Assembly: GCA_040218145.1 (NCBI GenBank)
Contig: JAVJQK010000047.1
Span: forward strand, 1 to 64,000
Direction of reading: 5' to 3'
Source: Sandaracinaceae bacterium
GTDB taxonomy: Bacteria; Myxococcota_A; Polyangia; Polyangiales; Sandaracinaceae
DNA: 64,000 nt
Positions 1-64,000 of the stretch are shown in pieces. Position 1 is the stretch's first letter. Each line of letters starts with the position of its first letter. Both the position numbers and the translations under genes were made by a program. The notes under the pieces were generated by a model. That model did not search any database. It had not been told where the DNA came from and saw nothing but the letters and a program-made list of their open reading frames with translations.

Positions 1-191
1 CGCTGCCGCTGCCGCTGCCGCTGCCGCTGCCGCTGCCGCTGCCGCTGCCGCTGCCGCTGCCGCTGCCGCTGCCGCTGCCGCTGCCGCTGCCGCTGCCGCT
101 GCCGCTGCCGCTGCCGCTGCCGCTGCCGCTGCCGCTTCCGCTGCCGCTGCCGCTGCCGCTGCCGCTGCCGCTGCCGCTGCCGCTGCCGCTG
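1..191. repeat. CCGCTG hexanucleotide tandem repeat
   Basis: About 32 tandem copies of a 6-bp unit (cgctgc on the + strand, GGCAGC on the - strand) run from the window edge to about 191. There is one substitution, a T for G at 137. Read on the - strand in the frame of the open reading frame that starts at 340, each unit is Gly-Ser. The substitution changes GGC to GGA and is silent in that frame. The true length is unknown because the tract continues past the left edge. Confidence 0.95.
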
Positions 192-340
192 GCGCGCCCG
201 CTGCCGCTCCTGCCCCCGCTCCTGCCCTCGCTCCCTCCAACCCGGACCCGAGCGGACGAGGCACGGGCCGCGTCGAGCGAGCTGATGGATCGCGGATCAG
301 CGACGCGTGACTGTCGCCGCCGGGCAAGTCTTCGCAGCAT
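1..340 (-). CDS. Possible N-terminal part of a Gly-Ser repeat protein (runs off left edge)
   Basis: A - strand reading frame from the ATG at 338-340 stays open to the left edge. It encodes a basic N-terminus of about 30 residues rich in Arg, then a Gly/Ser/Arg stretch, then (Gly-Ser)n over the hexanucleotide repeat. It diverges from the response regulator gene. The one base change inside the repeat is silent in this frame, which mildly favours coding. There is no clear ribosome binding site, no recognisable domain, and simple repeats stay open by chance, so this could equally be non-coding. No function is proposed. Confidence 0.25.
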   Translation of the reverse strand, partial: MLRRLARRRQSRVADPRSISSLDAARASSARVRVGGSEGRSGGRSGSGRASGSGSGSGSGSGSGSGSGSGSGSGSGSGSGSGSGSGSGSGSGSGSGSGSGSGSGSGSGSGSGS

Positions 341-451
341 GGCCGGCGGGAGGTGGTCGCTCCGCCGCCACCCCCTCGGGCCAGCCCTGGTCGCCCGCCC
401 GCGGCTCGCGGTATCGTATCCGCGGTCGCGCCAGCGGCCGGGGAGGGTGAC

Positions 452-1168
452 ATGACGGAAACCGCGGAGGTCCCGAACCAGCTGGACGTGTTGGTGGTGG
501 ACGACGACCCGGCGATGCGGGAGCTGCTCGCCGAGATCGTGCACCGCGAGGGGCACCAGGCCATCAGCGCGGAGTCCGCGGAGGCGGCGCTGGAGATGCT
601 CCCGGTCTGGACGTTTCAGGTCGCCTTCCTCGACCACAACCTCCCAGGCATGGAGGGGCTCCTGCTCGGCGAGTATCTGCGGCGCAGCAACCCGGACATG
701 CTCATCGCGCTCGTCACGGGCTCGGACGACCGGCGGGTGGAGAAGCGCACGAAGGAGCTCCGGCTGACCTTCATCGAGAAGCCGTTCGACAACGCGCAGA
801 TCCACCGGGTGCTCGAGGCCTATCTGGAGCTGGCGGCGGAGCGGGCCGAGACGAGGCAGGCCGCCGACGGTGAGGACTTCGAGCCGCCGATCGGGCGCTT
901 CGCCGAGGTCCTGCCCGACAGCTTCGCCATCCCCAAGGTCCCCGGCCGCATCACGGACCGGCTCGTCTCGACGGTGCAAAGAAGCCTGCACAACCTGCGG
1001 AGCATCAGCCGCTACAACGAGCGAGACCGGGTGGTCGCGCTGAGCGGGCTGCTCACGGCGCGGGTGCTCGGGGTCGACATGCCGCGCGCGTCGAACGGCA
1101 ACACGCTCTTCGAGGAGTACGACCGGCTCATGGAGACCCACGGGCGGCGCACCGAGTTCACCTGCTGA
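452..1168 (+). CDS. Single-domain response regulator with uncharacterised C-terminal extension
   Basis: This 238-aa protein has an N-terminal CheY-like receiver domain (residues about 11-125). The acidic pocket is Asp17-Asp19, the probable phospho-acceptor is Asp61 (AFLDHNLPGMEG), the switch Thr is Thr89 (VTGSDD) and the conserved Lys is Lys110 (EKPFD). The remaining ~100 residues contain no DNA-binding or output domain I can name, so it may act through protein contacts in a phosphorelay. The ATG at 452 is chosen because GGGGAGGG lies just upstream; the frame is open further upstream but that part is Pro/Ala-rich and looks non-coding. It converges on the NlpC/P60 gene with a 2-bp gap. The partner kinase is not evident; the hybrid kinase at 6.5 kb is on the same strand but not adjacent. 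Confidence 0.9.
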   Translation: MTETAEVPNQLDVLVVDDDPAMRELLAEIVHREGHQAISAESAEAALEMLPVWTFQVAFLDHNLPGMEGLLLGEYLRRSNPDMLIALVTGSDDRRVEKRTKELRLTFIEKPFDNAQIHRVLEAYLELAAERAETRQAADGEDFEPPIGRFAEVLPDSFAIPKVPGRITDRLVSTVQRSLHNLRSISRYNERDRVVALSGLLTARVLGVDMPRASNGNTLFEEYDRLMETHGRRTEFTC

Positions 1169-1170
1169 CG

Positions 1171-4100
1171 TCAGTAGATCGGGCGGCGCCGGGTCGAGAA
1201 CCACGTGCGGTACTCGCGCATCCGGGCGCGGTGCTCGGCCGGGGCGTGCCGCCGGCAGCTCTGCATCTCGGGGCTCCCCTCGGGCGCGGCCCAGCGGATC
1301 TCGATGCAGTCGTTCGGGTTGTAGGACATCTCGAAGCCGCGCGCGCGCGCGATGACGTCGGCGAGCGTGAGCTGCTGGCTCTGCCCGTCGCTGCGCACGT
1401 ACTGGAAGGTGCGGCTCCGCAGCGTCTCTTGCTGACGAGCGCGGACCCGCTCGACCGCCGCGTCGACGTCCGCCGCGTCTCCATCCGACAGGCCGAAGCG
1501 CTCAGGGTTGCGGCGCACGACCTCGGGGAAGCCGGTGACCGTGTCCATCGCGATGAGGAGCCGCATGTCGCGCGAAGGCGTGGAGTACTCCTCCCACGGC
1601 CCGCCCGTCTGGAAGATGGCGCCGCCCTCGGGCATCTCCATCGTCCGCCTGCCGTTGTCGCGGACCCAGCGCTCGCCATTGTCGACGCTCACGACCCGGC
1701 GCGCGATGGACTCGTCGAGCGCGTCGATGAGCGAGATCTGGACCTGGATCGGGTCCAGCGGGCGCGGGTTGATCAGGCCCTCCATGCGCTCGTAGAACTC
1801 GTCGGTGGTGCCCGCGTACTGCTCGAGCGAGTACGGGGTGTAGCCAGCGCGGGCCGTGATCTCCTCGTTGGCCAGGGCGGTGTAGGACTGCTCGCGCCGG
1901 TCGTAGACGATGGGGCGCCAGCCCTTGAAGCCGGCCCCGACGTGGGTGGTGTCGGGGTGGAAGAGGAACGAGCCGCGCCAGAAGCGGCGACGCCCGACCG
2001 TGCCGTCCGGCTGCGCGTCGGCGCCGACCAGGATGCCGTACTCGTCGCTCCCTTGCGGGAGCCAGCGGGCGACCACGAGCAGGTGCCCATACGGGTCGGC
2101 GAACACGGTGCCGGGCCGGAGGGCCTCGCGCGTCATCGGCACCGGGTAGAGCGCGGTCTGCGAGTCCTCGGGGTGCGTGCGGCCGCTCGCGCTGTGCACG
2201 CCGCGCTTGACCTGGGTGACGATGAAGGCGCGGAAGGCCTCCACCGCGTCCACCTGCTCGTGCGCCCACTGGGGCGTGCGGATCGTCTCCTCGCAGGTGG
2301 GCAGGTTGCCGTGCCGGCCGCGGGTGCAGACTCGGTAGGCGAAGGGCAGCCGCAGCTTCCACGCGAAGTAGGTGCGCAGGAAGTACGGCAGATCGGCGCA
2401 GTCGGGGCGCAGCGGGATGCGCTCCTCCTCGCCCTGAGAGAAGTGATCGAACAGCAGGTTGCGGTCGCGATCCAGGAGGAGCACCGAGAGGTTCGGCCAG
2501 GTCAGCTCCTCGTCCACGGGGTAGTCGAACAGCCGCTCGACGAACGCGCTGAAGAGCGCCTCGGTGTCCGCCTCCCATCGGAAACGCGGCTCCCAGACCA
2601 CCTCCGGGTGCACGGTCTCGGGCTGCGCGGGGTAGGGCGTCACGGTGATGCGCTCGCACGCCGCGACGTTGGGGCCGTCGCCGAGCACCGCCGTCCAGCG
2701 CCCCGCTTCGGGCGCGTCGATCTGCGCCCAGTACGTGAAGGGCGGGCCTCCCAGGCGATGAAGCTCCGGAGCGCGCCGACGGCCGCTCGGGTCGATGAGG
2801 GCGAGCTCCACCGGGCCGAGCTCCTCCGTCGCGGTGACCATCACGCGCATCGGCTGGCCGGGGTGCGGCCGCTCGGGCGAGCGGAAGATGCGCACCGCGA
2901 GGCTGTCGTCGCACGCGCTCGCCTCGGGGACCACCACCGGCGCCGCCGCGCGCGGGCTGGCCACGCCGATCAGCTCCGGGCCGATCTGCTGGCCGATCAC
3001 GACGGCCTCCGTGACGCGCTCGAGGAAGCTCCCGCGGCTGCTGCCGTCGCCGAGGCTCAGGTCGCTCACGGCGACGCGGTCGACGCGCCGCAGGATCTCT
3101 TGCTCTCCTTCGCACGGCTCGACGTACTCGCTGAAGGCGTGGATGGCGTAGGGTCGCTCGGCCTCGTCACGGCCCAGGTACACCATGATGTGACCGGGGA
3201 AGTGCAGCAGCACGACGCCGCGACGGGCCGCCGCGTCGAGGAGGCGGAGGCGGTCGCCGTCGTCCTCGACGCCCTCGAACGAGATCGTGTAGGTGCCGCT
3301 GTGCGCCTGCCGGCCGCTGTGCCGGGGCAGCTCCAGGCCGAAGGTGGCGAGCACGTCCATGACGAAGCGGGAGCAGTCGAGGCCGCCGGCGTGGCCGCCC
3401 CAGCCGTAGGGGCGTCCGAGGTGGCTGAACGCCTCCTCGAGGAACGCCCGGCGGGTCAGGGGGCGGGTGGCGTCCCGGAGGCTCGCCGCCGGCGCGCGGT
3501 GCACGCCGCGCTCGTCCGCGAAGAGGACCCGGCTCGTGTCCTCGGGATCGCGCGGCAGGAGCGCGCCGTGCTCGGCCGAGAGCTCCGCGCCGTCCTCGGC
3601 CGCGAGCGTCACCCCGGCCGCGACCTGCATCGGCGCGCCGTGGAGCACCGCGTGCAGGATCGCTCCGTCGACCGGGGCCGAGAGCGGGGCGTCCTCCGCG
3701 AGCCACCCGAGCGCGTAGCGGGTGCGCGCGAGCGACATGCCGTTCGGCCATCGCACGAGGATCTGCACGGGCTCCTGCGGACGCACCGTGGAGCAGTTGT
3801 TGCGGTCGAAGTCCGGGTCGACCGGCACCTTGAACAGGCCGTCCACGCGCGGCCCGCAGCGCAGCGAGGTCTCGGCGAGCGCGATCCGCACGACGGGCTG
3901 GGCCGCGACCGGGCGGTCCGCGAAGGTCTCCGGGTCGACCCGCGCCCCCGCCGCGTCGACGTAGTCACCCGCCGCGAGCTTCTCTCGCATGTAGGTCAGC
4001 CGCTCCTGGACCTCCCGGTTCAGCCGCGCCGCGTCCGGCGCGCGCTCGAGCGACGCGCGGTCGATCGGCAGCCCGTTGTCGGCGTCGCCCGTCAGCGCGC

Positions 4101-4365
4101 GGTTGTGAGCCGCGATCTGGACGGGCGTCATCAGCGGCGCGTCGAGCCCCTCCCCGGCGCGCTCGAGCCAGTAGGCGAGCGAGCGGTGACGCTCGGTCAC
4201 GTGGGGCAGGGGATCGGGCGCCGGCGCGGTGCTCGGGCAGCTCCGCGCCTCCGCGCCCTCGGAGGCCTCCTGGGTCGGCGTCTGCGCGCCGTCCGTGGCG
4301 CCGCCGCTGCACGCGCCGAGCAGCAGGGCGAGCCAGAGGAGGGGGGATGAGATGCGCGGGTTCAC
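1171..4365 (-). CDS. NlpC/P60-family peptidase lipoprotein, 1,064 aa
   Basis: The protein begins with a lipoprotein signal peptide (hydrophobic SSPLLWLALLLGAC, lipobox LGAC) and should be anchored in a cell-envelope membrane. An NlpC/P60 papain-like domain lies around residues 300-400, with GRPYGWGG followed by the catalytic Cys331 (LDCSRF), His392 (GHIMVYLG) and a further His in AIHAFSEY. The family cleaves peptidoglycan stem peptides. Upstream (about 120-300) is SH3-like sequence, and the last ~600 residues match nothing I recognise, making this several times longer than a typical NlpC/P60 protein. I chose the GTG at 4365 because the frame further upstream crosses a 17-bp tandem repeat, which is unlikely to be coding, and because the signal peptide starts here. 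Its 3' end faces the response regulator. Confidence 0.88.
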   Translation of the reverse strand: MNPRISSPLLWLALLLGACSGGATDGAQTPTQEASEGAEARSCPSTAPAPDPLPHVTERHRSLAYWLERAGEGLDAPLMTPVQIAAHNRALTGDADNGLPIDRASLERAPDAARLNREVQERLTYMREKLAAGDYVDAAGARVDPETFADRPVAAQPVVRIALAETSLRCGPRVDGLFKVPVDPDFDRNNCSTVRPQEPVQILVRWPNGMSLARTRYALGWLAEDAPLSAPVDGAILHAVLHGAPMQVAAGVTLAAEDGAELSAEHGALLPRDPEDTSRVLFADERGVHRAPAASLRDATRPLTRRAFLEEAFSHLGRPYGWGGHAGGLDCSRFVMDVLATFGLELPRHSGRQAHSGTYTISFEGVEDDGDRLRLLDAAARRGVVLLHFPGHIMVYLGRDEAERPYAIHAFSEYVEPCEGEQEILRRVDRVAVSDLSLGDGSSRGSFLERVTEAVVIGQQIGPELIGVASPRAAAPVVVPEASACDDSLAVRIFRSPERPHPGQPMRVMVTATEELGPVELALIDPSGRRRAPELHRLGGPPFTYWAQIDAPEAGRWTAVLGDGPNVAACERITVTPYPAQPETVHPEVVWEPRFRWEADTEALFSAFVERLFDYPVDEELTWPNLSVLLLDRDRNLLFDHFSQGEEERIPLRPDCADLPYFLRTYFAWKLRLPFAYRVCTRGRHGNLPTCEETIRTPQWAHEQVDAVEAFRAFIVTQVKRGVHSASGRTHPEDSQTALYPVPMTREALRPGTVFADPYGHLLVVARWLPQGSDEYGILVGADAQPDGTVGRRRFWRGSFLFHPDTTHVGAGFKGWRPIVYDRREQSYTALANEEITARAGYTPYSLEQYAGTTDEFYERMEGLINPRPLDPIQVQISLIDALDESIARRVVSVDNGERWVRDNGRRTMEMPEGGAIFQTGGPWEEYSTPSRDMRLLIAMDTVTGFPEVVRRNPERFGLSDGDAADVDAAVERVRARQQETLRSRTFQYVRSDGQSQQLTLADVIARARGFEMSYNPNDCIEIRWAAPEGSPEMQSCRRHAPAEHRARMREYRTWFSTRRRPIY

Positions 4366-4366
4366 G

Positions 4367-4399
4367 GTCGCTGAAAGGATAATGTCGCTGAAAGGATAA
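4367..4399. repeat. 17-bp direct repeat in the 5' leader of the NlpC/P60 gene
   Basis: The 16-bp sequence gtcgctgaaaggataa occurs at 4367-4382 and again at 4384-4399, one base apart, giving a 17-bp period. It lies immediately upstream of the GTG start at 4365 (- strand). It could be an operator pair or a 5'-UTR element. Because 17 is not a multiple of 3, it argues against translation starting upstream. Confidence 0.85.
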
Positions 4400-4471
4400 C
4401 CAGGGGCCGAGCCGGCCGCAGGTTCCTTGCGCGTCAACGCGTACCGCGTCGCGGCGCATTCCGGGCGCCCC

Positions 4472-4632
4472 TAGGACTACTTGGTCTCATTTACGACGGC
4501 CCTCGCTCGTTCAGCGGCTCCGGGCGCGTCGCTCCTCCTCGAAGGGGCTGAAAGCCCCTCCTTCATCGTCGCGGCGCGCCCGAAACCACTATCCGTCGCG
4601 ATCATCCGCCGACATGTGACCAAGTAGTCCTA
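4472..4632. mobile_element. 161-bp concentric palindromic element (MITE-like or large hairpin)
   Basis: Perfect 15-bp inverted repeats (taggactacttggtc at 4472-4486 and its complement at 4618-4632) bound a 161-bp segment. Two further perfect inverted repeats lie inside on the same centre: cgggcgcg at 4521-4528 with 4575-4582, and aggggct at 4543-4549 with 4553-4559 around a GAA loop. All three pairs centre at about 4551-4552, so the whole element can fold into one interrupted cruciform or RNA hairpin. The right terminal repeat supplies the TAG stop codon of the lipoprotein gene at 4630-6369. No flanking target-site duplication is obvious and no transposase is nearby. It could be a non-autonomous mobile element or an elaborate transcription terminator. 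I did not notice a second copy in the window. Confidence 0.65.
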
Positions 4633-6369
4633 TCGCGTGCCTCGGTTGAAGGGGCCGACGTTCGGGCCCGCGGGCCCGGCCAGATCCGTGATCCGGCACC
4701 CGGCCGCGTCGATGCTCACGTCCGCCACCCGCCAGAACCGCCCGCCCGTGCGCTCGTTCAGCGTGACCGGGCCGAGGGTCTGGCGCGGCGTGGTGTCCGA
4801 GCCGCCGCAGTAGATCCGGACCGTGATCGCGTGCGGCCCGCCGCCCGAGAAGCTGTGCACGCCCACCCGGTAGGTGCCCGGCGCAGGGCGGAGGATGTTG
4901 ATGTTCTCCGGCCCACGCCCGTTGGTGTCGTCGATGTCCAGGCGGGGGTTGTCGTCCGTGCCCGGGCCACCCCAGTCGGGGCCGCCGCGGATGCAGTTGC
5001 CGTAGTAGCAGTCGTCGGTGGTGTTCCACTGCGTCCCGCCCGGGCGCATCAGGTGCAGATCCATGTCGGTGGAGTCGGTGTCCCAGAACATCTCCACCCG
5101 GAGGCCGTCGACGTTGCCCGCCTCGACGCGCACGGTGCACATGCCCGTGAGCCCGTCGTCGTCGGTGGCGGTCACGGTCAGCTCGTAGACCCCCGCGATG
5201 TCCGGGGTGAAGGTCGTCATCGGCGCGTTGGCCGGGCTCGGCGCCGTGGCGCCGGATCCGCCCGGGGTGCTCGTCAGGCGCCAGCGCCAGCTGACCACCG
5301 TGCCGTCGTCCACCGCGCTGACGCTGATGGGCGTCGGGCGCAGCGGCTCGGTCATCACCATGCCCGGGCAGGTGAGGGTGGGCGGCGACGGCGTGGCCGT
5401 GACGTCGACCTCGCACGAGGCGCTCAGCCCCTCCACGTCCGTGGCCGTGAAGCGGAGGGTGTAGGCGCCGACGCGGTCCGGGGTGATCGTGGTGGCGTCG
5501 GCGTCGGCGGGCGTCGGCTCGGCGCTCGAGGAGGCGGGCCGCCGGATCACCTCCCAGCGGCGCGTGCGGATGCCGAGATCGTCGGTCGCGGTGGCGTTCA
5601 GTCGGATCGGCTGGCGCGTCGGGCCCGTCGCGTCCGCGGGGCAGACCACCTCGGGGGGCCCGGTCACGAGCACGCCGACCTCGCAGGAGTCGGTGGCCAT
5701 GTCGGGGTCCGTCACCGTCAGGCGGAGCACGTAGCTGCCGCGCGTGCGGGACCGGAATTCGAGCACCGGGCCGTCGACGCCGGTGAGCATCGGCGAGGCG
5801 CCGGGCGGCATCGAGACCACGTCCCACTGGAACGAGACGACGAAGTCGTCGTCGAAGCCGTCGCCGAGCAGGACGATCGGCTCGTCGATGAGCGTCTGCT
5901 GCATCCCGTCGGGGCAGATGGCGACCGGCGGGCCGACGACCGCGTTGACCGTCACCTCGCACGTCGCGGTGCGCCCGCCGCCGTCGCGGGCCTCGAACTG
6001 GAGCCGGTAGGCGCCCTCGAGATCGGGCGTGAGGGTCGCGTTGAACGGCCCGTCCACCATGAAGCGCGGCATGCTGGCCCGAGGCGCTTCCAGGAGCGTC
6101 CACTGACTGAAGGTGACGCCGTCCTCGCTCTCGGCCGACGCCTCGACGGTGAGCGCTCGTCGCGGCGTGGTGAACTGCTCGCGCGCGCCGCAGTCGACGA
6201 TGAGCCCGCCCATGCCGGAGTCGACGCCCGAGTCCACGCCGGAGTCGCGGCCCCCGTCGCCGGGAGGCGGGGCGCCTCCGTCGTCGCGCGGCGAGACCGA
6301 GAGCGTGGTTCGGGTCCCGCACCCTCCGAGAGCGAGCGCGACGCAAGCAAAGCAGATGATCGTGCGCAT
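4630..6369 (-). CDS. Secreted lipoprotein with four PKD/Ig-like repeats and a DUF2135-like C-terminal domain
   Basis: The 579-aa protein starts at the ATG at 6369, with GGAGG about 10 bp upstream. It has a lipobox (ALALGGC) followed by a Gly/Asp/Ser linker with VDSG repeats. Four tandem modules of about 88 residues follow. Each opens with a PP..xCP-type Cys, contains a central W or F core, then TFTPD..G.Y.L..TATD and a second Cys (SCEV or MCTV), which is the pattern of PKD/Ig-like folds with one disulfide each. The C-terminal ~150 residues (around DMDLHLMRPGG, DDCYYGNC, PAPGTYRVGVHSFSGGG) resemble the DUF2135/YfaP-type beta domain, also present in the protein at 19770. It is probably a surface adhesion or scaffold protein. 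Its stop codon lies inside the palindromic element. Confidence 0.85.
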   Translation of the reverse strand: MRTIICFACVALALGGCGTRTTLSVSPRDDGGAPPPGDGGRDSGVDSGVDSGMGGLIVDCGAREQFTTPRRALTVEASAESEDGVTFSQWTLLEAPRASMPRFMVDGPFNATLTPDLEGAYRLQFEARDGGGRTATCEVTVNAVVGPPVAICPDGMQQTLIDEPIVLLGDGFDDDFVVSFQWDVVSMPPGASPMLTGVDGPVLEFRSRTRGSYVLRLTVTDPDMATDSCEVGVLVTGPPEVVCPADATGPTRQPIRLNATATDDLGIRTRRWEVIRRPASSSAEPTPADADATTITPDRVGAYTLRFTATDVEGLSASCEVDVTATPSPPTLTCPGMVMTEPLRPTPISVSAVDDGTVVSWRWRLTSTPGGSGATAPSPANAPMTTFTPDIAGVYELTVTATDDDGLTGMCTVRVEAGNVDGLRVEMFWDTDSTDMDLHLMRPGGTQWNTTDDCYYGNCIRGGPDWGGPGTDDNPRLDIDDTNGRGPENINILRPAPGTYRVGVHSFSGGGPHAITVRIYCGGSDTTPRQTLGPVTLNERTGGRFWRVADVSIDAAGCRITDLAGPAGPNVGPFNRGTR

Positions 6370-6457
6370 CAGGGCCTGACCTCCGGGCGCGAGCATAGCC
6401 CTCGCGTCGGGATCGTGCTCGTTTCCACCGGAACCCTGGAGCCTATACAGTCATCCG

Positions 6458-8368
<1,911 letters not shown>

Positions 8369-8544
8369 CGAACGAGGCGCTCCGCCGCCGCGGGGAGGAC
8401 CCGATCCTCGAGCCGTCACAAAGGCGTCGATCCCCGGCCCGTGGGGCTGGTATTCTCCCCGGTCCGAGCCCGGGGCGGTGCACCGGGGTGAGGACTTCGT
8501 GGGTCAGGGGACCCGTGGTCGGCAAAGCAAGAGGCGGAGACAAC

Positions 8545-11500
8545 ATGGCAGAGGACCTTCCCCGCGAGGGGGGCGCGCTGGACTCGGAGGCGGGCGATCA
8601 GCTGGCGGAGGCGCTCGCTGCGGCCGAGGCGGATCCGGAGAACGACGCGTGCTGGGATCGGCTGGAGGAGCTCGCCGAGCAGACGCAGCGACCGGACGAG
8701 GTCGGCGCGCTCTATCGCTCCGTTCTGGCGCAGGATCTGAGCCGTGACCTGGCGGAGTCGCTGGGGCAGCGCGCGGTGGGCTTCCACGAGCAGTGGTTCG
8801 CGGAGGACTCCCCCCACCTGGTGAGCGTGCTGTCGCGCGTGCTCGAGATCGATCCCGAGGCGGACTGGGCGCTGCAGCGCGTCACCGTGGTCCTCACGGT
8901 CGGCGAGCGCTGGTCCGAGCTGCTGGCCATCTACGACAGCTGCCTCGCCGCGGCCGGAGACGACGCGCGCCGCGAGCAGCTCCTCGACGAGGCCGCGCAG
9001 CTCGCGAAGGACTTCGCTGGCGCCCCCGATCGCGCCATCGACTACCTCACGCAGCTCCTCGCCCTCCGCCCCGGCGACGGGCAGCTGATCTCGAGCCTCG
9101 AGCGGCTCCTCGAGCGGCAGCAGCGCTGGGAGGAGCTCATCCATCTCTGGCGGCGCAGCACCGAGCAGGCCTCCGAGGCCGACGCGCTCGCCATGCGGCA
9201 GCGCATCGCGGCTTGCTATCTCGACAATCTCGGTGACGCCGCCGCGACCCTCGCCGAGGTCCGCGCGCTCCTCGAGGCCGAGGCCGACGAGGCGCCCAAC
9301 CTGGCGCTGCTCGAGCGCGTCGTGGCGCTCGAGGACGCGACGCCCGACGTGCGACGCGGCGCGCTGGATCTGCTGCGCGAGCGCTACGAGGCCGCCGATC
9401 GCGCCGAGGACGTGATCCGCGTGCTCGGCGTGGCGCTGGGCTTCGCGCAGGGCGACGAGAAGCTCTCCCTGCACCGGGAGCTCGGCCGACGCGTCGCCGC
9501 GCGGGGGGAGTCCGCCGACGCGATGACCCACTGGGCGGCGGTGCTCGTCCAGGATCCGACCGCGGAGGACGCGCAGGAGCAGCTCGCGCACCTCGCCGCG
9601 CAGGCGGACGCGCACGAGGGCTACGCGCAGGCGCTCGTCGCCGCGGCCGACGCGGCCGAGCCCGGGCCCCGCCAGTACGCGCTCCTCGTCGAGGCGGGAG
9701 ACGTGCGCGGCGGGCAGCTGTCGGACCAGGAGGGCGCCATCGCGCTCTACCAGCGGGTGCTCGCCGCCGACGCCCGCCCGCCGACCAAGCTCACCGTCGC
9801 GCGCCGCGTCGAGAAGCTGCTCGAGGAGGCGGAGCGCTACGCCGACCGGCTGGCCGTCCTCGAGGGGCTCGCGGAGCTCGAGACGGACCCGGTGGAGAGC
9901 CGCCGCGTCCTGGGGCAGTGCGCCCGCCTCGCCGATCGGCTCGGGGAGGGCGAGCGCGCGCTCGGCTTCTGGCAGCGCCGACTCGAGGCCGATGCGTCCG
10001 ACCTCGAGGCGCTCGACGCGATGATCGAGCTGACCGAGCGCGAGGAGCGCTGGGACCTGCACGTGGACGCGCTCCGGCGCCGGGTGGGCGCCGACGTGCC
10101 CGCGCTTCAGCGCCGGCTCGATCTCGCGCGCATCGCCAACACGCAGGCGACCCGCCTCGAGCAGATCGGCGACGCGATCCAGACCTGGCATCAGATCCAG
10201 GAGGAGTTCGGCGAGGACGCCGAGACCGTCGACGCGCTCTTCGATCTCCTCGTGCGCGCCGAGCGCTTCGACGAGATCTATGCGCTGCTGGGGCGCGCCT
10301 CCGAGCGCGACGCGGCCCGCGCGGCCGAGGTCCTCGCCCGCGTCGGCGACGTCTGTCGGAGTCACCTCGGCCGGCTCGACGAGGCCGCGAAGGCCTACCA
10401 CCGCGCCATCCAGCTCGTGCCCGGGCTCGAGCGCGCGCAGGAAGGGTTGCGTCATCTCCTCGACGTCGAGGAGGCCCGTGGATCCGCGGTGCGCGGCCTC
10501 GCCAGCGCCTATGAGCTGGCGGACGACTGGGAGCAGACGCTCGCCCTCCTCGAGCCGCGCCTCGAGTACGCGCTCGACGACGCGGGGCGCGTCGATCTGC
10601 TCCGCGAGGCGGCGCGCCTCCAGGAAGAGCGCGCCGAGCAACCCGCCGCGGCGTTCGACGCGATCCGACGCGCGCTCGGCTACGCCCCGGCTCATCCGGA
10701 GCTCGAGGCGGAGCTGCTCCGCCTGGCCATCGCCACCGAGCGCTGGTCGGAGGCCGCCGACGCGATCGGAGAGGCCGCCGCGGCGCTCTCCGAGACGCGA
10801 AAGGACCGCGCCGCCAGCCTGCGAAAGCAGCAGGCCCGCATCAGCGAGGAGCGGCTCGACAACGCGGAGGCCGCGCTCACCGCGTGGCTCGCCGCGCAGG
10901 CGCTCGTGCCGCATGACGCCGACGTGGCGGCGGAGGCCATCCGCGTGGGTGGCGCCGCGGGCGAGTGGAGCGGCGCCGCGCAGGCGCTCGTGACCTGCTC
11001 GGTCGCGCGCGAGGCGATGCAGGATGAGTTGCTCGCTTCCGTCGAGGCCAAGGCGGGCGAGGCGTCCGCGTTCGCCGCGCTCGCGGCCGGCACCGCGGCG
11101 GCGATCCCCGCCGCGGGCGAGGTCGACGCCGAGCTGGGTCGCGCGCTCGAGGCGAAGGTCGGCGCGTGGCTGCGCGATCAGGCCGAAGATCTCGAGGCGG
11201 CCGAGGCGGCGCTGCACCGGGCGCTCGCGCACGAGCCCCGGCACACGGGCACCCTCCGGGACCTGGCCCGGCTCCAGTGGCGCAGCCCGGGCCGCGCGCT
11301 GGTGGACACGCTCCTCAAGCTGGCGGACAACTTCCCGGACGATCTCGATCCGCTCCACGACGCCGCGCGCACCGCGCTCGACCCCGTGGCCGACGCGTCC
11401 CTCGCGGCCGGAATCCTCGACCGATTGCTCCGCGGCGCGCGCCGCCTCTGGGAGGGCACCGGCGAGGCGACGGGCGAGCGCCCGGCGGGTGAGATGGCCG

Positions 11501-14500
11501 TCTGGGCGCAGGACGAGCTCGTGCGGCTCTCGCTCGAGGCGGGCGACACCAAGAAGGCGGTGGACCTGCTCGTCGACGGCGCGCGCATGCCCGTCACACC
11601 CGAGGTCTCGCGCGAGATGCGCCGACGCGCGGGAGAGCTCTGCCGCGACCAGCTGGGCGATCAGGATCGGGCGCTTCGCCTGCTCCAGAGCGTGGTGGAC
11701 GAGAGCGTCGAGGACGCCGAGGCGGTCAGTCAGCTAGGCGTGCTCCTCGAGGAGCGAGGCCGCTTCCCCGAGCTGCTCGCGCTTCGGCAGCGGCAGCTCG
11801 AGCTCGACCTCGAGCCCGAGACGCGCCTCGCGGTGCGGCTCGAGGTGTCCCGCGTGCTCGGCTTGATCGAGCAGCAGGGCGGGCGGATCGGCGCGCTCCG
11901 CGCCAACCTCGCCGAGCAGCCCGGGCACGAGGCGTCCGTGGAGGGCCTCGCCGAGATCCTGGCCGCCCGCGGTCGTCACGACGAGCTGGGCCAGCTCTAC
12001 ACCGCCCAGGCGGGCGAGGTCGAGCAGCAGGGCGACGCCACCCGCGCGGCGGACCTCTGGGCGCGCGCGGCGCAGATCCTGGAAGAGCCGCTGGGCGACA
12101 TCGACGGAGCGCTCAAGGCCCACCGTCGCGTGGTCACGCTGGTGCCGTCGATCGCGTCGCTCGACGCGCTCGCGCGGCTGCACCTCTCGCGCAACGAGCC
12201 GGGCGTGGCGGCCGAGTGGCTCCAGCGTCGACACGAGGCCTCGGCCGAAGAGGAGCGCACCCCGGTCGCGCTGCGGCTGGCCGACGCGCACCTGGCGGCG
12301 GGCAACCGCGAGCAGGCCACGCGCGTGTTCGAGCGCGTCCTCGCGGCGGACCCGAGCGCGTCCGAGGCGCGGGCTCGCCTCGCGGACCTCTATCGCGCCG
12401 ACGAGGCGTGGGAGCCGCTCGCGAAGCTCCTCGCCGAGGGGGCGCCGCACGAGCAGGACGAGGCGACGCGCCTGGCCTACGTGCGAGAGGCGGCGAAGCT
12501 GTACGAGGAGGAGCTCGAGCAGCCCGACCAGGCCATCCCGGTCCTCCAGATGGGCGTCGAGCTCGCGCCGGACGACCAGACCCTCAAGAGCAAGCTCGCG
12601 CTCGGGCTCCGCGTCGCGGGGCGCCTCGACGAGGCGCGCGAGATCCTGCAGACGCAGATCGAGGCCTACGGGCGTCGGCGCTCTCCCGAGCGCGCCGCGG
12701 TGCACTACCAGCTGGCTCAGGTCGCCCACGCGGGCGGGGATCTCGAGCAGGCGATGAGCGAGCTCGAGTCCGCGCGCAAGATGGACATGAGCCACCCCGG
12801 CATTCTCCGGATGGCCGGCCAGATGGCGCGCGAGGCGGGGCAGCGCGAGAAGGCCGAGAAGTCGTACCGCGCGCTCTTGCTCGTCGTGCGGCGCCAGGAT
12901 CCGGGCGCGCCCGACGTCCAGGTCGGCGCCTCGGAGGTGCTCTACGAGCTGAGCTTGCTCGCCCACGACAACGAGGACGAGGCGCAGGCCAAGGAGCTCC
13001 TCGAGACGGCGCTGAGCACGGCCGCGCAGCACGACGCCGAGGCCGAGCGGCTGAAGAAGGACCTCGTCGCGCGTGGCGAGGTCGAGCTGGCCCTGACCAC
13101 CATCGAGAAGCGGCTCGAGGCGGTCGACGCGCCGGAGTCCGAGGCGCGCATGCTCTCGCACAAGGCGCAGATCCTCGCCGAGCATCAGGACCGCAAGGAC
13201 GAGGCGCTCGCCGCGATCCTCCAGGCGGTGGAGCTCGCGCCGGAGACGCCGCAGCTGCACCGGCGCGCGCGTGATCTGGCGCACGGCATGGGGCAGGTCT
13301 CCCGGTACGCCGAGCTGCTCGAGAACCTCGCGAACGGCGCCCGCCGGAAGAAGGACAGCCCCTTCGCGGCCAGCGTGCTGCTCCGCCTCGGGCGGGTGAC
13401 CGAGGAGGACCTCGGCGACCTCGACGCGGCGAGCGAGCTCTACCAGCGGGTGGAGAAGCTCGGCGAGCGCGTGGTCGAGGCCTGGCAGTCGCTGGCGCGG
13501 GTGGCCGACGCCCGCGGAGACGGCGCGGAGGAGGTCCGCGTCCTGCGGAAGCTCGTCGACGCCGAAGACGCGAACGTGCCCAACGAGGCGCGCACCAAGG
13601 CGCTCTATCGCATCGCCGAGGTGCAGCTCGCGGGCGGCGACGTCGACGCGGGGCTCGACACGCTGAAGGGCGCGCTCGAGCGCGAGCCACGCTACGGACG
13701 GGCGGGGGTCATCCTGCAGGCGGCCGCGGCCCAGTCCCCCGAGCACGACGCGCTCCTCGCGTTGTACGAAGACGTCGCGCGCGCGTCCGGCGACCCGGCC
13801 ATGGTGCTCGACTTCCTGGAGCGTCGCGCGGCGCGTCCGGGCGCGACGCTGGAGCACGTCCGTGAGGGCGTCGAGCGGGCCGACGCCATCGAGGCCCCGG
13901 AGCGGGCCGAGTCGCTCCTCGCTCAGGGCCTGGTCATCGCGCGCGAGTCCGAGGGCGGCTTGCGGGACGCCATCTGGGTGCCCATCGGCCTGGCCGAGCG
14001 CAGGCAGGCGGCCGGGGACGTCCCGAACGCCATCGCGCACATGCGGAGCGCGGCCGAGGTCGCCGACGGTGACCAGGCGTTCGAGCTCTGGATGAAGGTG
14101 GCCGACCTCGCCAGCCAGGACGGCGGCGATCTCCACCTCGCGGCGAGCACCTACCGTGAGCTGCTCGGCTCCGATCCCGGCAACCGCGCCCTGTGGGAGC
14201 CGCTCGCCGGGGTGTTCGCGAAGCTCGAGGACCGCGACGGCCTCGAGGAGGTCGTGGCCACGACGCTCGACGCGCTCCTGGACCCCAGCGACCGCAACGA
14301 GCTGCGCATGTTCTACGCCACGTTCCTGCTCGACGTGGAGAAGGCGCAGGACGAGGCGGTCGTCATCCTCACGAACGTGCTCGACGAGGATCCGGATCAC
14401 GTCGAGGCGGCGCAGCGGCTGGCGGACATCTTCCAGTCGACCGGCGACGACGAGCGGCTGGTGGACCTGCTGCACCGGCAGCTCGACCGGGCGCGCGACC

Positions 14501-16338
14501 GACAAGACGTCGAGAACATCGTCGAGCTGAGCCTGCGCATGGGCAAGCTGCTCGAGGGGCACGACCCGTCCGGCGCGGTGGACCTCTACCGCGGCGGCCT
14601 GGACTGGGCGCCCCAGAGCGCGCCGCTGCTCACGGCGCTGCTCGCGCACTACGGCGAAGGGGCCGAGCCGCGAGAGCGCGCCGAGCTGATGGAGCGCCTG
14701 CTGGGCGTCTCCACCGGCGAGGAGGGCGCGCGGCTCGCCAACGCCCTGATGACCCTCTACCGCGAGCTCGACGACGAGTACGGCGTCGCGCGCGCGCTCG
14801 ACCTCGGCTTCAAGGCGGCGCCTGGAGACGCGACCCTGCGGGCGCAGCTCGAGTCGTACTACCGCGAGCGCGAGGAGTGGGACCAGCTGGCGGAGACCAT
14901 CTCCTACGACGCGCAGCACCGGGAGAGCGCGGAGGAGGCGCTGCCGCGCTTCCGTGAGGCGGCGGAGCTCTACCGCGAGAACCTGCAGAACCCGGCCAAG
15001 GCGGCCGAGGTGATGCGTGGCGCGCTCGAGAAGGCGCCGGAGGATCTCGGGCTGCTCGAGGCGCTGGTCGCCGACATGACGGCGGCGGGCCTCCACTCGG
15101 CCGCGGCCGAGGACGTGGCGAGCGCGCTCGAGCGCTTCGAGGAGGCCGGACCCGAGCGGGCGCACCTCCTCAGGCTCCGCGCGCGGCTCGAGCTCGCGGT
15201 GGGCAACGCCGCCCCGGCCGTGACGGACCTCGAGGAGGCGTACGGCATCGACCCGGCTGGCACGGCGCAAGACCTCGTCGCGGGGCTCGACCAGCTCCGC
15301 CGCGTCGCGGCCGAGACGGGCGACCCGGAGTCGGAGCGGGCGGCGACGCACCGCTTGGCGGCGGTGCTCGGCGAGGCCGGCAACCCGGAGCAGGGGCGCG
15401 ACGTGCTCGCCGAGTGGGTGGAGCGAGATCCGCGCGACGGCGACGCGCTCCGTCAGCTCCGCGAGGTCGACGCGGCGGCCGAGCGCTGGGGCGACGTCGC
15501 CCGGCACGAGGCGCGGCTGCTGGAGGTCGAGGAGGGTGAGGCGCAGGTCCGGGCCGGGCTCGGGCTCCTCGACGCGTGCCGCAAGATCGAGGCGCCGGGG
15601 GAGGCCCGACCGGGCCTCGAGTACGCCCTGCATCACCAGCCCGAGTCGACGGAGCTCCGCGGCGCGCTGATGAGCCTCTACGAGGAGGTGGGCGCCAAGC
15701 GGGAGCTCGCCGAGATGGTGCTGCAGGACGCGCACGCGGCCGAGGAGCCGGAGGCGCGCTTCGAGCAGTTCCGGCGCGCCGGAGAGCTGCTGATCGAGAT
15801 CGGGGAGGCGGAGGCGGCGCTCGAGCCGCTCGCGCAGGCCGCCGCGATCCAGCCCGAGGACCACGACCTGACCATCGCGCTGGCCGACGCCTACATGGGG
15901 AGCAACCGGCTCCAGGAGGCGGTGGAGCTGCTGCAGGAGGCCATCAACGGCTTCAAGCGGCGGCGCAGCCCGCACCTCGCGGCGATGCAGCTCCGCATGG
16001 CCCGCATCGCCGGCATCAGCGGTGACGCGGAGACCCAGAAGGAGTGGCTCAGCGTCGCGCTGGACGCGGACAAGAACAACGGGGACGTCGCGGCCGAGCT
16101 CGCGGAGCTGTCGATGGAGCTCGGGGACGACGACACGGCGCTCAAGGCGCTCCGGGTGGTGACGCTCCAGAAGACGCCGGGCCCGATGAGCAAGGCGCTG
16201 GCGTTCTTGCGGCAGGCCCAGATCGCGCATCGCCAGGGCGATCAGCAGAAGGCGGTGCTCTGGGCGCGGCGTGCGCGGCTCGAGGACGACTCGCTCAACG
16301 AGGCGCAGCAGTTCCTGGAGCAGATCGGCGAGTCGTGA
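8545..16338 (+). CDS. Giant tetratricopeptide-repeat protein, 2,597 aa
   Basis: The ATG at 8545 follows a purine-rich GAGGCGGAGA. The product is almost entirely helical TPR-like repeats, with recurring A..L..AL..DP and EAA.LY...L.....A patterns, and has no signal peptide, membrane segment or catalytic domain. It is acidic and should be a soluble cytoplasmic scaffold. One compound module with the signature RRRSP occurs at residues 1377-1381 and again at 2472-2476, followed each time by a similar ~140-residue stretch (an A..GD.E step, then a PG-containing TPR). Long TPR proteins are common in myxobacteria and some serve in motility or development complexes, but nothing here fixes the role. The frame is open for several kb upstream, but that part lies antisense to other genes and lacks TPR character. 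Confidence 0.93.
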   Translation: MAEDLPREGGALDSEAGDQLAEALAAAEADPENDACWDRLEELAEQTQRPDEVGALYRSVLAQDLSRDLAESLGQRAVGFHEQWFAEDSPHLVSVLSRVLEIDPEADWALQRVTVVLTVGERWSELLAIYDSCLAAAGDDARREQLLDEAAQLAKDFAGAPDRAIDYLTQLLALRPGDGQLISSLERLLERQQRWEELIHLWRRSTEQASEADALAMRQRIAACYLDNLGDAAATLAEVRALLEAEADEAPNLALLERVVALEDATPDVRRGALDLLRERYEAADRAEDVIRVLGVALGFAQGDEKLSLHRELGRRVAARGESADAMTHWAAVLVQDPTAEDAQEQLAHLAAQADAHEGYAQALVAAADAAEPGPRQYALLVEAGDVRGGQLSDQEGAIALYQRVLAADARPPTKLTVARRVEKLLEEAERYADRLAVLEGLAELETDPVESRRVLGQCARLADRLGEGERALGFWQRRLEADASDLEALDAMIELTEREERWDLHVDALRRRVGADVPALQRRLDLARIANTQATRLEQIGDAIQTWHQIQEEFGEDAETVDALFDLLVRAERFDEIYALLGRASERDAARAAEVLARVGDVCRSHLGRLDEAAKAYHRAIQLVPGLERAQEGLRHLLDVEEARGSAVRGLASAYELADDWEQTLALLEPRLEYALDDAGRVDLLREAARLQEERAEQPAAAFDAIRRALGYAPAHPELEAELLRLAIATERWSEAADAIGEAAAALSETRKDRAASLRKQQARISEERLDNAEAALTAWLAAQALVPHDADVAAEAIRVGGAAGEWSGAAQALVTCSVAREAMQDELLASVEAKAGEASAFAALAAGTAAAIPAAGEVDAELGRALEAKVGAWLRDQAEDLEAAEAALHRALAHEPRHTGTLRDLARLQWRSPGRALVDTLLKLADNFPDDLDPLHDAARTALDPVADASLAAGILDRLLRGARRLWEGTGEATGERPAGEMAVWAQDELVRLSLEAGDTKKAVDLLVDGARMPVTPEVSREMRRRAGELCRDQLGDQDRALRLLQSVVDESVEDAEAVSQLGVLLEERGRFPELLALRQRQLELDLEPETRLAVRLEVSRVLGLIEQQGGRIGALRANLAEQPGHEASVEGLAEILAARGRHDELGQLYTAQAGEVEQQGDATRAADLWARAAQILEEPLGDIDGALKAHRRVVTLVPSIASLDALARLHLSRNEPGVAAEWLQRRHEASAEEERTPVALRLADAHLAAGNREQATRVFERVLAADPSASEARARLADLYRADEAWEPLAKLLAEGAPHEQDEATRLAYVREAAKLYEEELEQPDQAIPVLQMGVELAPDDQTLKSKLALGLRVAGRLDEAREILQTQIEAYGRRRSPERAAVHYQLAQVAHAGGDLEQAMSELESARKMDMSHPGILRMAGQMAREAGQREKAEKSYRALLLVVRRQDPGAPDVQVGASEVLYELSLLAHDNEDEAQAKELLETALSTAAQHDAEAERLKKDLVARGEVELALTTIEKRLEAVDAPESEARMLSHKAQILAEHQDRKDEALAAILQAVELAPETPQLHRRARDLAHGMGQVSRYAELLENLANGARRKKDSPFAASVLLRLGRVTEEDLGDLDAASELYQRVEKLGERVVEAWQSLARVADARGDGAEEVRVLRKLVDAEDANVPNEARTKALYRIAEVQLAGGDVDAGLDTLKGALEREPRYGRAGVILQAAAAQSPEHDALLALYEDVARASGDPAMVLDFLERRAARPGATLEHVREGVERADAIEAPERAESLLAQGLVIARESEGGLRDAIWVPIGLAERRQAAGDVPNAIAHMRSAAEVADGDQAFELWMKVADLASQDGGDLHLAASTYRELLGSDPGNRALWEPLAGVFAKLEDRDGLEEVVATTLDALLDPSDRNELRMFYATFLLDVEKAQDEAVVILTNVLDEDPDHVEAAQRLADIFQSTGDDERLVDLLHRQLDRARDRQDVENIVELSLRMGKLLEGHDPSGAVDLYRGGLDWAPQSAPLLTALLAHYGEGAEPRERAELMERLLGVSTGEEGARLANALMTLYRELDDEYGVARALDLGFKAAPGDATLRAQLESYYREREEWDQLAETISYDAQHRESAEEALPRFREAAELYRENLQNPAKAAEVMRGALEKAPEDLGLLEALVADMTAAGLHSAAAEDVASALERFEEAGPERAHLLRLRARLELAVGNAAPAVTDLEEAYGIDPAGTAQDLVAGLDQLRRVAAETGDPESERAATHRLAAVLGEAGNPEQGRDVLAEWVERDPRDGDALRQLREVDAAAERWGDVARHEARLLEVEEGEAQVRAGLGLLDACRKIEAPGEARPGLEYALHHQPESTELRGALMSLYEEVGAKRELAEMVLQDAHAAEEPEARFEQFRRAGELLIEIGEAEAALEPLAQAAAIQPEDHDLTIALADAYMGSNRLQEAVELLQEAINGFKRRRSPHLAAMQLRMARIAGISGDAETQKEWLSVALDADKNNGDVAAELAELSMELGDDDTALKALRVVTLQKTPGPMSKALAFLRQAQIAHRQGDQQKAVLWARRARLEDDSLNEAQQFLEQIGES

Positions 16339-16345
16339 CGCGCGC

Positions 16346-16380
16346 GGCGGCCGTGACGTCACCGACGTGACGCTGCCGCC
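16346..16380 (+). terminator. Possible hairpin terminator after the giant TPR gene
   Basis: Eight bases after the TPR stop codon, ggcggc (16346-16351) pairs with gccgcc (16375-16380), with an inner stem cgtca (16357-16361) and tgacg (16368-16372). The stem is bulged and there is no strong T-run, so it could be a weak intrinsic terminator. It also contains the 10-bp palindrome GTGACGTCAC at 16353-16362. Confidence 0.45.
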
Positions 16381-16438
16381 TGTTCACACTCCGGCCCACA
16401 CGCGGATGAGCGGATGATGGGGCGGGCGTCGAGCGAGC

Positions 16439-16516
16439 TCAGGCTGCGGCGACCGCGCGCATCATGTGGGCGCGGTAGCTCATCCGAGCGGCGAAGAATC
16501 GAATCAGGCTCTTCAT
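16439..16516 (-). CDS. Candidate 25-aa basic peptide
   Basis: An ATG at 16516 is preceded by GGAGA at good spacing and followed by a 25-codon frame (starts MKSLIRFFAARMSYRAHMMR, ends AVAAA). The peptide is strongly basic and amphipathic. It sits alone in the ~330-bp gap between the TPR gene and the MazG-like gene, on the opposite strand. No family is recognised; the support is the ribosome binding site and the composition only. Confidence 0.3.
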   Translation of the reverse strand: MKSLIRFFAARMSYRAHMMRAVAAA

Positions 16517-16666
16517 GGCTTTCTCCATCGTGGGCTGAGGTGGTGCAGACGCTGTGCCACCCACCGCCGGGCCCGATTGCCCCTCTCGGTCAGGGACGGG
16601 ACGGTTCGGGTGCGGCATTCTGGCGACACGCGTGCGCATGGGGCGACACGGTGGCAAACGTGCACG

Positions 16667-17017
16667 GTGACGTTGAAGCTGAACGGGCTGGGAGCGGTGC
16701 TCGAGGACATCCGGGCCTTCGTGCAGGAGCGGGACTGGGAGCGTTTCCACGACCCCAAGAACCTCGCGATGGCGGTGGTGAGTGAAGCGGGCGAGCTGGC
16801 CGCCGAGCTCCGATGGGTCGACAGCGCCGACGCCGACGAGTTCTGTCGAAACGCGGAGAACGCCCCGCGCATCGCGGACGAGGCGGCCGACGTGGCGATC
16901 TGCCTGCTGATGTTCTGCGACCGGGCCGGCGTCGACCTGCGCGAGGCGATGGTGCAGAAGCTCGCGAAGAACCGGGCGAAGTACCCCGTCTCGGCCGTCG
17001 CTCAGGACGACGACTGA
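16667..17017 (+). CDS. MazG-like nucleotide pyrophosphohydrolase
   Basis: The 116-aa protein matches the small single-domain MazG-like/dCTPase group. It opens with a helix containing VQERDWERFHDPKNLAMA. The metal-binding acidic motifs are SEAGELAAEL on one helix and IADEAADVAICLL on the next, with a closing K..KNRAKYP motif typical of the family. These enzymes hydrolyse (d)NTPs to the monophosphate and pyrophosphate and are thought to clean the nucleotide pool. The GTG at 16667 is chosen because it gives the usual family length and the upstream frame does not look coding; the ribosome binding site is weak. Its last 16 bp overlap the convergent YihY-family gene. Confidence 0.88.
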   Translation: MTLKLNGLGAVLEDIRAFVQERDWERFHDPKNLAMAVVSEAGELAAELRWVDSADADEFCRNAENAPRIADEAADVAICLLMFCDRAGVDLREAMVQKLAKNRAKYPVSAVAQDDD

Positions 17018-17916
17018 TCGCCGGCGCGCTCCGGCGCCTCGGCCACGAGCCAGACCGCGCCCTCCGAGGGCTCGATGCCCGCGCCGTGACGCTCCGCCCA
17101 GACGCGCGTGAACGCGGCGCCGAAGAAGAAGACCTGAGCGCTGTAGTACGTCCAGAGCAGCACCGCGACGAGCGAGCCCGCCGCCCCGTACGTGGAGCTG
17201 GTGGTCTTGGTGCCCAGGTACCACCCGACCGCGGCCGCGCCCGCGCTGAAGAGCACCGAGGTCACCACCGCGCCGACGCCGACGTCGCGCCAGCCGACCT
17301 CCACCGCGGGCAGCACCTTGAAGCACGCGGCGCAGAGGGCGGTCAGGACCAGGAACGACACGCCGAGCTCCATTGCCTTCCACGCGCCGCCGAGGTCGAG
17401 CGCGAGCCAGTCCGACGCCGCGTGCAGCCCGGCCTTGACCAGCACCGTGGCGGCCACGCAGAGCACGACGAAGAGGACCATGGTCAGCGCGCTCAGCCGC
17501 TTGCGCGCCTGCTTCAGCGCCTTCTTCGACAGCCCCTTGGCGGACACCTCCTGCACACCCCAGAGGTGGTTGAGCGAGTAGCGCAGCTGCGCGAACAGGC
17601 GGTGCGACGCGTAGAGCAGGAGCACGCCGCCGGCCACGCTCGCGAAGGGGCCGTGGCCGCTCTCCGAGAGCCGCTCGAGCAGCTCCTGGAGCACCTCGGC
17701 GCCCCGTGAGCCCACCCAGAGACCCACGTCGTGGACCACGTCGGCGCGCGCCGACGCCTCCGAGGTGACGAAGCCGGTGACCGCCACCGCGATCAGCAGC
17801 ATCGGCGCGACGGAGAGCATGGCGTAGAAGGCGGTCGCGGCGCCGAGCACGCGGCCCCCGCGGCCGTTGAAGGCGCGGACCGTCTCACGCAGGGTCTGCC
17901 ACAGCTCTCCGAGCAC
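17002..17916 (-). CDS. YihY/BrkB-family (UPF0761) inner-membrane protein
   Basis: This 304-aa polytopic protein has about six hydrophobic segments. Family marks include AATAFYAMLSVAPMLLIAVA in the first membrane segment, the LLLYASHRLFAQLRYSLNHLWG stretch, and a WTYYSAQVFFFGAAF segment near the end. YihY/BrkB proteins have been mislabelled as ribonuclease BN; their true transport or envelope role is unresolved. The start is GTG at 17916. The gene is divergent from the nitrate-reductase-associated-type gene, with only 32 bp between starts, so the two probably share regulatory DNA. Confidence 0.9.
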   Translation of the reverse strand: MLGELWQTLRETVRAFNGRGGRVLGAATAFYAMLSVAPMLLIAVAVTGFVTSEASARADVVHDVGLWVGSRGAEVLQELLERLSESGHGPFASVAGGVLLLYASHRLFAQLRYSLNHLWGVQEVSAKGLSKKALKQARKRLSALTMVLFVVLCVAATVLVKAGLHAASDWLALDLGGAWKAMELGVSFLVLTALCAACFKVLPAVEVGWRDVGVGAVVTSVLFSAGAAAVGWYLGTKTTSSTYGAAGSLVAVLLWTYYSAQVFFFGAAFTRVWAERHGAGIEPSEGAVWLVAEAPERAGDQSSS

Positions 17917-17925
17917 GATCGAGAC

Positions 17926-17945
17926 GTAGCACCCGTAGCTGCTAC
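17926..17945. promoter_or_regulatory. Inverted repeat in the 32-bp divergent spacer
   Basis: gtagca at 17926-17931 is repeated as tgctac at 17940-17945 with an 8-bp spacer. It lies between the starts of the YihY-family gene and the downstream 140-aa gene. It could be an operator serving both genes, but six base pairs is short and chance is possible. Confidence 0.3.
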
Positions 17946-17948
17946 CGT

Positions 17949-18371
17949 ATGCCTACCTTGCGAATCCTGCCGTTCGAGGACGCCGACCTCACGCTGATCC
18001 CGATGGCCGGCCGCCGGGCCCTGGACGCCGCCGGCCGCAAGCTCTCGCTGCGCGGATGGCAGCAGCTCTCGCTGCTCGCGCGCGAGGCGATCGTCAGCCT
18101 GGGCGCCGAAGCGGAGGTCGACGTCGAGCGGGTGCGCGACCTGATCGCGGCCGCCTCCCCGCCGGCCGAGCCCATCGCGTCCCCGGCCGAGCCCCCCGAG
18201 CACGCGCCCTCCGAGGAGGTCGAGGCGGTGCTCGGGTCGGTGCCCGGCTGGGCCGCGCTCCCGCCCGTCGCGCGCTACGCCCTCCACAGCTACGCCCGCC
18301 GCGGCAAGCACGACAAGCTGCGCGCCGCCTACGCCTCGATGTCCTCCGGCGCGTCCCAGTCGACCAGGTGA
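17949..18371 (+). CDS. Nitrate reductase-associated family protein (Nitr_red_assoc type)
   Basis: The 140-aa protein carries the features I recall for the small nitrate-reductase-associated family: an N-terminal IPMAGRRALDAAGRKLSL segment, then RGWQQLSLLAREAI, a variable middle rich in Pro/Ala/Glu, and a C-terminal WAALPPVARYALHSYARRG block. The biochemical role of the family is unknown; its members are often found near molybdoenzyme genes. That fits the convergent neighbour mobA, whose 3' end overlaps this gene by 43 bp. No nitrate reductase lies within the window. The ATG at 17949 has no strong ribosome binding site. Confidence 0.75.
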   Translation: MPTLRILPFEDADLTLIPMAGRRALDAAGRKLSLRGWQQLSLLAREAIVSLGAEAEVDVERVRDLIAAASPPAEPIASPAEPPEHAPSEEVEAVLGSVPGWAALPPVARYALHSYARRGKHDKLRAAYASMSSGASQSTR

Positions 18372-18862
18372 TCGGGGGGCACGTCGACCACGCGGGTGTC
18401 GGCGGCGTCCAGCAGCGTCTGCAGGGCGCGCCGGCCCGCGGCGAGCTGCGCGTCGATGAGCGGGAGCGCGCCGGGCCCGTAGCGCGCGCAGAGCGGCTCC
18501 CAGCGTCCGTCGCGCCGGGGCGCCGCGATGGTGCCCTCCGTCTCGAGCAAGAGCCGCAGATCGTCTGCGTCCACGAAGGGCATGTCGCAGGCGAGCGCGA
18601 GGCCCGGCGCTCCGTCCGCGTGGCGCAGCAGGGCCCGCAGCCCGCCCAGCGGGCCCACGCCCGGCGGGTCGTCTTCGAGGACGGGCCGGCCGAGCCCCGA
18701 CAGCTCCGGGCGCCGGCCGACGACCACCGTCTCCAGCCCGAGCGCGTCCCCGAGCCGGCACGCGCGCTCGAGCAGCGTGACCCCGCCGCGCCGCAGCAGC
18801 GCCTTGGGGCGACCCATGCGCCGCGACGCGCCCCCCGCGAACACTCCGAGCACGGCGCTCAT
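18329..18862 (-). CDS. mobA: Molybdenum cofactor guanylyltransferase
   Basis: The 177-aa protein has the MobA nucleotide-binding signature at its N-terminus (GVFAGGASRRMGRPKALL), then DDPPGVGPLGGL and the metal-binding LACDMPFVD motif. MobA transfers GMP from GTP to molybdopterin to make the guanine dinucleotide form of Moco. It is slightly shorter than the ~190-200 aa of well-known MobA proteins. The ATG at 18862 overlaps the TGA of the upstream LamG-like lipoprotein gene (ATGA), which implies translational coupling. The functional link between the two is unclear. Confidence 0.9.
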   Translation of the reverse strand: MSAVLGVFAGGASRRMGRPKALLRRGGVTLLERACRLGDALGLETVVVGRRPELSGLGRPVLEDDPPGVGPLGGLRALLRHADGAPGLALACDMPFVDADDLRLLLETEGTIAAPRRDGRWEPLCARYGPGALPLIDAQLAAGRRALQTLLDAADTRVVDVPPDHLVDWDAPEDIEA

Positions 18863-19722
18863 CGCGCGGCGGCCGCGGCGATCTCGGTGTCCGTACGGAC
18901 CCGCGAGAAGAGCCGGATCTCGTCGAGCGCGCCGAGGAGCTGGTCGCCGCCCCCTGGAGAGTCCTCCCCCACGCGGATCGGGGTCGAGGTCGCGACGACC
19001 GCGCCGGCGCCGTCTTCGGCCACGAACGACCCGTCCACGTAGAGGCGGGTCCGCGCGCCGTCGTTCGTGCAGGCGAGGTGCGTCCACCGGCCGGCGGAGA
19101 TCACTCCGTCCGCGGCCGCCGCGCCTCCTCCGGCCGTGCATCGGACGCGTCCGCCGGGGTAGATGAAGAGCCCGAACGCGCCGTCGCGATCGGCGAGCCC
19201 GGCGCGGCCGCTGGTGGGGATGGCGTCGGCGTTCACGAAGAGCTCCAGCGTGAGCTGCGCGACGTCGAGGCTGGGCGCGTCGGCGACGATGAAGCGGCTC
19301 CCCGCGCCGAGGCGGCAGGCGGTCAGCACGCGACCGGGAGCGACGACCGCGTCGGTGTCGATGCTGTGGGCGTTCGGCGACAGGTCCAGCGCGGCGCCGT
19401 CACACGGGACGCACAGCACGAGCGTGCCCCCCGCGGGATCGCAGAACCCGAGGCCCGCGTCCGGGAGGCCGCTGTCCACGCCCGTGTCGGGCGGCCCCGC
19501 GTCGCGCGAGCCTGCGTCGCCGGGGCCTGCGTCGCGCGAGGCCGCGTCGCCGGGGTTGGGCCCCGCGTCGTCCGGTGGCGCCGCGTCGGTCCCGCCTCCG
19601 TCCAGGTCGCCCGGTCGCGCGTCCACGCCCCCCCCGTCGCGGGCGCCGGGCTGACGCAGCCCCGAGCGATCGAGCGAACAGCCGGCCGCACACAGCAGCG
19701 CCAGGAGCACGAGGCGGGTCAC
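18859..19722 (-). CDS. Lipoprotein with LamG/concanavalin-like C-terminal domain
   Basis: The 287-aa protein has a short lipoprotein signal (LVLLALLCAAGC) and a ~70-residue linker of Asp/Ala/Gly/Pro repeats (DAGP, RDAG) typical of myxobacterial surface lipoproteins. The C-terminal ~190 residues have the LamG/ConA-like jelly-roll pattern: LTLELFVNAD, then GRAGLADRDGAFGLFIYPGG, GRWTHLACTNDGARTRLYVDG and LLGALDEIRLFSRVRT. Such domains usually bind carbohydrate or protein, but no ligand can be named. It is translationally coupled to mobA downstream, which is an odd partner. Confidence 0.85.
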   Translation of the reverse strand: MTRLVLLALLCAAGCSLDRSGLRQPGARDGGGVDARPGDLDGGGTDAAPPDDAGPNPGDAASRDAGPGDAGSRDAGPPDTGVDSGLPDAGLGFCDPAGGTLVLCVPCDGAALDLSPNAHSIDTDAVVAPGRVLTACRLGAGSRFIVADAPSLDVAQLTLELFVNADAIPTSGRAGLADRDGAFGLFIYPGGRVRCTAGGGAAAADGVISAGRWTHLACTNDGARTRLYVDGSFVAEDGAGAVVATSTPIRVGEDSPGGGDQLLGALDEIRLFSRVRTDTEIAAAAAR

Positions 19723-19769
19723 ACGACATCCTAACCCGAGCGCGCCGCAATTGTCGGGGAGCTGGCGCC

Positions 19770-21053
19770 ATGAAGCGCGTAAGATCCGGCGGCGTGGCTC
19801 GACGAATTCGGCTGAGCGACCCGGGAGACGATGGGCCCTCCTCCACCTCGCGCTTCCTGACGGGCTGCGGCGTGGGCTGCGTGGCGCTCGTGCTCCTCGT
19901 CGGCGCGCTCGGGCTGGTGTTCGGCGCGGCGGAGCGCGTGGCGGAGTGGGGCGGCGAGGAGCCGGGCGAGGACCCCGTGGACTCCCCCGCGGAGCCCGGC
20001 GTCGATCCCGGCCCCCACGATCCGTCGATCGATCCTTCGATCGAGCCGGGCACGCCCGAGCCCGCGACGCAGGACGACATGGCGCGACGCTACCGCCCCG
20101 GTCCGTTCGCCGAGGTGCAGAGCATGGTCCCGAGCGGGCGCCTCCTGCCGCCCGCGACGCGGACGCAGGTCATCACCGGGCGCACCGTCGACAACCCCTG
20201 GATCGTGCCGGGGGCGGAGCTGCTCCCTTCGCCCATGACCGCGCCGAGCGCGGGCGGACCGCAGGTCTCACACGACCCGGGCGAGCCCGCGCATCGCCCG
20301 CTCACCGTGCTCGCGCGGACGCCGTCGCGGGTCCTCGTCCGGGCGCGCGACGCGGCGGGCGGGACCGACGTGCAGGCGTATCTCGTGGACTTCGTCGGCT
20401 ACCAGGGTCACTTCCACCTGCCCGCGACCGTCCCCACCGAGCTCGGCGTGATCCAGGCCGGGGGCTCGGACGGGGCGACGGTGCACTTCGCGATCAGCGC
20501 CCCCGTGATGCCCGACGGGGTCTCGCTGCAGCCGGGGCAGACCTTCCCGGTCACGATGCGCGTCGCCGCGGTGGACGGGCAAGGCAGGGTGAGCGCGCCG
20601 ATCACGCGGGAGCTGAGCGTCATGGCCGTCGGGGCCGGGCAGGTCGAGGTCACGCTCTGGATGAGCGAGCCGACGGATCTGGACCTCTACGTGACCGATC
20701 CCGCGGGCCAGACCGTCTACTACGGCAACCGCAGCGTGCTGAGCGGCGGCCAGCTGGACCTCGACGCGAACGCCGCGTGCGGGAGCAACATGGGCGTCGA
20801 CAACGAGCACGTCTACTGGCGGGGAAACGCGCCGGCCGGCACCTTCCGCGTCAACGTCTCGCACTACGAGAGCTGCGTGGGAGGGCGGCCCATCGACTAC
20901 CGCGTGACCGTTCACGCGTGCGGCGAGACCGTCGTGCTCACCGGCCGCTTCGACGGCCCGGCGAACGGCTCGCAATGCTTCACGAGCGGCCCCGGCTCAC
21001 GGAGCTGGTGTCAGGAAGTCGTGACGTTCGACGTGCCGCCCTGCGGCCCCTGA
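19770..21053 (+). CDS. Membrane-anchored protein with DUF2135-like C-terminal domain
   Basis: The ATG at 19770 has GGGGAG eight bases upstream. The 427-aa product has a short basic N-terminus, one transmembrane segment at about 29-52 (GVGCVALVLLVGALGLVFGA), an acidic Pro/Asp-rich linker with repeated PSID/PSIEPG, and a large extracytoplasmic part. The C-terminal region around EPTDLDLYVTDPAGQ, NEHVYWRGNAPAGTFRVNV and VGGRPIDYRVTVHACGE resembles the beta domain (DUF2135/YfaP type) at the end of the PKD-like lipoprotein at 4630-6369. It is probably an envelope protein exposed to the periplasm or outside; no enzymatic motif is seen. It converges on maeA with 6 bp between stops. Confidence 0.8.
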   Translation: MKRVRSGGVARRIRLSDPGDDGPSSTSRFLTGCGVGCVALVLLVGALGLVFGAAERVAEWGGEEPGEDPVDSPAEPGVDPGPHDPSIDPSIEPGTPEPATQDDMARRYRPGPFAEVQSMVPSGRLLPPATRTQVITGRTVDNPWIVPGAELLPSPMTAPSAGGPQVSHDPGEPAHRPLTVLARTPSRVLVRARDAAGGTDVQAYLVDFVGYQGHFHLPATVPTELGVIQAGGSDGATVHFAISAPVMPDGVSLQPGQTFPVTMRVAAVDGQGRVSAPITRELSVMAVGAGQVEVTLWMSEPTDLDLYVTDPAGQTVYYGNRSVLSGGQLDLDANAACGSNMGVDNEHVYWRGNAPAGTFRVNVSHYESCVGGRPIDYRVTVHACGETVVLTGRFDGPANGSQCFTSGPGSRSWCQEVVTFDVPPCGP

Positions 21054-21059
21054 CGCGCC

Positions 21060-22772
21060 TCACTCGAGGCGGATGCGCGGATACTCGGGGAACCACATCA
21101 TCTCGTCGACGCGCGCCTCCAGCTCGGCGCGGCTCGCCTGGGGCGCCACCTTCTGCTCGACCGCGTGGCGGGCCACCGCGACGGCCACGTCGCGCGAGAT
21201 GGCGCGGAGGTCGGCGAGCGGCGGATAGAGGTCGCCGCGCCGGATGGCGTCGCTCGCGACGCGCTCGCCGATCGCGTGGGCGGCGACGGCGAAGAAGCTG
21301 TCGAGCACCTTCTCCGCTCGGGCGGCCAGCGCGCCCAGGCCCACGCCGGGGAACACGTAGACGTTGTTGCCCTGCGCGATGGGGTACGTCTCGCCTTCGT
21401 ACTCCACCGGCTCGAACGGGCTCCCCGAGGCGATCAGCGCGCGCCCGTCGGTCCAGGCGATGAGATCCGCCGGCGCCGCCTCCGCCTTCGAGTTCGGGTT
21501 CGAGAAGGGGAAGATGGCGGGGCGCTCCGTCTGCTCGGCCATCGCGCGGACCACGTCCTCGGTGAAGGTGCCCGGCTGCCCCGACGTGCCGATCAGGACG
21601 GTCGGCTTCAGGGCCCGGACGACGGCGAGCAGGTCGTTGTCTCCCTCCGGGTCGAGGCCCGCCTGCTCCACCAGCCTCGTGGGCCAGGCGAACTCCTGCT
21701 TGTAGGCGGCGCGGTAGTCGCGGCGCGAGGTGAGCAGACCCTTGCTGTCGAGCAGCGCGATCGACTCGGTGAGGGCGTCGCCGGTCACGCCGAGCTGCTC
21801 GAGCTCCGCCCGCAGGATGCGCGCGATGCCCACCCCGGCCGCGCCCGCGCCCAGCATGACGACGCGCTGCCGCTCCATCGGCACGCCGCTGATCCGCGAC
21901 GCGGCCACGACCCCCGCGAGCGCGATGCCCGCCGTGCCCTGGATGTCGTCGTTGAAGCTCAGCAGCCGATCTCGGTAGCGGTCGAGGAGCCGGAAGGCGT
22001 TCGCCTTCTTGAAGTCCTCCCACTGGAGCAGCGCGTTCGGGAAGACCTCCTTGATCGCCTCGACGAGCTCCTCGACCAGCGCGTCGTAGCGCTCGCCGCG
22101 CAGCCGCTCGCCGCGCCAGCCGACGTAGTAGGGATCTTCGCGGAGCGCCTCGTTGTCGGTCCCCACGTCCAGGCTCAGAGGCAGCGCGCGCGCCGGGTGG
22201 ATGCCCGCGCCGACCGTGTAGAGGTCCAGCTTCCCGACGGGGATCCCCATGCCGCCCGCGCCCTGGTCGCCGAGCCCCAGGATGCGCTCGTTGTCCGTCG
22301 CGACGATCAGGCGCACGTCCTCGTACGGCGCGTTGCGAAGCACCTCGGCGATGCGGCCCTGGTGGTCTGGGGTGATCCAGAGCCCGCGCCCCCGCCGGAA
22401 GAGGTGGCTGTACTTCTCGCACGCCTCGCCGACCGTCGGCGTGTAGACGATGGGGAGCATCTCCTCGAGGTGCTCCACCAGCACGCGGTAGTAGAGGATG
22501 GCGTTGCGCGCCTCGAGATCCGACAGCGCCACGTAGCGCTCGAGCGGGGAGTCGCCCATCTCGCACACGTGGCCGTACGCCCGCACCGCCTGGTCGGCGA
22601 TCACGCGGACCTGGTTGGGCAACATGCCGCTCAGACCGAGCGCGCGGCGCTCCGCCTCGGTGAACGCGGTCCCGCGGTTGTGCAGGTTGTGAGCGATGAG
22701 CCGATGCCCCCGGTAGGGGACCCGCACCGTCTCGTTGCCCTCGTCGTCTCGCTCGAGCTCGTATCGCTCCAC
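21060..22772 (-). CDS. maeA: NAD-dependent malic enzyme
   Basis: The 570-aa protein is full length for the large malic enzyme family. Key blocks are YTPTVGEACEKYSHLFRRGRG near the N-terminus, the tyrosine/arginine substrate region, LVEEFV-like LVEELVEAIKEVFP, the metal site LLSFNDDIQGTAGIAL, and the dinucleotide-binding VVMLGAGAAGVGIARIL. It decarboxylates (S)-malate to pyruvate and CO2, making NADH (or NADPH), and is cytoplasmic. The start is GTG at 22772 with AGGGGTG upstream. It is divergent from the DprE1-like gene, 159 bp apart. Confidence 0.95.
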   Translation of the reverse strand: MERYELERDDEGNETVRVPYRGHRLIAHNLHNRGTAFTEAERRALGLSGMLPNQVRVIADQAVRAYGHVCEMGDSPLERYVALSDLEARNAILYYRVLVEHLEEMLPIVYTPTVGEACEKYSHLFRRGRGLWITPDHQGRIAEVLRNAPYEDVRLIVATDNERILGLGDQGAGGMGIPVGKLDLYTVGAGIHPARALPLSLDVGTDNEALREDPYYVGWRGERLRGERYDALVEELVEAIKEVFPNALLQWEDFKKANAFRLLDRYRDRLLSFNDDIQGTAGIALAGVVAASRISGVPMERQRVVMLGAGAAGVGIARILRAELEQLGVTGDALTESIALLDSKGLLTSRRDYRAAYKQEFAWPTRLVEQAGLDPEGDNDLLAVVRALKPTVLIGTSGQPGTFTEDVVRAMAEQTERPAIFPFSNPNSKAEAAPADLIAWTDGRALIASGSPFEPVEYEGETYPIAQGNNVYVFPGVGLGALAARAEKVLDSFFAVAAHAIGERVASDAIRRGDLYPPLADLRAISRDVAVAVARHAVEQKVAPQASRAELEARVDEMMWFPEYPRIRLE

Positions 22773-22931
22773 GGCCCACCCCCTACTCGAAGAAGCCCGA
22801 TCGGAAAGAGCGCAGCGTAGGACACGCGTGGCCGCGGCGGAACCCCCGGGACCGACGCTTCACCCGGCGCACACGACCGCTCGGCCGCCGGCGCCCTGGG
22901 CCGGTCGGCGCCGTGGTGCTAAGTCCGGGCC

Positions 22932-24260
22932 GTGCCGAACGGAAGCTCGACCATCTCCGGCTGGGGCCGCATCCCCGTGCCCGGCCGCGAGGTCCTCTCG
23001 GAGGATCTCGAGCGTTTGACCGAAGGCGCGGTGCTCAGCCGCGGGCTCGGTCGCTCCTACGGGGACTCGGCGCTGCCGCCGCCCAGCGTGGGCGAGGTGG
23101 CCACGACGACCCTCGCGGACCGGCTGCTCGCGTTCGACCCGGAGAGCGGGCTGCTCCGCGCCGAAGCGGGGCTGTCGCTGAAGGAGCTCAACCGGCTCTT
23201 CCTCCCACGCGGCTGGTTCGTCCCCGTCACCCCGGGCACCCAGTTCGTCACCCTCGGCGGCATGGTCGCCGCGGACGTGCACGGCAAGGGCCACCACGTG
23301 GTCGGCTGCTTCGGAGAGCACGTCACGCGCTTGAAGATGCGGGTCGCGGACGGACGCGTGCTCTGGTGCTCGGACGAGGCGCACCCCGAGCTCTTTCACG
23401 CGACCATCGGCGGCATGGGCCTGACCGGCCACGTGCTCGAGGTCGAGTTCCGCATGCGCCCCATCCCGAGCCCCTGGATCTGGCAGGAGTCGCGGCGCGT
23501 CGACGACATCGACGCCTACATCGACGCGCTGAAAGACGCGGCGCAGAAGTGGCCGTACACGGTCGGCTGGATCGACTGCCTGAGCCCGGGCGCGAACATG
23601 GGCCGCGGCATCCTGATGGCGGGCGACTGGGCCGCGCCGTCGGTCGCGCCGAAGCGCTTCCCGCACCCGAAGCCGCGCGTGACGATGCCGATGGAGCTGC
23701 CCGGCTGGGCGCTCGGACCGCTGAGCGTGCGCGCCTTCAACACGGCGTTCTACTGGAAGCACCTGCCGCGCGAGATGACGGGGATCGTGCACTGGGAGAG
23801 CTTCTTCTACCCGCTCGACATGATCCGGCACTGGAACCGCATGTACGGCAAGCGGGGCTTCACCCAGTACCAGTGCGTGCTGCCCGAAGAGGCCGGCCGG
23901 GGCGCGGCCCGGCGCGTCCTCGAGATCCTCACCAAGCGCGGCGGCGCGTCCTTCCTCTGCGTCATCAAGGACTGCGGCGCCGAGGGCAAGGGCCTCTTGA
24001 GCTTCCCCAAGAAGGGCATCAGCATCGCGCTCGACATCGCCGTCCGCGACGACACGCAAGCGCTCGTCGACGCCTTGAACGAGCGCGTGATCGAGGAGGG
24101 CGGGCGCATCTACCTCGCCAAGGACACCTTCACCCGCCCGGAGCACTTCCGCGCCATGGAGCCGCGCCTCGAGCGCTTCCAGGAGGTGCGTCGCAAGTGG
24201 GATCCGGAAGGGAAGTTGCGTAGCGCGCAGTCCGTGCGCCTGTTTGGAGATCGCCCGTGA
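22932..24260 (+). CDS. dprE1: DprE1-like FAD-dependent oxidoreductase (polyprenylphosphoryl-ribose 2-oxidase type)
   Basis: The 442-aa protein follows mycobacterial DprE1 along its length: SGWGR at the start, the FAD-binding SRGLGRSYGDSA, VPVTPGTQFVTLGGMVAADVHGKGHH, a YPLDMIRHWNRMYGKRGFTQYQ block and the C-terminal GGRIYLAKDTFTRPE. DprE1 oxidises the ribose 2'-OH of decaprenylphosphoryl-ribose, the first step to the arabinose donor. Aligning by the constant offset of 21, the catalytic Lys418 of M. tuberculosis is Lys397 here, while the benzothiazinone-target Cys387 is replaced by Ala366. The start is GTG at 22932. The stop overlaps the next gene by 4 bp (GTGA), so the pair is coupled. The substrate in this organism is inferred. 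Confidence 0.82.
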   Translation: MPNGSSTISGWGRIPVPGREVLSEDLERLTEGAVLSRGLGRSYGDSALPPPSVGEVATTTLADRLLAFDPESGLLRAEAGLSLKELNRLFLPRGWFVPVTPGTQFVTLGGMVAADVHGKGHHVVGCFGEHVTRLKMRVADGRVLWCSDEAHPELFHATIGGMGLTGHVLEVEFRMRPIPSPWIWQESRRVDDIDAYIDALKDAAQKWPYTVGWIDCLSPGANMGRGILMAGDWAAPSVAPKRFPHPKPRVTMPMELPGWALGPLSVRAFNTAFYWKHLPREMTGIVHWESFFYPLDMIRHWNRMYGKRGFTQYQCVLPEEAGRGAARRVLEILTKRGGASFLCVIKDCGAEGKGLLSFPKKGISIALDIAVRDDTQALVDALNERVIEEGGRIYLAKDTFTRPEHFRAMEPRLERFQEVRRKWDPEGKLRSAQSVRLFGDRP

Positions 24261-24994
24261 ACGTCGTCTTCCTCGGAGCCACCAAGGGCATGGGCCGCGC
24301 GCTCGCCCGCCGCATGGCGGAGCGCGGAGACCGCCTCTTCTTGCTCGGTCGTCGCGAGGACGAGCTCGACAAGACCGCGGCCGACCTCGGCGTGCGCGGC
24401 GGCGGCGCGGCGCCGGGTCACGCCCCGTGTGATCTCGAGCGCCCGGAGACCTTCGCGCCCGCGCTCGACGCCGCGCTCGAGGCGCTCGGCTCGTTCGACG
24501 CGGTCGTCGTCACCGCCGGCCTCTTCGCGACGCAGGAGGCGCTCGAGTCCGATCGCGAGCTGACCCGCCGGCTCCTCACCGTCGACTTCGCCCACACGGT
24601 GCTCTTCTGCGAGGAGGCGAAGGACCGCCTGATCGCGGGTGGCGGCGGCAAGCTCTGCGTCTTCAGCTCCGTCGCGGGCGAGCGCGGCCGCAAGCCCGTC
24701 GTCCTCTACGGCGCGAGCAAGGCGGGCTTGACGGCCTACCTCGAGGGGCTCGACCACAAGCACCGCGCCGACGGCCTCGAGGTGGTCACCGTCAAGCCCG
24801 GCTTCGTGAAGACCGGCATGACCTCCGAGCTCGATCCGCCCCCCTTCGCGGGAGAGCCCGAGGACGTCGCGGTGCGCGTGCTCGCCGCGCTCGATCGCGG
24901 CGCGCCGGTGGTCTACGCGCCGATCGCGTGGGGCCCGATCATGGCCGTGATCCGCTCGCTGCCGCGCTTCGTGATGCGCCGCGTGGGCTTCTGA
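24257..24994 (+). CDS. dprE2: DprE2-like short-chain dehydrogenase/reductase
   Basis: The 245-aa SDR has its cofactor motif at the N-terminus (FLGATKGMGRALARRMAERG) and the catalytic Ser, Tyr and Lys in FSSVAGERG and YGASKAGLTAYLEGL. Its coupling to the DprE1-like gene, with GGAGA before the GTG start, suggests it is the partner that reduces the 2-keto intermediate, completing ribose-to-arabinose epimerisation of a polyprenyl-linked sugar. On its own it could be any SDR; the assignment rests on context. The last 56 bp overlap the convergent esterase-like gene. Confidence 0.75.
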   Translation: MNVVFLGATKGMGRALARRMAERGDRLFLLGRREDELDKTAADLGVRGGGAAPGHAPCDLERPETFAPALDAALEALGSFDAVVVTAGLFATQEALESDRELTRRLLTVDFAHTVLFCEEAKDRLIAGGGGKLCVFSSVAGERGRKPVVLYGASKAGLTAYLEGLDHKHRADGLEVVTVKPGFVKTGMTSELDPPPFAGEPEDVAVRVLAALDRGAPVVYAPIAWGPIMAVIRSLPRFVMRRVGF

Positions 24995-25991
24995 GCGCGG
25001 CCTCGAGGAACGCCACCGTCGTGCAGGTGGCGGGGCGCGTCCGCTCGCCACGCCAGAACAGCCGGAAGCCGTGCGGGGCCCCGTCGACCACGACGAGCTG
25101 CGCGTGCACGCCGGCCGCCTCGAGCGCGTCCCGCATGCGCTCGGACTGATCGAGCGGCACGACGGTGTCGCGCGTGCCGTGCAGCAGCAGGTGCGGCGGG
25201 TCGGCGGCGTCGACGTGAACGACGGGGGAGGCGAGGGCGGCCCGCTCGGGGACGCGCGCGCGCGGCGCGCCGAGGAACCGGGTCAGGATCGCGTCCGCGG
25301 CGCGGGAGTAGCTGGCCTCGGGTCGCAGGTCCGCGGGCGCGTAGTAGGCCACCACCGCCGTCACGGCCGGGGAGGTCTCGATGTCCGGGCACGCGTGGTC
25401 GAGCCCCTCGGCGTCCGACGCGGTGCCGAGCATCTCGGCCAGGTATCCGCCGGCCGAGAACCCCACCGCGGCGCCCCGCTCCGGGTCCAGCCCCAGGCTC
25501 CCCGCCCGCCGACGGAGGTAGCGCACCGCGCAGCGCACGTCCGCGACCTGCACGGGCCAGCGGTTCGGGCGGCCCGCGTCCAGGAGCCGGTAGTCGACGC
25601 TCGCGGCCGCGAACCCCAGCGCGGCGAGCATCTCCATCTCGCGGCGGAGGTGACTCCGCTCGCCCGCGCTCCAGCCGCCGCCGTGGATCAGCAACACCCA
25701 GGGATGAGGGCCCTCCGACGCGGGGAGCGCCAGGTCCAGGTGACGCCCCGGCGCGTACCGCAGCCCCTCCCGCAGCGCGCCCACCCGGGGCGTGGGGAGG
25801 TCGCACGCCTCGACCCGCCCGGGCCAGGTCGGCTCGATCTCCGGCTCCTGCTCGTGATCGGAGGGCGGGTCCATCGCGGGCGCGGACTCGACGGCCGGAT
25901 CCGGGACCGGGCCGGGCGCGGCGCGGACGACCTCGGGGGGATCCGCCGTCCCACATCCCAGCAGGCACAGAGCCGTCAGCCACAGGCGCAC
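24939..25991 (-). CDS. Alpha/beta-hydrolase (esterase-like) lipoprotein
   Basis: The 350-aa protein starts at GTG 25991 with a lipoprotein signal (LWLTALCLLGC), followed by a Pro/Glu/Asp-rich linker and an alpha/beta-hydrolase fold. The oxyanion motif is HGGGWSAG, the nucleophile is the Ser in GFSAGGY, the acid is the Asp in GTRDTVVPLDQ and the His is in GAPHGF. It resembles carbohydrate-esterase/BD-FAE-type hydrolases anchored in the envelope. The substrate is unknown. It is divergent from the Ser/Thr kinase gene. Confidence 0.85.
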   Translation of the reverse strand: MRLWLTALCLLGCGTADPPEVVRAAPGPVPDPAVESAPAMDPPSDHEQEPEIEPTWPGRVEACDLPTPRVGALREGLRYAPGRHLDLALPASEGPHPWVLLIHGGGWSAGERSHLRREMEMLAALGFAAASVDYRLLDAGRPNRWPVQVADVRCAVRYLRRRAGSLGLDPERGAAVGFSAGGYLAEMLGTASDAEGLDHACPDIETSPAVTAVVAYYAPADLRPEASYSRAADAILTRFLGAPRARVPERAALASPVVHVDAADPPHLLLHGTRDTVVPLDQSERMRDALEAAGVHAQLVVVDGAPHGFRLFWRGERTRPATCTTVAFLEAALRSPRGASRSAAASGSRP

Positions 25992-26162
25992 TCCGTCACC
26001 CTGACGGTGCGGTCGCGCGGCGCAACCCGTGACCCTACGCACGTGCCGGTTGTCGAGGAATCTCGCCAGCGCTAGGTTCGCGCGCTGACCCACCGCCCAG
26101 ACGGGGGTAGGATTCCGTGGGAAGGAATCCGCGCGGGCGTCTCGACGTCCCACGGGAGCACC

Positions 26163-27488
26163 TTGGGGAGCAGTACCGCAGCCGAAGGCGCTCGCATCGG
26201 TTCGACGATCGCGGGCAAGTATCGACTCCACCGCAAGATCGGGGCGGGGTCGATTGGAGCGGTGTATGCGGCCGTCCACCAGTTCACCGGCAAGCACGTC
26301 GCGCTCAAGCTGATCGACGGCACCCTGCTCGAGGAGCACGAGGGCTTCGCGGCCCGCTTTCTCCGTGAGGCGCGCGCCGCGGCCGACATCGGCCACCCCG
26401 TGATCTGTGACGTCCTCGACGCTGGACAGGAGCCCGACGGAACGCTCTACCTCGCGCTCGAGCTGCTCGAGGGGCGCACCTTCGAGGACGCGATCGAGGC
26501 CGACGACCTGCGGCTCGACGAGGTCGTCGACGTGGGGATCGAGCTCCTGGACGGGCTGGCCGCGGCCCACGACCGCGGCATCGTGCACCGCGACATCAAG
26601 CCCGAGAACGTGTTCCTGACGTGGAACGAGCAGGGCGAGATGCACGTCAAGTTGCTCGACTTCGGGGTGGCCAAGAACACCAAGGGCGGCCCCGAGCTCT
26701 ACACGACGCAGCAGGGCGCCATCCTCGGCACGCCGTGGTACATGGCGCCGGAGCAGGCGGCGGGAGACCCGGTGGACGCGCGGGCCGACATCTGGAGCGT
26801 GGGCGCGGTCCTCTTTCACGCCCTGACCGGCGACCCGCCGCACGACGCGCCGAACTACAACCGGCTGATCGGCAAGCTGCTCAACGAAGACCCGCCCAAG
26901 CTCCGCAGCGTGCGCCGTGAGCTCCCGGAGTGGCTCTGCACGGCCGTCGACGGCGCGCTCCAGCGGGACCCGGACGTGCGCTGGCAGTCGGCGCGCACGA
27001 TGGCGGAGACGCTACGGCTGAAGGGGCGTGGCGAGATCGAGCTCGACTGGGAGCTGCACGAGGACGCCACGGTCCGGACGAACTCGCCGTACGACTCCGG
27101 CGAGTCGGCCCGCCCCCCGGCGCTCGCGATGATCTCGGTCCCGGACGAGCCGACGGTGGACGTCTCGGGCATGCAGGCGGACAGCGTCGAGGTCGACCTC
27201 GAGCAGCTCGAGCCCGAGACGCTCGAAGAGTCGTCGCCGTTCGACGCGTCGATCTTCGACTCGGCGGGCGGCGCGACCATCAAGAGCGACGTGCCGCCAC
27301 CGCACGTGCTGGACGCCATCCTCGCCGCCCGCGGCAAGCCCACCAAGAGCCGGCTCTGGACGGGCGTGCTCCTCGGGGTGGTGATCACCCTGCTCGCCGC
27401 CGCCGCGGCGGGGTGGTTCGTCTACGAGCGCTACCTGCTGCCGGAGGCCGCGCCCCCCGTCGAGGCGCCCCCCGCGCCCGTGGGCTGA
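26163..27488 (+). CDS. Eukaryote-like Ser/Thr protein kinase with C-terminal membrane anchor
   Basis: The 441-aa protein has a complete PknB-type kinase domain at about 19-285: the glycine loop IGAGSIGAVYAA, Lys49 (VALKLI), the catalytic loop HRDIKPEN with Asp144, the DFG Asp166 (DFGVAK) and the APE motif (MAPEQ). An acidic linker follows and a transmembrane segment lies near the C-terminus (GVLLGVVITLLAAAAAGWFV), leaving a short Pro-rich tail outside. All catalytic residues are present. The start is a TTG at 26163 with GGGAG a few bases upstream; no better in-frame start is close. Substrates are unknown. Its 3' end overlaps the convergent MscS gene by 58 bp. Confidence 0.92.
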   Translation: MGSSTAAEGARIGSTIAGKYRLHRKIGAGSIGAVYAAVHQFTGKHVALKLIDGTLLEEHEGFAARFLREARAAADIGHPVICDVLDAGQEPDGTLYLALELLEGRTFEDAIEADDLRLDEVVDVGIELLDGLAAAHDRGIVHRDIKPENVFLTWNEQGEMHVKLLDFGVAKNTKGGPELYTTQQGAILGTPWYMAPEQAAGDPVDARADIWSVGAVLFHALTGDPPHDAPNYNRLIGKLLNEDPPKLRSVRRELPEWLCTAVDGALQRDPDVRWQSARTMAETLRLKGRGEIELDWELHEDATVRTNSPYDSGESARPPALAMISVPDEPTVDVSGMQADSVEVDLEQLEPETLEESSPFDASIFDSAGGATIKSDVPPPHVLDAILAARGKPTKSRLWTGVLLGVVITLLAAAAAGWFVYERYLLPEAAPPVEAPPAPVG

Positions 27489-28279
27489 GCCTTCGACGAC
27501 CTGGACGCGCCCACCGCGCGGCGCACCGACGCCTCGACGTCGCGCACGTGATCCGGATCGAGCGCGAAGATCGTCACCTCGAAGCGGTCGGCGTCGAGCA
27601 CCGCGATCTCCGGCTCGCGCGCGATGGCTGACCAGTGGCACGCGAGCGCGCTCTCGCGGATGAGCCGCTTGGTCTCCGCCACGGGCGGCGCGGCGGGCAG
27701 CGTCAGCTCGAAGACGTGCAGCGTGCCCCGCTCCGACACCGGGGTGCGCAGCAGCTCCGCCCGCGCCACCCGGCTGTAGGGGATGATGGCCTCCTCGCCC
27801 CGCGCCGTCTCCACGACGAGGACGCGCTGCCCCATGCGCTCGACGCGCCCCTGCACGTCGCCGATGCGCACGTAGTCGCCCACGCGGCAGACGCGCCCCG
27901 CCTTGAGGAAGATGCCGCTCACCACGTCCCGGAGCGCGAACCACGACGCCGCGATGCTCACGCCGAGGATCACCGCGACCGCGATCGGGAAGTGCGTCGG
28001 GTACTTGTCGAAGAAGAACGCCGCCGCGAGGAGCATGTAGAAGACGGCCGAGGCGCCGCTCAGGAGCGGGTGCGCGCGCCGGAGCTGCTCGCGTCGGGTG
28101 GGCGCCAGGGGGACGACGTCGATGGCGAAGCGCGTCGCGCGGAGCAGCGCCCAGACGAGGAGGGCGCCGAAGAGGATCATCGCGAGGTCACCGAAGGACG
28201 TGTAGACGTCGCCCATGACCGACGCGTCGAGGCCCTTCGGCTCGCCGCTCACGTCGCTGACCGCGCCCGACACCCTCAC
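27431..28279 (-). CDS. MscS-family mechanosensitive channel
   Basis: The 282-aa protein has about three hydrophobic segments in its first half (for example GDLAMILFGALLVWALL, and AVAVILGVSIAASWFALRDVVSG as the pore-lining helix). The MscS beta domain follows (CRVGDYVRIGDVQGRVERMG, RGEEAIIPYSRV), then the alpha/beta domain, and it ends in a Gly/Ala/Ser tail. MscS channels release solutes on hypo-osmotic shock. The GTG at 28279 has GAGGTG upstream. It lies 43 bp downstream of the SLC12-ATPase fusion gene on the same strand, so the two are probably co-transcribed, which suggests a shared role in ion or osmotic balance. Confidence 0.9.
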   Translation of the reverse strand: MRVSGAVSDVSGEPKGLDASVMGDVYTSFGDLAMILFGALLVWALLRATRFAIDVVPLAPTRREQLRRAHPLLSGASAVFYMLLAAAFFFDKYPTHFPIAVAVILGVSIAASWFALRDVVSGIFLKAGRVCRVGDYVRIGDVQGRVERMGQRVLVVETARGEEAIIPYSRVARAELLRTPVSERGTLHVFELTLPAAPPVAETKRLIRESALACHWSAIAREPEIAVLDADRFEVTIFALDPDHVRDVEASVRRAVGASRSSKAQPTGAGGASTGGAASGSR

Positions 28280-28290
28280 GGCGACACCTC

Positions 28291-28335
28291 TTTCGAGGCA
28301 ACCTGCTTCGAGGCAACCGGCTTCAAGGCAACACC
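28291..28335. repeat. Three tandem 15-bp repeats at a gene junction
   Basis: Units at 28291-28305, 28306-28320 and 28321-28335 share the core cttcgaggcaacc with two or three differences each. The third unit includes the last codons and the stop of the SLC12-ATPase fusion gene; the others fill the spacer up to the ribosome binding site of the MscS gene. It may be an mRNA element or simple slippage. Confidence 0.85.
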
Positions 28336-31300
28336 TTCCGCTCCCGGAGCCGCTCGATGAGCGCGTGCGTCACGAACCGGTTCACGCTCGCGACGCCCTG
28401 ACGGTTCTCCTTGATCAGGCCCATGCGTCGGAGCGCGTCGAGCTGCCGGTCGAGCTCTCGCCCCTCGAGGTCGGCGACCCGCATCAGCCGCTCGCGCGTC
28501 AGGCGCTTGTGGAGGAGCAGCTGGACGAGCACCGCCGTCCAGTCGGCGCGGAGTCGGTCGAGCACCTCCCAGTCGCGACGGCTCGGCGCGCGGATCTTGA
28601 TGGCGCGGTCGTCGCCCTCCTCGACGTGCGTGATCCACGAGGTGAGCGCGGTGCCCACGAGGCCCCGGCTGTAGGTGAAGTGCTGCGAGAACAGGCGGGC
28701 GAGGCGCCACTCCGACAGCTCGCTCTCGGCCGTACCGTCCAGCGAGAAGGTGATGCCGGTCGAGCCGTGGCGCAGCGTCACGATGTCCTTGAGCGCGTGC
28801 GCGGGGAGGGGGCCGCACTCGACGACCGCCAGCGCGTGGTCCGCGAGCGGGCGGAAGCGATTGACGAGGTCGAAGGGCAAGCTGCCCATCTCGATGAGGA
28901 AGAGCACGCGGCCCGCGTGCGCCTCGATGACCTCGATGAGCGCGTCGATCACCGCGAGCCCGTGCTCGCTCCGCTCCCACCAGAGCTCGAGATCTTCGAT
29001 GACCAGGACGCTCCGCTCGGGGATCGTCTGCACGATGTCGTTGACGCTGCCGCTCACCCCGGTGACCTCGGAGAGCTTGCGCCGGAACGCCTCGACGTCG
29101 GCCGCGCCGTCCTCGGGCGGCGGCACCCAGTGGATCTCGCGACCCGAGAGCGCCCGGCTGGTCAGGCGTCGACAGAGCGCGGTCTTTCCGCTGTCCGGCT
29201 CGCCCGTCACGACGAGGATGCCGCGGCCGCCCCGGGCGTGCTGCGCGATGCCCCGGCGCGCGCGCGACAGCTCCTGCTCGCGCTCGACCCAGAAGGTCTC
29301 GTTGAACGTGTTCTTCCCGAAGAAGAGCTGGCGGTAGTAGAAGGGCAAGTCCTCCAGCACCTCGGCGCTCGGCGTGTTGGCCTCGACGAAGCGCGAGACG
29401 CGCTCCACCAGGGCGCCCGCGGTCTCTCCCTCACGGAGGCGCCGCGCCATCAGCACGCCGGCGCTCCGCCCGTAGATGGCCTGGACGAGGCCCTCGCGCG
29501 CGCGCTCCAGGCCACGCAGCGCCAGCGACTGCGCGCCCGACACCGCGCGCTGCCCCTGGTGGCGCCGGATGTGCTGGCCCAGCTGGCGCGCCGACTCGGT
29601 CAGCTCGTAGACGTCGGTCCCACGGAGCACCGCGGAGAGCTTCGCCTCGAGCAGCGCGTCGACGTTCGGCACGATCGCCTCGAGCGGCGCGATCGCGCCC
29701 TCCACCCGCTCGAGCCCGTTGACCACCACCGGGCGCATGTGGGCGTGGAAGCCGCCCGCGGACTCCTTCGGGTCGTACTCGTTCTGGTGGAAGCCGATCA
29801 GGCGGACCACGTCCTCGGCCACGCCGACCGACTGCTGCTCCTGGGCGGGCACCTCCGCGAGGAGCTGGCTGAGCGGGCCGACCAGCTGCGCGTCGAGCAG
29901 GAACTGAGCGAGCCGCTTCAGCGGCAGCTCCACCATCTCGACCTCGTCCGCGTCCCCCTCGGCGAGGCGCTGGATCGACGCGTCGCTCAGGGTCGAGACG
30001 GACTCCGCGAGCTCCCCCGCCGAGCGCTGCCCCTCGCGCACCAGCGCGTCGACCGCCTGCACGGGATCGAAGCGGTGGGAGAGATCGACGTTGAGCTTCA
30101 CCGGCTCATCGCGCTCCTCCTCGAGGAAGGCGCCGAGCGCCTTCTTCAGATCGTGCGTGCCGTGCAGGACGCCGTTCTTCACCTCGAGCGCGATGGCCTC
30201 GCGCGTGCGCTGCACGATGGTCGCGATGCGGTGCTGGAAGCCGCTGACCTCGAGCCCGATCTGCGCGCGCTCGAAGAGCGCCTTCTGGTGCTCGTAGAAG
30301 ACGCCCGCCTCGTCGAGCAGGCCCGTCTTCAGCGCCTCGCTCTGCCGGCTCAGCTTGCGCTGCGACTTGAGCAGCTGCGGCAGGTCCACGCGGTCGAGGT
30401 CGTCGGCGTAGCCCTGGCTGAGCACGCGCGCCTCCTCGGCGAGGCGGGCCGCGTGCTCCTCGATCCGATTCTCGTGCAATCGCATCAGCTCTTGCAGGCG
30501 CTCCTTCGCGGTCTCGCGCTCCGACTCCACGAAGCTCGCGCGCGCCTCGTCGCTGCCGCTGCTGCCCTGGATGAGCGTCAGGCTCGTGCGCGAGGCGTGG
30601 AAGACCTTCAGGAGCTGGACGGCGAGGTGCCAGCTGTCGGTGACGAAGGCGCGCACCGTGTCGTCGACCGTCTCCACCGCGGCGTGCTCGACGTACCAGC
30701 GCTGGAGCGGCGCCGTCTCCACCTCCAGCTTCACCACGCCGCCCCGGGCGCGCTCGCGCCGGGCGCGCTTGACCTTGGCGAGCTCGCGGGAGTCGCTGGG
30801 GCTCGCGGCGAAGTCGGCGACGGGCCGCTCGAGCGTGACCATCCCGTGGGGCTCGACGAGGGTCGCGTCGCCGAGGAGCGCGCGCACGCGGCCCTCGAGG
30901 ATGTCGCGCTGATCCGGGAGATCCTGCCGGACGTAGTCATCGATCAGCTTGCGGCACTCGATCAGGAACGCGCTCTGGACGCGGTTGATGTGCCGCCGCC
31001 GCTTCACGGGGTTCGTGATGGCCAGCCCCTCGGCGAGCACCCCGAAGTGACGATCGACGAGGGTCTCGGTCCGGGCGAGCAGCTCGAGGTTCCGCGCGCC
31101 GAGCCGCGCCACGCTCTTCTGATAGAAGTCGCGCAGCGTGCCCTCGAGCCGCTGCGCGAACGCGCGCGCCTCGTCGGCGAGCGGCTCGAACGCGGGAGGG
31201 CGCAGCGAGGACAGCTCGATGCTGTCGGTGACGTCGGCCGCCTCCTCGGCCCCTTCGGCCGCCTCCTCCACCGGCGCCCGGACCACGCGGCCGACCGCCT

Positions 31301-33428
31301 CGAACTGCGAGCTGGGCGAGACGAAGAGCACGGTGGGCACCGACGTGCGGACCGAGTCGAGCGCCTCCAGGTGCGGGGCGGTCGGAGGCGGCGGCAGCTC
31401 CACGACCGCGAGGGTGGCGTCCGAGGAGCGGTCGCAGACGTGACGCTCGAGCGGCTTCGGGTCGACGGTGTCCAGGATCACCTCCACGTCGGCCGTGACG
31501 CGCGCCGCCTCGAGGAGCCGCCGCGTCGCGTTGCGCAGGCCGTCGCTCAGCGAGCTGTCGCGGCTGACCGTGATGAAGCGGACGGCCGCGCGACGGTGCT
31601 CCGGGCTCGAGGTGATGAAGCGGATGAGCGAGATCGACAGGGCGGGCGTGCTGTCGGCGCGCCACCACACGTCGATCCGCGGCGGCGTCCCCGGGGGCGG
31701 CTCGTGCGTCGCGTCGGTGAAGAGCAGCGTGTTGAGGTCCAGCTCCCGCAGCTGATCGATGAGACCCGCGAGCCGCTCGCCGTCCTCCGCGAAGCCGTCC
31801 CAGTCGATAAGCGCCGTGTTCGGCTCGATGCCGGAGTACCCGTGGTGCGCGGCGAAGCGCTCCATCGTCGCGTAGGGGTCCTCGGTCTCGACGTCGCGGG
31901 TGAACACGCCGACCACGGGCCCCTCGTCGAACAGGAGCGGATCGCTCTGCGCCGGCCGCTTGCCCCGCGCGCGCAGCCGGATGTCGGTGAGCATCCCGTT
32001 GCCCGTGATGAGCGAGCCGGCGGTGCGCCGCAGCGCCTCCCGGGGCGCGCCGTCGTCGGGCCGGAACATGAGGATGTTCGGGCGCCAGTTGCGCTGCTGG
32101 CGCTGCGCGAGCGCGAGCCGATGCAGGCCCGCCCGCACCAGGGTCGACCAGATGCCCTCCCAGGCGTCGCCCGACTCGAGCTGCAGCTGCCGGCGCTGGA
32201 GATAGACGAAGAGCGCGCTCATCACGACCAGCGCCCCGGCCATCGCCGCGAGGTCCATCTGGATCATCAGCAGCAAGCACACGACGGCGCCGACCACGCT
32301 GATCGTCTTCGGGATCCGGAAGTCGGGCCGGAAGTCGGGGCTCACCCAGCTCTCGATCGCCGCCGCGAGGTTCAGGAACCCGTAGGTGGCCATGAAGACC
32401 ATCGACACGACGCGCGCGATCACGTCGAGCTCGGCGATGAGGATGCCGGCCCAGCCGATCGCGAAGGCGAGCAGGAGCGCGTTGCGCGGCTCGTTGGTCT
32501 TGCCGTGCCCCTTGGCGAAGAAGCGCGGCGTGATGCCGTCGCCGCTGATGGTCTGCAGGATGCGAGGCGCGCCGAGGATGCTGCCCAGCGCCGACGAGAG
32601 GGTCGCGCCCCAGATGCCGGCCGTGACGAGCGGCGCCCAGAGCGACATGTCCTCGAGGATGCGCGGGTTGTTCACCAGCTCTTCGGCCGGCACACGGAAG
32701 GCGAGGAACGCGGCGAGGGCGAGGTAGACCGCGAGGCCGACGAAGATCGCGGCCATCGTCCCCGTGGGGATCGACTCCTTCGGATCGCGGAGATCGCCCG
32801 ACATGTTGACGCCGGCCGTGAAGCCCGTCACGGCGGGGAAGAAGATCCCGAACAGCACCGCGAACGACTCGCCCCCCTCGGGGGTGCCGATCAGCGGCGC
32901 GGAGTCCTCCGGGGCGGACCCGAAGAAGATCGAGATCAGCGAGAGCACGATCGCGCCGAGGATCAGGTACTGGGTCTTGATCGCCAGCGACGTGCTGATG
33001 AAGGTGATCACCGTCAGCAACACGACGGTCACCGTGCCGCAGATGCGGATCGTGTTCGGGGTGACGTCCACCCCGATCACCCCGAGGAAGCTCTCGGAGA
33101 AGCCGATGATGTAGAGGCTGATGCTGAACGACAGCCCGAGGAAGAGCGCGAGCCCCAGGGTCCCGCCGATCGGCAGCCCGAGGCTCCGCGAGACGATGTA
33201 GTAGGGGCCGCCCGCGCCGACGCTCTTGTCGGTGGCGATCGACGAGATGCTCAGCCCCGTGCACACGCTCACGATGTGCGCGAGCACGATGATCGCGAAG
33301 GCGAGCGCGAGCCCCGAGTTCCCCACCACCCACGGGAGGCGGAGGTACATGATCACGCCGAGGATCGTCAGGATCGACGGCGTGAAGACGCCGCCGAAGG
33401 TCCCGAACTTGCTGTCGCTCTTCGCCAC
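28323..33428 (-). CDS. SLC12-type cation-chloride cotransporter fused to a helical region and a P-loop ATPase, 1,701 aa
   Basis: Residues 1-410 form a 12-helix APC-superfamily transporter of the SLC12 type, opening with GTFGGVFTPSILTILGVIMY, then GAGGPYYIVSRSLG, VTGFTAGVNMSGDL and SALGSILGAPRILQ. Residues about 440-740 match the cytoplasmic C-terminal domain of that family (NWRPNILMFRP). A long, mostly helical, coiled-coil-like region of about 600 residues follows. Near 1361 the motif LPFYYRQLFFGKNTFNETFW leads into an AAA-like ATPase with Walker A GEPDSGKT (1409-1416), Walker B SVLVIEDLE (about 1473-1481) and a C-terminal winged-helix-like part ending at 1701. Known SLC12 proteins are secondary carriers without an ATPase, so regulation rather than pumping is the likelier ATPase role. 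The start is GTG at 33428. The reading frame is continuous with no sign of frameshift. Confidence 0.9.
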   Translation of the reverse strand: MAKSDSKFGTFGGVFTPSILTILGVIMYLRLPWVVGNSGLALAFAIIVLAHIVSVCTGLSISSIATDKSVGAGGPYYIVSRSLGLPIGGTLGLALFLGLSFSISLYIIGFSESFLGVIGVDVTPNTIRICGTVTVVLLTVITFISTSLAIKTQYLILGAIVLSLISIFFGSAPEDSAPLIGTPEGGESFAVLFGIFFPAVTGFTAGVNMSGDLRDPKESIPTGTMAAIFVGLAVYLALAAFLAFRVPAEELVNNPRILEDMSLWAPLVTAGIWGATLSSALGSILGAPRILQTISGDGITPRFFAKGHGKTNEPRNALLLAFAIGWAGILIAELDVIARVVSMVFMATYGFLNLAAAIESWVSPDFRPDFRIPKTISVVGAVVCLLLMIQMDLAAMAGALVVMSALFVYLQRRQLQLESGDAWEGIWSTLVRAGLHRLALAQRQQRNWRPNILMFRPDDGAPREALRRTAGSLITGNGMLTDIRLRARGKRPAQSDPLLFDEGPVVGVFTRDVETEDPYATMERFAAHHGYSGIEPNTALIDWDGFAEDGERLAGLIDQLRELDLNTLLFTDATHEPPPGTPPRIDVWWRADSTPALSISLIRFITSSPEHRRAAVRFITVSRDSSLSDGLRNATRRLLEAARVTADVEVILDTVDPKPLERHVCDRSSDATLAVVELPPPPTAPHLEALDSVRTSVPTVLFVSPSSQFEAVGRVVRAPVEEAAEGAEEAADVTDSIELSSLRPPAFEPLADEARAFAQRLEGTLRDFYQKSVARLGARNLELLARTETLVDRHFGVLAEGLAITNPVKRRRHINRVQSAFLIECRKLIDDYVRQDLPDQRDILEGRVRALLGDATLVEPHGMVTLERPVADFAASPSDSRELAKVKRARRERARGGVVKLEVETAPLQRWYVEHAAVETVDDTVRAFVTDSWHLAVQLLKVFHASRTSLTLIQGSSGSDEARASFVESERETAKERLQELMRLHENRIEEHAARLAEEARVLSQGYADDLDRVDLPQLLKSQRKLSRQSEALKTGLLDEAGVFYEHQKALFERAQIGLEVSGFQHRIATIVQRTREAIALEVKNGVLHGTHDLKKALGAFLEEERDEPVKLNVDLSHRFDPVQAVDALVREGQRSAGELAESVSTLSDASIQRLAEGDADEVEMVELPLKRLAQFLLDAQLVGPLSQLLAEVPAQEQQSVGVAEDVVRLIGFHQNEYDPKESAGGFHAHMRPVVVNGLERVEGAIAPLEAIVPNVDALLEAKLSAVLRGTDVYELTESARQLGQHIRRHQGQRAVSGAQSLALRGLERAREGLVQAIYGRSAGVLMARRLREGETAGALVERVSRFVEANTPSAEVLEDLPFYYRQLFFGKNTFNETFWVEREQELSRARRGIAQHARGGRGILVVTGEPDSGKTALCRRLTSRALSGREIHWVPPPEDGAADVEAFRRKLSEVTGVSGSVNDIVQTIPERSVLVIEDLELWWERSEHGLAVIDALIEVIEAHAGRVLFLIEMGSLPFDLVNRFRPLADHALAVVECGPLPAHALKDIVTLRHGSTGITFSLDGTAESELSEWRLARLFSQHFTYSRGLVGTALTSWITHVEEGDDRAIKIRAPSRRDWEVLDRLRADWTAVLVQLLLHKRLTRERLMRVADLEGRELDRQLDALRRMGLIKENRQGVASVNRFVTHALIERLRERKVLP

Positions 33429-33545
33429 CCGGCGCGAGCATATCGCGTTCAGGTCGAGATGTGCTCCCGTCCTTCGAACGCGAAACGCGCCCGCCCCGGT
33501 CGGGACGAGCGCGCTCGCGTCTGGGGCCGATCAGCCCTCGGGCCC

Positions 33546-35273
33546 TCAGACTTCGGCGAAGTCCTCGAGGATGCCGCCGCGCGCCTCGCGGAGCTTGCGG
33601 AGCGCCTGCACCTGGAGCTGACGGATCCGCTCGCGGCTGAGCCCGAACTTGTCGCCCACATCCGTGAGGGTGTGCTCCTCCTCGCCGTCCATGCCGAAGC
33701 GCATCCGGAGGATCTCCTTCTCGCGATCGGTCAACGTCTCGAGCACCTCGCGCATCGTCGCCTCGAGCGAGTCGTCGACGAGCGGCTGCATCGGGGTGTC
33801 CTGGTCGGGGTCGACCACGAGGTCGCCGAGGGTGGACGAGCCATCCTCACCGACCGGGATGTCGAGGCTGACGGTGTCCCGCATCGCCTCGAGGAGCTCC
33901 TGCACGCGCCGCTCCGGCATCTGGAGCTTCTTGCCGATCTCCTTGGCCGTCGGCGCGCGCCCGAGCTTGGGCGACATCTCACCGATGGTGCGCATCACGC
34001 GGTGGAAGCGCTCGAGCGCGTTCACCGGGATGCGGATGGTGCGGCCCTGCTCCTGGGTCGCCCGGTTCATCGACTGCCGGATCCACCAGCCCGCGTACGT
34101 CGAGAGGCGGAAGCCCTTGTGGTAGTCGAACTTCTCGACCGCGCGCATCAGGCCCATGTTGCCCTCCTGGATGAGGTCCAGGAACGGGAGCCCACGGTTG
34201 CGGTACTGCTTGGCGATGCTGACGACGAGGCGGAGGTTGGCCTCGACCATCTCGCTCTTGGCGTGGTCGACGTCGGCGAGCGCGCGACGCAGCGAGCGCA
34301 CCGTCTCACGGACCACGGCCAGGGGCTGGCCGGCGTCCTCCTCGATGCGACGGACCACGCGACGCGCGTCACGGATGGCGCGCACCGCGGTGCTGTCCGC
34401 GCCGCGCTTGCGGAGCCGCTCGATCGCGGCCGGCGAGAGCTGCACCGCCTCGTCGAAGTCGATCTCGAGGCGACCGACCGCCCGACGGATGGTCCGCTCG
34501 GCGCGCTCGACCTGCCGGAGGTAGCCCTCGAGGCGGCTGGTGATGCGCTCGAGCCGCTTCTCGTGGAAGTCGATCGAGCAGAGGACCTGCGCCCGCTCCT
34601 CGACGAGGGCCGCACGCTTGCTCGCGCTGCGCGCGGTGCGCATGCGGTGCTCGATGTCGTTGACCTCACGAAGCTTCCGGAGGGTGTCCTGGAGCGCCTG
34701 GGCCTCCTCTTCGGTGCCCTTGCGGAGGTTCTCGGCGACGACCTCCCGCACGCTCATCTCGCCGTTCTCGAGGCGCTGCAGCATCTCGCTCAGCTCCGGC
34801 ATCCGGATGGACGTCCGCCAGAGGAGGTCGAGCACGACGGCGCGACCCTTCTCGATCTGCCGGGCGAGCTCGATCTCACCGTCGCGCGTCAGCAGCGCGA
34901 CGTCGCCGAGCTTGCCGAGGTAGCGCTCGATGCTGTCGAGCTGACCCTTGGACGAGCGGTAGCCGCGGCTCTGGCCGCGGGCCTTCTCCTTCTTGGAGCC
35001 GTCCGTCACCGACAGCCCGATGCCGAGCTCTTCGAGCTCGCGCAGCGCGCGCGGAACGGCACGACTCAGGTCCGGCTCCCCCGCCAAGGAGGCCGACACT
35101 TCGTCGTAGGTCAAGAAGCCACGGTTCCTGCCCTTGGTGAGGAGAGCCTCACCAAGTACGGACGCATGGACGGTTCGGTTGTACTGCTTCAAGGGATGCC
35201 TGCCTTCCTCCACGCCGCCCGCGTGACCGCGGCGACGGGACGAATGGTTGTTGGGTCGACGATGCTCCGACAT
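33546..35273 (-). CDS. RpoD-like sigma-70 factor (group 1 or 2)
   Basis: The 575-aa protein starts at ATG 35273 with AGGGGAAG just upstream. It has a region 1.1-like N-terminus ([12 protein letters not shown]), region 1.2, a ~200-residue charged non-conserved region, region 2 ([53 protein letters not shown]), region 3 and region 4 with its helix-turn-helix ([20 protein letters not shown]). It binds core RNA polymerase and recognises -35/-10 promoters. Region 2.4 differs somewhat from typical primary factors (QGRTIRIPV instead of QARTIRIPV), so it may be the housekeeping factor or a paralogue. It lies 117 bp upstream of the SLC12-ATPase gene on the same strand. Confidence 0.9.
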
Positions 35274-35791
35274 GTTCTTCCCCTCTGATCCTTGGGGCCG
35301 AAACCGAGGACGCACAGTGCTCAGGCGAAACACCCGCTCTGGGTGGACTACCTTTGGACGGACTGGACGTCTCCGCGTTCCAATGCGCGGCTCCGAGGGG
35401 GATGTAAGCTCCGCGCCGGCCAAGCCAAATCGGGGGCGAGCTGTCATCGTGCAGCTGCAGGTCACCCGCGCGGTACGCCTCGCATCCGTCTCTGCTCCAA
35501 CCCTGCGGCGCGAGGCCAGGGCTCTCCTGGGGGCGTGTCCGCTCTGGGGGACGGGCCGCGCTGAGAACCACCATTTTGGGACGTGAGGACGGAATCCTCG
35601 GCGTTTGTTCAGTGTCGATAACGTAAGAACGCAAACCGCGCCTGTAAACCCCTCGGCCCGAACGGGCCACGGAGGGAGTACGGACGAGCAGCCAGATCGT
35701 TTCACGCCCATGCCGTGGGATTCAGCCGACACCCCTCGTCAACCGGGGGGCGGCGCTCGCTGTTCCCGTGGTTTTCGCGCGCGTGAGTGTC
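35274..35791. other. Gene-free region upstream of the sigma factor gene
   Basis: About 520 bp without a convincing gene; base composition is more mixed than in the flanking genes and third-position GC bias is lost. It should hold the 5' leader and promoter of the sigma-factor gene on the - strand. The region around 35600-35650 is the least GC-rich part (gtgtcgataacgtaagaacg), but I cannot define -35/-10 boxes with confidence. Confidence 0.6.
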
Positions 35792-36409
35792 TCAGGGGCG
35801 CTCGACGGCGATCACGTAGCGGGCCGGGTCGAGGCTGTGGTCGGTGAAGACCCAGAGCGCGCCGTCGCCGCAGCGGTAACGCTCCCCGCCGCCCTCTCGC
35901 CACACGCAGTCGCCGATCGCGTCCCGCATCGCGTGGATGTGGTCGCCCACCGCGAACACGGTCCCGCCCAGGCGCACGCGCTCGAGATCTCCCATCGAGG
36001 CCTCTACGCGGCGCACGCCTTCGTCGTCGAGCCAGACGCGGTAGGGGCCGAAGCGGAGGCTGCGCGGGGTGGCGGGACTCTCCGGGAGGCCGAGCGCGCG
36101 CAGCTCTTCTTGACTCATGCCGATGCGGATGGGCCCGAGCTGCGCGCCCGCCACCACGGCCAGCGGCTCGGGAGCCGGCGGCTCGGGCGGAGGCGCGGGC
36201 GGCTCCGGCTCGGCGAGCTCCGCGGGCGCGGCCTCGGGAGCCGGCTCGTCCGGCGCCTGCGCTTCTTCCGTGGAGTCCTCGGCCGCGCGCGGCGCTCGGG
36301 CCGCCTCCGGCTCGCGTGTCTCCGAGGCGCCACAGCCGACCGCGAGGACCAGCGCGAGCGAGGAGACGAACCGCGACGAGACGGAGAGCGAGGTCGGCCG
36401 AGCACGCAT
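35792..36409 (-). CDS. Lipoprotein with Glu/Pro/Ala-rich linker
   Basis: The 205-aa protein has a lipobox (LALVLAVGC), then about 60 residues dominated by Glu, Pro and Ala, then a C-terminal domain of ~120 residues (LGPIRIGMSQEELRALGLP, FGPYRVWLDDEGVRRVEASM, two Cys near CVWREGGG and YRCGDGALW). The IRIGMSQEEL segment resembles the start of small SmpA/OmlA-like beta domains, but I do not assign it firmly. The function is unknown; it probably sits in the envelope. It follows the sigma-factor upstream region and has no clear operon partner. Confidence 0.75.
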   Translation of the reverse strand: MRARPTSLSVSSRFVSSLALVLAVGCGASETREPEAARAPRAAEDSTEEAQAPDEPAPEAAPAELAEPEPPAPPPEPPAPEPLAVVAGAQLGPIRIGMSQEELRALGLPESPATPRSLRFGPYRVWLDDEGVRRVEASMGDLERVRLGGTVFAVGDHIHAMRDAIGDCVWREGGGERYRCGDGALWVFTDHSLDPARYVIAVERP

Positions 36410-36483
36410 GCTGGCCGACTCATACCCTGACGCGCAGCGGAGCGCACGCCTCGCGAGACCGCGCGGCCGAGACCCGATCGCGT

Positions 36484-36813
36484 TCAGGCGAACGCCGCGC
36501 GCACGGACTCGTCGTAGTTGAGCCAGCTGTCCTTCTCGGTCAGCAGCTCGTCCGCGATCTCCTGGACCTTCTCCTGCGCTTCATCGACCTCGGGGAGGGT
36601 GAAGACTTCGGAGGGACCGGTGCGGTTGGGGTTCCACTTGATGAACACGTTGGCCTTGGGGAACGTGTCCTTCAGGCGCTTGCGAAGCTCGATCTGGAAG
36701 TCACGCGCGCTGACGTCGCGTAGGAGCCCGACGGGGTCCACGTCGCGGAAGAGATCGGCGTTCGCCGTGTAGTCGATGGTCGTGAGAGAGACGTTCGCTG
36801 TGGTGAGGGACAA
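36484..36813 (-). CDS. Unrecognised conserved-looking protein, about 109 aa
   Basis: The frame ends at 36484 and codes for a soluble, moderately acidic protein with a likely alpha/beta character (LFRDVDPVGLLRDVSARDFQ, LRKRLKDTFPKANVFIKWNP, DEAQEKVQEIADELL). I do not recognise the family. The TTG at 36813 is taken as the start because a strong AGGAG lies immediately upstream, although the spacing of 2 bp is unusually short; the frame extends to 36873 and another near-cognate start is possible. The coding sequence itself has good codon structure. It lies 96 bp downstream of the PilZ-like gene on the same strand. Confidence 0.65.
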   Translation of the reverse strand: MSLTTANVSLTTIDYTANADLFRDVDPVGLLRDVSARDFQIELRKRLKDTFPKANVFIKWNPNRTGPSEVFTLPEVDEAQEKVQEIADELLTEKDSWLNYDESVRAAFA

Positions 36814-36909
36814 AACTCCTGTTTCCTTTCGTAGTCGAGTCACCGTACTAACGCCATGGGCCGCCGGACGCAATGATTCGCGTTCGACACACCGACGCGC
36901 GCAGGCGCC

Positions 36910-37785
36910 TCAGAGATCGTCGTCGACGTCGGCGAGAGCCGCGAGCGATGCGAGACCCAATCGCAAGGCGGCTTGCAGGACCGCTTCTTCGGGGCTGCGC
37001 CTGGCGCGCTCCGGGTCGACCACCGCGCGAGGCAGCGTCGGCGCCAGAGCACGCGCGCGAGAGACCAGGCTCCGCGGCACCTCGATGCGCAGCGCGTCCG
37101 GATCGGAGGGGATCGGCACCAGCGCGGAGGGGGCGCTGATCACGGTGTCGTGAGTGGCCATCTCCTTGGCGGTGTCGGCCGCCGGGTCGACGGGCACCTT
37201 CAGCGGCTTGCGGCGGCGTCTCGGCGCCGTCGAGGGAGCGGCCGCCTGGCTCGCCGGCTTCGGCGTCGGCCTCGGCGGCAGCGGCGCCGGCGGCGGCCGC
37301 GACGGCGCGGCCTGGGCCATCGCGGCGGGCGCGCCACGCGCTGCGGGCGCTCCCGGGGCAGGCGTCGCAGGCGGACGCTTCGGCGCGGGCGGCCTGGGAA
37401 TGGACGGCTTGGCGGCGGGCGGCTCGAACACCGGCAGCGGCGGCGCGACGTCGCGCTCGGCGGCCCGCTCCACGATCGGCTGCTGCCCCGTGACCTCTCC
37501 GCCGTCGCGCGCGAGCAGCACGCGCTCGTACATGATCTCGTTCCGCTCGTCGAACTGGAGCAGCGAGAGCAGGAGCCTGCCGTTCGTCTTGCCCTGCGCG
37601 CGGCCGACGCCCTCGAGGACCGCGGTCCCATCGGCGAGCTGCACGGCGAAGCGCACCCACTCGCCGTCCGCGATCGGTCGCTCACAGGGCACGCGCACCG
37701 AGGTGTCGTCGACGTGGTTGGCGAGCTCCTCCACGGCGTCGGCGACGTCGGTCCAGCGGGTACGGATGTCGAGCGTCTCGCTCAT
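36910..37785 (-). CDS. PilZ-like domain protein with Pro/Ala-rich linker
   Basis: The 291-aa protein has an N-terminal ~100-residue PilZ-like domain of the myxobacterial type (TLDIRTRWTDVADAVEELAN, GEWVRFAVQLADGTAVLEGVG, ERNEIMYERVLL). A Pro/Ala/Arg-rich linker of about 100 residues follows, then a short C-terminal helical segment (RIEVPRSLVSRARALAP). The canonical RxxxR c-di-GMP motif is not evident, so it may not bind the nucleotide. The ATG at 37785 is only 10 bp from the stop of the carboxypeptidase gene, which suggests one transcript. Related proteins work in myxobacterial polarity and motility, but that is not shown here. Confidence 0.75.
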   Translation of the reverse strand: MSETLDIRTRWTDVADAVEELANHVDDTSVRVPCERPIADGEWVRFAVQLADGTAVLEGVGRAQGKTNGRLLLSLLQFDERNEIMYERVLLARDGGEVTGQQPIVERAAERDVAPPLPVFEPPAAKPSIPRPPAPKRPPATPAPGAPAARGAPAAMAQAAPSRPPPAPLPPRPTPKPASQAAAPSTAPRRRRKPLKVPVDPAADTAKEMATHDTVISAPSALVPIPSDPDALRIEVPRSLVSRARALAPTLPRAVVDPERARRSPEEAVLQAALRLGLASLAALADVDDDL

Positions 37786-37795
37786 GGGCCGCAGG

Positions 37796-38953
37796 CTACC
37801 CGGGCGCGTCTCCTGCGGGAAGCAGCTCCGGCAGCACGGCCCAGAGCGCCGCCACGCAGTCCGCCGCGAGGTTCTGGCAGCGGGCGGGAGACCAGCCGTA
37901 GACCGGGTCCGGGTGATTCGACGCGTCCTTGAACGGCTGCTCGAGCGTCATCGCGAGGCCGCCGAAGCGCTCCGCCACCCAGTTGGTGCAGAGCCGGAGG
38001 TTCGCCTGCCCCGGCGCTGCGGGGGCGTAGCCGTGCTTCGTCTGGAAGTCGGGGCTGATGCGCTCCAGGGCGCCGCGATACTCCTCCAGCCAGCTCGCCT
38101 GCCGAGGGGTGAGCGAGGGGATGCCGTCCGCCCCGGCGATGAAGTTGTACGGAAGCTCCTCGTCCCCGTGGACGTCGAGACAGAAGCCCACGCCGGTCTG
38201 CTCCATCCGCTGGCGCACGAGGAAGACCTCCGGGCTCGTCTCCATCGAGGGCTCCATCCAGGCCCGGTTCAGGTTCTCGCCGGCCGCGTTCGTCCGGAGG
38301 TGCCCGCGTCGGCTGCCGTCCGGGTTCATGTTCGGCACCACGTGGAAGGTCGCCGCCTCCCGCAGCCGCCGCGCCACTGGATCGGTGTCGTCGAGCATGC
38401 GCGCGAGGAAGCCCTCCATCCAGTGCTCCGCCATGGTCTCGCCCGGGTGCTGCCGCGCGATGACCCACGCTTGCAGGGGACCGTCTCCGAAGCGCAGCAG
38501 GTCGAGATCCTGGCCGTCCAGGGTGTGACCCAGCGACTCGAGCGTCACGCCGGGCTGCCGCTGACAGCGCGCGATCAGGTCCGCGTGTCGCTCCATCGAG
38601 AACGGCGCGAAGTACGCGAGCCACACCGCGTCGTCCCCGCCCGGGTGCCGGATGACGAGGTTCGTCCCGTCGTACTCGGTCGGCACGCGCACCCACTGCT
38701 TGCGGTCCGTGGACGCGACGGCGCGGTAGCCCTCGTACCCGGCGCGGTAGCTGCCCTCGTGCGCGTTGACGATGCGCACCGTCAGGGGCGCGCGGCCGTG
38801 GCCGGTCACGCGGAAGTAGAACCACTGCATGAAGCGGCCGCCGACGTCCTTGCGGATCCGGACGCGCACGTCGTCCGGGCCGTCCGCGGCCACCCGATCT
38901 CCGTTGCCGCCATCGAAGGCGCTGCTCACTCGAATGGACACGCCGACGAGCAT
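37796..38953 (-). CDS. M14-family zinc carboxypeptidase (cytosolic carboxypeptidase-like)
   Basis: The protein is 385 aa if started at ATG 38953; GTG at 38941 is an alternative that would begin at SIRVSSAFDGG, and no ribosome binding site decides. An N-terminal beta domain (QWFYFRVTGHGRAPLTVRIVN, VRVPTEYDGTNLV) is followed by the M14 peptidase domain. The zinc ligands are the His and Glu of RQHPGETMAEHWMEGF and the His of LDVHGDEELPYNF; the catalytic Glu is in TLEQPFKD. This is the arrangement of bacterial M14 enzymes related to cytosolic carboxypeptidases. It lacks a signal peptide. It is divergent from the MIF-like gene with a 19-bp spacer. Confidence 0.92.
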   Translation of the reverse strand: MLVGVSIRVSSAFDGGNGDRVAADGPDDVRVRIRKDVGGRFMQWFYFRVTGHGRAPLTVRIVNAHEGSYRAGYEGYRAVASTDRKQWVRVPTEYDGTNLVIRHPGGDDAVWLAYFAPFSMERHADLIARCQRQPGVTLESLGHTLDGQDLDLLRFGDGPLQAWVIARQHPGETMAEHWMEGFLARMLDDTDPVARRLREAATFHVVPNMNPDGSRRGHLRTNAAGENLNRAWMEPSMETSPEVFLVRQRMEQTGVGFCLDVHGDEELPYNFIAGADGIPSLTPRQASWLEEYRGALERISPDFQTKHGYAPAAPGQANLRLCTNWVAERFGGLAMTLEQPFKDASNHPDPVYGWSPARCQNLAADCVAALWAVLPELLPAGDAPG

Positions 38954-38972
38954 GCCACGTAAGATTGGGGGC

Positions 38973-39323
38973 ATGCCCACCGCCCACGTTCACACCGACG
39001 CGCCCGCCTTCGACGAGGCCCGCGCGCGCTTCGCCACCGAGCTCTCCCGCGCCATCGCCGAGGTCACCGGCAAGCCCGAGAAGTGGGTCATGACGATCCA
39101 GACCGCGGCCCAGCTGACCACCTTCGGCGGCGCGGCGGGCGAGAGCTGCTACGTGCGCGTCGTCAGCATCGGCGGCTTCACGTCCTCGCAGGCCGAGGCC
39201 TTGATCGCGCAGATCTGTCGGCTCGTCGAGGCGCACCTCGAGGTGCCGGGGGCCCGCACGTACGTGGAGCTCGGCGACGCGGAGCCGCACCTCTTCGGTC
39301 ACGCCGGCCGCACGTTCGCCTGA
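38973..39323 (+). CDS. MIF-like tautomerase
   Basis: The 116-aa protein has the length and pattern of the macrophage migration inhibitory factor family. Pro2, which becomes the N-terminal catalytic base after Met removal, is present (MPTAHVHT). Other marks are AIAEVTGKPEKWVMTIQ, the FGG turn (LTTFGGAAGE), VVSIGGFTSSQAEALI and the C-terminal GRTFA. The family catalyses keto-enol tautomerisation; the bacterial substrate is unknown. It is divergent from the M14 gene, and its last 25 bp overlap the convergent monooxygenase gene. Confidence 0.85.
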   Translation: MPTAHVHTDAPAFDEARARFATELSRAIAEVTGKPEKWVMTIQTAAQLTTFGGAAGESCYVRVVSIGGFTSSQAEALIAQICRLVEAHLEVPGARTYVELGDAEPHLFGHAGRTFA

Positions 39324-40588
39324 AGCTTTTTCGGCATCGCGGGCAGGGGCAGCGGGTCGGCGAGCAGGACCCCGCGATCGAGCCCGCACATGGTCCGCAG
39401 CATGCGGGTGCGAACGTAGGGCGTCCGACACGCGATCCCCATGAACGCGTCTCGCAACCACCCCAGCCAGCGCTGATCGCTCTGGAAGAACGGCGTGAGG
39501 AAGCGGGTGGCCCACTGGTAGTAGCCGAGGTGGTGTCTTCGCGTGCGGGAGTACGCCGCGAGGGCCGCGTGCACGCTCTCGGCGCCGGCGAGCGAATCGG
39601 CGAGCGCGAGCGCGTCGACCAGCGCGAGGTTCGCGCCCTGCCCGAGCTGCGGGCTCGTCGCGTGCGCCGCGTCGCCCAGATAGACGACGCGCTCCGCGTG
39701 CCAGGGAGAGAGCACCACGTCCCAGTACTGGGCGAGGAGCACGTCCGCGGCGTCGTCGACCTGCGCCAGCAAGGGGCCCGACGCGGGCTCGAGCGCCTCG
39801 AGCTGTCGCTTCCACGCGTCGAGCCCGCCGTCGCGCCAGCGCTCGACCGCGTCCACGCGGACGGACCAGAAGAGGCTGACCAGCGGCGCGTCGCCGCGCG
39901 GGCCGAGCCCGGACGGCAGGAGCCCGAGCATGTGCCCGGTGCCGTCGACCCGCTGGAAGAGCTCGCGGTCGAACTGGCCGTCGCGGTCTTCGCCGATGAA
40001 CCAGAGCGCGCCCCACGGGTAGGGCGTGGCGCGCCGGGTGAGGCGCGTGTCGTCGCGGAGCTGCGAGCGCGCGCCGTCGGCCACCACGACCAGGTCGTGC
40101 GGCCCGTGGCGCTCGCCGTCCCGGTCGATCACCACCCGCCGGTCGCGCTCGAGGGCGAGCCGCTCCACCGCGACCCCGCATCGAAGCGTGACTCCCTCCT
40201 GCGCCCGCGCCGCGTCGAAGAGCACCTCGAAGAGCACCCCGCGGTGCAGCCCGAGCCCGAAAGCGCGAGGGTGATAGTCGGCGTAGCAGAGATCGAGCAC
40301 GGTGCGCCCGGCGCGGGTCAGGCAGCGCAGCCGATCGATGCGCGCGCCTCTGAACAATACGGGCCCGAGGAGCCCCAGCCGCGCCAGCGCGCCCATGCCC
40401 GTCGGCTGCAAAGTGATCCCCGCCCCGACCGGCCCCGGATCCGCCACCGCCTCGTAGACCGTCACCCGGTGCCCCTGTCGCGCCAGCGCGATCGCGGCCG
40501 CAGCCCCGGCCGTCCCGCAGCCGATCACGCCTATGTCCAGAGCAATCTCTGTTTCGTCTTCTCGCACCGCTCGTGTAGGATCGCACAC
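39299..40588 (-). CDS. FAD-dependent monooxygenase (UbiH/PHBH class)
   Basis: The 429-aa protein is a group A flavoprotein monooxygenase. It has the N-terminal FAD dinucleotide motif (IGVIGCGTAGAAAAIALAR), the DG motif (VVVADGARSQLRDDTRL) and the second FAD motif GDAAHATSPQLGQGANLALVD. Such enzymes use NAD(P)H and O2 to hydroxylate aromatic or related substrates; the substrate cannot be told. The start is taken at GTG 40588, with GTG 40567 as an alternative. It is divergent from the MopE-like gene. Confidence 0.9.
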   Translation of the reverse strand: MCDPTRAVREDETEIALDIGVIGCGTAGAAAAIALARQGHRVTVYEAVADPGPVGAGITLQPTGMGALARLGLLGPVLFRGARIDRLRCLTRAGRTVLDLCYADYHPRAFGLGLHRGVLFEVLFDAARAQEGVTLRCGVAVERLALERDRRVVIDRDGERHGPHDLVVVADGARSQLRDDTRLTRRATPYPWGALWFIGEDRDGQFDRELFQRVDGTGHMLGLLPSGLGPRGDAPLVSLFWSVRVDAVERWRDGGLDAWKRQLEALEPASGPLLAQVDDAADVLLAQYWDVVLSPWHAERVVYLGDAAHATSPQLGQGANLALVDALALADSLAGAESVHAALAAYSRTRRHHLGYYQWATRFLTPFFQSDQRWLGWLRDAFMGIACRTPYVRTRMLRTMCGLDRGVLLADPLPLPAMPKKLQANVRPA

Positions 40589-40629
40589 CAGAGGCCGCCC
40601 GGCAGGGGAGGGTGGCGGGGAGGGAAGGG

Positions 40630-42117
40630 ATGCTCAGAGGAATGTCCGTGCTGCTCGCGATCTGTGCGGTCGGTTGCGATGGCGACGTGGCGTCGGTCGA
40701 CGCTGGAGGTGGGGATGCCCGCGTGCGCGATGCGCGGGTGGATGATCTGTGCACCGCCGACCGGGAGTGCGACGACGGCCTCTATTGCAACGGGCGCGAG
40801 CGGTGCCTCCCGGGCTCGGACGCCGCCGACGCGCGGGGCTGCGTCAATCCAGGCGCCGACCCGTGCCTGGAGGGGCAGAGCTGCGATGAAGATCGGCTCC
40901 GATGCATCGCCGACTGTGGCGCCTCCCGGGATGCTGACGGGGATGGTTTCGAGAGCGTCGACTGCGGAGGCACGGACTGCGACGACGCCGACGCGACCGC
41001 CTTCCCTGGCGCCGCAGAGACGTGCGACATGGTCGACCAGGACTGCAACCCTGACACCTTCGGGGACGACGGTGACGCAGACGGTGACGGCTTCGTCAGC
41101 GTCATGTGCTGTAACCGGGGTGGCGATCTCGCGCTGCGCTGCGGCGACGACTGCGATGACATGCGGGCCGACGTCCATCCCGGCGTCACCGATGGCTGCG
41201 GAAACGGAGACGAGGATTGCGACACGCGGATCGACGAAGATCCGACGCTGACGATCTACCCCGACGTCGACGGTGACGGCTTCGGCGTGAGCGAAGGGGC
41301 GGCGATGGCGTGCACGGCGGCGGGAGGCTACGCGCTCAACGACCGAGACTGCGACGACGCGCGGGCGGATGTGCATCCGGGCGCCCGCGAGGTGTGCAAC
41401 GCGCGCGACGACGACTGCAACGCGATGGTCGACGACGCGGAGCTCGGCTGCGACTGCACCGACGGCGAGCGCAGGAGCTGCGGCCGCACCGACGTCGGCG
41501 ACTGCGCGCTCGGCGTCCAGACCTGCGTCGGCGGTCGCTGGGGTGCCTGCGACGGCGAGGTGCAGCCTCGGAACGAGGTCTGTGGTGGCGGCGACGAGGA
41601 CTGCGACGGGATGACCGACGAGGCAGACTCCCTCGGCGGATCCGTCTTCTACGCAGACACGGACGGTGACGGCTACGGCGACTTCTTCGCCCCGATCCGC
41701 GCTTGCTCCATGCCGGCGGGCACGGTCACGAATGCTTCTGATTGCAACGACAACGATTCACGGGTCAACCCCGCCCAGACGGGGTTCTTCACCGAGCCCG
41801 CGTGTCGGGACGGATCCGCGCCCATGGCGGGGCCGTGTCCGGGCGAGACCGGCTTCTCCTTCAGTTGCTGGGCTTGCAATGGCCGGCTGCCGGTCGACTC
41901 GGAGTACGACTACGACTGTGACGGCGGCGCGGAGACTCAGCCCTCGAGCGCGTTCTGGAACTGCGCGGGAGCTTGTCTCTCGCCGAGTCCCCCAGAGCCG
42001 GTAGCCGCGCACCCCGCGAGCATGTGCGGCCGGCTCGTGGAGTTTCGCCGTTGTATGTCCGATTCGTTCGGAGGGTGCTCGGCCGTTCGGGAGGAGGACC
42101 GACTACCGTGTCGCTGA
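40630..42117 (+). CDS. MopE-like Cys/Asp-rich lipoprotein
   Basis: The 495-aa protein starts at ATG 40630 after GGGAAGGG. The lipobox is LAICAVGC. The mature part is rich in Cys and Asp, with three or four repeats of the MopE-type putative metal-binding motif: D.DGDGF or D.DGDGY, then DCDDxxAxxxPGAxExC and a DxDCN element. These match the repeats of methanotroph MopE and of many myxobacterial surface proteins, where they are thought to bind calcium or copper. Many disulfides are expected. The C-terminal ~110 residues have a separate Cys pattern (GFSFSCWACNGRLP). It converges on the Cys-rich lipoprotein gene. Confidence 0.85.
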   Translation: MLRGMSVLLAICAVGCDGDVASVDAGGGDARVRDARVDDLCTADRECDDGLYCNGRERCLPGSDAADARGCVNPGADPCLEGQSCDEDRLRCIADCGASRDADGDGFESVDCGGTDCDDADATAFPGAAETCDMVDQDCNPDTFGDDGDADGDGFVSVMCCNRGGDLALRCGDDCDDMRADVHPGVTDGCGNGDEDCDTRIDEDPTLTIYPDVDGDGFGVSEGAAMACTAAGGYALNDRDCDDARADVHPGAREVCNARDDDCNAMVDDAELGCDCTDGERRSCGRTDVGDCALGVQTCVGGRWGACDGEVQPRNEVCGGGDEDCDGMTDEADSLGGSVFYADTDGDGYGDFFAPIRACSMPAGTVTNASDCNDNDSRVNPAQTGFFTEPACRDGSAPMAGPCPGETGFSFSCWACNGRLPVDSEYDYDCDGGAETQPSSAFWNCAGACLSPSPPEPVAAHPASMCGRLVEFRRCMSDSFGGCSAVREEDRLPCR

Positions 42118-42179
42118 AGGGCGACGACGCCGCGGGATTCTGCCGCCCATCTGCTGTCCCGGGTGACTAGCCCACGGGC

Positions 42180-43985
42180 TCACATCGGGAAGCAGACCTG
42201 ACCGCTGCCGAAGGGCGCTTGGCAAGTGTAGCTGTCCGGGATGCGGCACATCACCGAGGCGGTGCAGCTGTCCATGCAGACCGAGCCTCCCTGGCAAGCG
42301 GAGCCCGCGGGGCAGGTGCCGCCGGCGCCGCAGCCCTGTACGCAGTAGCCGCCCACAAAGTCGGGCAGGCCAGTGCCCGGGCTCAGGAGCCAGCAGCCGC
42401 CGTTCTCGTCGCCGGCGCAGTCCGTCAGCCAGCGGCAGGGTGCGCCCACGGCGCCCGTGCCGGTGGCGGCGGGCCAGCACTCGCTGACGGCGTCGGCGTC
42501 TCCGGTGTCGTAGCAGCGGTAGCCGTCCGTGCGGCAGTCGGCGTCGGTGCCGCAGGAGTCCACACAGAGGCCCTCGGTGGCCATGGCGCCGATGCTGCAG
42601 TGGCTTCCCGCGGGGCAGGAGGCGGGGCCGGTGCCGCCTGCGGTGCAGCCGGTCAGGAGGCAGTAGCCCTCGTTGAAGTCGTTGCGGGGGCGGCGCACGC
42701 AGACGGCCCGCTCGCCGCCCGCGCAGTCGTAGACGCCCGCGCAGGGATCGCCGACGGCCGCGGTCCCGGTGCCGGCTGCCCAGCACTCGTCGCGACCGTC
42801 TTCGTTCGCGTCCCAGCAGGCGTAGCCCGACGCGCGGCAGTCGGCGTCGGTGGTGCAGTCGGGGGTGCAGATGTTGACGGGGTCCATGGCGTCGCCAAAG
42901 TTGCCGCAGTGGCTGTTGGCGGGGCAGTCGGAGTCCGTCACGCACTCGACCTCGTAGCAGAAGCCGCCGAGCGAGCCGGTGGCCTCCGTCAGGCATCGTC
43001 CGTCGACGCCGCCTGCGCAGTCCCAGGCGCCCACGCAGGGGTCACCGATGTCGCCCATGCCCGTCGCGGCGGGCGCGCATTCGTCGACGCCGCCCGCGTC
43101 CTCGTCCGCGTTGTGGCAGGTGTAGCCGTCCATGCGGCAGTCGGCGTCGCTGGCGCAGTTGTCGACGCACGCGCCGTCGCCGCCGCCGGCGGGGATGAAG
43201 CCGCAGTGCCGGCCGGAGCCGCAGTCGGAGTCGACCACGCAGGTGCGCGAGCAGTAGCCCTCGCGCCACCCGCTGGACTCGCGGATGCAGAAGCCTTCCA
43301 TGCCCCCGCCGCAGTCGCTGTGGGCGTCGCACGGCTCACCGGTCATGCCGGCGCCGTTCGCGAACGGAGCGCATTCGTCGGTGCCTGCCTCGTCATCGTC
43401 CTGGCACGTGTACTCGGGCCCGCGGCAGTCCGCGTCGTTGACGCAGTCGGCGACGCAGAGGCCGATACGGGTGAGGTCGTCGACGTAGGCGCAGTGCGTA
43501 CCCACGGCAGCGCAGTCCGCGTCCACGCGGCACTCGCGGGTGCAGTAGCCGGAGTCCCAGGCGCTGTCGTACTCGGTGAGGCACTCGCCGGTGCTGCAGC
43601 CAGTGTCGTCGTTGCAGGGGCCGCCGATGGCGCAGGGCCCGCAGTCGAGGGGGGTGCCGCAGCCGTCGTCGCGCACGTTGACGCCGCACTCGCCGGGCAT
43701 GCAGGTGTCGGGTACGCAGCCCGCGTCCGTGAGCCCCGAGTCGCCCGCGCCCGAGTCGGTGTCGGTGCCCGAGTCGGTGTCGGCGCCGGAGTCGGTGTCG
43801 GTGCCGGAGTCGGTGCCGGAGTCGGTGACCACGCCGGTGTCGGGATCGTCACCGCCGTCCCGCATGTTCATGCCCGAGTCGAGCGGATCGACGCCGCTGT
43901 CGGGGGGAAGAGACTCGCCGCCGTCGCAGCCCGCGAGGGCCAGCGCAGCACAGATCGAAGCCAAGAGCGCGGTGCGCGTGTTCAT
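42180..43985 (-). CDS. Cys-rich repeat lipoprotein
   Basis: The 601-aa protein starts at the third of three consecutive ATG codons (43985), which gives a proper 6-bp spacing to GGGGAGG. A lipobox (ALALAGC) is followed by an Asp/Ser/Gly/Thr linker of repeated TDSG units. The rest is about five modules of ~85-90 residues, each with some ten Cys. The recurring order is G.PC....DC.GG..G.C, then GYC...C..D.DCP.GSHC, then C.DxC..DADCR..GY.C....ADAxECxPA. Disulfide-stabilised surface modules of this sort occur in many myxobacterial proteins; the ligand is unknown. It is downstream of the two VWA lipoprotein genes on the same strand. Confidence 0.85.
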   Translation of the reverse strand: MNTRTALLASICAALALAGCDGGESLPPDSGVDPLDSGMNMRDGGDDPDTGVVTDSGTDSGTDTDSGADTDSGTDTDSGAGDSGLTDAGCVPDTCMPGECGVNVRDDGCGTPLDCGPCAIGGPCNDDTGCSTGECLTEYDSAWDSGYCTRECRVDADCAAVGTHCAYVDDLTRIGLCVADCVNDADCRGPEYTCQDDDEAGTDECAPFANGAGMTGEPCDAHSDCGGGMEGFCIRESSGWREGYCSRTCVVDSDCGSGRHCGFIPAGGGDGACVDNCASDADCRMDGYTCHNADEDAGGVDECAPAATGMGDIGDPCVGAWDCAGGVDGRCLTEATGSLGGFCYEVECVTDSDCPANSHCGNFGDAMDPVNICTPDCTTDADCRASGYACWDANEDGRDECWAAGTGTAAVGDPCAGVYDCAGGERAVCVRRPRNDFNEGYCLLTGCTAGGTGPASCPAGSHCSIGAMATEGLCVDSCGTDADCRTDGYRCYDTGDADAVSECWPAATGTGAVGAPCRWLTDCAGDENGGCWLLSPGTGLPDFVGGYCVQGCGAGGTCPAGSACQGGSVCMDSCTASVMCRIPDSYTCQAPFGSGQVCFPM

Positions 43986-43999
43986 CATCATCCTCCCCG

Positions 44000-44021
44000 G
44001 CGCCGGCTCACCCACCGGCGC
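44000..44021 (-). promoter_or_regulatory. Stem-loop just upstream of the Cys-rich lipoprotein gene
   Basis: gcgccgg at 44000-44006 pairs perfectly with ccggcgc at 44015-44021 across an 8-base loop. On the - strand it sits next to the GGGGAGG ribosome binding site of the gene at 43985, in the 129-bp spacer after the VWA gene. It could modulate translation or end part of the upstream message; there is no T-run. Confidence 0.45.
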
Positions 44022-44114
44022 AAGCTCATCGTGGGCTCCACACACGGACCCCGGCCCTCGGATACGCAAAGAGAGACGACGGATCCCACCGCCGTGTGAG
44101 CGATCTCAGCCTGT

Positions 44115-45182
44115 TCAGTTACAGGTGATGTTGGCGCGGACGGCGCCGCCGCTGGCGATGGCGCGCTCGCAGGCCTCGCCGAAGAGGCTGAGCTGGGCGC
44201 GGCGCTCGTTCGTCCAGTCCCAGCCGTCCTCACGCGTGGGATCGCGCGGGATGGAGTCGCCCGAGACGAGGACCTCGACCACGTCGTCCTCGTCGGGCGG
44301 GATGGGCACGGCGAAGACGCACTGGACGAGGTCACGCGTGATCTCGGACAGGAGCGACTCGAGCAGGCCGGGATCACTCGCGTCGTAGAAGCGGCGCGGC
44401 TCGCTGTCGGGGCGCGGGCGGCCGCCGGTGACGGCCATGACGTCGAGGAGCTCCACCTCGGGGTCGGTGCTCGCGATCCCGACCACGTAGACGTCGACGC
44501 CGTGCTCCTCGTGCGCCTCGCGGATCACCTCGAGCGCGTCGGCGCGCGGGGACTCGCCGCAGGTGGGGGCGCCGTCGGTCGCGACGACGATGAACTGGGC
44601 GTTGTTGTCGTCGGCGCGGGCGAGCAGGGCGTCGAGGGCCTGCCGGGTCGCGACCGCGACGGGCGTGCCGCCGTTCGGGTTCCAGCGGCTGAACTGGCTG
44701 ATCACGCCGGGCGCCCGGCCGGGGCCGATCTCGACGTCCAGGCCCGAGAAGACGTCGCAGGGGCCCTCCTCGGCGCGGATGGACTGCGAGGGAAAGAACT
44801 TGGCCCCCACCCCGATGCGGTCGTCGAACACGCTGAGCGCGTTGCCCATCGCGCTCTCCAGGATCTCCCAGCGGGAGCGCTCGCCGCCGACCGGGGGGCG
44901 GCCGTCGAACGCCGCGAGCATGCTGCCCGAGCGGTCGACGACGAAGACCACCTCCACCGTCGAGGGGTCGAGCGCGACGATGCCGGGCACGCAGACCGGC
45001 GCCGCGTCGACGCCCGCGTCGAAGCCGGAGTCGAGGGTGACGGCAGCGTCCATGCCCGCGTCTTCGGCGGGCGGCGGGGCGGCGTCGGGCGGGTCGATCG
45101 CGAGATCCGTCTTCGATCCGCACGCGCTGGCGGCGGCGAGCCCGAGCAGGCACGCCGCGGTTCGGAGGTGGGGGAGGTTCAT
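44115..45182 (-). CDS. Von Willebrand factor A lipoprotein (second of a coupled pair)
   Basis: The 355-aa protein has a lipobox (LAAASAC), a short Asp/Ala/Pro linker and a VWA domain from about residue 80. The metal-ion-dependent adhesion site is complete: DRSGS (VVFVVDRSGSM), a Thr in NPNGGTP and an Asp in VVATDGAP. Its last ~100 residues carry paired Cys and a conserved-looking IPRDPTREDGWDWTNE block that recurs in the upstream paralogue as IPRDATRTEGWDFTAP. The ATG at 45182 overlaps the TGA of that paralogue (ATGA), so translation is coupled. It probably mediates extracellular protein contacts. Confidence 0.9.
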   Translation of the reverse strand: MNLPHLRTAACLLGLAAASACGSKTDLAIDPPDAAPPPAEDAGMDAAVTLDSGFDAGVDAAPVCVPGIVALDPSTVEVVFVVDRSGSMLAAFDGRPPVGGERSRWEILESAMGNALSVFDDRIGVGAKFFPSQSIRAEEGPCDVFSGLDVEIGPGRAPGVISQFSRWNPNGGTPVAVATRQALDALLARADDNNAQFIVVATDGAPTCGESPRADALEVIREAHEEHGVDVYVVGIASTDPEVELLDVMAVTGGRPRPDSEPRRFYDASDPGLLESLLSEITRDLVQCVFAVPIPPDEDDVVEVLVSGDSIPRDPTREDGWDWTNERRAQLSLFGEACERAIASGGAVRANITCN

Positions 45183-46324
45183 TCGGCTTCGCAGAGGATG
45201 TCGGCGGTGACCGTACCACCGGTCTCCGTCACGCGAGCGCACGCGCCCCCGAAGAGGGTGACCTCGCTCCGATCGGGCGCGGTGAAGTCCCAGCCCTCCG
45301 TCCGCGTGGCGTCGCGCGGGATGAACACGCCGTCGACGCGCAGCTCCACCGTCGCGTCGGCGGTGGGCACGGGCTCGAGGTCGAACACGCAGCGCGCGAT
45401 GCTCTCGGTGATCGTGGTCAGCGCGCCGCTGAGGTCGTCGGTGTCGCGCACGCTGTAGAAGCGGCGGCCCGCGCCCTCCCGTGGGCGGCCGCCCGCGAGG
45501 GCCATCTCGTCGAGCACGTCCGCGAGGTCGGGCCGGCTCGGGTCGTCGATGCCGATGACGTAGACCGGGACGCCGAGGTCCTCGAAGAGCGCGCGCACCA
45601 CCTCGATGCTGCGCGCGTCGTCGAGGCAGTTGTAGGGCGCGAAGGGGGAGACCGGGTCACAGAAGCGGTCTCGCGGGGTTCCCGTGCAGACGCAGCGCGC
45701 CGGAGGCACGCCGGTGTCCGGGTTGCAGTTGGGGCCGCCGTCGGTGGCGAGCACCACGAAGCGCGGGATTCCGGGCGCGGGGCGGCTCCCGTAGAAGGCG
45801 CGGATCTCCTCGAGGGCCGAGGCGGTGGGCGTGCCGCCCGCGGGCAACGTCGACTCGAAGAACGAGAGCACGCGGCGCGCGTTGTTGCGGGCGGGGCGCA
45901 CGTCGACGCCGGGATCCACCACGCACGCCTCCTCGGGGGTCTCGGCGCCCATCGAGTCCACGCCCGGGTAGAACTTCGCGCCGAGCTCGAGCAGCGGGTC
46001 TTCGTCCGCGAGCAACACCTCGCCGAGCACCCGCCCCAGCACGTCCCAGCGAGAGGGATCGAAGGGCGTGGCGTCGCCGCCCGCGAGGTTGTTGTTCATC
46101 GAGTTCGAGCGGTCGATGGCGAAGAAGACCTGCGCGCCCCTCCGCTCGAGCGCGATCGGCTCGGGCATGCAGATGCCCGAGTCGATCCCGCTGTCCATCG
46201 GCGCGTCCATGCCGGCGTCCTCCGGCAGCTCCGCGTCGGGGATCAGCAGGCCGGTCTTGGCGCCGCACGACGCCGCGACGAGCGCGATCCCCAGCATCCC
46301 GAGGCGAGAGGCTCCCATTCGCAT
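45179..46324 (-). CDS. Von Willebrand factor A lipoprotein (first of a coupled pair)
   Basis: The 381-aa protein has a lipoprotein signal (LGMLGIALVAASC), an Asp/Ser/Gly linker (MDSGIDSG) and a VWA domain with an intact metal site: DRSNS (FFAIDRSNSM), the Thr of LPAGGTPT and the Asp of VLATDGGP. An insertion with four Cys (around CVCTGTPRDRFC) is not in the downstream paralogue. The end carries the same GWDF block as that paralogue, so the two arose by duplication. The start is ATG 46324 (46318 also possible); no strong ribosome binding site. It is divergent from glnS. Confidence 0.9.
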   Translation of the reverse strand: MRMGASRLGMLGIALVAASCGAKTGLLIPDAELPEDAGMDAPMDSGIDSGICMPEPIALERRGAQVFFAIDRSNSMNNNLAGGDATPFDPSRWDVLGRVLGEVLLADEDPLLELGAKFYPGVDSMGAETPEEACVVDPGVDVRPARNNARRVLSFFESTLPAGGTPTASALEEIRAFYGSRPAPGIPRFVVLATDGGPNCNPDTGVPPARCVCTGTPRDRFCDPVSPFAPYNCLDDARSIEVVRALFEDLGVPVYVIGIDDPSRPDLADVLDEMALAGGRPREGAGRRFYSVRDTDDLSGALTTITESIARCVFDLEPVPTADATVELRVDGVFIPRDATRTEGWDFTAPDRSEVTLFGGACARVTETGGTVTADILCEAE

Positions 46325-46403
46325 GCAGCGAGCATAGAGGCAGCGGTCCGGTCGAGCACGCGCAGCTTGCCGCCGTGCGTCCGTAGGGTCTAGCTTCCCG
46401 CGC

Positions 46404-48095
<1,692 letters not shown>

Positions 48096-48101
48096 GCGGC
48101 C

Positions 48102-48698
48102 TCAGACCGCGGCCCGGGCGGCCTCCACGCGCTCGCGCAGCTGTGGGGCGCGCCGCTCGAGCAGCGGCAGGAGCGACGGCAGCGTCTCCTCGATCAGCTT
48201 CGCGTAGCTGATCGCGAAGAAGTACGTCAGGTGCTGCAGGATCCACGCGTCGAGCGCCTGCACCGCGTCGGGCAGCCCCGAGGCGCGCTCGATCTCCGCG
48301 AGCGCGACGCGGGTCTCGCTGCGGAAGAGCTCCACCTCCCGGAAGCCGAGCTCCGCGTGCAGGAGCAGGTGCATGCCCGCGGCGACGAGCCGTCGATAGG
48401 TCTTGAGCTGCGAGCGCACCATTCGCCCCGCGAGCTCGCGCGCCTCGTCGTCGCTCAGCGCGTCGTCGAAGCGGTAGCGGACGCCGCCGTCCTCGCCGCG
48501 CGCGCGGAAGATCAGGTAGTTGGCGTTCGGGTGGCGGCGCGCGGCGTCGAGGATGGTCTCGTCCAGCGCGCCCGGGTCGTCCACCCGCCGTAGATCGTCC
48601 AGGCGATCCCGCCCCACGACCATCTCGCGGTCGGGCGTCACGATCAGCGCCTCGCGCGGCCCACGGCGCGTCTCGATCACCTCGACTCGTAGGTCCAA
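48102..48698 (-). CDS. Unrecognised cytoplasmic protein, about 198 aa
   Basis: The frame codes for a soluble protein with a short N-terminal beta part (VEVIETRRGPREALIVTPD), a middle with YLIFRARGEDGGVRYRFDD, and a long helical C-terminal half (LVAAGMHLLLHAELGFREVE, LDAWILQHLTYFFAISYAKL). I do not recognise a family. The TTG at 48698 is preferred because a G-rich sequence lies upstream, but the frame extends to 48761 with another TTG. It converges on glnS with a 6-bp gap. Confidence 0.7.
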   Translation of the reverse strand: MDLRVEVIETRRGPREALIVTPDREMVVGRDRLDDLRRVDDPGALDETILDAARRHPNANYLIFRARGEDGGVRYRFDDALSDDEARELAGRMVRSQLKTYRRLVAAGMHLLLHAELGFREVELFRSETRVALAEIERASGLPDAVQALDAWILQHLTYFFAISYAKLIEETLPSLLPLLERRAPQLRERVEAARAAV

Positions 48699-48765
48699 GC
48701 GTCCCCCCCGCTCAATTCCCCCTACGAGGATGAACGAGGACCGCCCCTGCGTCACGGCCAACAGG

Positions 48766-49746
48766 TCACGGGCAGCGCGCGACGCGCGTGTGGGTCTGGC
48801 CGTCGCGCTCCCACGCGATCACGAGCCCGCGGGCGTCGCCCCGGAGCTGGGCGGCGCGGGCGCCGGGCGCGACCACCACCGGGGCTGCGCGCTCTCCGGC
48901 CTCGTTCACGCGCGTCAACCAGACGTCGCGGTTCGAGGCGTAGAGGAGCGCGATCGCGTCGCCCGCGCGGCGGGCCACGACGGCCTCGGGGCGCGACGTG
49001 GGCTGGGTCGCGAGGAGCGCGCCGTCGGGCCCGTGCAGCCAGAGCCCGGTTCGATCCGGGGCGCGGAAGAACAGGGCGGGCGTCTCTCCCACCGCGAGCG
49101 CCTGGGGCGTGCCCGGCGCGGGCTGGGCGTCCGGCTCGGCGCCGCCGCGCAGCGTCCACACCTCGGCGCCGCGCGCGGTCCAGCTCGCGAACGCCCGCCT
49201 TCCCTGTCCCGCCAGCAGCGGCGCGGCCTGCGCGACGGCCTGGCGCCGGACCTCCGAGACCCGGCCCGTGAGCAGCTCCGCGCGGAGGAGGACGAGGGCG
49301 GGTCCGACGCGCCCGAAGAGCCACGCGTGGTCGCCGACGACGCGCATCACGGGGGTGCGCAGCGCCACGGGGAGCGCCAGCCGGCGGCGCTCGGCGCCCG
49401 CGCGGTCGACGAAGAGGAGCACGCCGCTCCCTTCGTGCAGACCCGCGATCACCCAGCCGTCGCGGTCGTCGTCGATGGCGTGGACCCGATCGAGCGGCAG
49501 CGCGTGCGTCTCCTCCTCTGCGCCCAGCGTGAGGAGCTCTGGACCCGGGCGGTGTACGACCAGCGCGGCGTGGCCGAGCGAGGCGTCCCCGAGCACGGGA
49601 TCGGCGCCGTCGTGCGCGCGGGGCGTCTCCAGCGTGCAGTCGGGCAGGGCCACGCGCGCGGGCGCGGGCTCGGCGCTCGAGGACGTCGGCGCCGCCGCGG
49701 GCTCGCAGCCGAGGGTGAGCAGGAGGATGCAGAGGGCGATCCGCAC
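48766..49746 (-). CDS. Lipoprotein of unknown function, possibly beta-propeller-like
   Basis: The 326-aa protein starts at GTG 49746 with a lipobox (LCILLLTLGC). The mature part has repeated short beta-strand segments with W or F every 40-50 residues (DRDGWVIAGLHEGSGVLLFV, VVGDHAWLFGRVGPALVLL, AFASWTARGAEVWTL), which would suit a beta-propeller, though no blade motif is clear enough to assign. It probably resides in the envelope. It is divergent from the NUDIX gene. Confidence 0.75.
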   Translation of the reverse strand: MRIALCILLLTLGCEPAAAPTSSSAEPAPARVALPDCTLETPRAHDGADPVLGDASLGHAALVVHRPGPELLTLGAEEETHALPLDRVHAIDDDRDGWVIAGLHEGSGVLLFVDRAGAERRRLALPVALRTPVMRVVGDHAWLFGRVGPALVLLRAELLTGRVSEVRRQAVAQAAPLLAGQGRRAFASWTARGAEVWTLRGGAEPDAQPAPGTPQALAVGETPALFFRAPDRTGLWLHGPDGALLATQPTSRPEAVVARRAGDAIALLYASNRDVWLTRVNEAGERAAPVVVAPGARAAQLRGDARGLVIAWERDGQTHTRVARCP

Positions 49747-49818
49747 CGGCGCATGGTCGCGACAGAGGCGGCCCGAGGGCAAGTGGACGCGCGCGCGGGG
49801 CGGACCGACAGTGAGCAC

Positions 49819-50367
49819 ATGACCCGAGCGGAGTTCGAGACGCGCGTGCCCGAGGGAGACGACCGGGAGCGCGAGGTGTGCACGCGCTGCGGCTTCATCG
49901 ACTACGACAACCCGAAGATCGTGGTCGGGTCCGTCGCCACGTGGGGGGATCGCGTGCTCCTCTGTCGGCGCGCCATCGAGCCCCGCGCGGGGTTCTGGAC
50001 GCTCCCGGCCGGCTACCTCGAGCACGGCGAGACCCCGGAGGAGGGCGCGCGGCGGGAGGCGCGGGAGGAGGCGCTGGCCGACCTGTCCATCCGGGATCTC
50101 CTCGCGGTCTACACGGTGCGGCGCCTCGGTCAGGTGCAGCTGATGTATCGCGCGACCCTGCGCAGCTCCGAGATCGGCGCGGGGCCGGAGAGCGCCGAGG
50201 TCGGGCTGTTCGCCTGGGACGAGATCCCGCGGGACGCCATCGCGTTCCCCACCGTGCGCTGGGCGCTGGCGCACTTCCGCCGCGCGGAGGCGAGCGCGGT
50301 GTGGGTCCCGGCGACCAACCCCGAGGGGGAGAGCACGCGGATCGAAGACATGACGCCTGGAACCTGA
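49819..50367 (+). CDS. NUDIX hydrolase with N-terminal zinc-ribbon-like motif
   Basis: The 182-aa protein begins with a zinc-ribbon remnant (CTRCGFIDYDNPK) as in NudC-type and related NUDIX enzymes. The NUDIX box is GYLEHGETPEEGARREAREE; the position usually Gly near its end is not conserved (EALADL). It should hydrolyse a nucleoside diphosphate linked to another group; the substrate cannot be inferred. The ATG at 49819 has only weak upstream purines. Confidence 0.9.
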   Translation: MTRAEFETRVPEGDDREREVCTRCGFIDYDNPKIVVGSVATWGDRVLLCRRAIEPRAGFWTLPAGYLEHGETPEEGARREAREEALADLSIRDLLAVYTVRRLGQVQLMYRATLRSSEIGAGPESAEVGLFAWDEIPRDAIAFPTVRWALAHFRRAEASAVWVPATNPEGESTRIEDMTPGT

Positions 50368-50437
50368 CCGCGCGTCGGGTGGGCCGACAAGCACGCTGGC
50401 TCTGGCGCGATGCCCGCAGCTGTGCGAGGTTCGTTGC

Positions 50438-50650
50438 ATGCGCCCATGGCCGGTCGTGATCGGGTGCGCGATGATCGCCTTCGGGCTGCTCGCGTGGCTC
50501 GGAGAGACGCTCTCCGGGAGCGCGGGCTTCGCGGCGCAGGCCGCGCCGTCGCTCGCGGCGTCGCTCTGGGGCGTGCCCGGTCTGCTGCTCGGGGGCGGCG
50601 TGGCCCTCCTGCTGTGGGGGTTCACGGAGAAGGACGCGCGTCGAGACTGA
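50438..50650 (+). CDS. Small two-helix membrane protein
   Basis: The 70-aa protein has two hydrophobic helices, VVIGCAMIAFGLLAWLG and VPGLLLGGGVALLLWGF, separated by an Ala/Ser-rich loop, with a charged C-terminal tail (TEKDARRD). No family is recognised. The codon pattern is consistent with coding. Confidence 0.6.
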   Translation: MRPWPVVIGCAMIAFGLLAWLGETLSGSAGFAAQAAPSLAASLWGVPGLLLGGGVALLLWGFTEKDARRD

Positions 50651-50737
50651 ACGTCTCTTGACGCGGCGCGCCATGAGGGCGTCTCGCGCGTGGAACGCTT
50701 CATGCCCTCTGATCTCTCCGAGGAAAGGAGAGCATTC

Positions 50738-51091
50738 ATGGGAATCCGAAGAGGCAGAGGCGTGATCATCGCTCACCCGAGCCCAGGGCTCCGCATGCGG
50801 CTGGCGATGGCGTTCATCGACCGCCACCCCGTGTTCCTGTCCAACGGCGTCGCGGGGCTGCTGCGCCAGATCGGCGAGATCGTCGCAGGTCGTGCGCGGG
50901 CGCCGGAGGCCTTCGTGCTGGGCACCGAGGCGCTGACGGCGCTTCGGTCGGACCGCGCGTGGCCACAGATCGAGGCGTGGCGTCCGACGATCGTCGTGAT
51001 CGGCGCCCGCCCGACCGCCACCGAGCCCGACCACCACGCGTTCCACCGCGCCCCGCACCCGTCGCGCATCCTGGACCTGCTGGCCGCGTGA
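50738..51091 (+). CDS. Small alpha/beta protein, possibly a degenerate receiver
   Basis: The 117-aa product starts at ATG 50738, which has an excellent AGGAG seven bases upstream. It opens with a basic stretch and a beta strand (GVIIAHPSPGLRMRLAMAFI), then alternating helices and strands (EAFVLGTEALTAL, PTIVVIGARPTA). The spacing recalls a CheY-like receiver, but the acidic pocket and the phospho-acceptor Asp are absent, so if it is one it cannot be phosphorylated normally. The function is unknown. Confidence 0.7.
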   Translation: MGIRRGRGVIIAHPSPGLRMRLAMAFIDRHPVFLSNGVAGLLRQIGEIVAGRARAPEAFVLGTEALTALRSDRAWPQIEAWRPTIVVIGARPTATEPDHHAFHRAPHPSRILDLLAA

Positions 51092-51147
51092 GACGGTGTG
51101 CCACGAGCGCGGCATCGGGGGACCCCAGCGCGTGAGCTCCAGCCGAG

Positions 51148-51600
51148 TCAGGCCAGAGACGCCGTGTCGAGCGGACGTCGCGACGACGCAGCGCGTAACA
51201 AGCGACCGTCGCTCGAGCTGACGAAGCCGCGCGCTCGCAGCCACTCGCCCAGTCGATCTGCGTCGGGGTGGCCGGGACGGATCACGTTGTAGAGGTAGTT
51301 CAGCCCACGTCCCCGCGCCTCGCGCGCCAGCTGCTCGAGGATGTACGAGCCGACGCCGCGCTCCCGCTCGCTGGCGTCCACCGCGAGCAAGATCTCCGCG
51401 TCTCCCCAGTTCACGTCCAGCCAGCCGTAGCCGACCGTTCGGCCGTCGCGCTCCACGCGCCACCACTCGCCGGGGACGAGGCTGCCCTCGCTCGCTTCGG
51501 CGTAGCGTGGGTCGAAGACACCGGGAGGCGCGCCGCCGACGATGCGTGCCTTGTCACCGTCCCACTCCGCGGGGCTCTCGTGAATCCACGACATGCTCAT
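51148..51600 (-). CDS. GNAT-family N-acetyltransferase
   Basis: The 150-aa protein starts at ATG 51600, five bases after GGGAGG. It has a GNAT core: a [20 protein letters not shown] strand pair, the acetyl-CoA loop [20 protein letters not shown] (Q/RxxGxG/A-like) and a C-terminal [13 protein letters not shown] helix-strand. The acceptor is unknown. It is divergent from the ABC ATPase gene. Confidence 0.85.
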
Positions 51601-51672
51601 CGCCACCTCCCGCTTTCACCTTGCGCCTCGGCGCCACGCCCGGTCAACCGCGGAGCATGCTAAGGACCAGGC

Positions 51673-52449
51673 GTGGCGCTGATCGAGATCCGTGGCCTTG
51701 TGAAGCGCTTCGGCGGCGAGACCGTGCTGGACGGCGTGGACCTCGACATCCACCGTCAGGAGCTGCTCACGATCATCGGCCCGTCGGGCTGCGGCAAGAG
51801 CGTGCTCCTGAAGTGCCTCATCGGGATCATCCGGCCCGACGCGGGCTCCATCGTCTTCGACGGCGAGGAGCTGACCTCGCTCCCCGAGCGGGAGTGGGTC
51901 CGGGTGCGCAAGCGGATCGGGATGCTCTTCCAGGAGGGCGCGCTCTTCGACTCCCTCTCGGTGGAAGACAACGTGGCGTACGGGCTTCGCGAGCACAGGC
52001 TCCTGCCCGAGCCGGAGATCGAGGAGCGCGTCTCACAGGCCCTGGCGCAGGTCAGCCTGCCGGGCATCGAGAAGATGTGGCCGGCGAGCCTGTCCGGGGG
52101 GATGCGCAAGCGCGTGGCGCTCGCGCGCGCCTTCGCGATGCATCCTGACGTGGTCCTCTACGACGAGCCGACCGAGGGGCTCGACCCCGTCAACGTCACG
52201 CGCGTCAACCGCCTGCTCGACAGCCTGCGGACGGGCGAGGGGGTGACGACCGTCGTCGTGACGCACAACATGCAGAGCGCGTTCGGGATCAGCGAGCGCG
52301 TCGCCTTCATCCACGGCGGCAAGGTCGTGCAGGAGGGATCTCCGGCCGAGCTGAAGCGCTCCGGCGACGCGCGGCTCGCGCCCTTCGTCCGCGCCTCCGA
52401 GCTGCAGGCCAAGACCCGCCCGAGCGTGCCCGATGGTCCGGTTGGGTAG
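51673..52449 (+). CDS. Mla-type ABC transporter ATP-binding protein
   Basis: The 258-aa ATPase has Walker A GPSGCGKS, the Q-loop MLFQEGALFDSLSVEDNVAYG, the ABC signature LSGGMRKRVALARA, Walker B VVLYDEPTEGLDP and the switch His (VVTHNM). The LSGGMRKRV form and the GALFDSL Q-loop are typical of the MlaF/Mkl subfamily that drives phospholipid transport between membranes. No permease or MCE-domain gene is adjacent, so its partners must lie elsewhere. The start is GTG at 51673. It is followed after 9 bp by the ligase gene. Confidence 0.92.
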   Translation: MALIEIRGLVKRFGGETVLDGVDLDIHRQELLTIIGPSGCGKSVLLKCLIGIIRPDAGSIVFDGEELTSLPEREWVRVRKRIGMLFQEGALFDSLSVEDNVAYGLREHRLLPEPEIEERVSQALAQVSLPGIEKMWPASLSGGMRKRVALARAFAMHPDVVLYDEPTEGLDPVNVTRVNRLLDSLRTGEGVTTVVVTHNMQSAFGISERVAFIHGGKVVQEGSPAELKRSGDARLAPFVRASELQAKTRPSVPDGPVG

Positions 52450-52458
52450 ACTCTCGCC

Positions 52459-53559
52459 GTGGCACGCACCTTCACTCCCCAGACCCTCCCGTTCGGCCCC
52501 CCGGTCGCGCCGATGCTCGCCAAGATCGCCGCGGCGATCCCGCGCGCGGGCGCGCATCTGTTCGAGCCCAAGTGGGACGGCTTCCGCACGCTCGTCTTCC
52601 GCGACGGCGACCAGCTCCATCTCCAGAGCCGCGATCAGAAGCCGATGCTGCGCTACTTCCCCGAGCTGAGCGCGCCGATGCTCGCCCAGCTCCCGGACGC
52701 GTGCGTGCTCGACGGGGAGCTCATCCTCGCGCTCGACGACCGGCTCGACTTCGAGGCGCTGCAGATGCGCATCCACCCGGCGAAGTCGCGCGTGACCGAG
52801 CTCGCGGAACGGACGCCCGCGTCGTTCGTCGCCTTCGATCTCCTGGCGCTCGGGGGCGAGGACCTCCGGGAGCGCCCCATGAGCGAGCGCCGCGAACGGC
52901 TCGAGTCCGCGCTGGCCTCGGTGCGCGATCCGCTCTTCGTGACCCCCGTGACCCGTGACCCGGACGAGGCGGAGCGCTGGTTTCGTCGCTTCGAGGGGGC
53001 GGGGCTCGACGGGGTGATCGCGAAGCCCGAGTCGTTGACGTACCAGCCCAAGAAGCGGGCGATGCTGAAGATCAAGCACGTGCGCACGTGTGACGTGGTC
53101 GTGGCCGGCTTCCGCTGGCACAAGAAGGGCCCCGGGGAGCTGATCGGATCGCTCCTGCTCGGGCTCTACGATCTCGAGGGCGGGCTGCACCACGTCGGGG
53201 TGACGAGCTCGTTCAAGATGGATCAGCGGCGCGCCCTCGCGGAGGAGCTGGAGCCGCTGCGCGAAGGCGCGCTCGACGGGCACCCGTGGGCCGACTGGGC
53301 GCGGGCGCAGGGGGAGACGCGTCAGCCGGGCATGCAGAGCCGCTGGAGCGCGGGCAAGGACCTCTCCTGGGAGCCGCTCCGGATCGAGCGCGTGTGCGAG
53401 GTGAAGTTCGACCACCTGCAGGGCGAGCGCTTCCGCCACGCGGCGACGTTTCTCCACTGGCGGCACGACAAGGCGCCCGAGGAGTGCCGCTACGATCAGA
53501 TCGCGGACGTGCCCCCGTACGACCTGGAGCGGATCTTCGCCGGCGCGCCCGATCTATGA
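52459..53559 (+). CDS. ligC: ATP-dependent DNA ligase, LigC type
   Basis: The 366-aa protein consists of the adenylation and OB-fold domains only, as in mycobacterial LigC. The nucleotidyl Lys is Lys38 in EPKWDGFRTLVFRDGD; further motifs are VLDGELI, FVAFDLLALGG, EGAGLDGVIAK and KIKH. It seals nicks in double-stranded DNA using ATP. No Ku gene is seen in the window. It is 9 bp after the ABC ATPase gene and 6 bp before the MYXO-CTERM gene, so the three form one operon; a stand-alone LigD-type polymerase faces the far end. Confidence 0.92.
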   Translation: MARTFTPQTLPFGPPVAPMLAKIAAAIPRAGAHLFEPKWDGFRTLVFRDGDQLHLQSRDQKPMLRYFPELSAPMLAQLPDACVLDGELILALDDRLDFEALQMRIHPAKSRVTELAERTPASFVAFDLLALGGEDLRERPMSERRERLESALASVRDPLFVTPVTRDPDEAERWFRRFEGAGLDGVIAKPESLTYQPKKRAMLKIKHVRTCDVVVAGFRWHKKGPGELIGSLLLGLYDLEGGLHHVGVTSSFKMDQRRALAEELEPLREGALDGHPWADWARAQGETRQPGMQSRWSAGKDLSWEPLRIERVCEVKFDHLQGERFRHAATFLHWRHDKAPEECRYDQIADVPPYDLERIFAGAPDL

Positions 53560-53565
53560 TGGGGC

Positions 53566-56265
53566 ATGCGCTTGGCTCGCCCCACTCGACACTGCCTGCC
53601 CTCTCTTCTGCTCCTGCTGCCGCTCATCGCGCGCCCCGCCGCGGCGCAGGAGCGCACCGTCTTCGACTTCTCGGCCCCCGCGGCGGGCCAGCGCGGCGAC
53701 TACGAGGCGAGCGCGGGCGCCGAGGTCGCCGAGGGCCAGGGGCGCCTCGCGGCGCGGGACGGATGGGCCGAGCGCGCTCAGCCGACGCGGGCGGCGATCG
53801 ACGTGAGCAACGCGGGGATCGAGACCCCGCGCGCCGTGCTCTCCGTGCCGGTCGACGGGCTCCCCGCCGCGCTCCGTCGCGCGCTGGGCGTGGACGGAAC
53901 CGACGCGACGGCCTGGCTGCCAGACGGAACGCGGCTGGACCGCCCGGTCGCGGCCGGGATCTCGAGCCCGAGCGCGCTCGGCGTCTTCCACGTCCGCGTC
54001 CCCACGCTCCCGGCGGGCGCGTCCTCGATCGTGCTCTACGCCGGCGATCGGAGCGGCGCCGCGGCGGTGGACGAGCTGGCGTTCTTCACCGACCCGACGC
54101 CCGTCGTCCGCACGTTCGTGACCGGGGCCTACCTCGCCACGAACGCGACGGTGGTGAGCCTGGTCGCGTCCAACGACGTGATCCTCGATGGCGCGGCCGA
54201 CTTCTTCGGGGGCGCGCTCGAGAGCCGAAACCGGGCCGCGGGCGCGCTCGGGACCGAGATCGTCTCCGCGGGTCCCATCGCGGCGACCTGGCTCGGCGCG
54301 GGGGGCGACGCGTTCCCGCCGGAGTCCTTCGCCGGGCAAGCGTTCGTGATCCCCGCGCCGCGCTACGACGAGGCGCTCTTCGTCGTCGCGCCGTTCGGCG
54401 AGGCCACGCTCACCTTCGGCCAGCCCGGGCTCTCGCCGCAGGTGGTCGCGGCGGGGAGCGCGCGCCGCATCACGACCCTCGTGGCGGACGGGGCGAGCGT
54501 GCACTTCACGAGCGACGCCCCCGTCGTCGTGGTGCGCGGGAGCGACTCCGGGGACATCACGCCGATGCCGCCCGCGGCGACGCGGCTCATCGGCGTGGGC
54601 AGCGGATCGGTGCGCGTGGCCGCGGGGGCGAGCCCGGCCAGCCTCACCTACTACCTGTCCAGCGGCGCGACCCAGACCGCGACGGTGCCCGCCAACGGAG
54701 AGCTCACCCTCACCGGGGGCGCGGCGCAGGGGACCGGGGACGCCTTTCGGATCGTCAGCGACACCCCCATCGGCGCGATCACCTACGGCGACGGGGACGG
54801 GGGGGAGGCGGTCGCCTTCCTGCCGCCGACGCTCCTGGGCCGGGAGCTGGTCGTCCCGTTCGGGGCCCAGTTCGTGGCCATCGCGTCGGCGCTCCCGAAC
54901 ACGACGTGTCGGGTGCTGGCGGCGGACGGAACCGAGCTGGCGAGCGGGCGCACGAGCGCGTTCGCGCCGCCCGTGCCGGGCAAGCTCTTCTTCGGCAGCG
55001 CGACGAACGGCCTCAGAATCGCCGGCCCGGCCGCCCTCCGCTGCGACGCCGCGGTCTGGGCGCTCGCCGAGGACGCGTCCAGCGAGACGGAGAAGCTCCT
55101 CATCGCTTCGGTCGCGCATCGACCTCACCCCGGGGGCGAGGTGTCGTTCAGCGCCGGCGCGGCGGAGACCCGGTTCGACGCGGGCTCCGCGTGGGTGCGC
55201 ACGCCGGGCTTCGCCCCCTCGCGGCCCATGGTGGGCGTCGCGTCGCTCGAGCCGGTCGAGGTGATCGACGGGGTCGGCGCCACGGTCGGCTACCAGATCT
55301 CGGTGGACGGCGGCGCGACGTGGTCGGTGCCGGCGGGCGCGGCGCTGCGGGAGGCGACGGAGGGTGAGGGCGCGGCCGCGACGGACTTCGCGGGGGTGTC
55401 GTTTCCAGAGACCGACGCGGTGCAGGTCCGCGTGCTCCTCTCCACCGACGGCGTGGACGACGCGGCCGTCGACGAGCTCGCGGTGGAGGCGACCCTCGTC
55501 CCGCCGCCCGCCGGCTTCGCGTTCGACGACATCGCCAGCCCTCAGCGGGTCGGGGTCGCGCACGACGTGACCCTGCGCCTGGTGGACGCGGCGGGCGCGA
55601 CGGTGCGGATCGACGGCGAGGTGGAGATCGGGAGCGACCCCGCTTCCGTCTACCCCGGCACCACGGGCGCGCTGGTCGACGGCGTGGCGACGCTCTCGGT
55701 GACGCCGGAGGCGGGGGCGTCCATGGTCTTCCTCGTGGCGCGCATGGGCGACTCGCTGGTCGGCAGCTCGGCGCCTTTCGAGGTCGTCGCCGCCTCTTCG
55801 ACCCGCACGCTCACGGTCGTGGACGGCGACGGACAGACCGGCGCTCCCGGCGCGGCGCTCGATGCCCCGGTCGCGGTGCGGCTGACCGACCCCGAGGGCG
55901 CGCCCGTCGTGGGCGAGCGGGTGACGGTCCGCGTGGTGGGCGGCGGCGCCGTCAGCCCGGAGGACGGCGAGACCGATGACGACGGGCGGCTGTCGGTCAC
56001 GTGGACGCTCGGCGCGAGCGGGGATCAGCAGCTCCACTTCGCGCTCTCGGACGACGACGCGGTGACCGTCGTGGCCACGGCCCGCTTCGTGGAGGCGGGC
56101 GGCGGATGTGACTGCGCGGCGGCGCCCGGCCGTCGCGCGCCGCTCGGCGGGCTGGGCCTGCTCGCGCTGCTCTGCCTCGCGCTCCTCAGTCGGACCAGGG
56201 GTCGTAGTCGGGGTCGGGCGGCTCCTGCGGGGGCCGAGACGCCTCCGGCACGTGGCGCAGGTTGA
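53566..56265 (+). CDS. Large secreted protein with MYXO-CTERM-like tail
   Basis: The 899-aa protein has a Sec signal peptide (SLLLLLPLIARPAAAQ). The middle consists of several beta-rich segments without a recognisable enzyme motif. An Ig-like Big1-type domain is near the end (GAALDAPVAVRLTDPEGAPV, GETDDDGRLSVTWTLG). The C-terminus has a Gly/Cys motif (GGGCDCAAAPG), a hydrophobic helix (GGLGLLALLCLALLS) and an Arg cluster (RTRGRSRGR), which is the MYXO-CTERM sorting pattern. About 20 more residues follow the Arg cluster, encoded in the 80 bp that overlap the convergent polymerase gene. It is probably cleaved and surface-anchored. It is co-transcribed with ligC, but no functional link is evident. 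Confidence 0.85.
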   Translation: MRLARPTRHCLPSLLLLLPLIARPAAAQERTVFDFSAPAAGQRGDYEASAGAEVAEGQGRLAARDGWAERAQPTRAAIDVSNAGIETPRAVLSVPVDGLPAALRRALGVDGTDATAWLPDGTRLDRPVAAGISSPSALGVFHVRVPTLPAGASSIVLYAGDRSGAAAVDELAFFTDPTPVVRTFVTGAYLATNATVVSLVASNDVILDGAADFFGGALESRNRAAGALGTEIVSAGPIAATWLGAGGDAFPPESFAGQAFVIPAPRYDEALFVVAPFGEATLTFGQPGLSPQVVAAGSARRITTLVADGASVHFTSDAPVVVVRGSDSGDITPMPPAATRLIGVGSGSVRVAAGASPASLTYYLSSGATQTATVPANGELTLTGGAAQGTGDAFRIVSDTPIGAITYGDGDGGEAVAFLPPTLLGRELVVPFGAQFVAIASALPNTTCRVLAADGTELASGRTSAFAPPVPGKLFFGSATNGLRIAGPAALRCDAAVWALAEDASSETEKLLIASVAHRPHPGGEVSFSAGAAETRFDAGSAWVRTPGFAPSRPMVGVASLEPVEVIDGVGATVGYQISVDGGATWSVPAGAALREATEGEGAAATDFAGVSFPETDAVQVRVLLSTDGVDDAAVDELAVEATLVPPPAGFAFDDIASPQRVGVAHDVTLRLVDAAGATVRIDGEVEIGSDPASVYPGTTGALVDGVATLSVTPEAGASMVFLVARMGDSLVGSSAPFEVVAASSTRTLTVVDGDGQTGAPGAALDAPVAVRLTDPEGAPVVGERVTVRVVGGGAVSPEDGETDDDGRLSVTWTLGASGDQQLHFALSDDDAVTVVATARFVEAGGGCDCAAAPGRRAPLGGLGLLALLCLALLSRTRGRSRGRAAPAGAETPPARGAG

Positions 56266-57511
56266 CGCGGACGCGGGTCCACGTCGTGTATCGCCCGCGC
56301 ATGGCGTCGACGAGCACGTCGGCGGGCTCGAGGTGGGACGCCGCCACCGGGTGACGCAGCTTCCAGCGCTCGAGCCCGTCGAGCGCGTCGTCCTTCTTCG
56401 CCGCCTTGGCGATCACGAGGAGCGGGAACCTGGGCTTGCGGCGACCAGCCTTGGCGGCAGCGCTCTTGGCGGTGTGCGCCTCGGCGGGGCTGTCCATTTT
56501 CGGGCCGTCCTTCGCGCGTGAGGGCTGGACGCGCTTCGGCTCGTCGGCGCCCTTCTGGTAGTGCGGTGGCCACGGCGCGTCGCCGAGCCCCTCCGAAGCG
56601 TGTCGCTCGGCCAGCTCGAGCAGAGGCGTCAGCGAGCACGGCGCGTCGTCGATCCCGGCGTGGGGATCCCCGATCGCCTCGAAGCGCGCGGGCACGGTCA
56701 CGAGCGTGAAGTCGCGGGGGTCGCACTCGAACAGCTCCTCCCACGTGACCGGCGTCGAGACCCGCGCGTCCTTCGTGGGGCGCACCGAGTAGGCGCTCGC
56801 GACGGTGCGGTCCTTCGCGTTCTGGTTGTAGTCGAGGAAGACGCCGTGACGCTCCTCCTTCCACCACTTGCTCGTCGCGATGCTGGGCGCGCGCCGCTCG
56901 ACGTCGCGGGCGAGGGCCAGCGCGGCGCGGCGCACCTCGTCGAAGCTCCAGCGCGGGTGGATGCGCACGTTCACGTGCACGCCGCGGGAGCCGCTCGTCT
57001 TGGGCCAGCCCACCATGCCCAGGTCCTCGAGGGACGCGCGCACCACCTTGGCCACCTCGATGATCTGCGGCCACTCGACGCCGGGCACGGGGTCGAGGTC
57101 CACGCGCAGCTCGTCCGGGTGATCGAGGTCGTCGGCCCGCACGGGGTGCGGGTTCAGGTCGATGTTGCCGAGGTTGGCCATCCAGGCCAGGTCCGCCGCC
57201 TCGCGCGGCACGATCTCCTCGGCGCTCCGGCCGCTCGGGAAGCGGAGCACCACCGTGTCGAGCCACGCGGGCCGCGACTTCGGCGCGCGCTTCTGGAAGA
57301 AGAACTCCTCCTCCACGCCCTTCACGTAGCGCTTGAGCACGGTGGGGCGGCCGCCCGCGCCCCGGAGCGCGCCCTCCGCCACGGCCACGTAGTACCGGAC
57401 GAGGTCGAGCTTGGTGTGCCCGGCCTGCGGGAAATAGACCCGGTCGGGGCTGGAGATGGACACCTCGCGGTCTCCCACCTCGAGGGTCAGTCGTTTCTTC
57501 GCGGCCCCCAT
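56186..57511 (-). CDS. Stand-alone LigD-type primase-polymerase (PolDom/Prim-PolC-like)
   Basis: The 441-aa protein has the polymerase domain of LigD without ligase or nuclease domains. The catalytic acids are Asp138 and Asp140 (RVDLDP); other marks are GRPTVLKRYVKGVEEEFFFQK, MANLGNIDLNPHP, KTSGSRGVHVNV and FLDYNQNAKDRTVASAYSVR. After about residue 310 comes a Lys/Ala-rich linker and a ~90-residue C-terminal part without recognised domain. Family members add ribonucleotides or deoxynucleotides during end joining or gap filling. The nearby LigC-type ligase suggests a separate-subunit repair pair like mycobacterial LigC with Prim-PolC. Confidence 0.92.
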   Translation of the reverse strand: MGAAKKRLTLEVGDREVSISSPDRVYFPQAGHTKLDLVRYYVAVAEGALRGAGGRPTVLKRYVKGVEEEFFFQKRAPKSRPAWLDTVVLRFPSGRSAEEIVPREAADLAWMANLGNIDLNPHPVRADDLDHPDELRVDLDPVPGVEWPQIIEVAKVVRASLEDLGMVGWPKTSGSRGVHVNVRIHPRWSFDEVRRAALALARDVERRAPSIATSKWWKEERHGVFLDYNQNAKDRTVASAYSVRPTKDARVSTPVTWEELFECDPRDFTLVTVPARFEAIGDPHAGIDDAPCSLTPLLELAERHASEGLGDAPWPPHYQKGADEPKRVQPSRAKDGPKMDSPAEAHTAKSAAAKAGRRKPRFPLLVIAKAAKKDDALDGLERWKLRHPVAASHLEPADVLVDAMRGRYTTWTRVRVNLRHVPEASRPPQEPPDPDYDPWSD

Positions 57512-57627
57512 GCCGTAGAACGATAGAGCGTCTCGTCCGTCTGGTCCTCTTCGCCGTGGGGGCCGAGCAGGTGACTCTCGATGACGGGTATGTGACGGAT
57601 TTCGATGCTACCGTGTCCAGCGGGGGT

Positions 57628-58758
57628 ATGGACGACCGCGAGCGGGATCGACTGCAGCTCGCCGCCGCCTGGAGCCGCGTGGTGCTCGGGGGGGTGGCGC
57701 TCGTATTGATGCCGCTCGTCTACCCTGGGCTAGGCGCGTACCGCTGGGTCTTCGGCGTCTACGTGGGCCTGTCCCTGCTGGGGCAGCTGTTCATCTGGAA
57801 GGGCATCGGCGGCATGCCCCGCGCGGTGCTGGGCGGCGTGGTCGACATGGCCGTGCTCACGTTCCTCGTGCACCGGATCGGCAGCACGGCGACGATGATG
57901 GTCTCCGTCTACTTCTTCGCGGCCATCCTCAACACGCTCGTCGTCGGCCGCCGGGTCGGGGTCTCGCTCGCGCTGTGCGGCGCGGCCCTCTACTCGATGG
58001 TCGTCGTCGCCGAGGCCAACGGCTGGATCCCCTATGGGCCGGACTCGCCGTCCTTCGCGGGCAACGCGCCGAGTCGCGTGGAGGCCGCGGTCACCACGGG
58101 GCTGCTGTCGACGCTGCTGGTGCTGTCCGCGGCGGTGGTCGGCTTGCTGGTCTCGCGGATCCGGACCCGCGAGGCGGAGCTGCTCGCGGCCAACACCAAG
58201 CTCGAGGAGCTGAGCCTCCGCGATCCGCTGACCCAGCTGTTCAACCGCCGCCACCTCATGGCCCGGCTCGAGGACGAGCTGGCCCGAGTTCGCCGCGGCG
58301 CCGAGCTCGCGGTGGTGATGATCGACCTCGACCGCTTCAAGCGGGTCAACGACCTGCGCGGCCACCAGGCGGGCGATGAGGTGCTCAAGCAGATCGCGCA
58401 CGCACTCGCGGGGGCGACGCGCGAGGTCGACGTGCCCGGCCGATACGGCGGGGACGAGTTCGTGGTGATCCTGCCCGACACCGACTCCGTGGCCGCGATG
58501 CCCGTCGCGCGTCGCCTCGCCGAGGCGGTGCGCGCGGTGGGCGAGGCGTTCGACGCCGAGCAGCCGGTCACGGCGAGCGTGGGCGTCGCGACCGCGCGGG
58601 CCGACGACGACGCGCGCGGCCTCATCCAGCGCGCGGACGAGAACGCCTACCGAGCCAAGAAGTCGGGGGGCGACCGCGTCTCGCTCGCGCCCGTGATCGG
58701 CACCTCGGGGGAGTGGGACGCGCCCGTCTCCACCGGCGTGCGGCCCAAGACCGGCTGA
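57628..58758 (+). CDS. Membrane-bound diguanylate cyclase
   Basis: Counted from ATG 57628, the protein has 376 residues. About five or six membrane helices span residues 15-185 (GVALVLMPLVYPGL, VVDMAVLTFLVHRIG, LLSTLLVLSAAVVGLLV), followed by a short coiled linker and a GGDEF domain. The active motif is intact (RYGGDEF, 274-278) with the product-inhibition I-site RxxD at 265-268. It makes c-di-GMP and should be subject to feedback control. In-frame starts at GTG 57613 and GTG 57556 are possible. It converges on tmcA with a 15-bp gap. Confidence 0.93.
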   Translation: MDDRERDRLQLAAAWSRVVLGGVALVLMPLVYPGLGAYRWVFGVYVGLSLLGQLFIWKGIGGMPRAVLGGVVDMAVLTFLVHRIGSTATMMVSVYFFAAILNTLVVGRRVGVSLALCGAALYSMVVVAEANGWIPYGPDSPSFAGNAPSRVEAAVTTGLLSTLLVLSAAVVGLLVSRIRTREAELLAANTKLEELSLRDPLTQLFNRRHLMARLEDELARVRRGAELAVVMIDLDRFKRVNDLRGHQAGDEVLKQIAHALAGATREVDVPGRYGGDEFVVILPDTDSVAAMPVARRLAEAVRAVGEAFDAEQPVTASVGVATARADDDARGLIQRADENAYRAKKSGGDRVSLAPVIGTSGEWDAPVSTGVRPKTG

Positions 58759-58773
58759 GCCCGCACCCCTGGC

Positions 58774-60783
58774 TCAGCGCAGCTCTGGCTCTCGAGCCGG
58801 CAGCCAACCGGCGAGGGCGCGTCGGAGCGCGCGCATGGCCGAGGGCACGCTCGCGTGTCCACCCTCGACCGCGCTCTCGGGCCACGGGCGACGCTCGAGG
58901 ACCCGCGCCCGGACCAGCGCCGCGTCCGCGGGGGCCATCGCGGGGAGCTCGCCCGCGTGCGCCTCGACGAGCGCGGTGATGGCCGACGCCGCGGACTCGT
59001 AGGGGCGCGGGCCGAAGAGGTAGGCCCGCGCCGTCTCCACCAGCTGGTCGCGGGTCGCGGGGCGCGGCTCGGGCAGATCCAGCGCGAGCGCGTCGTGCAG
59101 CGCCGGATCGAGCCGGAGGTCTCCCGCGCCGTCCAGCAGCGCGCGCTGGAGCGGCCAGTCTCGCGCGAGGTCCTCGCGCAGGCCCTCGACGAGCGCCTTC
59201 GCCTCGGGCGTCACCGGGCGGATCATCACCGCGGACGGCTCGCCGGTGCGCGCGCCGCGGGAGCTGCCGACCCGGACGAGCTGATAGCCGACGCTCCGCC
59301 GGAAGCGCAGCAGCTCCCGGGTCACGCCGAAGAGCGTCCCGAAGAGCGCGGGCGCGTCCTCCGCCGCGTGCGTCGCGTGCACGTGCTCGATGAGCCGGGT
59401 CGCGAGGCCGCGCCGGCGCAGCGCGGGGTGGGTCGCGATGCGCACGCTCCGGATCATCGGCAGGGTCCCGGCGCGAACCCGGCCCGCGTGCGAGATCAGG
59501 GTGTCGGGGAGGGCGTGCCCCCGGATCCGCGCCTCGCCCCGCGCGATCGCCTCGCACCTGGAGAGCGGCAAGGAACCTTCCTTCGCGACGAGGGTCGCCG
59601 CGACGACGCGGCCCCGGAAGCGCAGCGCGTGCAGCGCCAGGTTCGGCGCGTCGAGGATCCGCTGGAGATCGCTCGGCGTGGTCCGGTAGTGGGCGTGCAC
59701 GAGCAGGCCGAAGAAGTCGCGCAGCTGCGTCTCGTCCGCCGCGAGCGCGTCGCGATCCAGGGTGACGGCCTCCACGGCGTCGAGCGTCGCCTCTTCGACC
59801 CCCGTCGCGGGCTCGGCGTCGAGCGCGAGCGCCCCGAAGAGCGCGCGCTCGAGCGGGTCGTCGTCGGCCCAGCGGATGGGCGCGCGGAGCCGGAGCTCGT
59901 CGAGCGGCCGCGCGCGGTCGCGGAGCTCTTCCACGAAGCGCAGCACGAAGCCGCGACCCGTCCCCTCGTAGCCGTGGGCCGTGGTGGCGAACGCGAGGCG
60001 CGCCTCGGGGTGCCTGCGCTCGATGGCGCGCAGCAACGGGACGGGGATCTGCGCCGCCTCGTCGACGACGATCACGTCCGCCTCCGCGTCGAGGAGCGCG
60101 GCCGGGGCCATGAAGCGGAGGCGCGCGGTCTCGGTCACGCCCGGCCTGCCCGTCGCGAAGCGGAACAGCTCGCTCACCGCCTCCTCGCGCGCGGCGCTCA
60201 CCACCACCCGGACGTCCGCCGGCAGCGCGGCGATGGCGAGCCCGAGCGCGCTCGACTTGCCGCGGCCGCGATCGCTCAACAGCACGCTCACGCTCGGTGA
60301 GCGGCTCGAGAGCGAGGCGGTGAGGCGCGCGACGACCGCGGCCTGCTCGTCGGTGCCGCGGTCCGCCCGATCGGCGGCCTTGAGGGGCGCGGTATCCGAC
60401 AGCGGCGCCAGCCAGCGCTCGACCCGACGAAAGAAGCGTACGCCGACGTCCTCCGGCGAGAACGGGTAGGCGGCCAGCCGCTCGCGTCCGGCCAGCGGCG
60501 GCGCGTCCGGCCAGCGCAGCACGAGCGCCCCGCCTCCCCGCACGAAGCCCTGCGTCTGGCCGAGCACGTCCGCGTCGAGGCCCGCGTGCACGTCGAGCAC
60601 CACCGCGTCGAATGCGCCGCCGAGGAGCCGGCGGACGCCCGCCGCGGTGCTCGTCTGGAAGGGGACCTCGCCCGCGCCCACCCAGAGGACCTCGCGCGGA
60701 TCCAGCGCCGCGCAGAGGGCGAGCGCGTCGCGCCGCGTCTCCTCCGGGGTGCCGCGGAGCATCACGCATCGGCGGGGCCGCAT
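58774..60783 (-). CDS. tmcA: tRNA(Met) cytidine acetyltransferase
   Basis: The 669-aa protein has the TmcA order: an N-terminal domain, a helicase-like ATPase with Walker A DRGRGKSSALGLAI and a Walker B/DEAA motif (VIVVDEAAQIP), then a GNAT domain (RSVRIATHPALRRRGLATRL) and a C-terminal helical tRNA-binding part. It acetylates the wobble cytidine C34 of elongator tRNA-Met using acetyl-CoA and ATP. It is full length and all key motifs are seen. Confidence 0.92.
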   Translation of the reverse strand: MRPRRCVMLRGTPEETRRDALALCAALDPREVLWVGAGEVPFQTSTAAGVRRLLGGAFDAVVLDVHAGLDADVLGQTQGFVRGGGALVLRWPDAPPLAGRERLAAYPFSPEDVGVRFFRRVERWLAPLSDTAPLKAADRADRGTDEQAAVVARLTASLSSRSPSVSVLLSDRGRGKSSALGLAIAALPADVRVVVSAAREEAVSELFRFATGRPGVTETARLRFMAPAALLDAEADVIVVDEAAQIPVPLLRAIERRHPEARLAFATTAHGYEGTGRGFVLRFVEELRDRARPLDELRLRAPIRWADDDPLERALFGALALDAEPATGVEEATLDAVEAVTLDRDALAADETQLRDFFGLLVHAHYRTTPSDLQRILDAPNLALHALRFRGRVVAATLVAKEGSLPLSRCEAIARGEARIRGHALPDTLISHAGRVRAGTLPMIRSVRIATHPALRRRGLATRLIEHVHATHAAEDAPALFGTLFGVTRELLRFRRSVGYQLVRVGSSRGARTGEPSAVMIRPVTPEAKALVEGLREDLARDWPLQRALLDGAGDLRLDPALHDALALDLPEPRPATRDQLVETARAYLFGPRPYESAASAITALVEAHAGELPAMAPADAALVRARVLERRPWPESAVEGGHASVPSAMRALRRALAGWLPAREPELR

Positions 60784-60889
60784 GCCGCATCTTCACCCGG
60801 CGCGCGGTCAGAGCAAGCAGGTCGCCGAGAAAGGCTGTCGGATGGATCCCGGAGCGCGACGTGGCGCGATTTCGGCGGGGCCGACGACG

Positions 60890-60905
60890 AAATGATGAAT
60901 CATTT
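60890..60905. promoter_or_regulatory. AT-rich 7-bp palindrome upstream of the ILVBL-like gene
   Basis: aaatgat at 60890-60896 and atcattt at 60899-60905 form a perfect inverted repeat with a 2-bp spacer, inside otherwise very GC-rich DNA. It lies in the 266-bp gap between tmcA and the ThDP enzyme gene, both transcribed away from it. It looks like a dimeric regulator's operator or a promoter element. Confidence 0.5.
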
Positions 60906-61049
60906 TCGGAGGAGCGACTCGCCGGAAGAGCGTCGCGTCCCGCCCGGCGAGGCGCCGGCATTGGTTTCTCAGCGACCTGCAAGCGCGCTTTGATCCGGAC
61001 CGGCCGCGCGTGCAGAATGGCGCACCCCGAACGCGGCTGGAGGCCCCGG

Positions 61050-62798
61050 ATGAGCACCGAGAAACACGGCGGAGACATCGTCGCCGACGTCCTGTCCCGT
61101 CACGGCATTCGCCACATCTTCACCCTCTGCGGCGGGCACATCTCGCCCATCCTCACGGGCGCGAGGGCGCGGGGCATCGACATCATCGACGTGCGCCACG
61201 AGGCGAGCGCGGTCTTCGCAGCGGACGCGGTGGCGCGCATGACCGGCGTGCCCGGGGTGGCGGCGGTGACGGCCGGGCCCGGGGTGACGAACACGCTGAC
61301 CGCGGTGAAGAACGCGCAGCTCGCGCAGACGCCCTTGCTGATCTTCGGGGGCGCGACCGCGACGCTGCTGAAGGGGCGCGGCGCGCTCCAGGACATCGAC
61401 CAGATCTCGCTCGTAAAGTCGGCCGTGAAGTGGGCGACCGCGGTCGGCACCGTGCCGGCGCTCGGCCCCACCGTGCACAAGGCGCTCGAGATCGCGCAGA
61501 GCGGCGTGCCGGGACCCGTCTTCGTCGAGGTCCCCGTCGACCTCCTCTACCCGGAGTCGATCGTCAAGGGCTGGTACATCAGCGAGAGCGGGATCGAGAA
61601 CGCGAAGGGGCTCGGCGCGAAGGCGCTCGAGCTCTACCTCAAGGGCCACCTCTACAAGCAGTTCCACCTGCCCCACGTCGACCTCGATCTGCCCGAGCTG
61701 CGCTTGCCGCGCCGCAACGACGTGCACGATCAGATCGACCAGGTCGTCGCGCGGCTCCGACGCGCGGAGCGCCCGGCCCTCGTGGTCGGCAACCAGACGA
61801 TGGTCAACTGTCACGACGCGGCCTCGCTCGCGGACGCGGTCGACAAGCTGGGCATGCCGGTCTGGCTCGGTGGGGCGGCCCGCGGGCTGCTCGGCCGCGA
61901 CAGCGACATCCAGTTCCGTCACAAGCGCGGGCGAGCGCTCAAGGAAGCGGACGTGGTGATCGTCTGCGGCTTCCCCTTCGACTTCCGGCTCAAGTACGGG
62001 CGCGCCATCGGGAGCAAGGCCTTCGTGGTGCACGCCAACCTCGCCGAGGACGAGCTGCGCAAGAACCGCCGCCCCGAGATCGCGGTCCACACCCACCCCG
62101 CGGACTTCGTGCGCGGGCTGGCCGAGGCCTTCGGTCCGGGACGCGGGCGCTGGGACTCCTGGATCGCGGCCTGCCGCGAGCGCGAGGTGAAGCGCGACGC
62201 GGAGATCGCCGCGCAAGCCACCACCGAGGGCGAGCGGGTCGACCCCATCTACCTCTTCCAGCGCATCGAGGAGAAGATGGCCGACGACTCGGTCATCGTG
62301 GCCGACGGCGGGGACTTCGTGGCGACCGGCGCCTACATCCTCAAGCCGCGACGTCCCCTCTCGTGGCTGGACCCGGGCGTGTACGGGACCCTCGGGGTCG
62401 GCGGCGGCTTCGCGGTCGGCGCCGCGTGCGTGCGCAAGGACGCCGAGGTCTGGCTGATCTGGGGCGACGGCTCGAGCGCGTACAGCCTGGCCGAGCTCGA
62501 CACCTGCGTGCGCCACGGGCTCGCCCCCATCGCGGTCGTGGGCACCGACGCCTCGTGGCAGCAGATCGCGCGCGATCAGGTCGAGATCCTGGGCGACGAC
62601 GTCGGGACGACGCTCCTGCACACGGACTACCACGAGGTGGCGAAGGGCTACGGCGGGGTCGGTCTCCTGCTGACGGACGCGGCCAAGGTCGACGAGACCC
62701 TCGACGAGGCAAAACGGCTGTCGCGCGAAGGCAAGCCGGTGCTCATCAACGTGCACCTCGCGGCGAGCGATTTCCGCAAGGGCTCCATCTCGATCTGA
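61050..62798 (+). CDS. ThDP-dependent lyase of the ILVBL/2-hydroxyacyl-CoA lyase group
   Basis: The 582-aa protein has the three-domain layout of acetolactate-synthase-like ThDP enzymes. The N-terminal pyrimidine domain has the catalytic Glu in [18 protein letters not shown] and [12 protein letters not shown]; the C-terminal pyrophosphate domain has the cofactor motif [15 protein letters not shown]. The [15 protein letters not shown] end of that motif is of the mammalian ILVBL kind and not of true acetolactate synthase, so it is likelier a 2-hydroxyacyl-CoA lyase or a carboligase. The ATG at 61050 has GGAGG six bases upstream. No ilvN-like small subunit follows. Confidence 0.88.
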
Positions 62799-62815
62799 GT
62801 CCATCTCGATCTGAG
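62784..62815. repeat. 16-bp tandem duplication spanning a stop codon
   Basis: tccatctcgatctgag occurs at 62784-62799 and directly again at 62800-62815. The first copy holds the last codons and the TGA stop of the ThDP-lyase gene; the second is a perfect copy in the downstream spacer. It looks like a recent slippage or duplication. Confidence 0.95.
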
Positions 62816-62926
62816 ACAGGGTGCGCGATGGGTGCGCCGAAGGGTCGCGCTCGCGCAAATCGATCGCGGCCCCGAGTGCGCCAGTGCGCACGCTCACGGT
62901 GGCCTCCATCTTGCTCTCTTCGGGGC

Positions 62927-63190
62927 ATGCAGGAAGCCGTGAGCACACCGGACACCGAGGGGGGACGTCCGGACACCGTGCAGACCCTCCTGGAGCGCGC
63001 GCAACGCCGCGCGCGCCGCGTCAGTGAGCAGTGCATGCGAACCGTCTCGACGGTCCGTGCTCCCGGCCCCGGGCCGGTGGAGCACGTCGACCCGAAGCGG
63101 CTCGCGGGCCTGTCCGAGGCGCCGCGGGACGTCCCTCGAGAGGACCGGTTCGCGGAGGATCTCGAGACGCGGGTGGGGCGCTGGGGGTAG
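62927..63190 (+). CDS. Candidate small basic protein, 87 aa
   Basis: An ATG at 62927 opens an 87-codon frame with mostly G or C in third positions. The product has a helical, Arg-rich N-terminal part (TLLERAQRRARRVSEQC) and a polar C-terminal part (KRLAGLSEAPRDVPREDRF). No family and no clear ribosome binding site. It occupies the only credible coding space in the 461-bp gap (62799-63259) between the ThDP-lyase and MEMO genes; the rest of that gap holds nothing I can identify apart from the 16-bp duplication. Confidence 0.45.
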   Translation: MQEAVSTPDTEGGRPDTVQTLLERAQRRARRVSEQCMRTVSTVRAPGPGPVEHVDPKRLAGLSEAPRDVPREDRFAEDLETRVGRWG

Positions 63191-63259
63191 GGGACCTCGC
63201 ACGCGAGGAATGGGGGCTCCCAGCGCCCCGGGCTTCGGCCCGCGTGTTCGGACGCGCGT

Positions 63260-64000
63260 TCAGAGGAGTACGGAGGCGTACCCGACGAAGCTGTCGTCCG
63301 GCCGGATGTCCCAGCTCAGAGTGTGGCTCACGAGCCGGGGGTGCACGGCGCCCTCGAAGGCGCGCACCGCCTCCATCGTCGCGGCCGCGGCGCCCGGGCA
63401 GCACGCGCTCTGGTGCTCGATCCCGTGCGCGAGGGCGCGGCCGGGATCGCCCTGCTCGATGGCGTCGAGGAACCCGCGGTCGTTCTCCTCGCGCACCCAG
63501 CGCACCGCCTCGGGGCCGCGGCCGCGGGGCGCGAAGGCGTAGTTGGGGCCGTAGTGCGTCAGATCGGTCGAGCCGATGAAGACGGGGGCCTCCCCGGCCT
63601 CGCGCAGCGCGGCGCCGACGTGCCGCCCGATCTCCAGCGCGGCCGGCGCCATGGCGATCCCGAGCATGATCATGGGCGCGCCCGGGAAGTAGTGCGCGAT
63701 GAAGGGCAGATGCAGCTCCACCGCGTTGTCCGGCCGGATCGGCTCGCGCGGCTCCTCGGCCAGCGAGAGCGCCTCCCGGAGGGTGGCGGCCATCGGGTGG
63801 GTGGCGATGCGCCCGAGCGGCGTCGCCCAGCCCTCGCCGACGAAGACGGTGTCGGGGCCGTCCGGCCCTCGGTGTGAGCCGAAGAGCACGACGACCGAGG
63901 GATCGGGGTGCGCGGCGGCGAGGCCTCGGTAGCCGCGGCCCGCGACGTCGCCCGAGAAGGCCCAGCCGGCGTGGGGAGCGAGCAACCCTCGATGCGGCTC
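63260..64000 (-). CDS. amrB: MEMO-family protein, AmmeMemoRadiSam system protein B (5' end cut by window edge)
   Basis: The frame is open to the right edge, so the first ~20 residues are missing. The MEMO signatures are LLAPHAGWAFSGDVAGRGY, FGSHRG, the GSTDLTHYG motif, EHQSACCPGAAAA and the C-terminal DSFVGYASVLL. Its relatives are the human MEMO1 protein and the bacterial AmrB group often encoded beside an AMMECR1 protein and a radical SAM enzyme; their biochemical role is not settled. The missing partners would have to lie beyond the edge. Confidence 0.9.
   Translation of the reverse strand, partial: EPHRGLLAPHAGWAFSGDVAGRGYRGLAAAHPDPSVVVLFGSHRGPDGPDTVFVGEGWATPLGRIATHPMAATLREALSLAEEPREPIRPDNAVELHLPFIAHYFPGAPMIMLGIAMAPAALEIGRHVGAALREAGEAPVFIGSTDLTHYGPNYAFAPRGRGPEAVRWVREENDRGFLDAIEQGDPGRALAHGIEHQSACCPGAAAATMEAVRAFEGAVHPRLVSHTLSWDIRPDDSFVGYASVLL

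Follow-up and report, generated by a model that had tools for sequence, protein, structure and literature searches.

A gene coding for an SLC12-type transporter fused to a predicted ORC/STAND-like AAA+ ATPase and paired with an MscS-type channel gene in a Sandaracinaceae bacterium

Studies of secondary transporters and of mechanosensitive channels usually treat the two as separate systems that oppose each other. A membrane transporter with a covalently attached NTPase switch has a precedent in FeoB, which has an N-terminal G-protein and Fe2+ as its substrate and comes without an MscS partner; KefC is a member of the CPA2 family. In the KTN/RCK-regulated transporters (KefC, KtrAB, TrkH-TrkA), a cytoplasmic nucleotide-binding part controls a monovalent-cation transporter (PMC2920069). 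The SLC12 cation-chloride cotransporters (CCCs), including NKCC1, KCC and the prokaryotic CCC of Methanosarcina acetivorans, share a transmembrane (TM) domain and a cytoplasmic C-terminal domain. The motif ATLSS is a signature of CCCs with a Na+ site, bacterial ones among them (PMC11641049), and the C-terminal domain of KCC1 is reported to bind ATP/ADP (PMC8280820), so that SLC12 proteins under the control of nucleotides would not be without precedent. A P-loop ATPase followed by a C-terminal winged helix is found in ORC/Cdc6, TnsC and STAND proteins (Apaf-1, NLRs, paby2304), and MscS channels of about 280 residues combine three predicted TM segments with the PF00924 beta-domain.

We analysed positions 1 to 64,000 of contig JAVJQK010000047.1 (assembly GCA_040218145.1), hereafter the window, in which an initial annotation had described one uninterrupted frame of 1,701 residues joining an SLC12-like transporter, about 600 helical residues and an ATPase. 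The frame is there, on the minus strand, with a GTG start at 33428, and this start is backed by homologues opening with MAKDSKFGTFGG at the same point. The order of the three parts also stood, while their limits moved: the SLC12 part ends at residue 734 instead of 740, and the ATPase starts at 1345 instead of 1360. The features are as follows.

28323 to 33428, minus strand: fusion gene, 1,701 residues (SLC12 transporter, helical rods, AAA+ ATPase and winged helix, as predicted)
32109 to 33428, minus strand: residues 1-440, SLC12/CCC transmembrane domain (TIGR00930, NKCC1 alignment)
33111 to 33113, minus strand: Y106, equivalent of the K+-site residue Y383 of human NKCC1 (Y in 72 of 74 fusions)
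32826 to 32837, minus strand: P198-T201, K+ site (NKCC1 P496, T499)
32592 to 32606, minus strand: A275-S279 (ATLSS), Na+ site (NKCC1 A610, S613, S614)
31227 to 32108, minus strand: residues 441-734, SLC12 cytoplasmic C-terminal domain (KCC2 alignment through residue 651)
29397 to 31226, minus strand: residues 735-1344, two predicted rods of very long helices
28578 to 29396, minus strand: residues 1345-1617, predicted ORC/STAND-like AAA+ ATPase
29181 to 29204, minus strand: Walker A, GEPDSGKT, residues 1409-1416
28986 to 29009, minus strand: Walker B, VLVIEDLE, residues 1474-1481
28326 to 28577, minus strand: residues 1618-1701, predicted winged helix (AlphaFold2 secondary structure; the match to ORC extends to residue 967 of the model)
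27431 to 28279, minus strand: MscS-type channel gene of the same operon, 282 residues, three predicted TM segments

Whereas known SLC12 CCCs end after the C-terminal domain, the fusion adds about 970 residues with an AAA+ ATPase and has a linked MscS gene. It differs from the KTN/RCK systems in having a helical rod, an ATPase of predicted ORC/STAND type and an MscS partner, and no KTN domain was found: TrkA_N and TrkA_C were absent among the Pfam matches up to E 1. Unlike ORC/Cdc6, TnsC and the STAND proteins, the ATPase would be anchored in the membrane through an ion transporter, and no DNA or death-domain context was found.

An assembly error joining two genes had been named as one finding that would undo the annotation, and a comparison with other genomes showed that it did not apply. 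A genome of the same species has the identical gene in two pieces on separate contigs (identity 99.9-100%), and in 11 further genomes of the order there is a fusion that is about 38-66% identical. With these 12 other genomes, a chance frame or assembly artefact was ruled out and the fusion is real. Two loci elsewhere have in-frame stops: a single stop codon separates the SLC12 membrane part from the rest at L108:682-5898, all in one frame, and the L016 fusion has one in-frame TGA; a broken gene, a sequencing error and recoding are candidate explanations. On the opposite strand of the window, an open frame of 2,357 codons (28215-35288, plus strand) overlies the fusion; it is a shadow of the G+C-rich gene, with no evidence for a gene of its own. 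Upstream lies an RpoD-like sigma-70 gene (33546-35732, minus strand), a neighbourhood common only to the same-family loci L025 and L033 among the loci tested.

Pfam and NCBIfam searches recognised the N-terminal permease as SLC12-type. The TIGR00930 match (E 6e-107, residues 5-479) lies under the full-length curated cut-off of that model, the closest solved structures were those of human KCC and NKCC (E around 1e-76), and KCC2 aligned with residues 184-651 (E 7e-53). These matches bear out the earlier assignment to the SLC12-like transporters and indicate sequence homology to the SLC12/CCC family (TC 2.A.30) over both the TM and the C-terminal domain, the latter being kept in all fusions. We mapped the ion sites using the positions of human NKCC1 (PMC7889885). 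Of the 74 fusion sequences, a few of them duplicate records of one genome, 71-74 keep each residue of the Na+ site (A275, S278, S279), the K+ site (Y106, P198, T201), the Cl- sites (G24, V25, G202, Y349) and the outer gate (R30, E112). Among these, the equivalents of NKCC1 Y383, P496, T499, G301, V302, G500 and Y686 reached at least 72 of 74, and the Na+-site serines S278 and S279 72-73 of 74. Other residues stand at the equivalents of N298 (T in the fusion), W300, M303, I501 and L502, which are backbone-coordinating positions. The Na+-site serine positions are S/S in the fusion and G/A in KCC2, and a KCC-type transporter was rejected on these residues. Because the Na+, K+ and Cl- sites are intact and ATLSS is present, we infer Na+-coupled, NKCC-like transport chemistry; coupled electroneutral Cl- transport, a class trait of SLC12, is putative for the fusion.

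The helical stretch of about 600 residues between transporter and ATPase was recovered in confident AlphaFold2 models as residues 735-1344 (pLDDT 90.9 and pTM 0.82 for this region alone; pLDDT 88.7 for residues 735-1701). No known fold matched the rods convincingly (the best Foldseek E was 0.048, and the VIA Z values, 11.9 or lower, lie in the noise range of helical bundles), and the models neither show nor exclude kinship to dynamin, spectrin or BAR proteins. An internal duplication of the rods is only suggestive: hhalign gave a probability of 75, and shuffled controls reached similar values.

The Pfam/NCBIfam search placed an AAA domain at residues 1400-1530 (AAA_22, 29.5 bits against a curated cut-off of 27), and the Walker A and B motifs read earlier from the sequence are where the initial annotation had put them. 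The Walker A pattern G....GK[TS] occurs in 62 of 62 relatives, with G1409, G1414 and K1415 invariant; the Walker B acids D1479 and E1481 occur in 60 of 62, and R1553-H1554, conceivably an arginine finger, is invariant among the ATPase relatives aligned. Fold matches of the predicted structure included ORC/Cdc6, RuvB, Apaf-1, TnsC and NLR proteins, with a Foldseek match to Drosophila ORC (E 3.6e-7) and a superposition on 1w5t_C (Z 15.7, rmsd 5.4, 322 aligned residues). The predicted structure assigns this part to the AAA+ ATPases of ORC/STAND type, with a C-terminal winged helix.

The MscS reading frame begins 43 nt past the fusion stop, as had been reported, and matches PF00924 at 46.4 bits against a cut-off of 20.2. 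The beta-domain and about three TM segments assign it to the MscS family; it is a predicted channel, for which tension-gated conductance is putative. It differs from described MscS channels in its pairing with an ATPase and in two sequence traits. The canonical IPN motif is replaced by IPY in the protein of the window and in most MscS partners of SLC12-type fusions, and these partners carry extra conserved charges, [RK]D and [KR], after the pore helix.

We sought the same arrangement in other genomes. Searching 84,980 genome species with a profile built from the final 967 residues gave 80 loci, 64 of which have an SLC12 domain in the same frame (custom HMMs). By record titles, the fusions occur in Myxococcota, Bacteroidota (many Bacteroidales, also Rhodothermia and Saprospiraceae), Calditrichota, Neomarinimicrobiota, Gemmatimonadota, Chlorobiota, Delongbacteria and Kapabacteria. 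Nearly all sources are MAGs, one isolate being Paraliomyxa miuraensis (L054), and protein length is 1.6-1.8 kaa across phyla. An MscS gene lies directly downstream at all 12 loci of the order with downstream sequence and at 53 of the 60 SLC12 fusions with enough of it, so that the fusion with its adjacent MscS gene is present in many phyla; fusion stop and MscS start overlap or nearly touch in many loci (ATGA, TGATG). Since seven SLC12 fusions of Bacteroidales and Chlorobiota have no adjacent MscS gene (L060, L067, L072, L080, L083, L088, L109), the channel may in these cases lie elsewhere in the genome or be dispensable. Stand-alone SLC12 genes from the same order served as the control, and none of their seven loci had an MscS neighbour.

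The trees of the ATPases and of their MscS partners agree with each other (r 0.85; at most 0.15 in 1,000 permutations; r 0.84 within the SLC12-type), in part a matter of shared species history. Both trees split SLC12-type from other-type pairs, and seven seemingly misplaced members are read as truncated or SLC12-less relatives of the SLC12-type. Five Flavobacteriales loci (L073, L075, L087, L095, L104) lack SLC12 and code for an ATPase with the helical region, about 1,120 residues long where complete; they have no MscS neighbour where enough sequence follows.

Distant relatives of the ATPase were taken from the phylum of the window as the best-scoring loci, so that the fractions given here describe those loci and not a random sample. 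They are not fused to SLC12. Eight (L142, L143, L144, L146, L151, L153, L155, L167) have an N-terminal Na+/H+ exchanger (PF00999) resembling the CPA2 family that includes KefC, and others (L036, L156-L158) have a coiled segment and 5-6 predicted TM segments instead. An MscS gene stands next to 41 of 43 ATPase relatives without SLC12, directly downstream in 40 by HMM and in L167 by Pfam; at L146 it is one gene further on. The helical regions of exchanger-type and SLC12-type proteins align end to end over 564 columns (E 1.4e-19) with a score of 169, where reversed controls gave about 20 and block-shuffled ones 36-60, and on this alignment they are homologous. The genome of the window itself has only 14 MscS-family genes and three family ATPases, of SLC12, Na+/H+-exchanger and 5-TM type, with an MscS gene after each. 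The exchanger-type member (G000:C33:242000-258000; L167: 3313-7863, 7866-9329) joins a CPA2-type exchanger to the helical region and ATPase, and directly after it comes an MscS gene of at most 488 codons. In the 5-TM member (G000:C101; L036: 5771-9067), an N-terminal coil, five predicted TM segments and the ATPase are closely followed by MscS; no transporter family was recognised for its membrane segments. At L140, two ATPase-MscS pairs stand in tandem on one contig. Since ATPases without SLC12 have MscS neighbours and stand-alone SLC12 genes do not, MscS tracks the ATPase and not the transporter. The conserved core indicated by these sequences is thus ATPase plus MscS, rather than SLC12 plus ATPase, with the cation transporter exchangeable.

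These data are consistent with a two-gene module of ion and volume homeostasis in which an ATPase switch sets transporter and channel against each other, a reading to which we give about an even chance. The SLC12 domain would import Na+/K+/Cl- with NKCC-type chemistry, and the pair of rods would join it to the cytoplasmic ATPase. Beneath the membrane, the ATPase would bind ATP and shift its conformation, its ATP/ADP state, possibly tuned by turgor or ionic strength, serving as the switch. This switch would tie the co-encoded MscS-type channel to the transporter and keep uptake and release from being active at once. Relatives have a CPA2-type exchanger or a different membrane domain where the fusion has SLC12. 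With the ATPase-MscS pair constant and the transporter exchangeable, the channel would serve all types as output or sensor, and the transporter would be the arm that varies. In this scheme, the gene pairing, its co-inheritance and the exchange of transporters are observed, and the physical complex, the direction of control, the signal sensed and the transport stoichiometry are what we infer. The osmotic or ionic stress module suggested from the adjacent MscS gene is strongly supported by the MscS neighbours of fusions and relatives (53/60 and 41/43), and is broader than noted in that a Na+/H+ exchanger can replace the transporter. Of the two roles suggested for the ATPase, that of a nucleotide-gated regulator of ion transport is plausible. 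More tentatively, and with slightly less than an even chance, the family may form a widespread and so far undescribed class of membrane machine in which an ORC/STAND AAA+ switch with rods physically links an exchangeable secondary cation transporter, SLC12 or a CPA2-type exchanger, to a dedicated MscS channel, one nucleotide switch setting uptake and release, as a bacterial counterpart of cell-volume regulation by CCCs.

NKCC-type uptake and MscS release could also be regulated in parallel without contact. It is also conceivable, if unlikely, that the MscS-like protein senses tension and, by way of the ATPase, switches the transporter, the conductance of the MscS-like protein itself being secondary. 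The IPY motif and the charges after the pore helix in SLC12-type partners would fit such a role, as would the fact that all core types keep the MscS-like partner while the transporter varies, but the beta-domain and membrane segments of a channel are retained. Improbable in our view is a role in defence or cell death: on sensing a phage or damage, an ATPase of STAND type would open the MscS pore and so depolarise the cell, with the transporter serving as a membrane anchor. The predicted fold is near STAND proteins (Apaf-1, NLRs) and a channel is a typical effector; however, the ion-site residues are nearly invariant, which would not be expected of a mere anchor, the MscS gene is co-inherited over phyla, and the locus stays beside the rpoD-like sigma gene within the family. 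No PADLOC 2.0.0 model matched the fusion or its MscS protein at E 0.01, and a known defence system was rejected.

The covalent fusion and the intact Walker motifs could also point to an ATPase that drives or force-couples SLC12 transport. Such ATP-powered pumping seems more improbable still and the force coupling proposed initially found no support, because AAA+ proteins of ORC/STAND type are switches or assembly platforms and not transport motors. The same ATPase, moreover, serves unrelated carriers, and the intact SLC12 Na+ site means that a Na+ gradient can drive transport. Walker A is degenerate in several exchanger-type relatives, so hydrolysis is probably not needed in all, and a binding switch fits these better than a motor. 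Least probable of all, we consider, is that the transporter acts as a sensor for a membrane-tethered DNA-binding regulator made of the ATPase and winged helix. ORC/Cdc6 and TnsC, the closest folds, do bind DNA, and some relatives match MarR/TrmB HTH models, but the wing is slightly acidic, the exposed face of the predicted recognition helix is not conserved and, with a mean net charge of +0.8, not clearly basic, and the MscS partner would be left unexplained. We retain the two-gene homeostasis module as the preferred reading.

Every domain belongs to a known family; what appears new is how they are joined, in the fusion, in its versions with an exchanger and in their close gene pairing with MscS. 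We found no description of any of these in the open-licence PMC literature, and no NCBIfam, Pfam or PADLOC model covers the fusion system as a unit, in keeping with the earlier suggestion of an undescribed system. An AAA+/STAND switch, a secondary transporter and an MscS channel are not known to be linked in any other kind of system, although on a stricter view the system may be a variant of nucleotide-regulated cation transport. If the proposed module is correct, the conserved gene pair would show uptake and release to be coupled within one bacterial machine. Bacterial models for SLC12 regulation would be a further gain, human SLC12 proteins being drug targets that bind nucleotides without a known mechanism, and the constant ATPase-MscS core with its exchange of transporters makes MscS control besides tension directly testable.

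Elsewhere in the window, a 634-residue frame (24939-26843, minus strand) has a C-terminal BD-FAE-type esterase domain, and a 501-residue frame (40612-42117, plus strand) has MopE-type metal-binding repeats.
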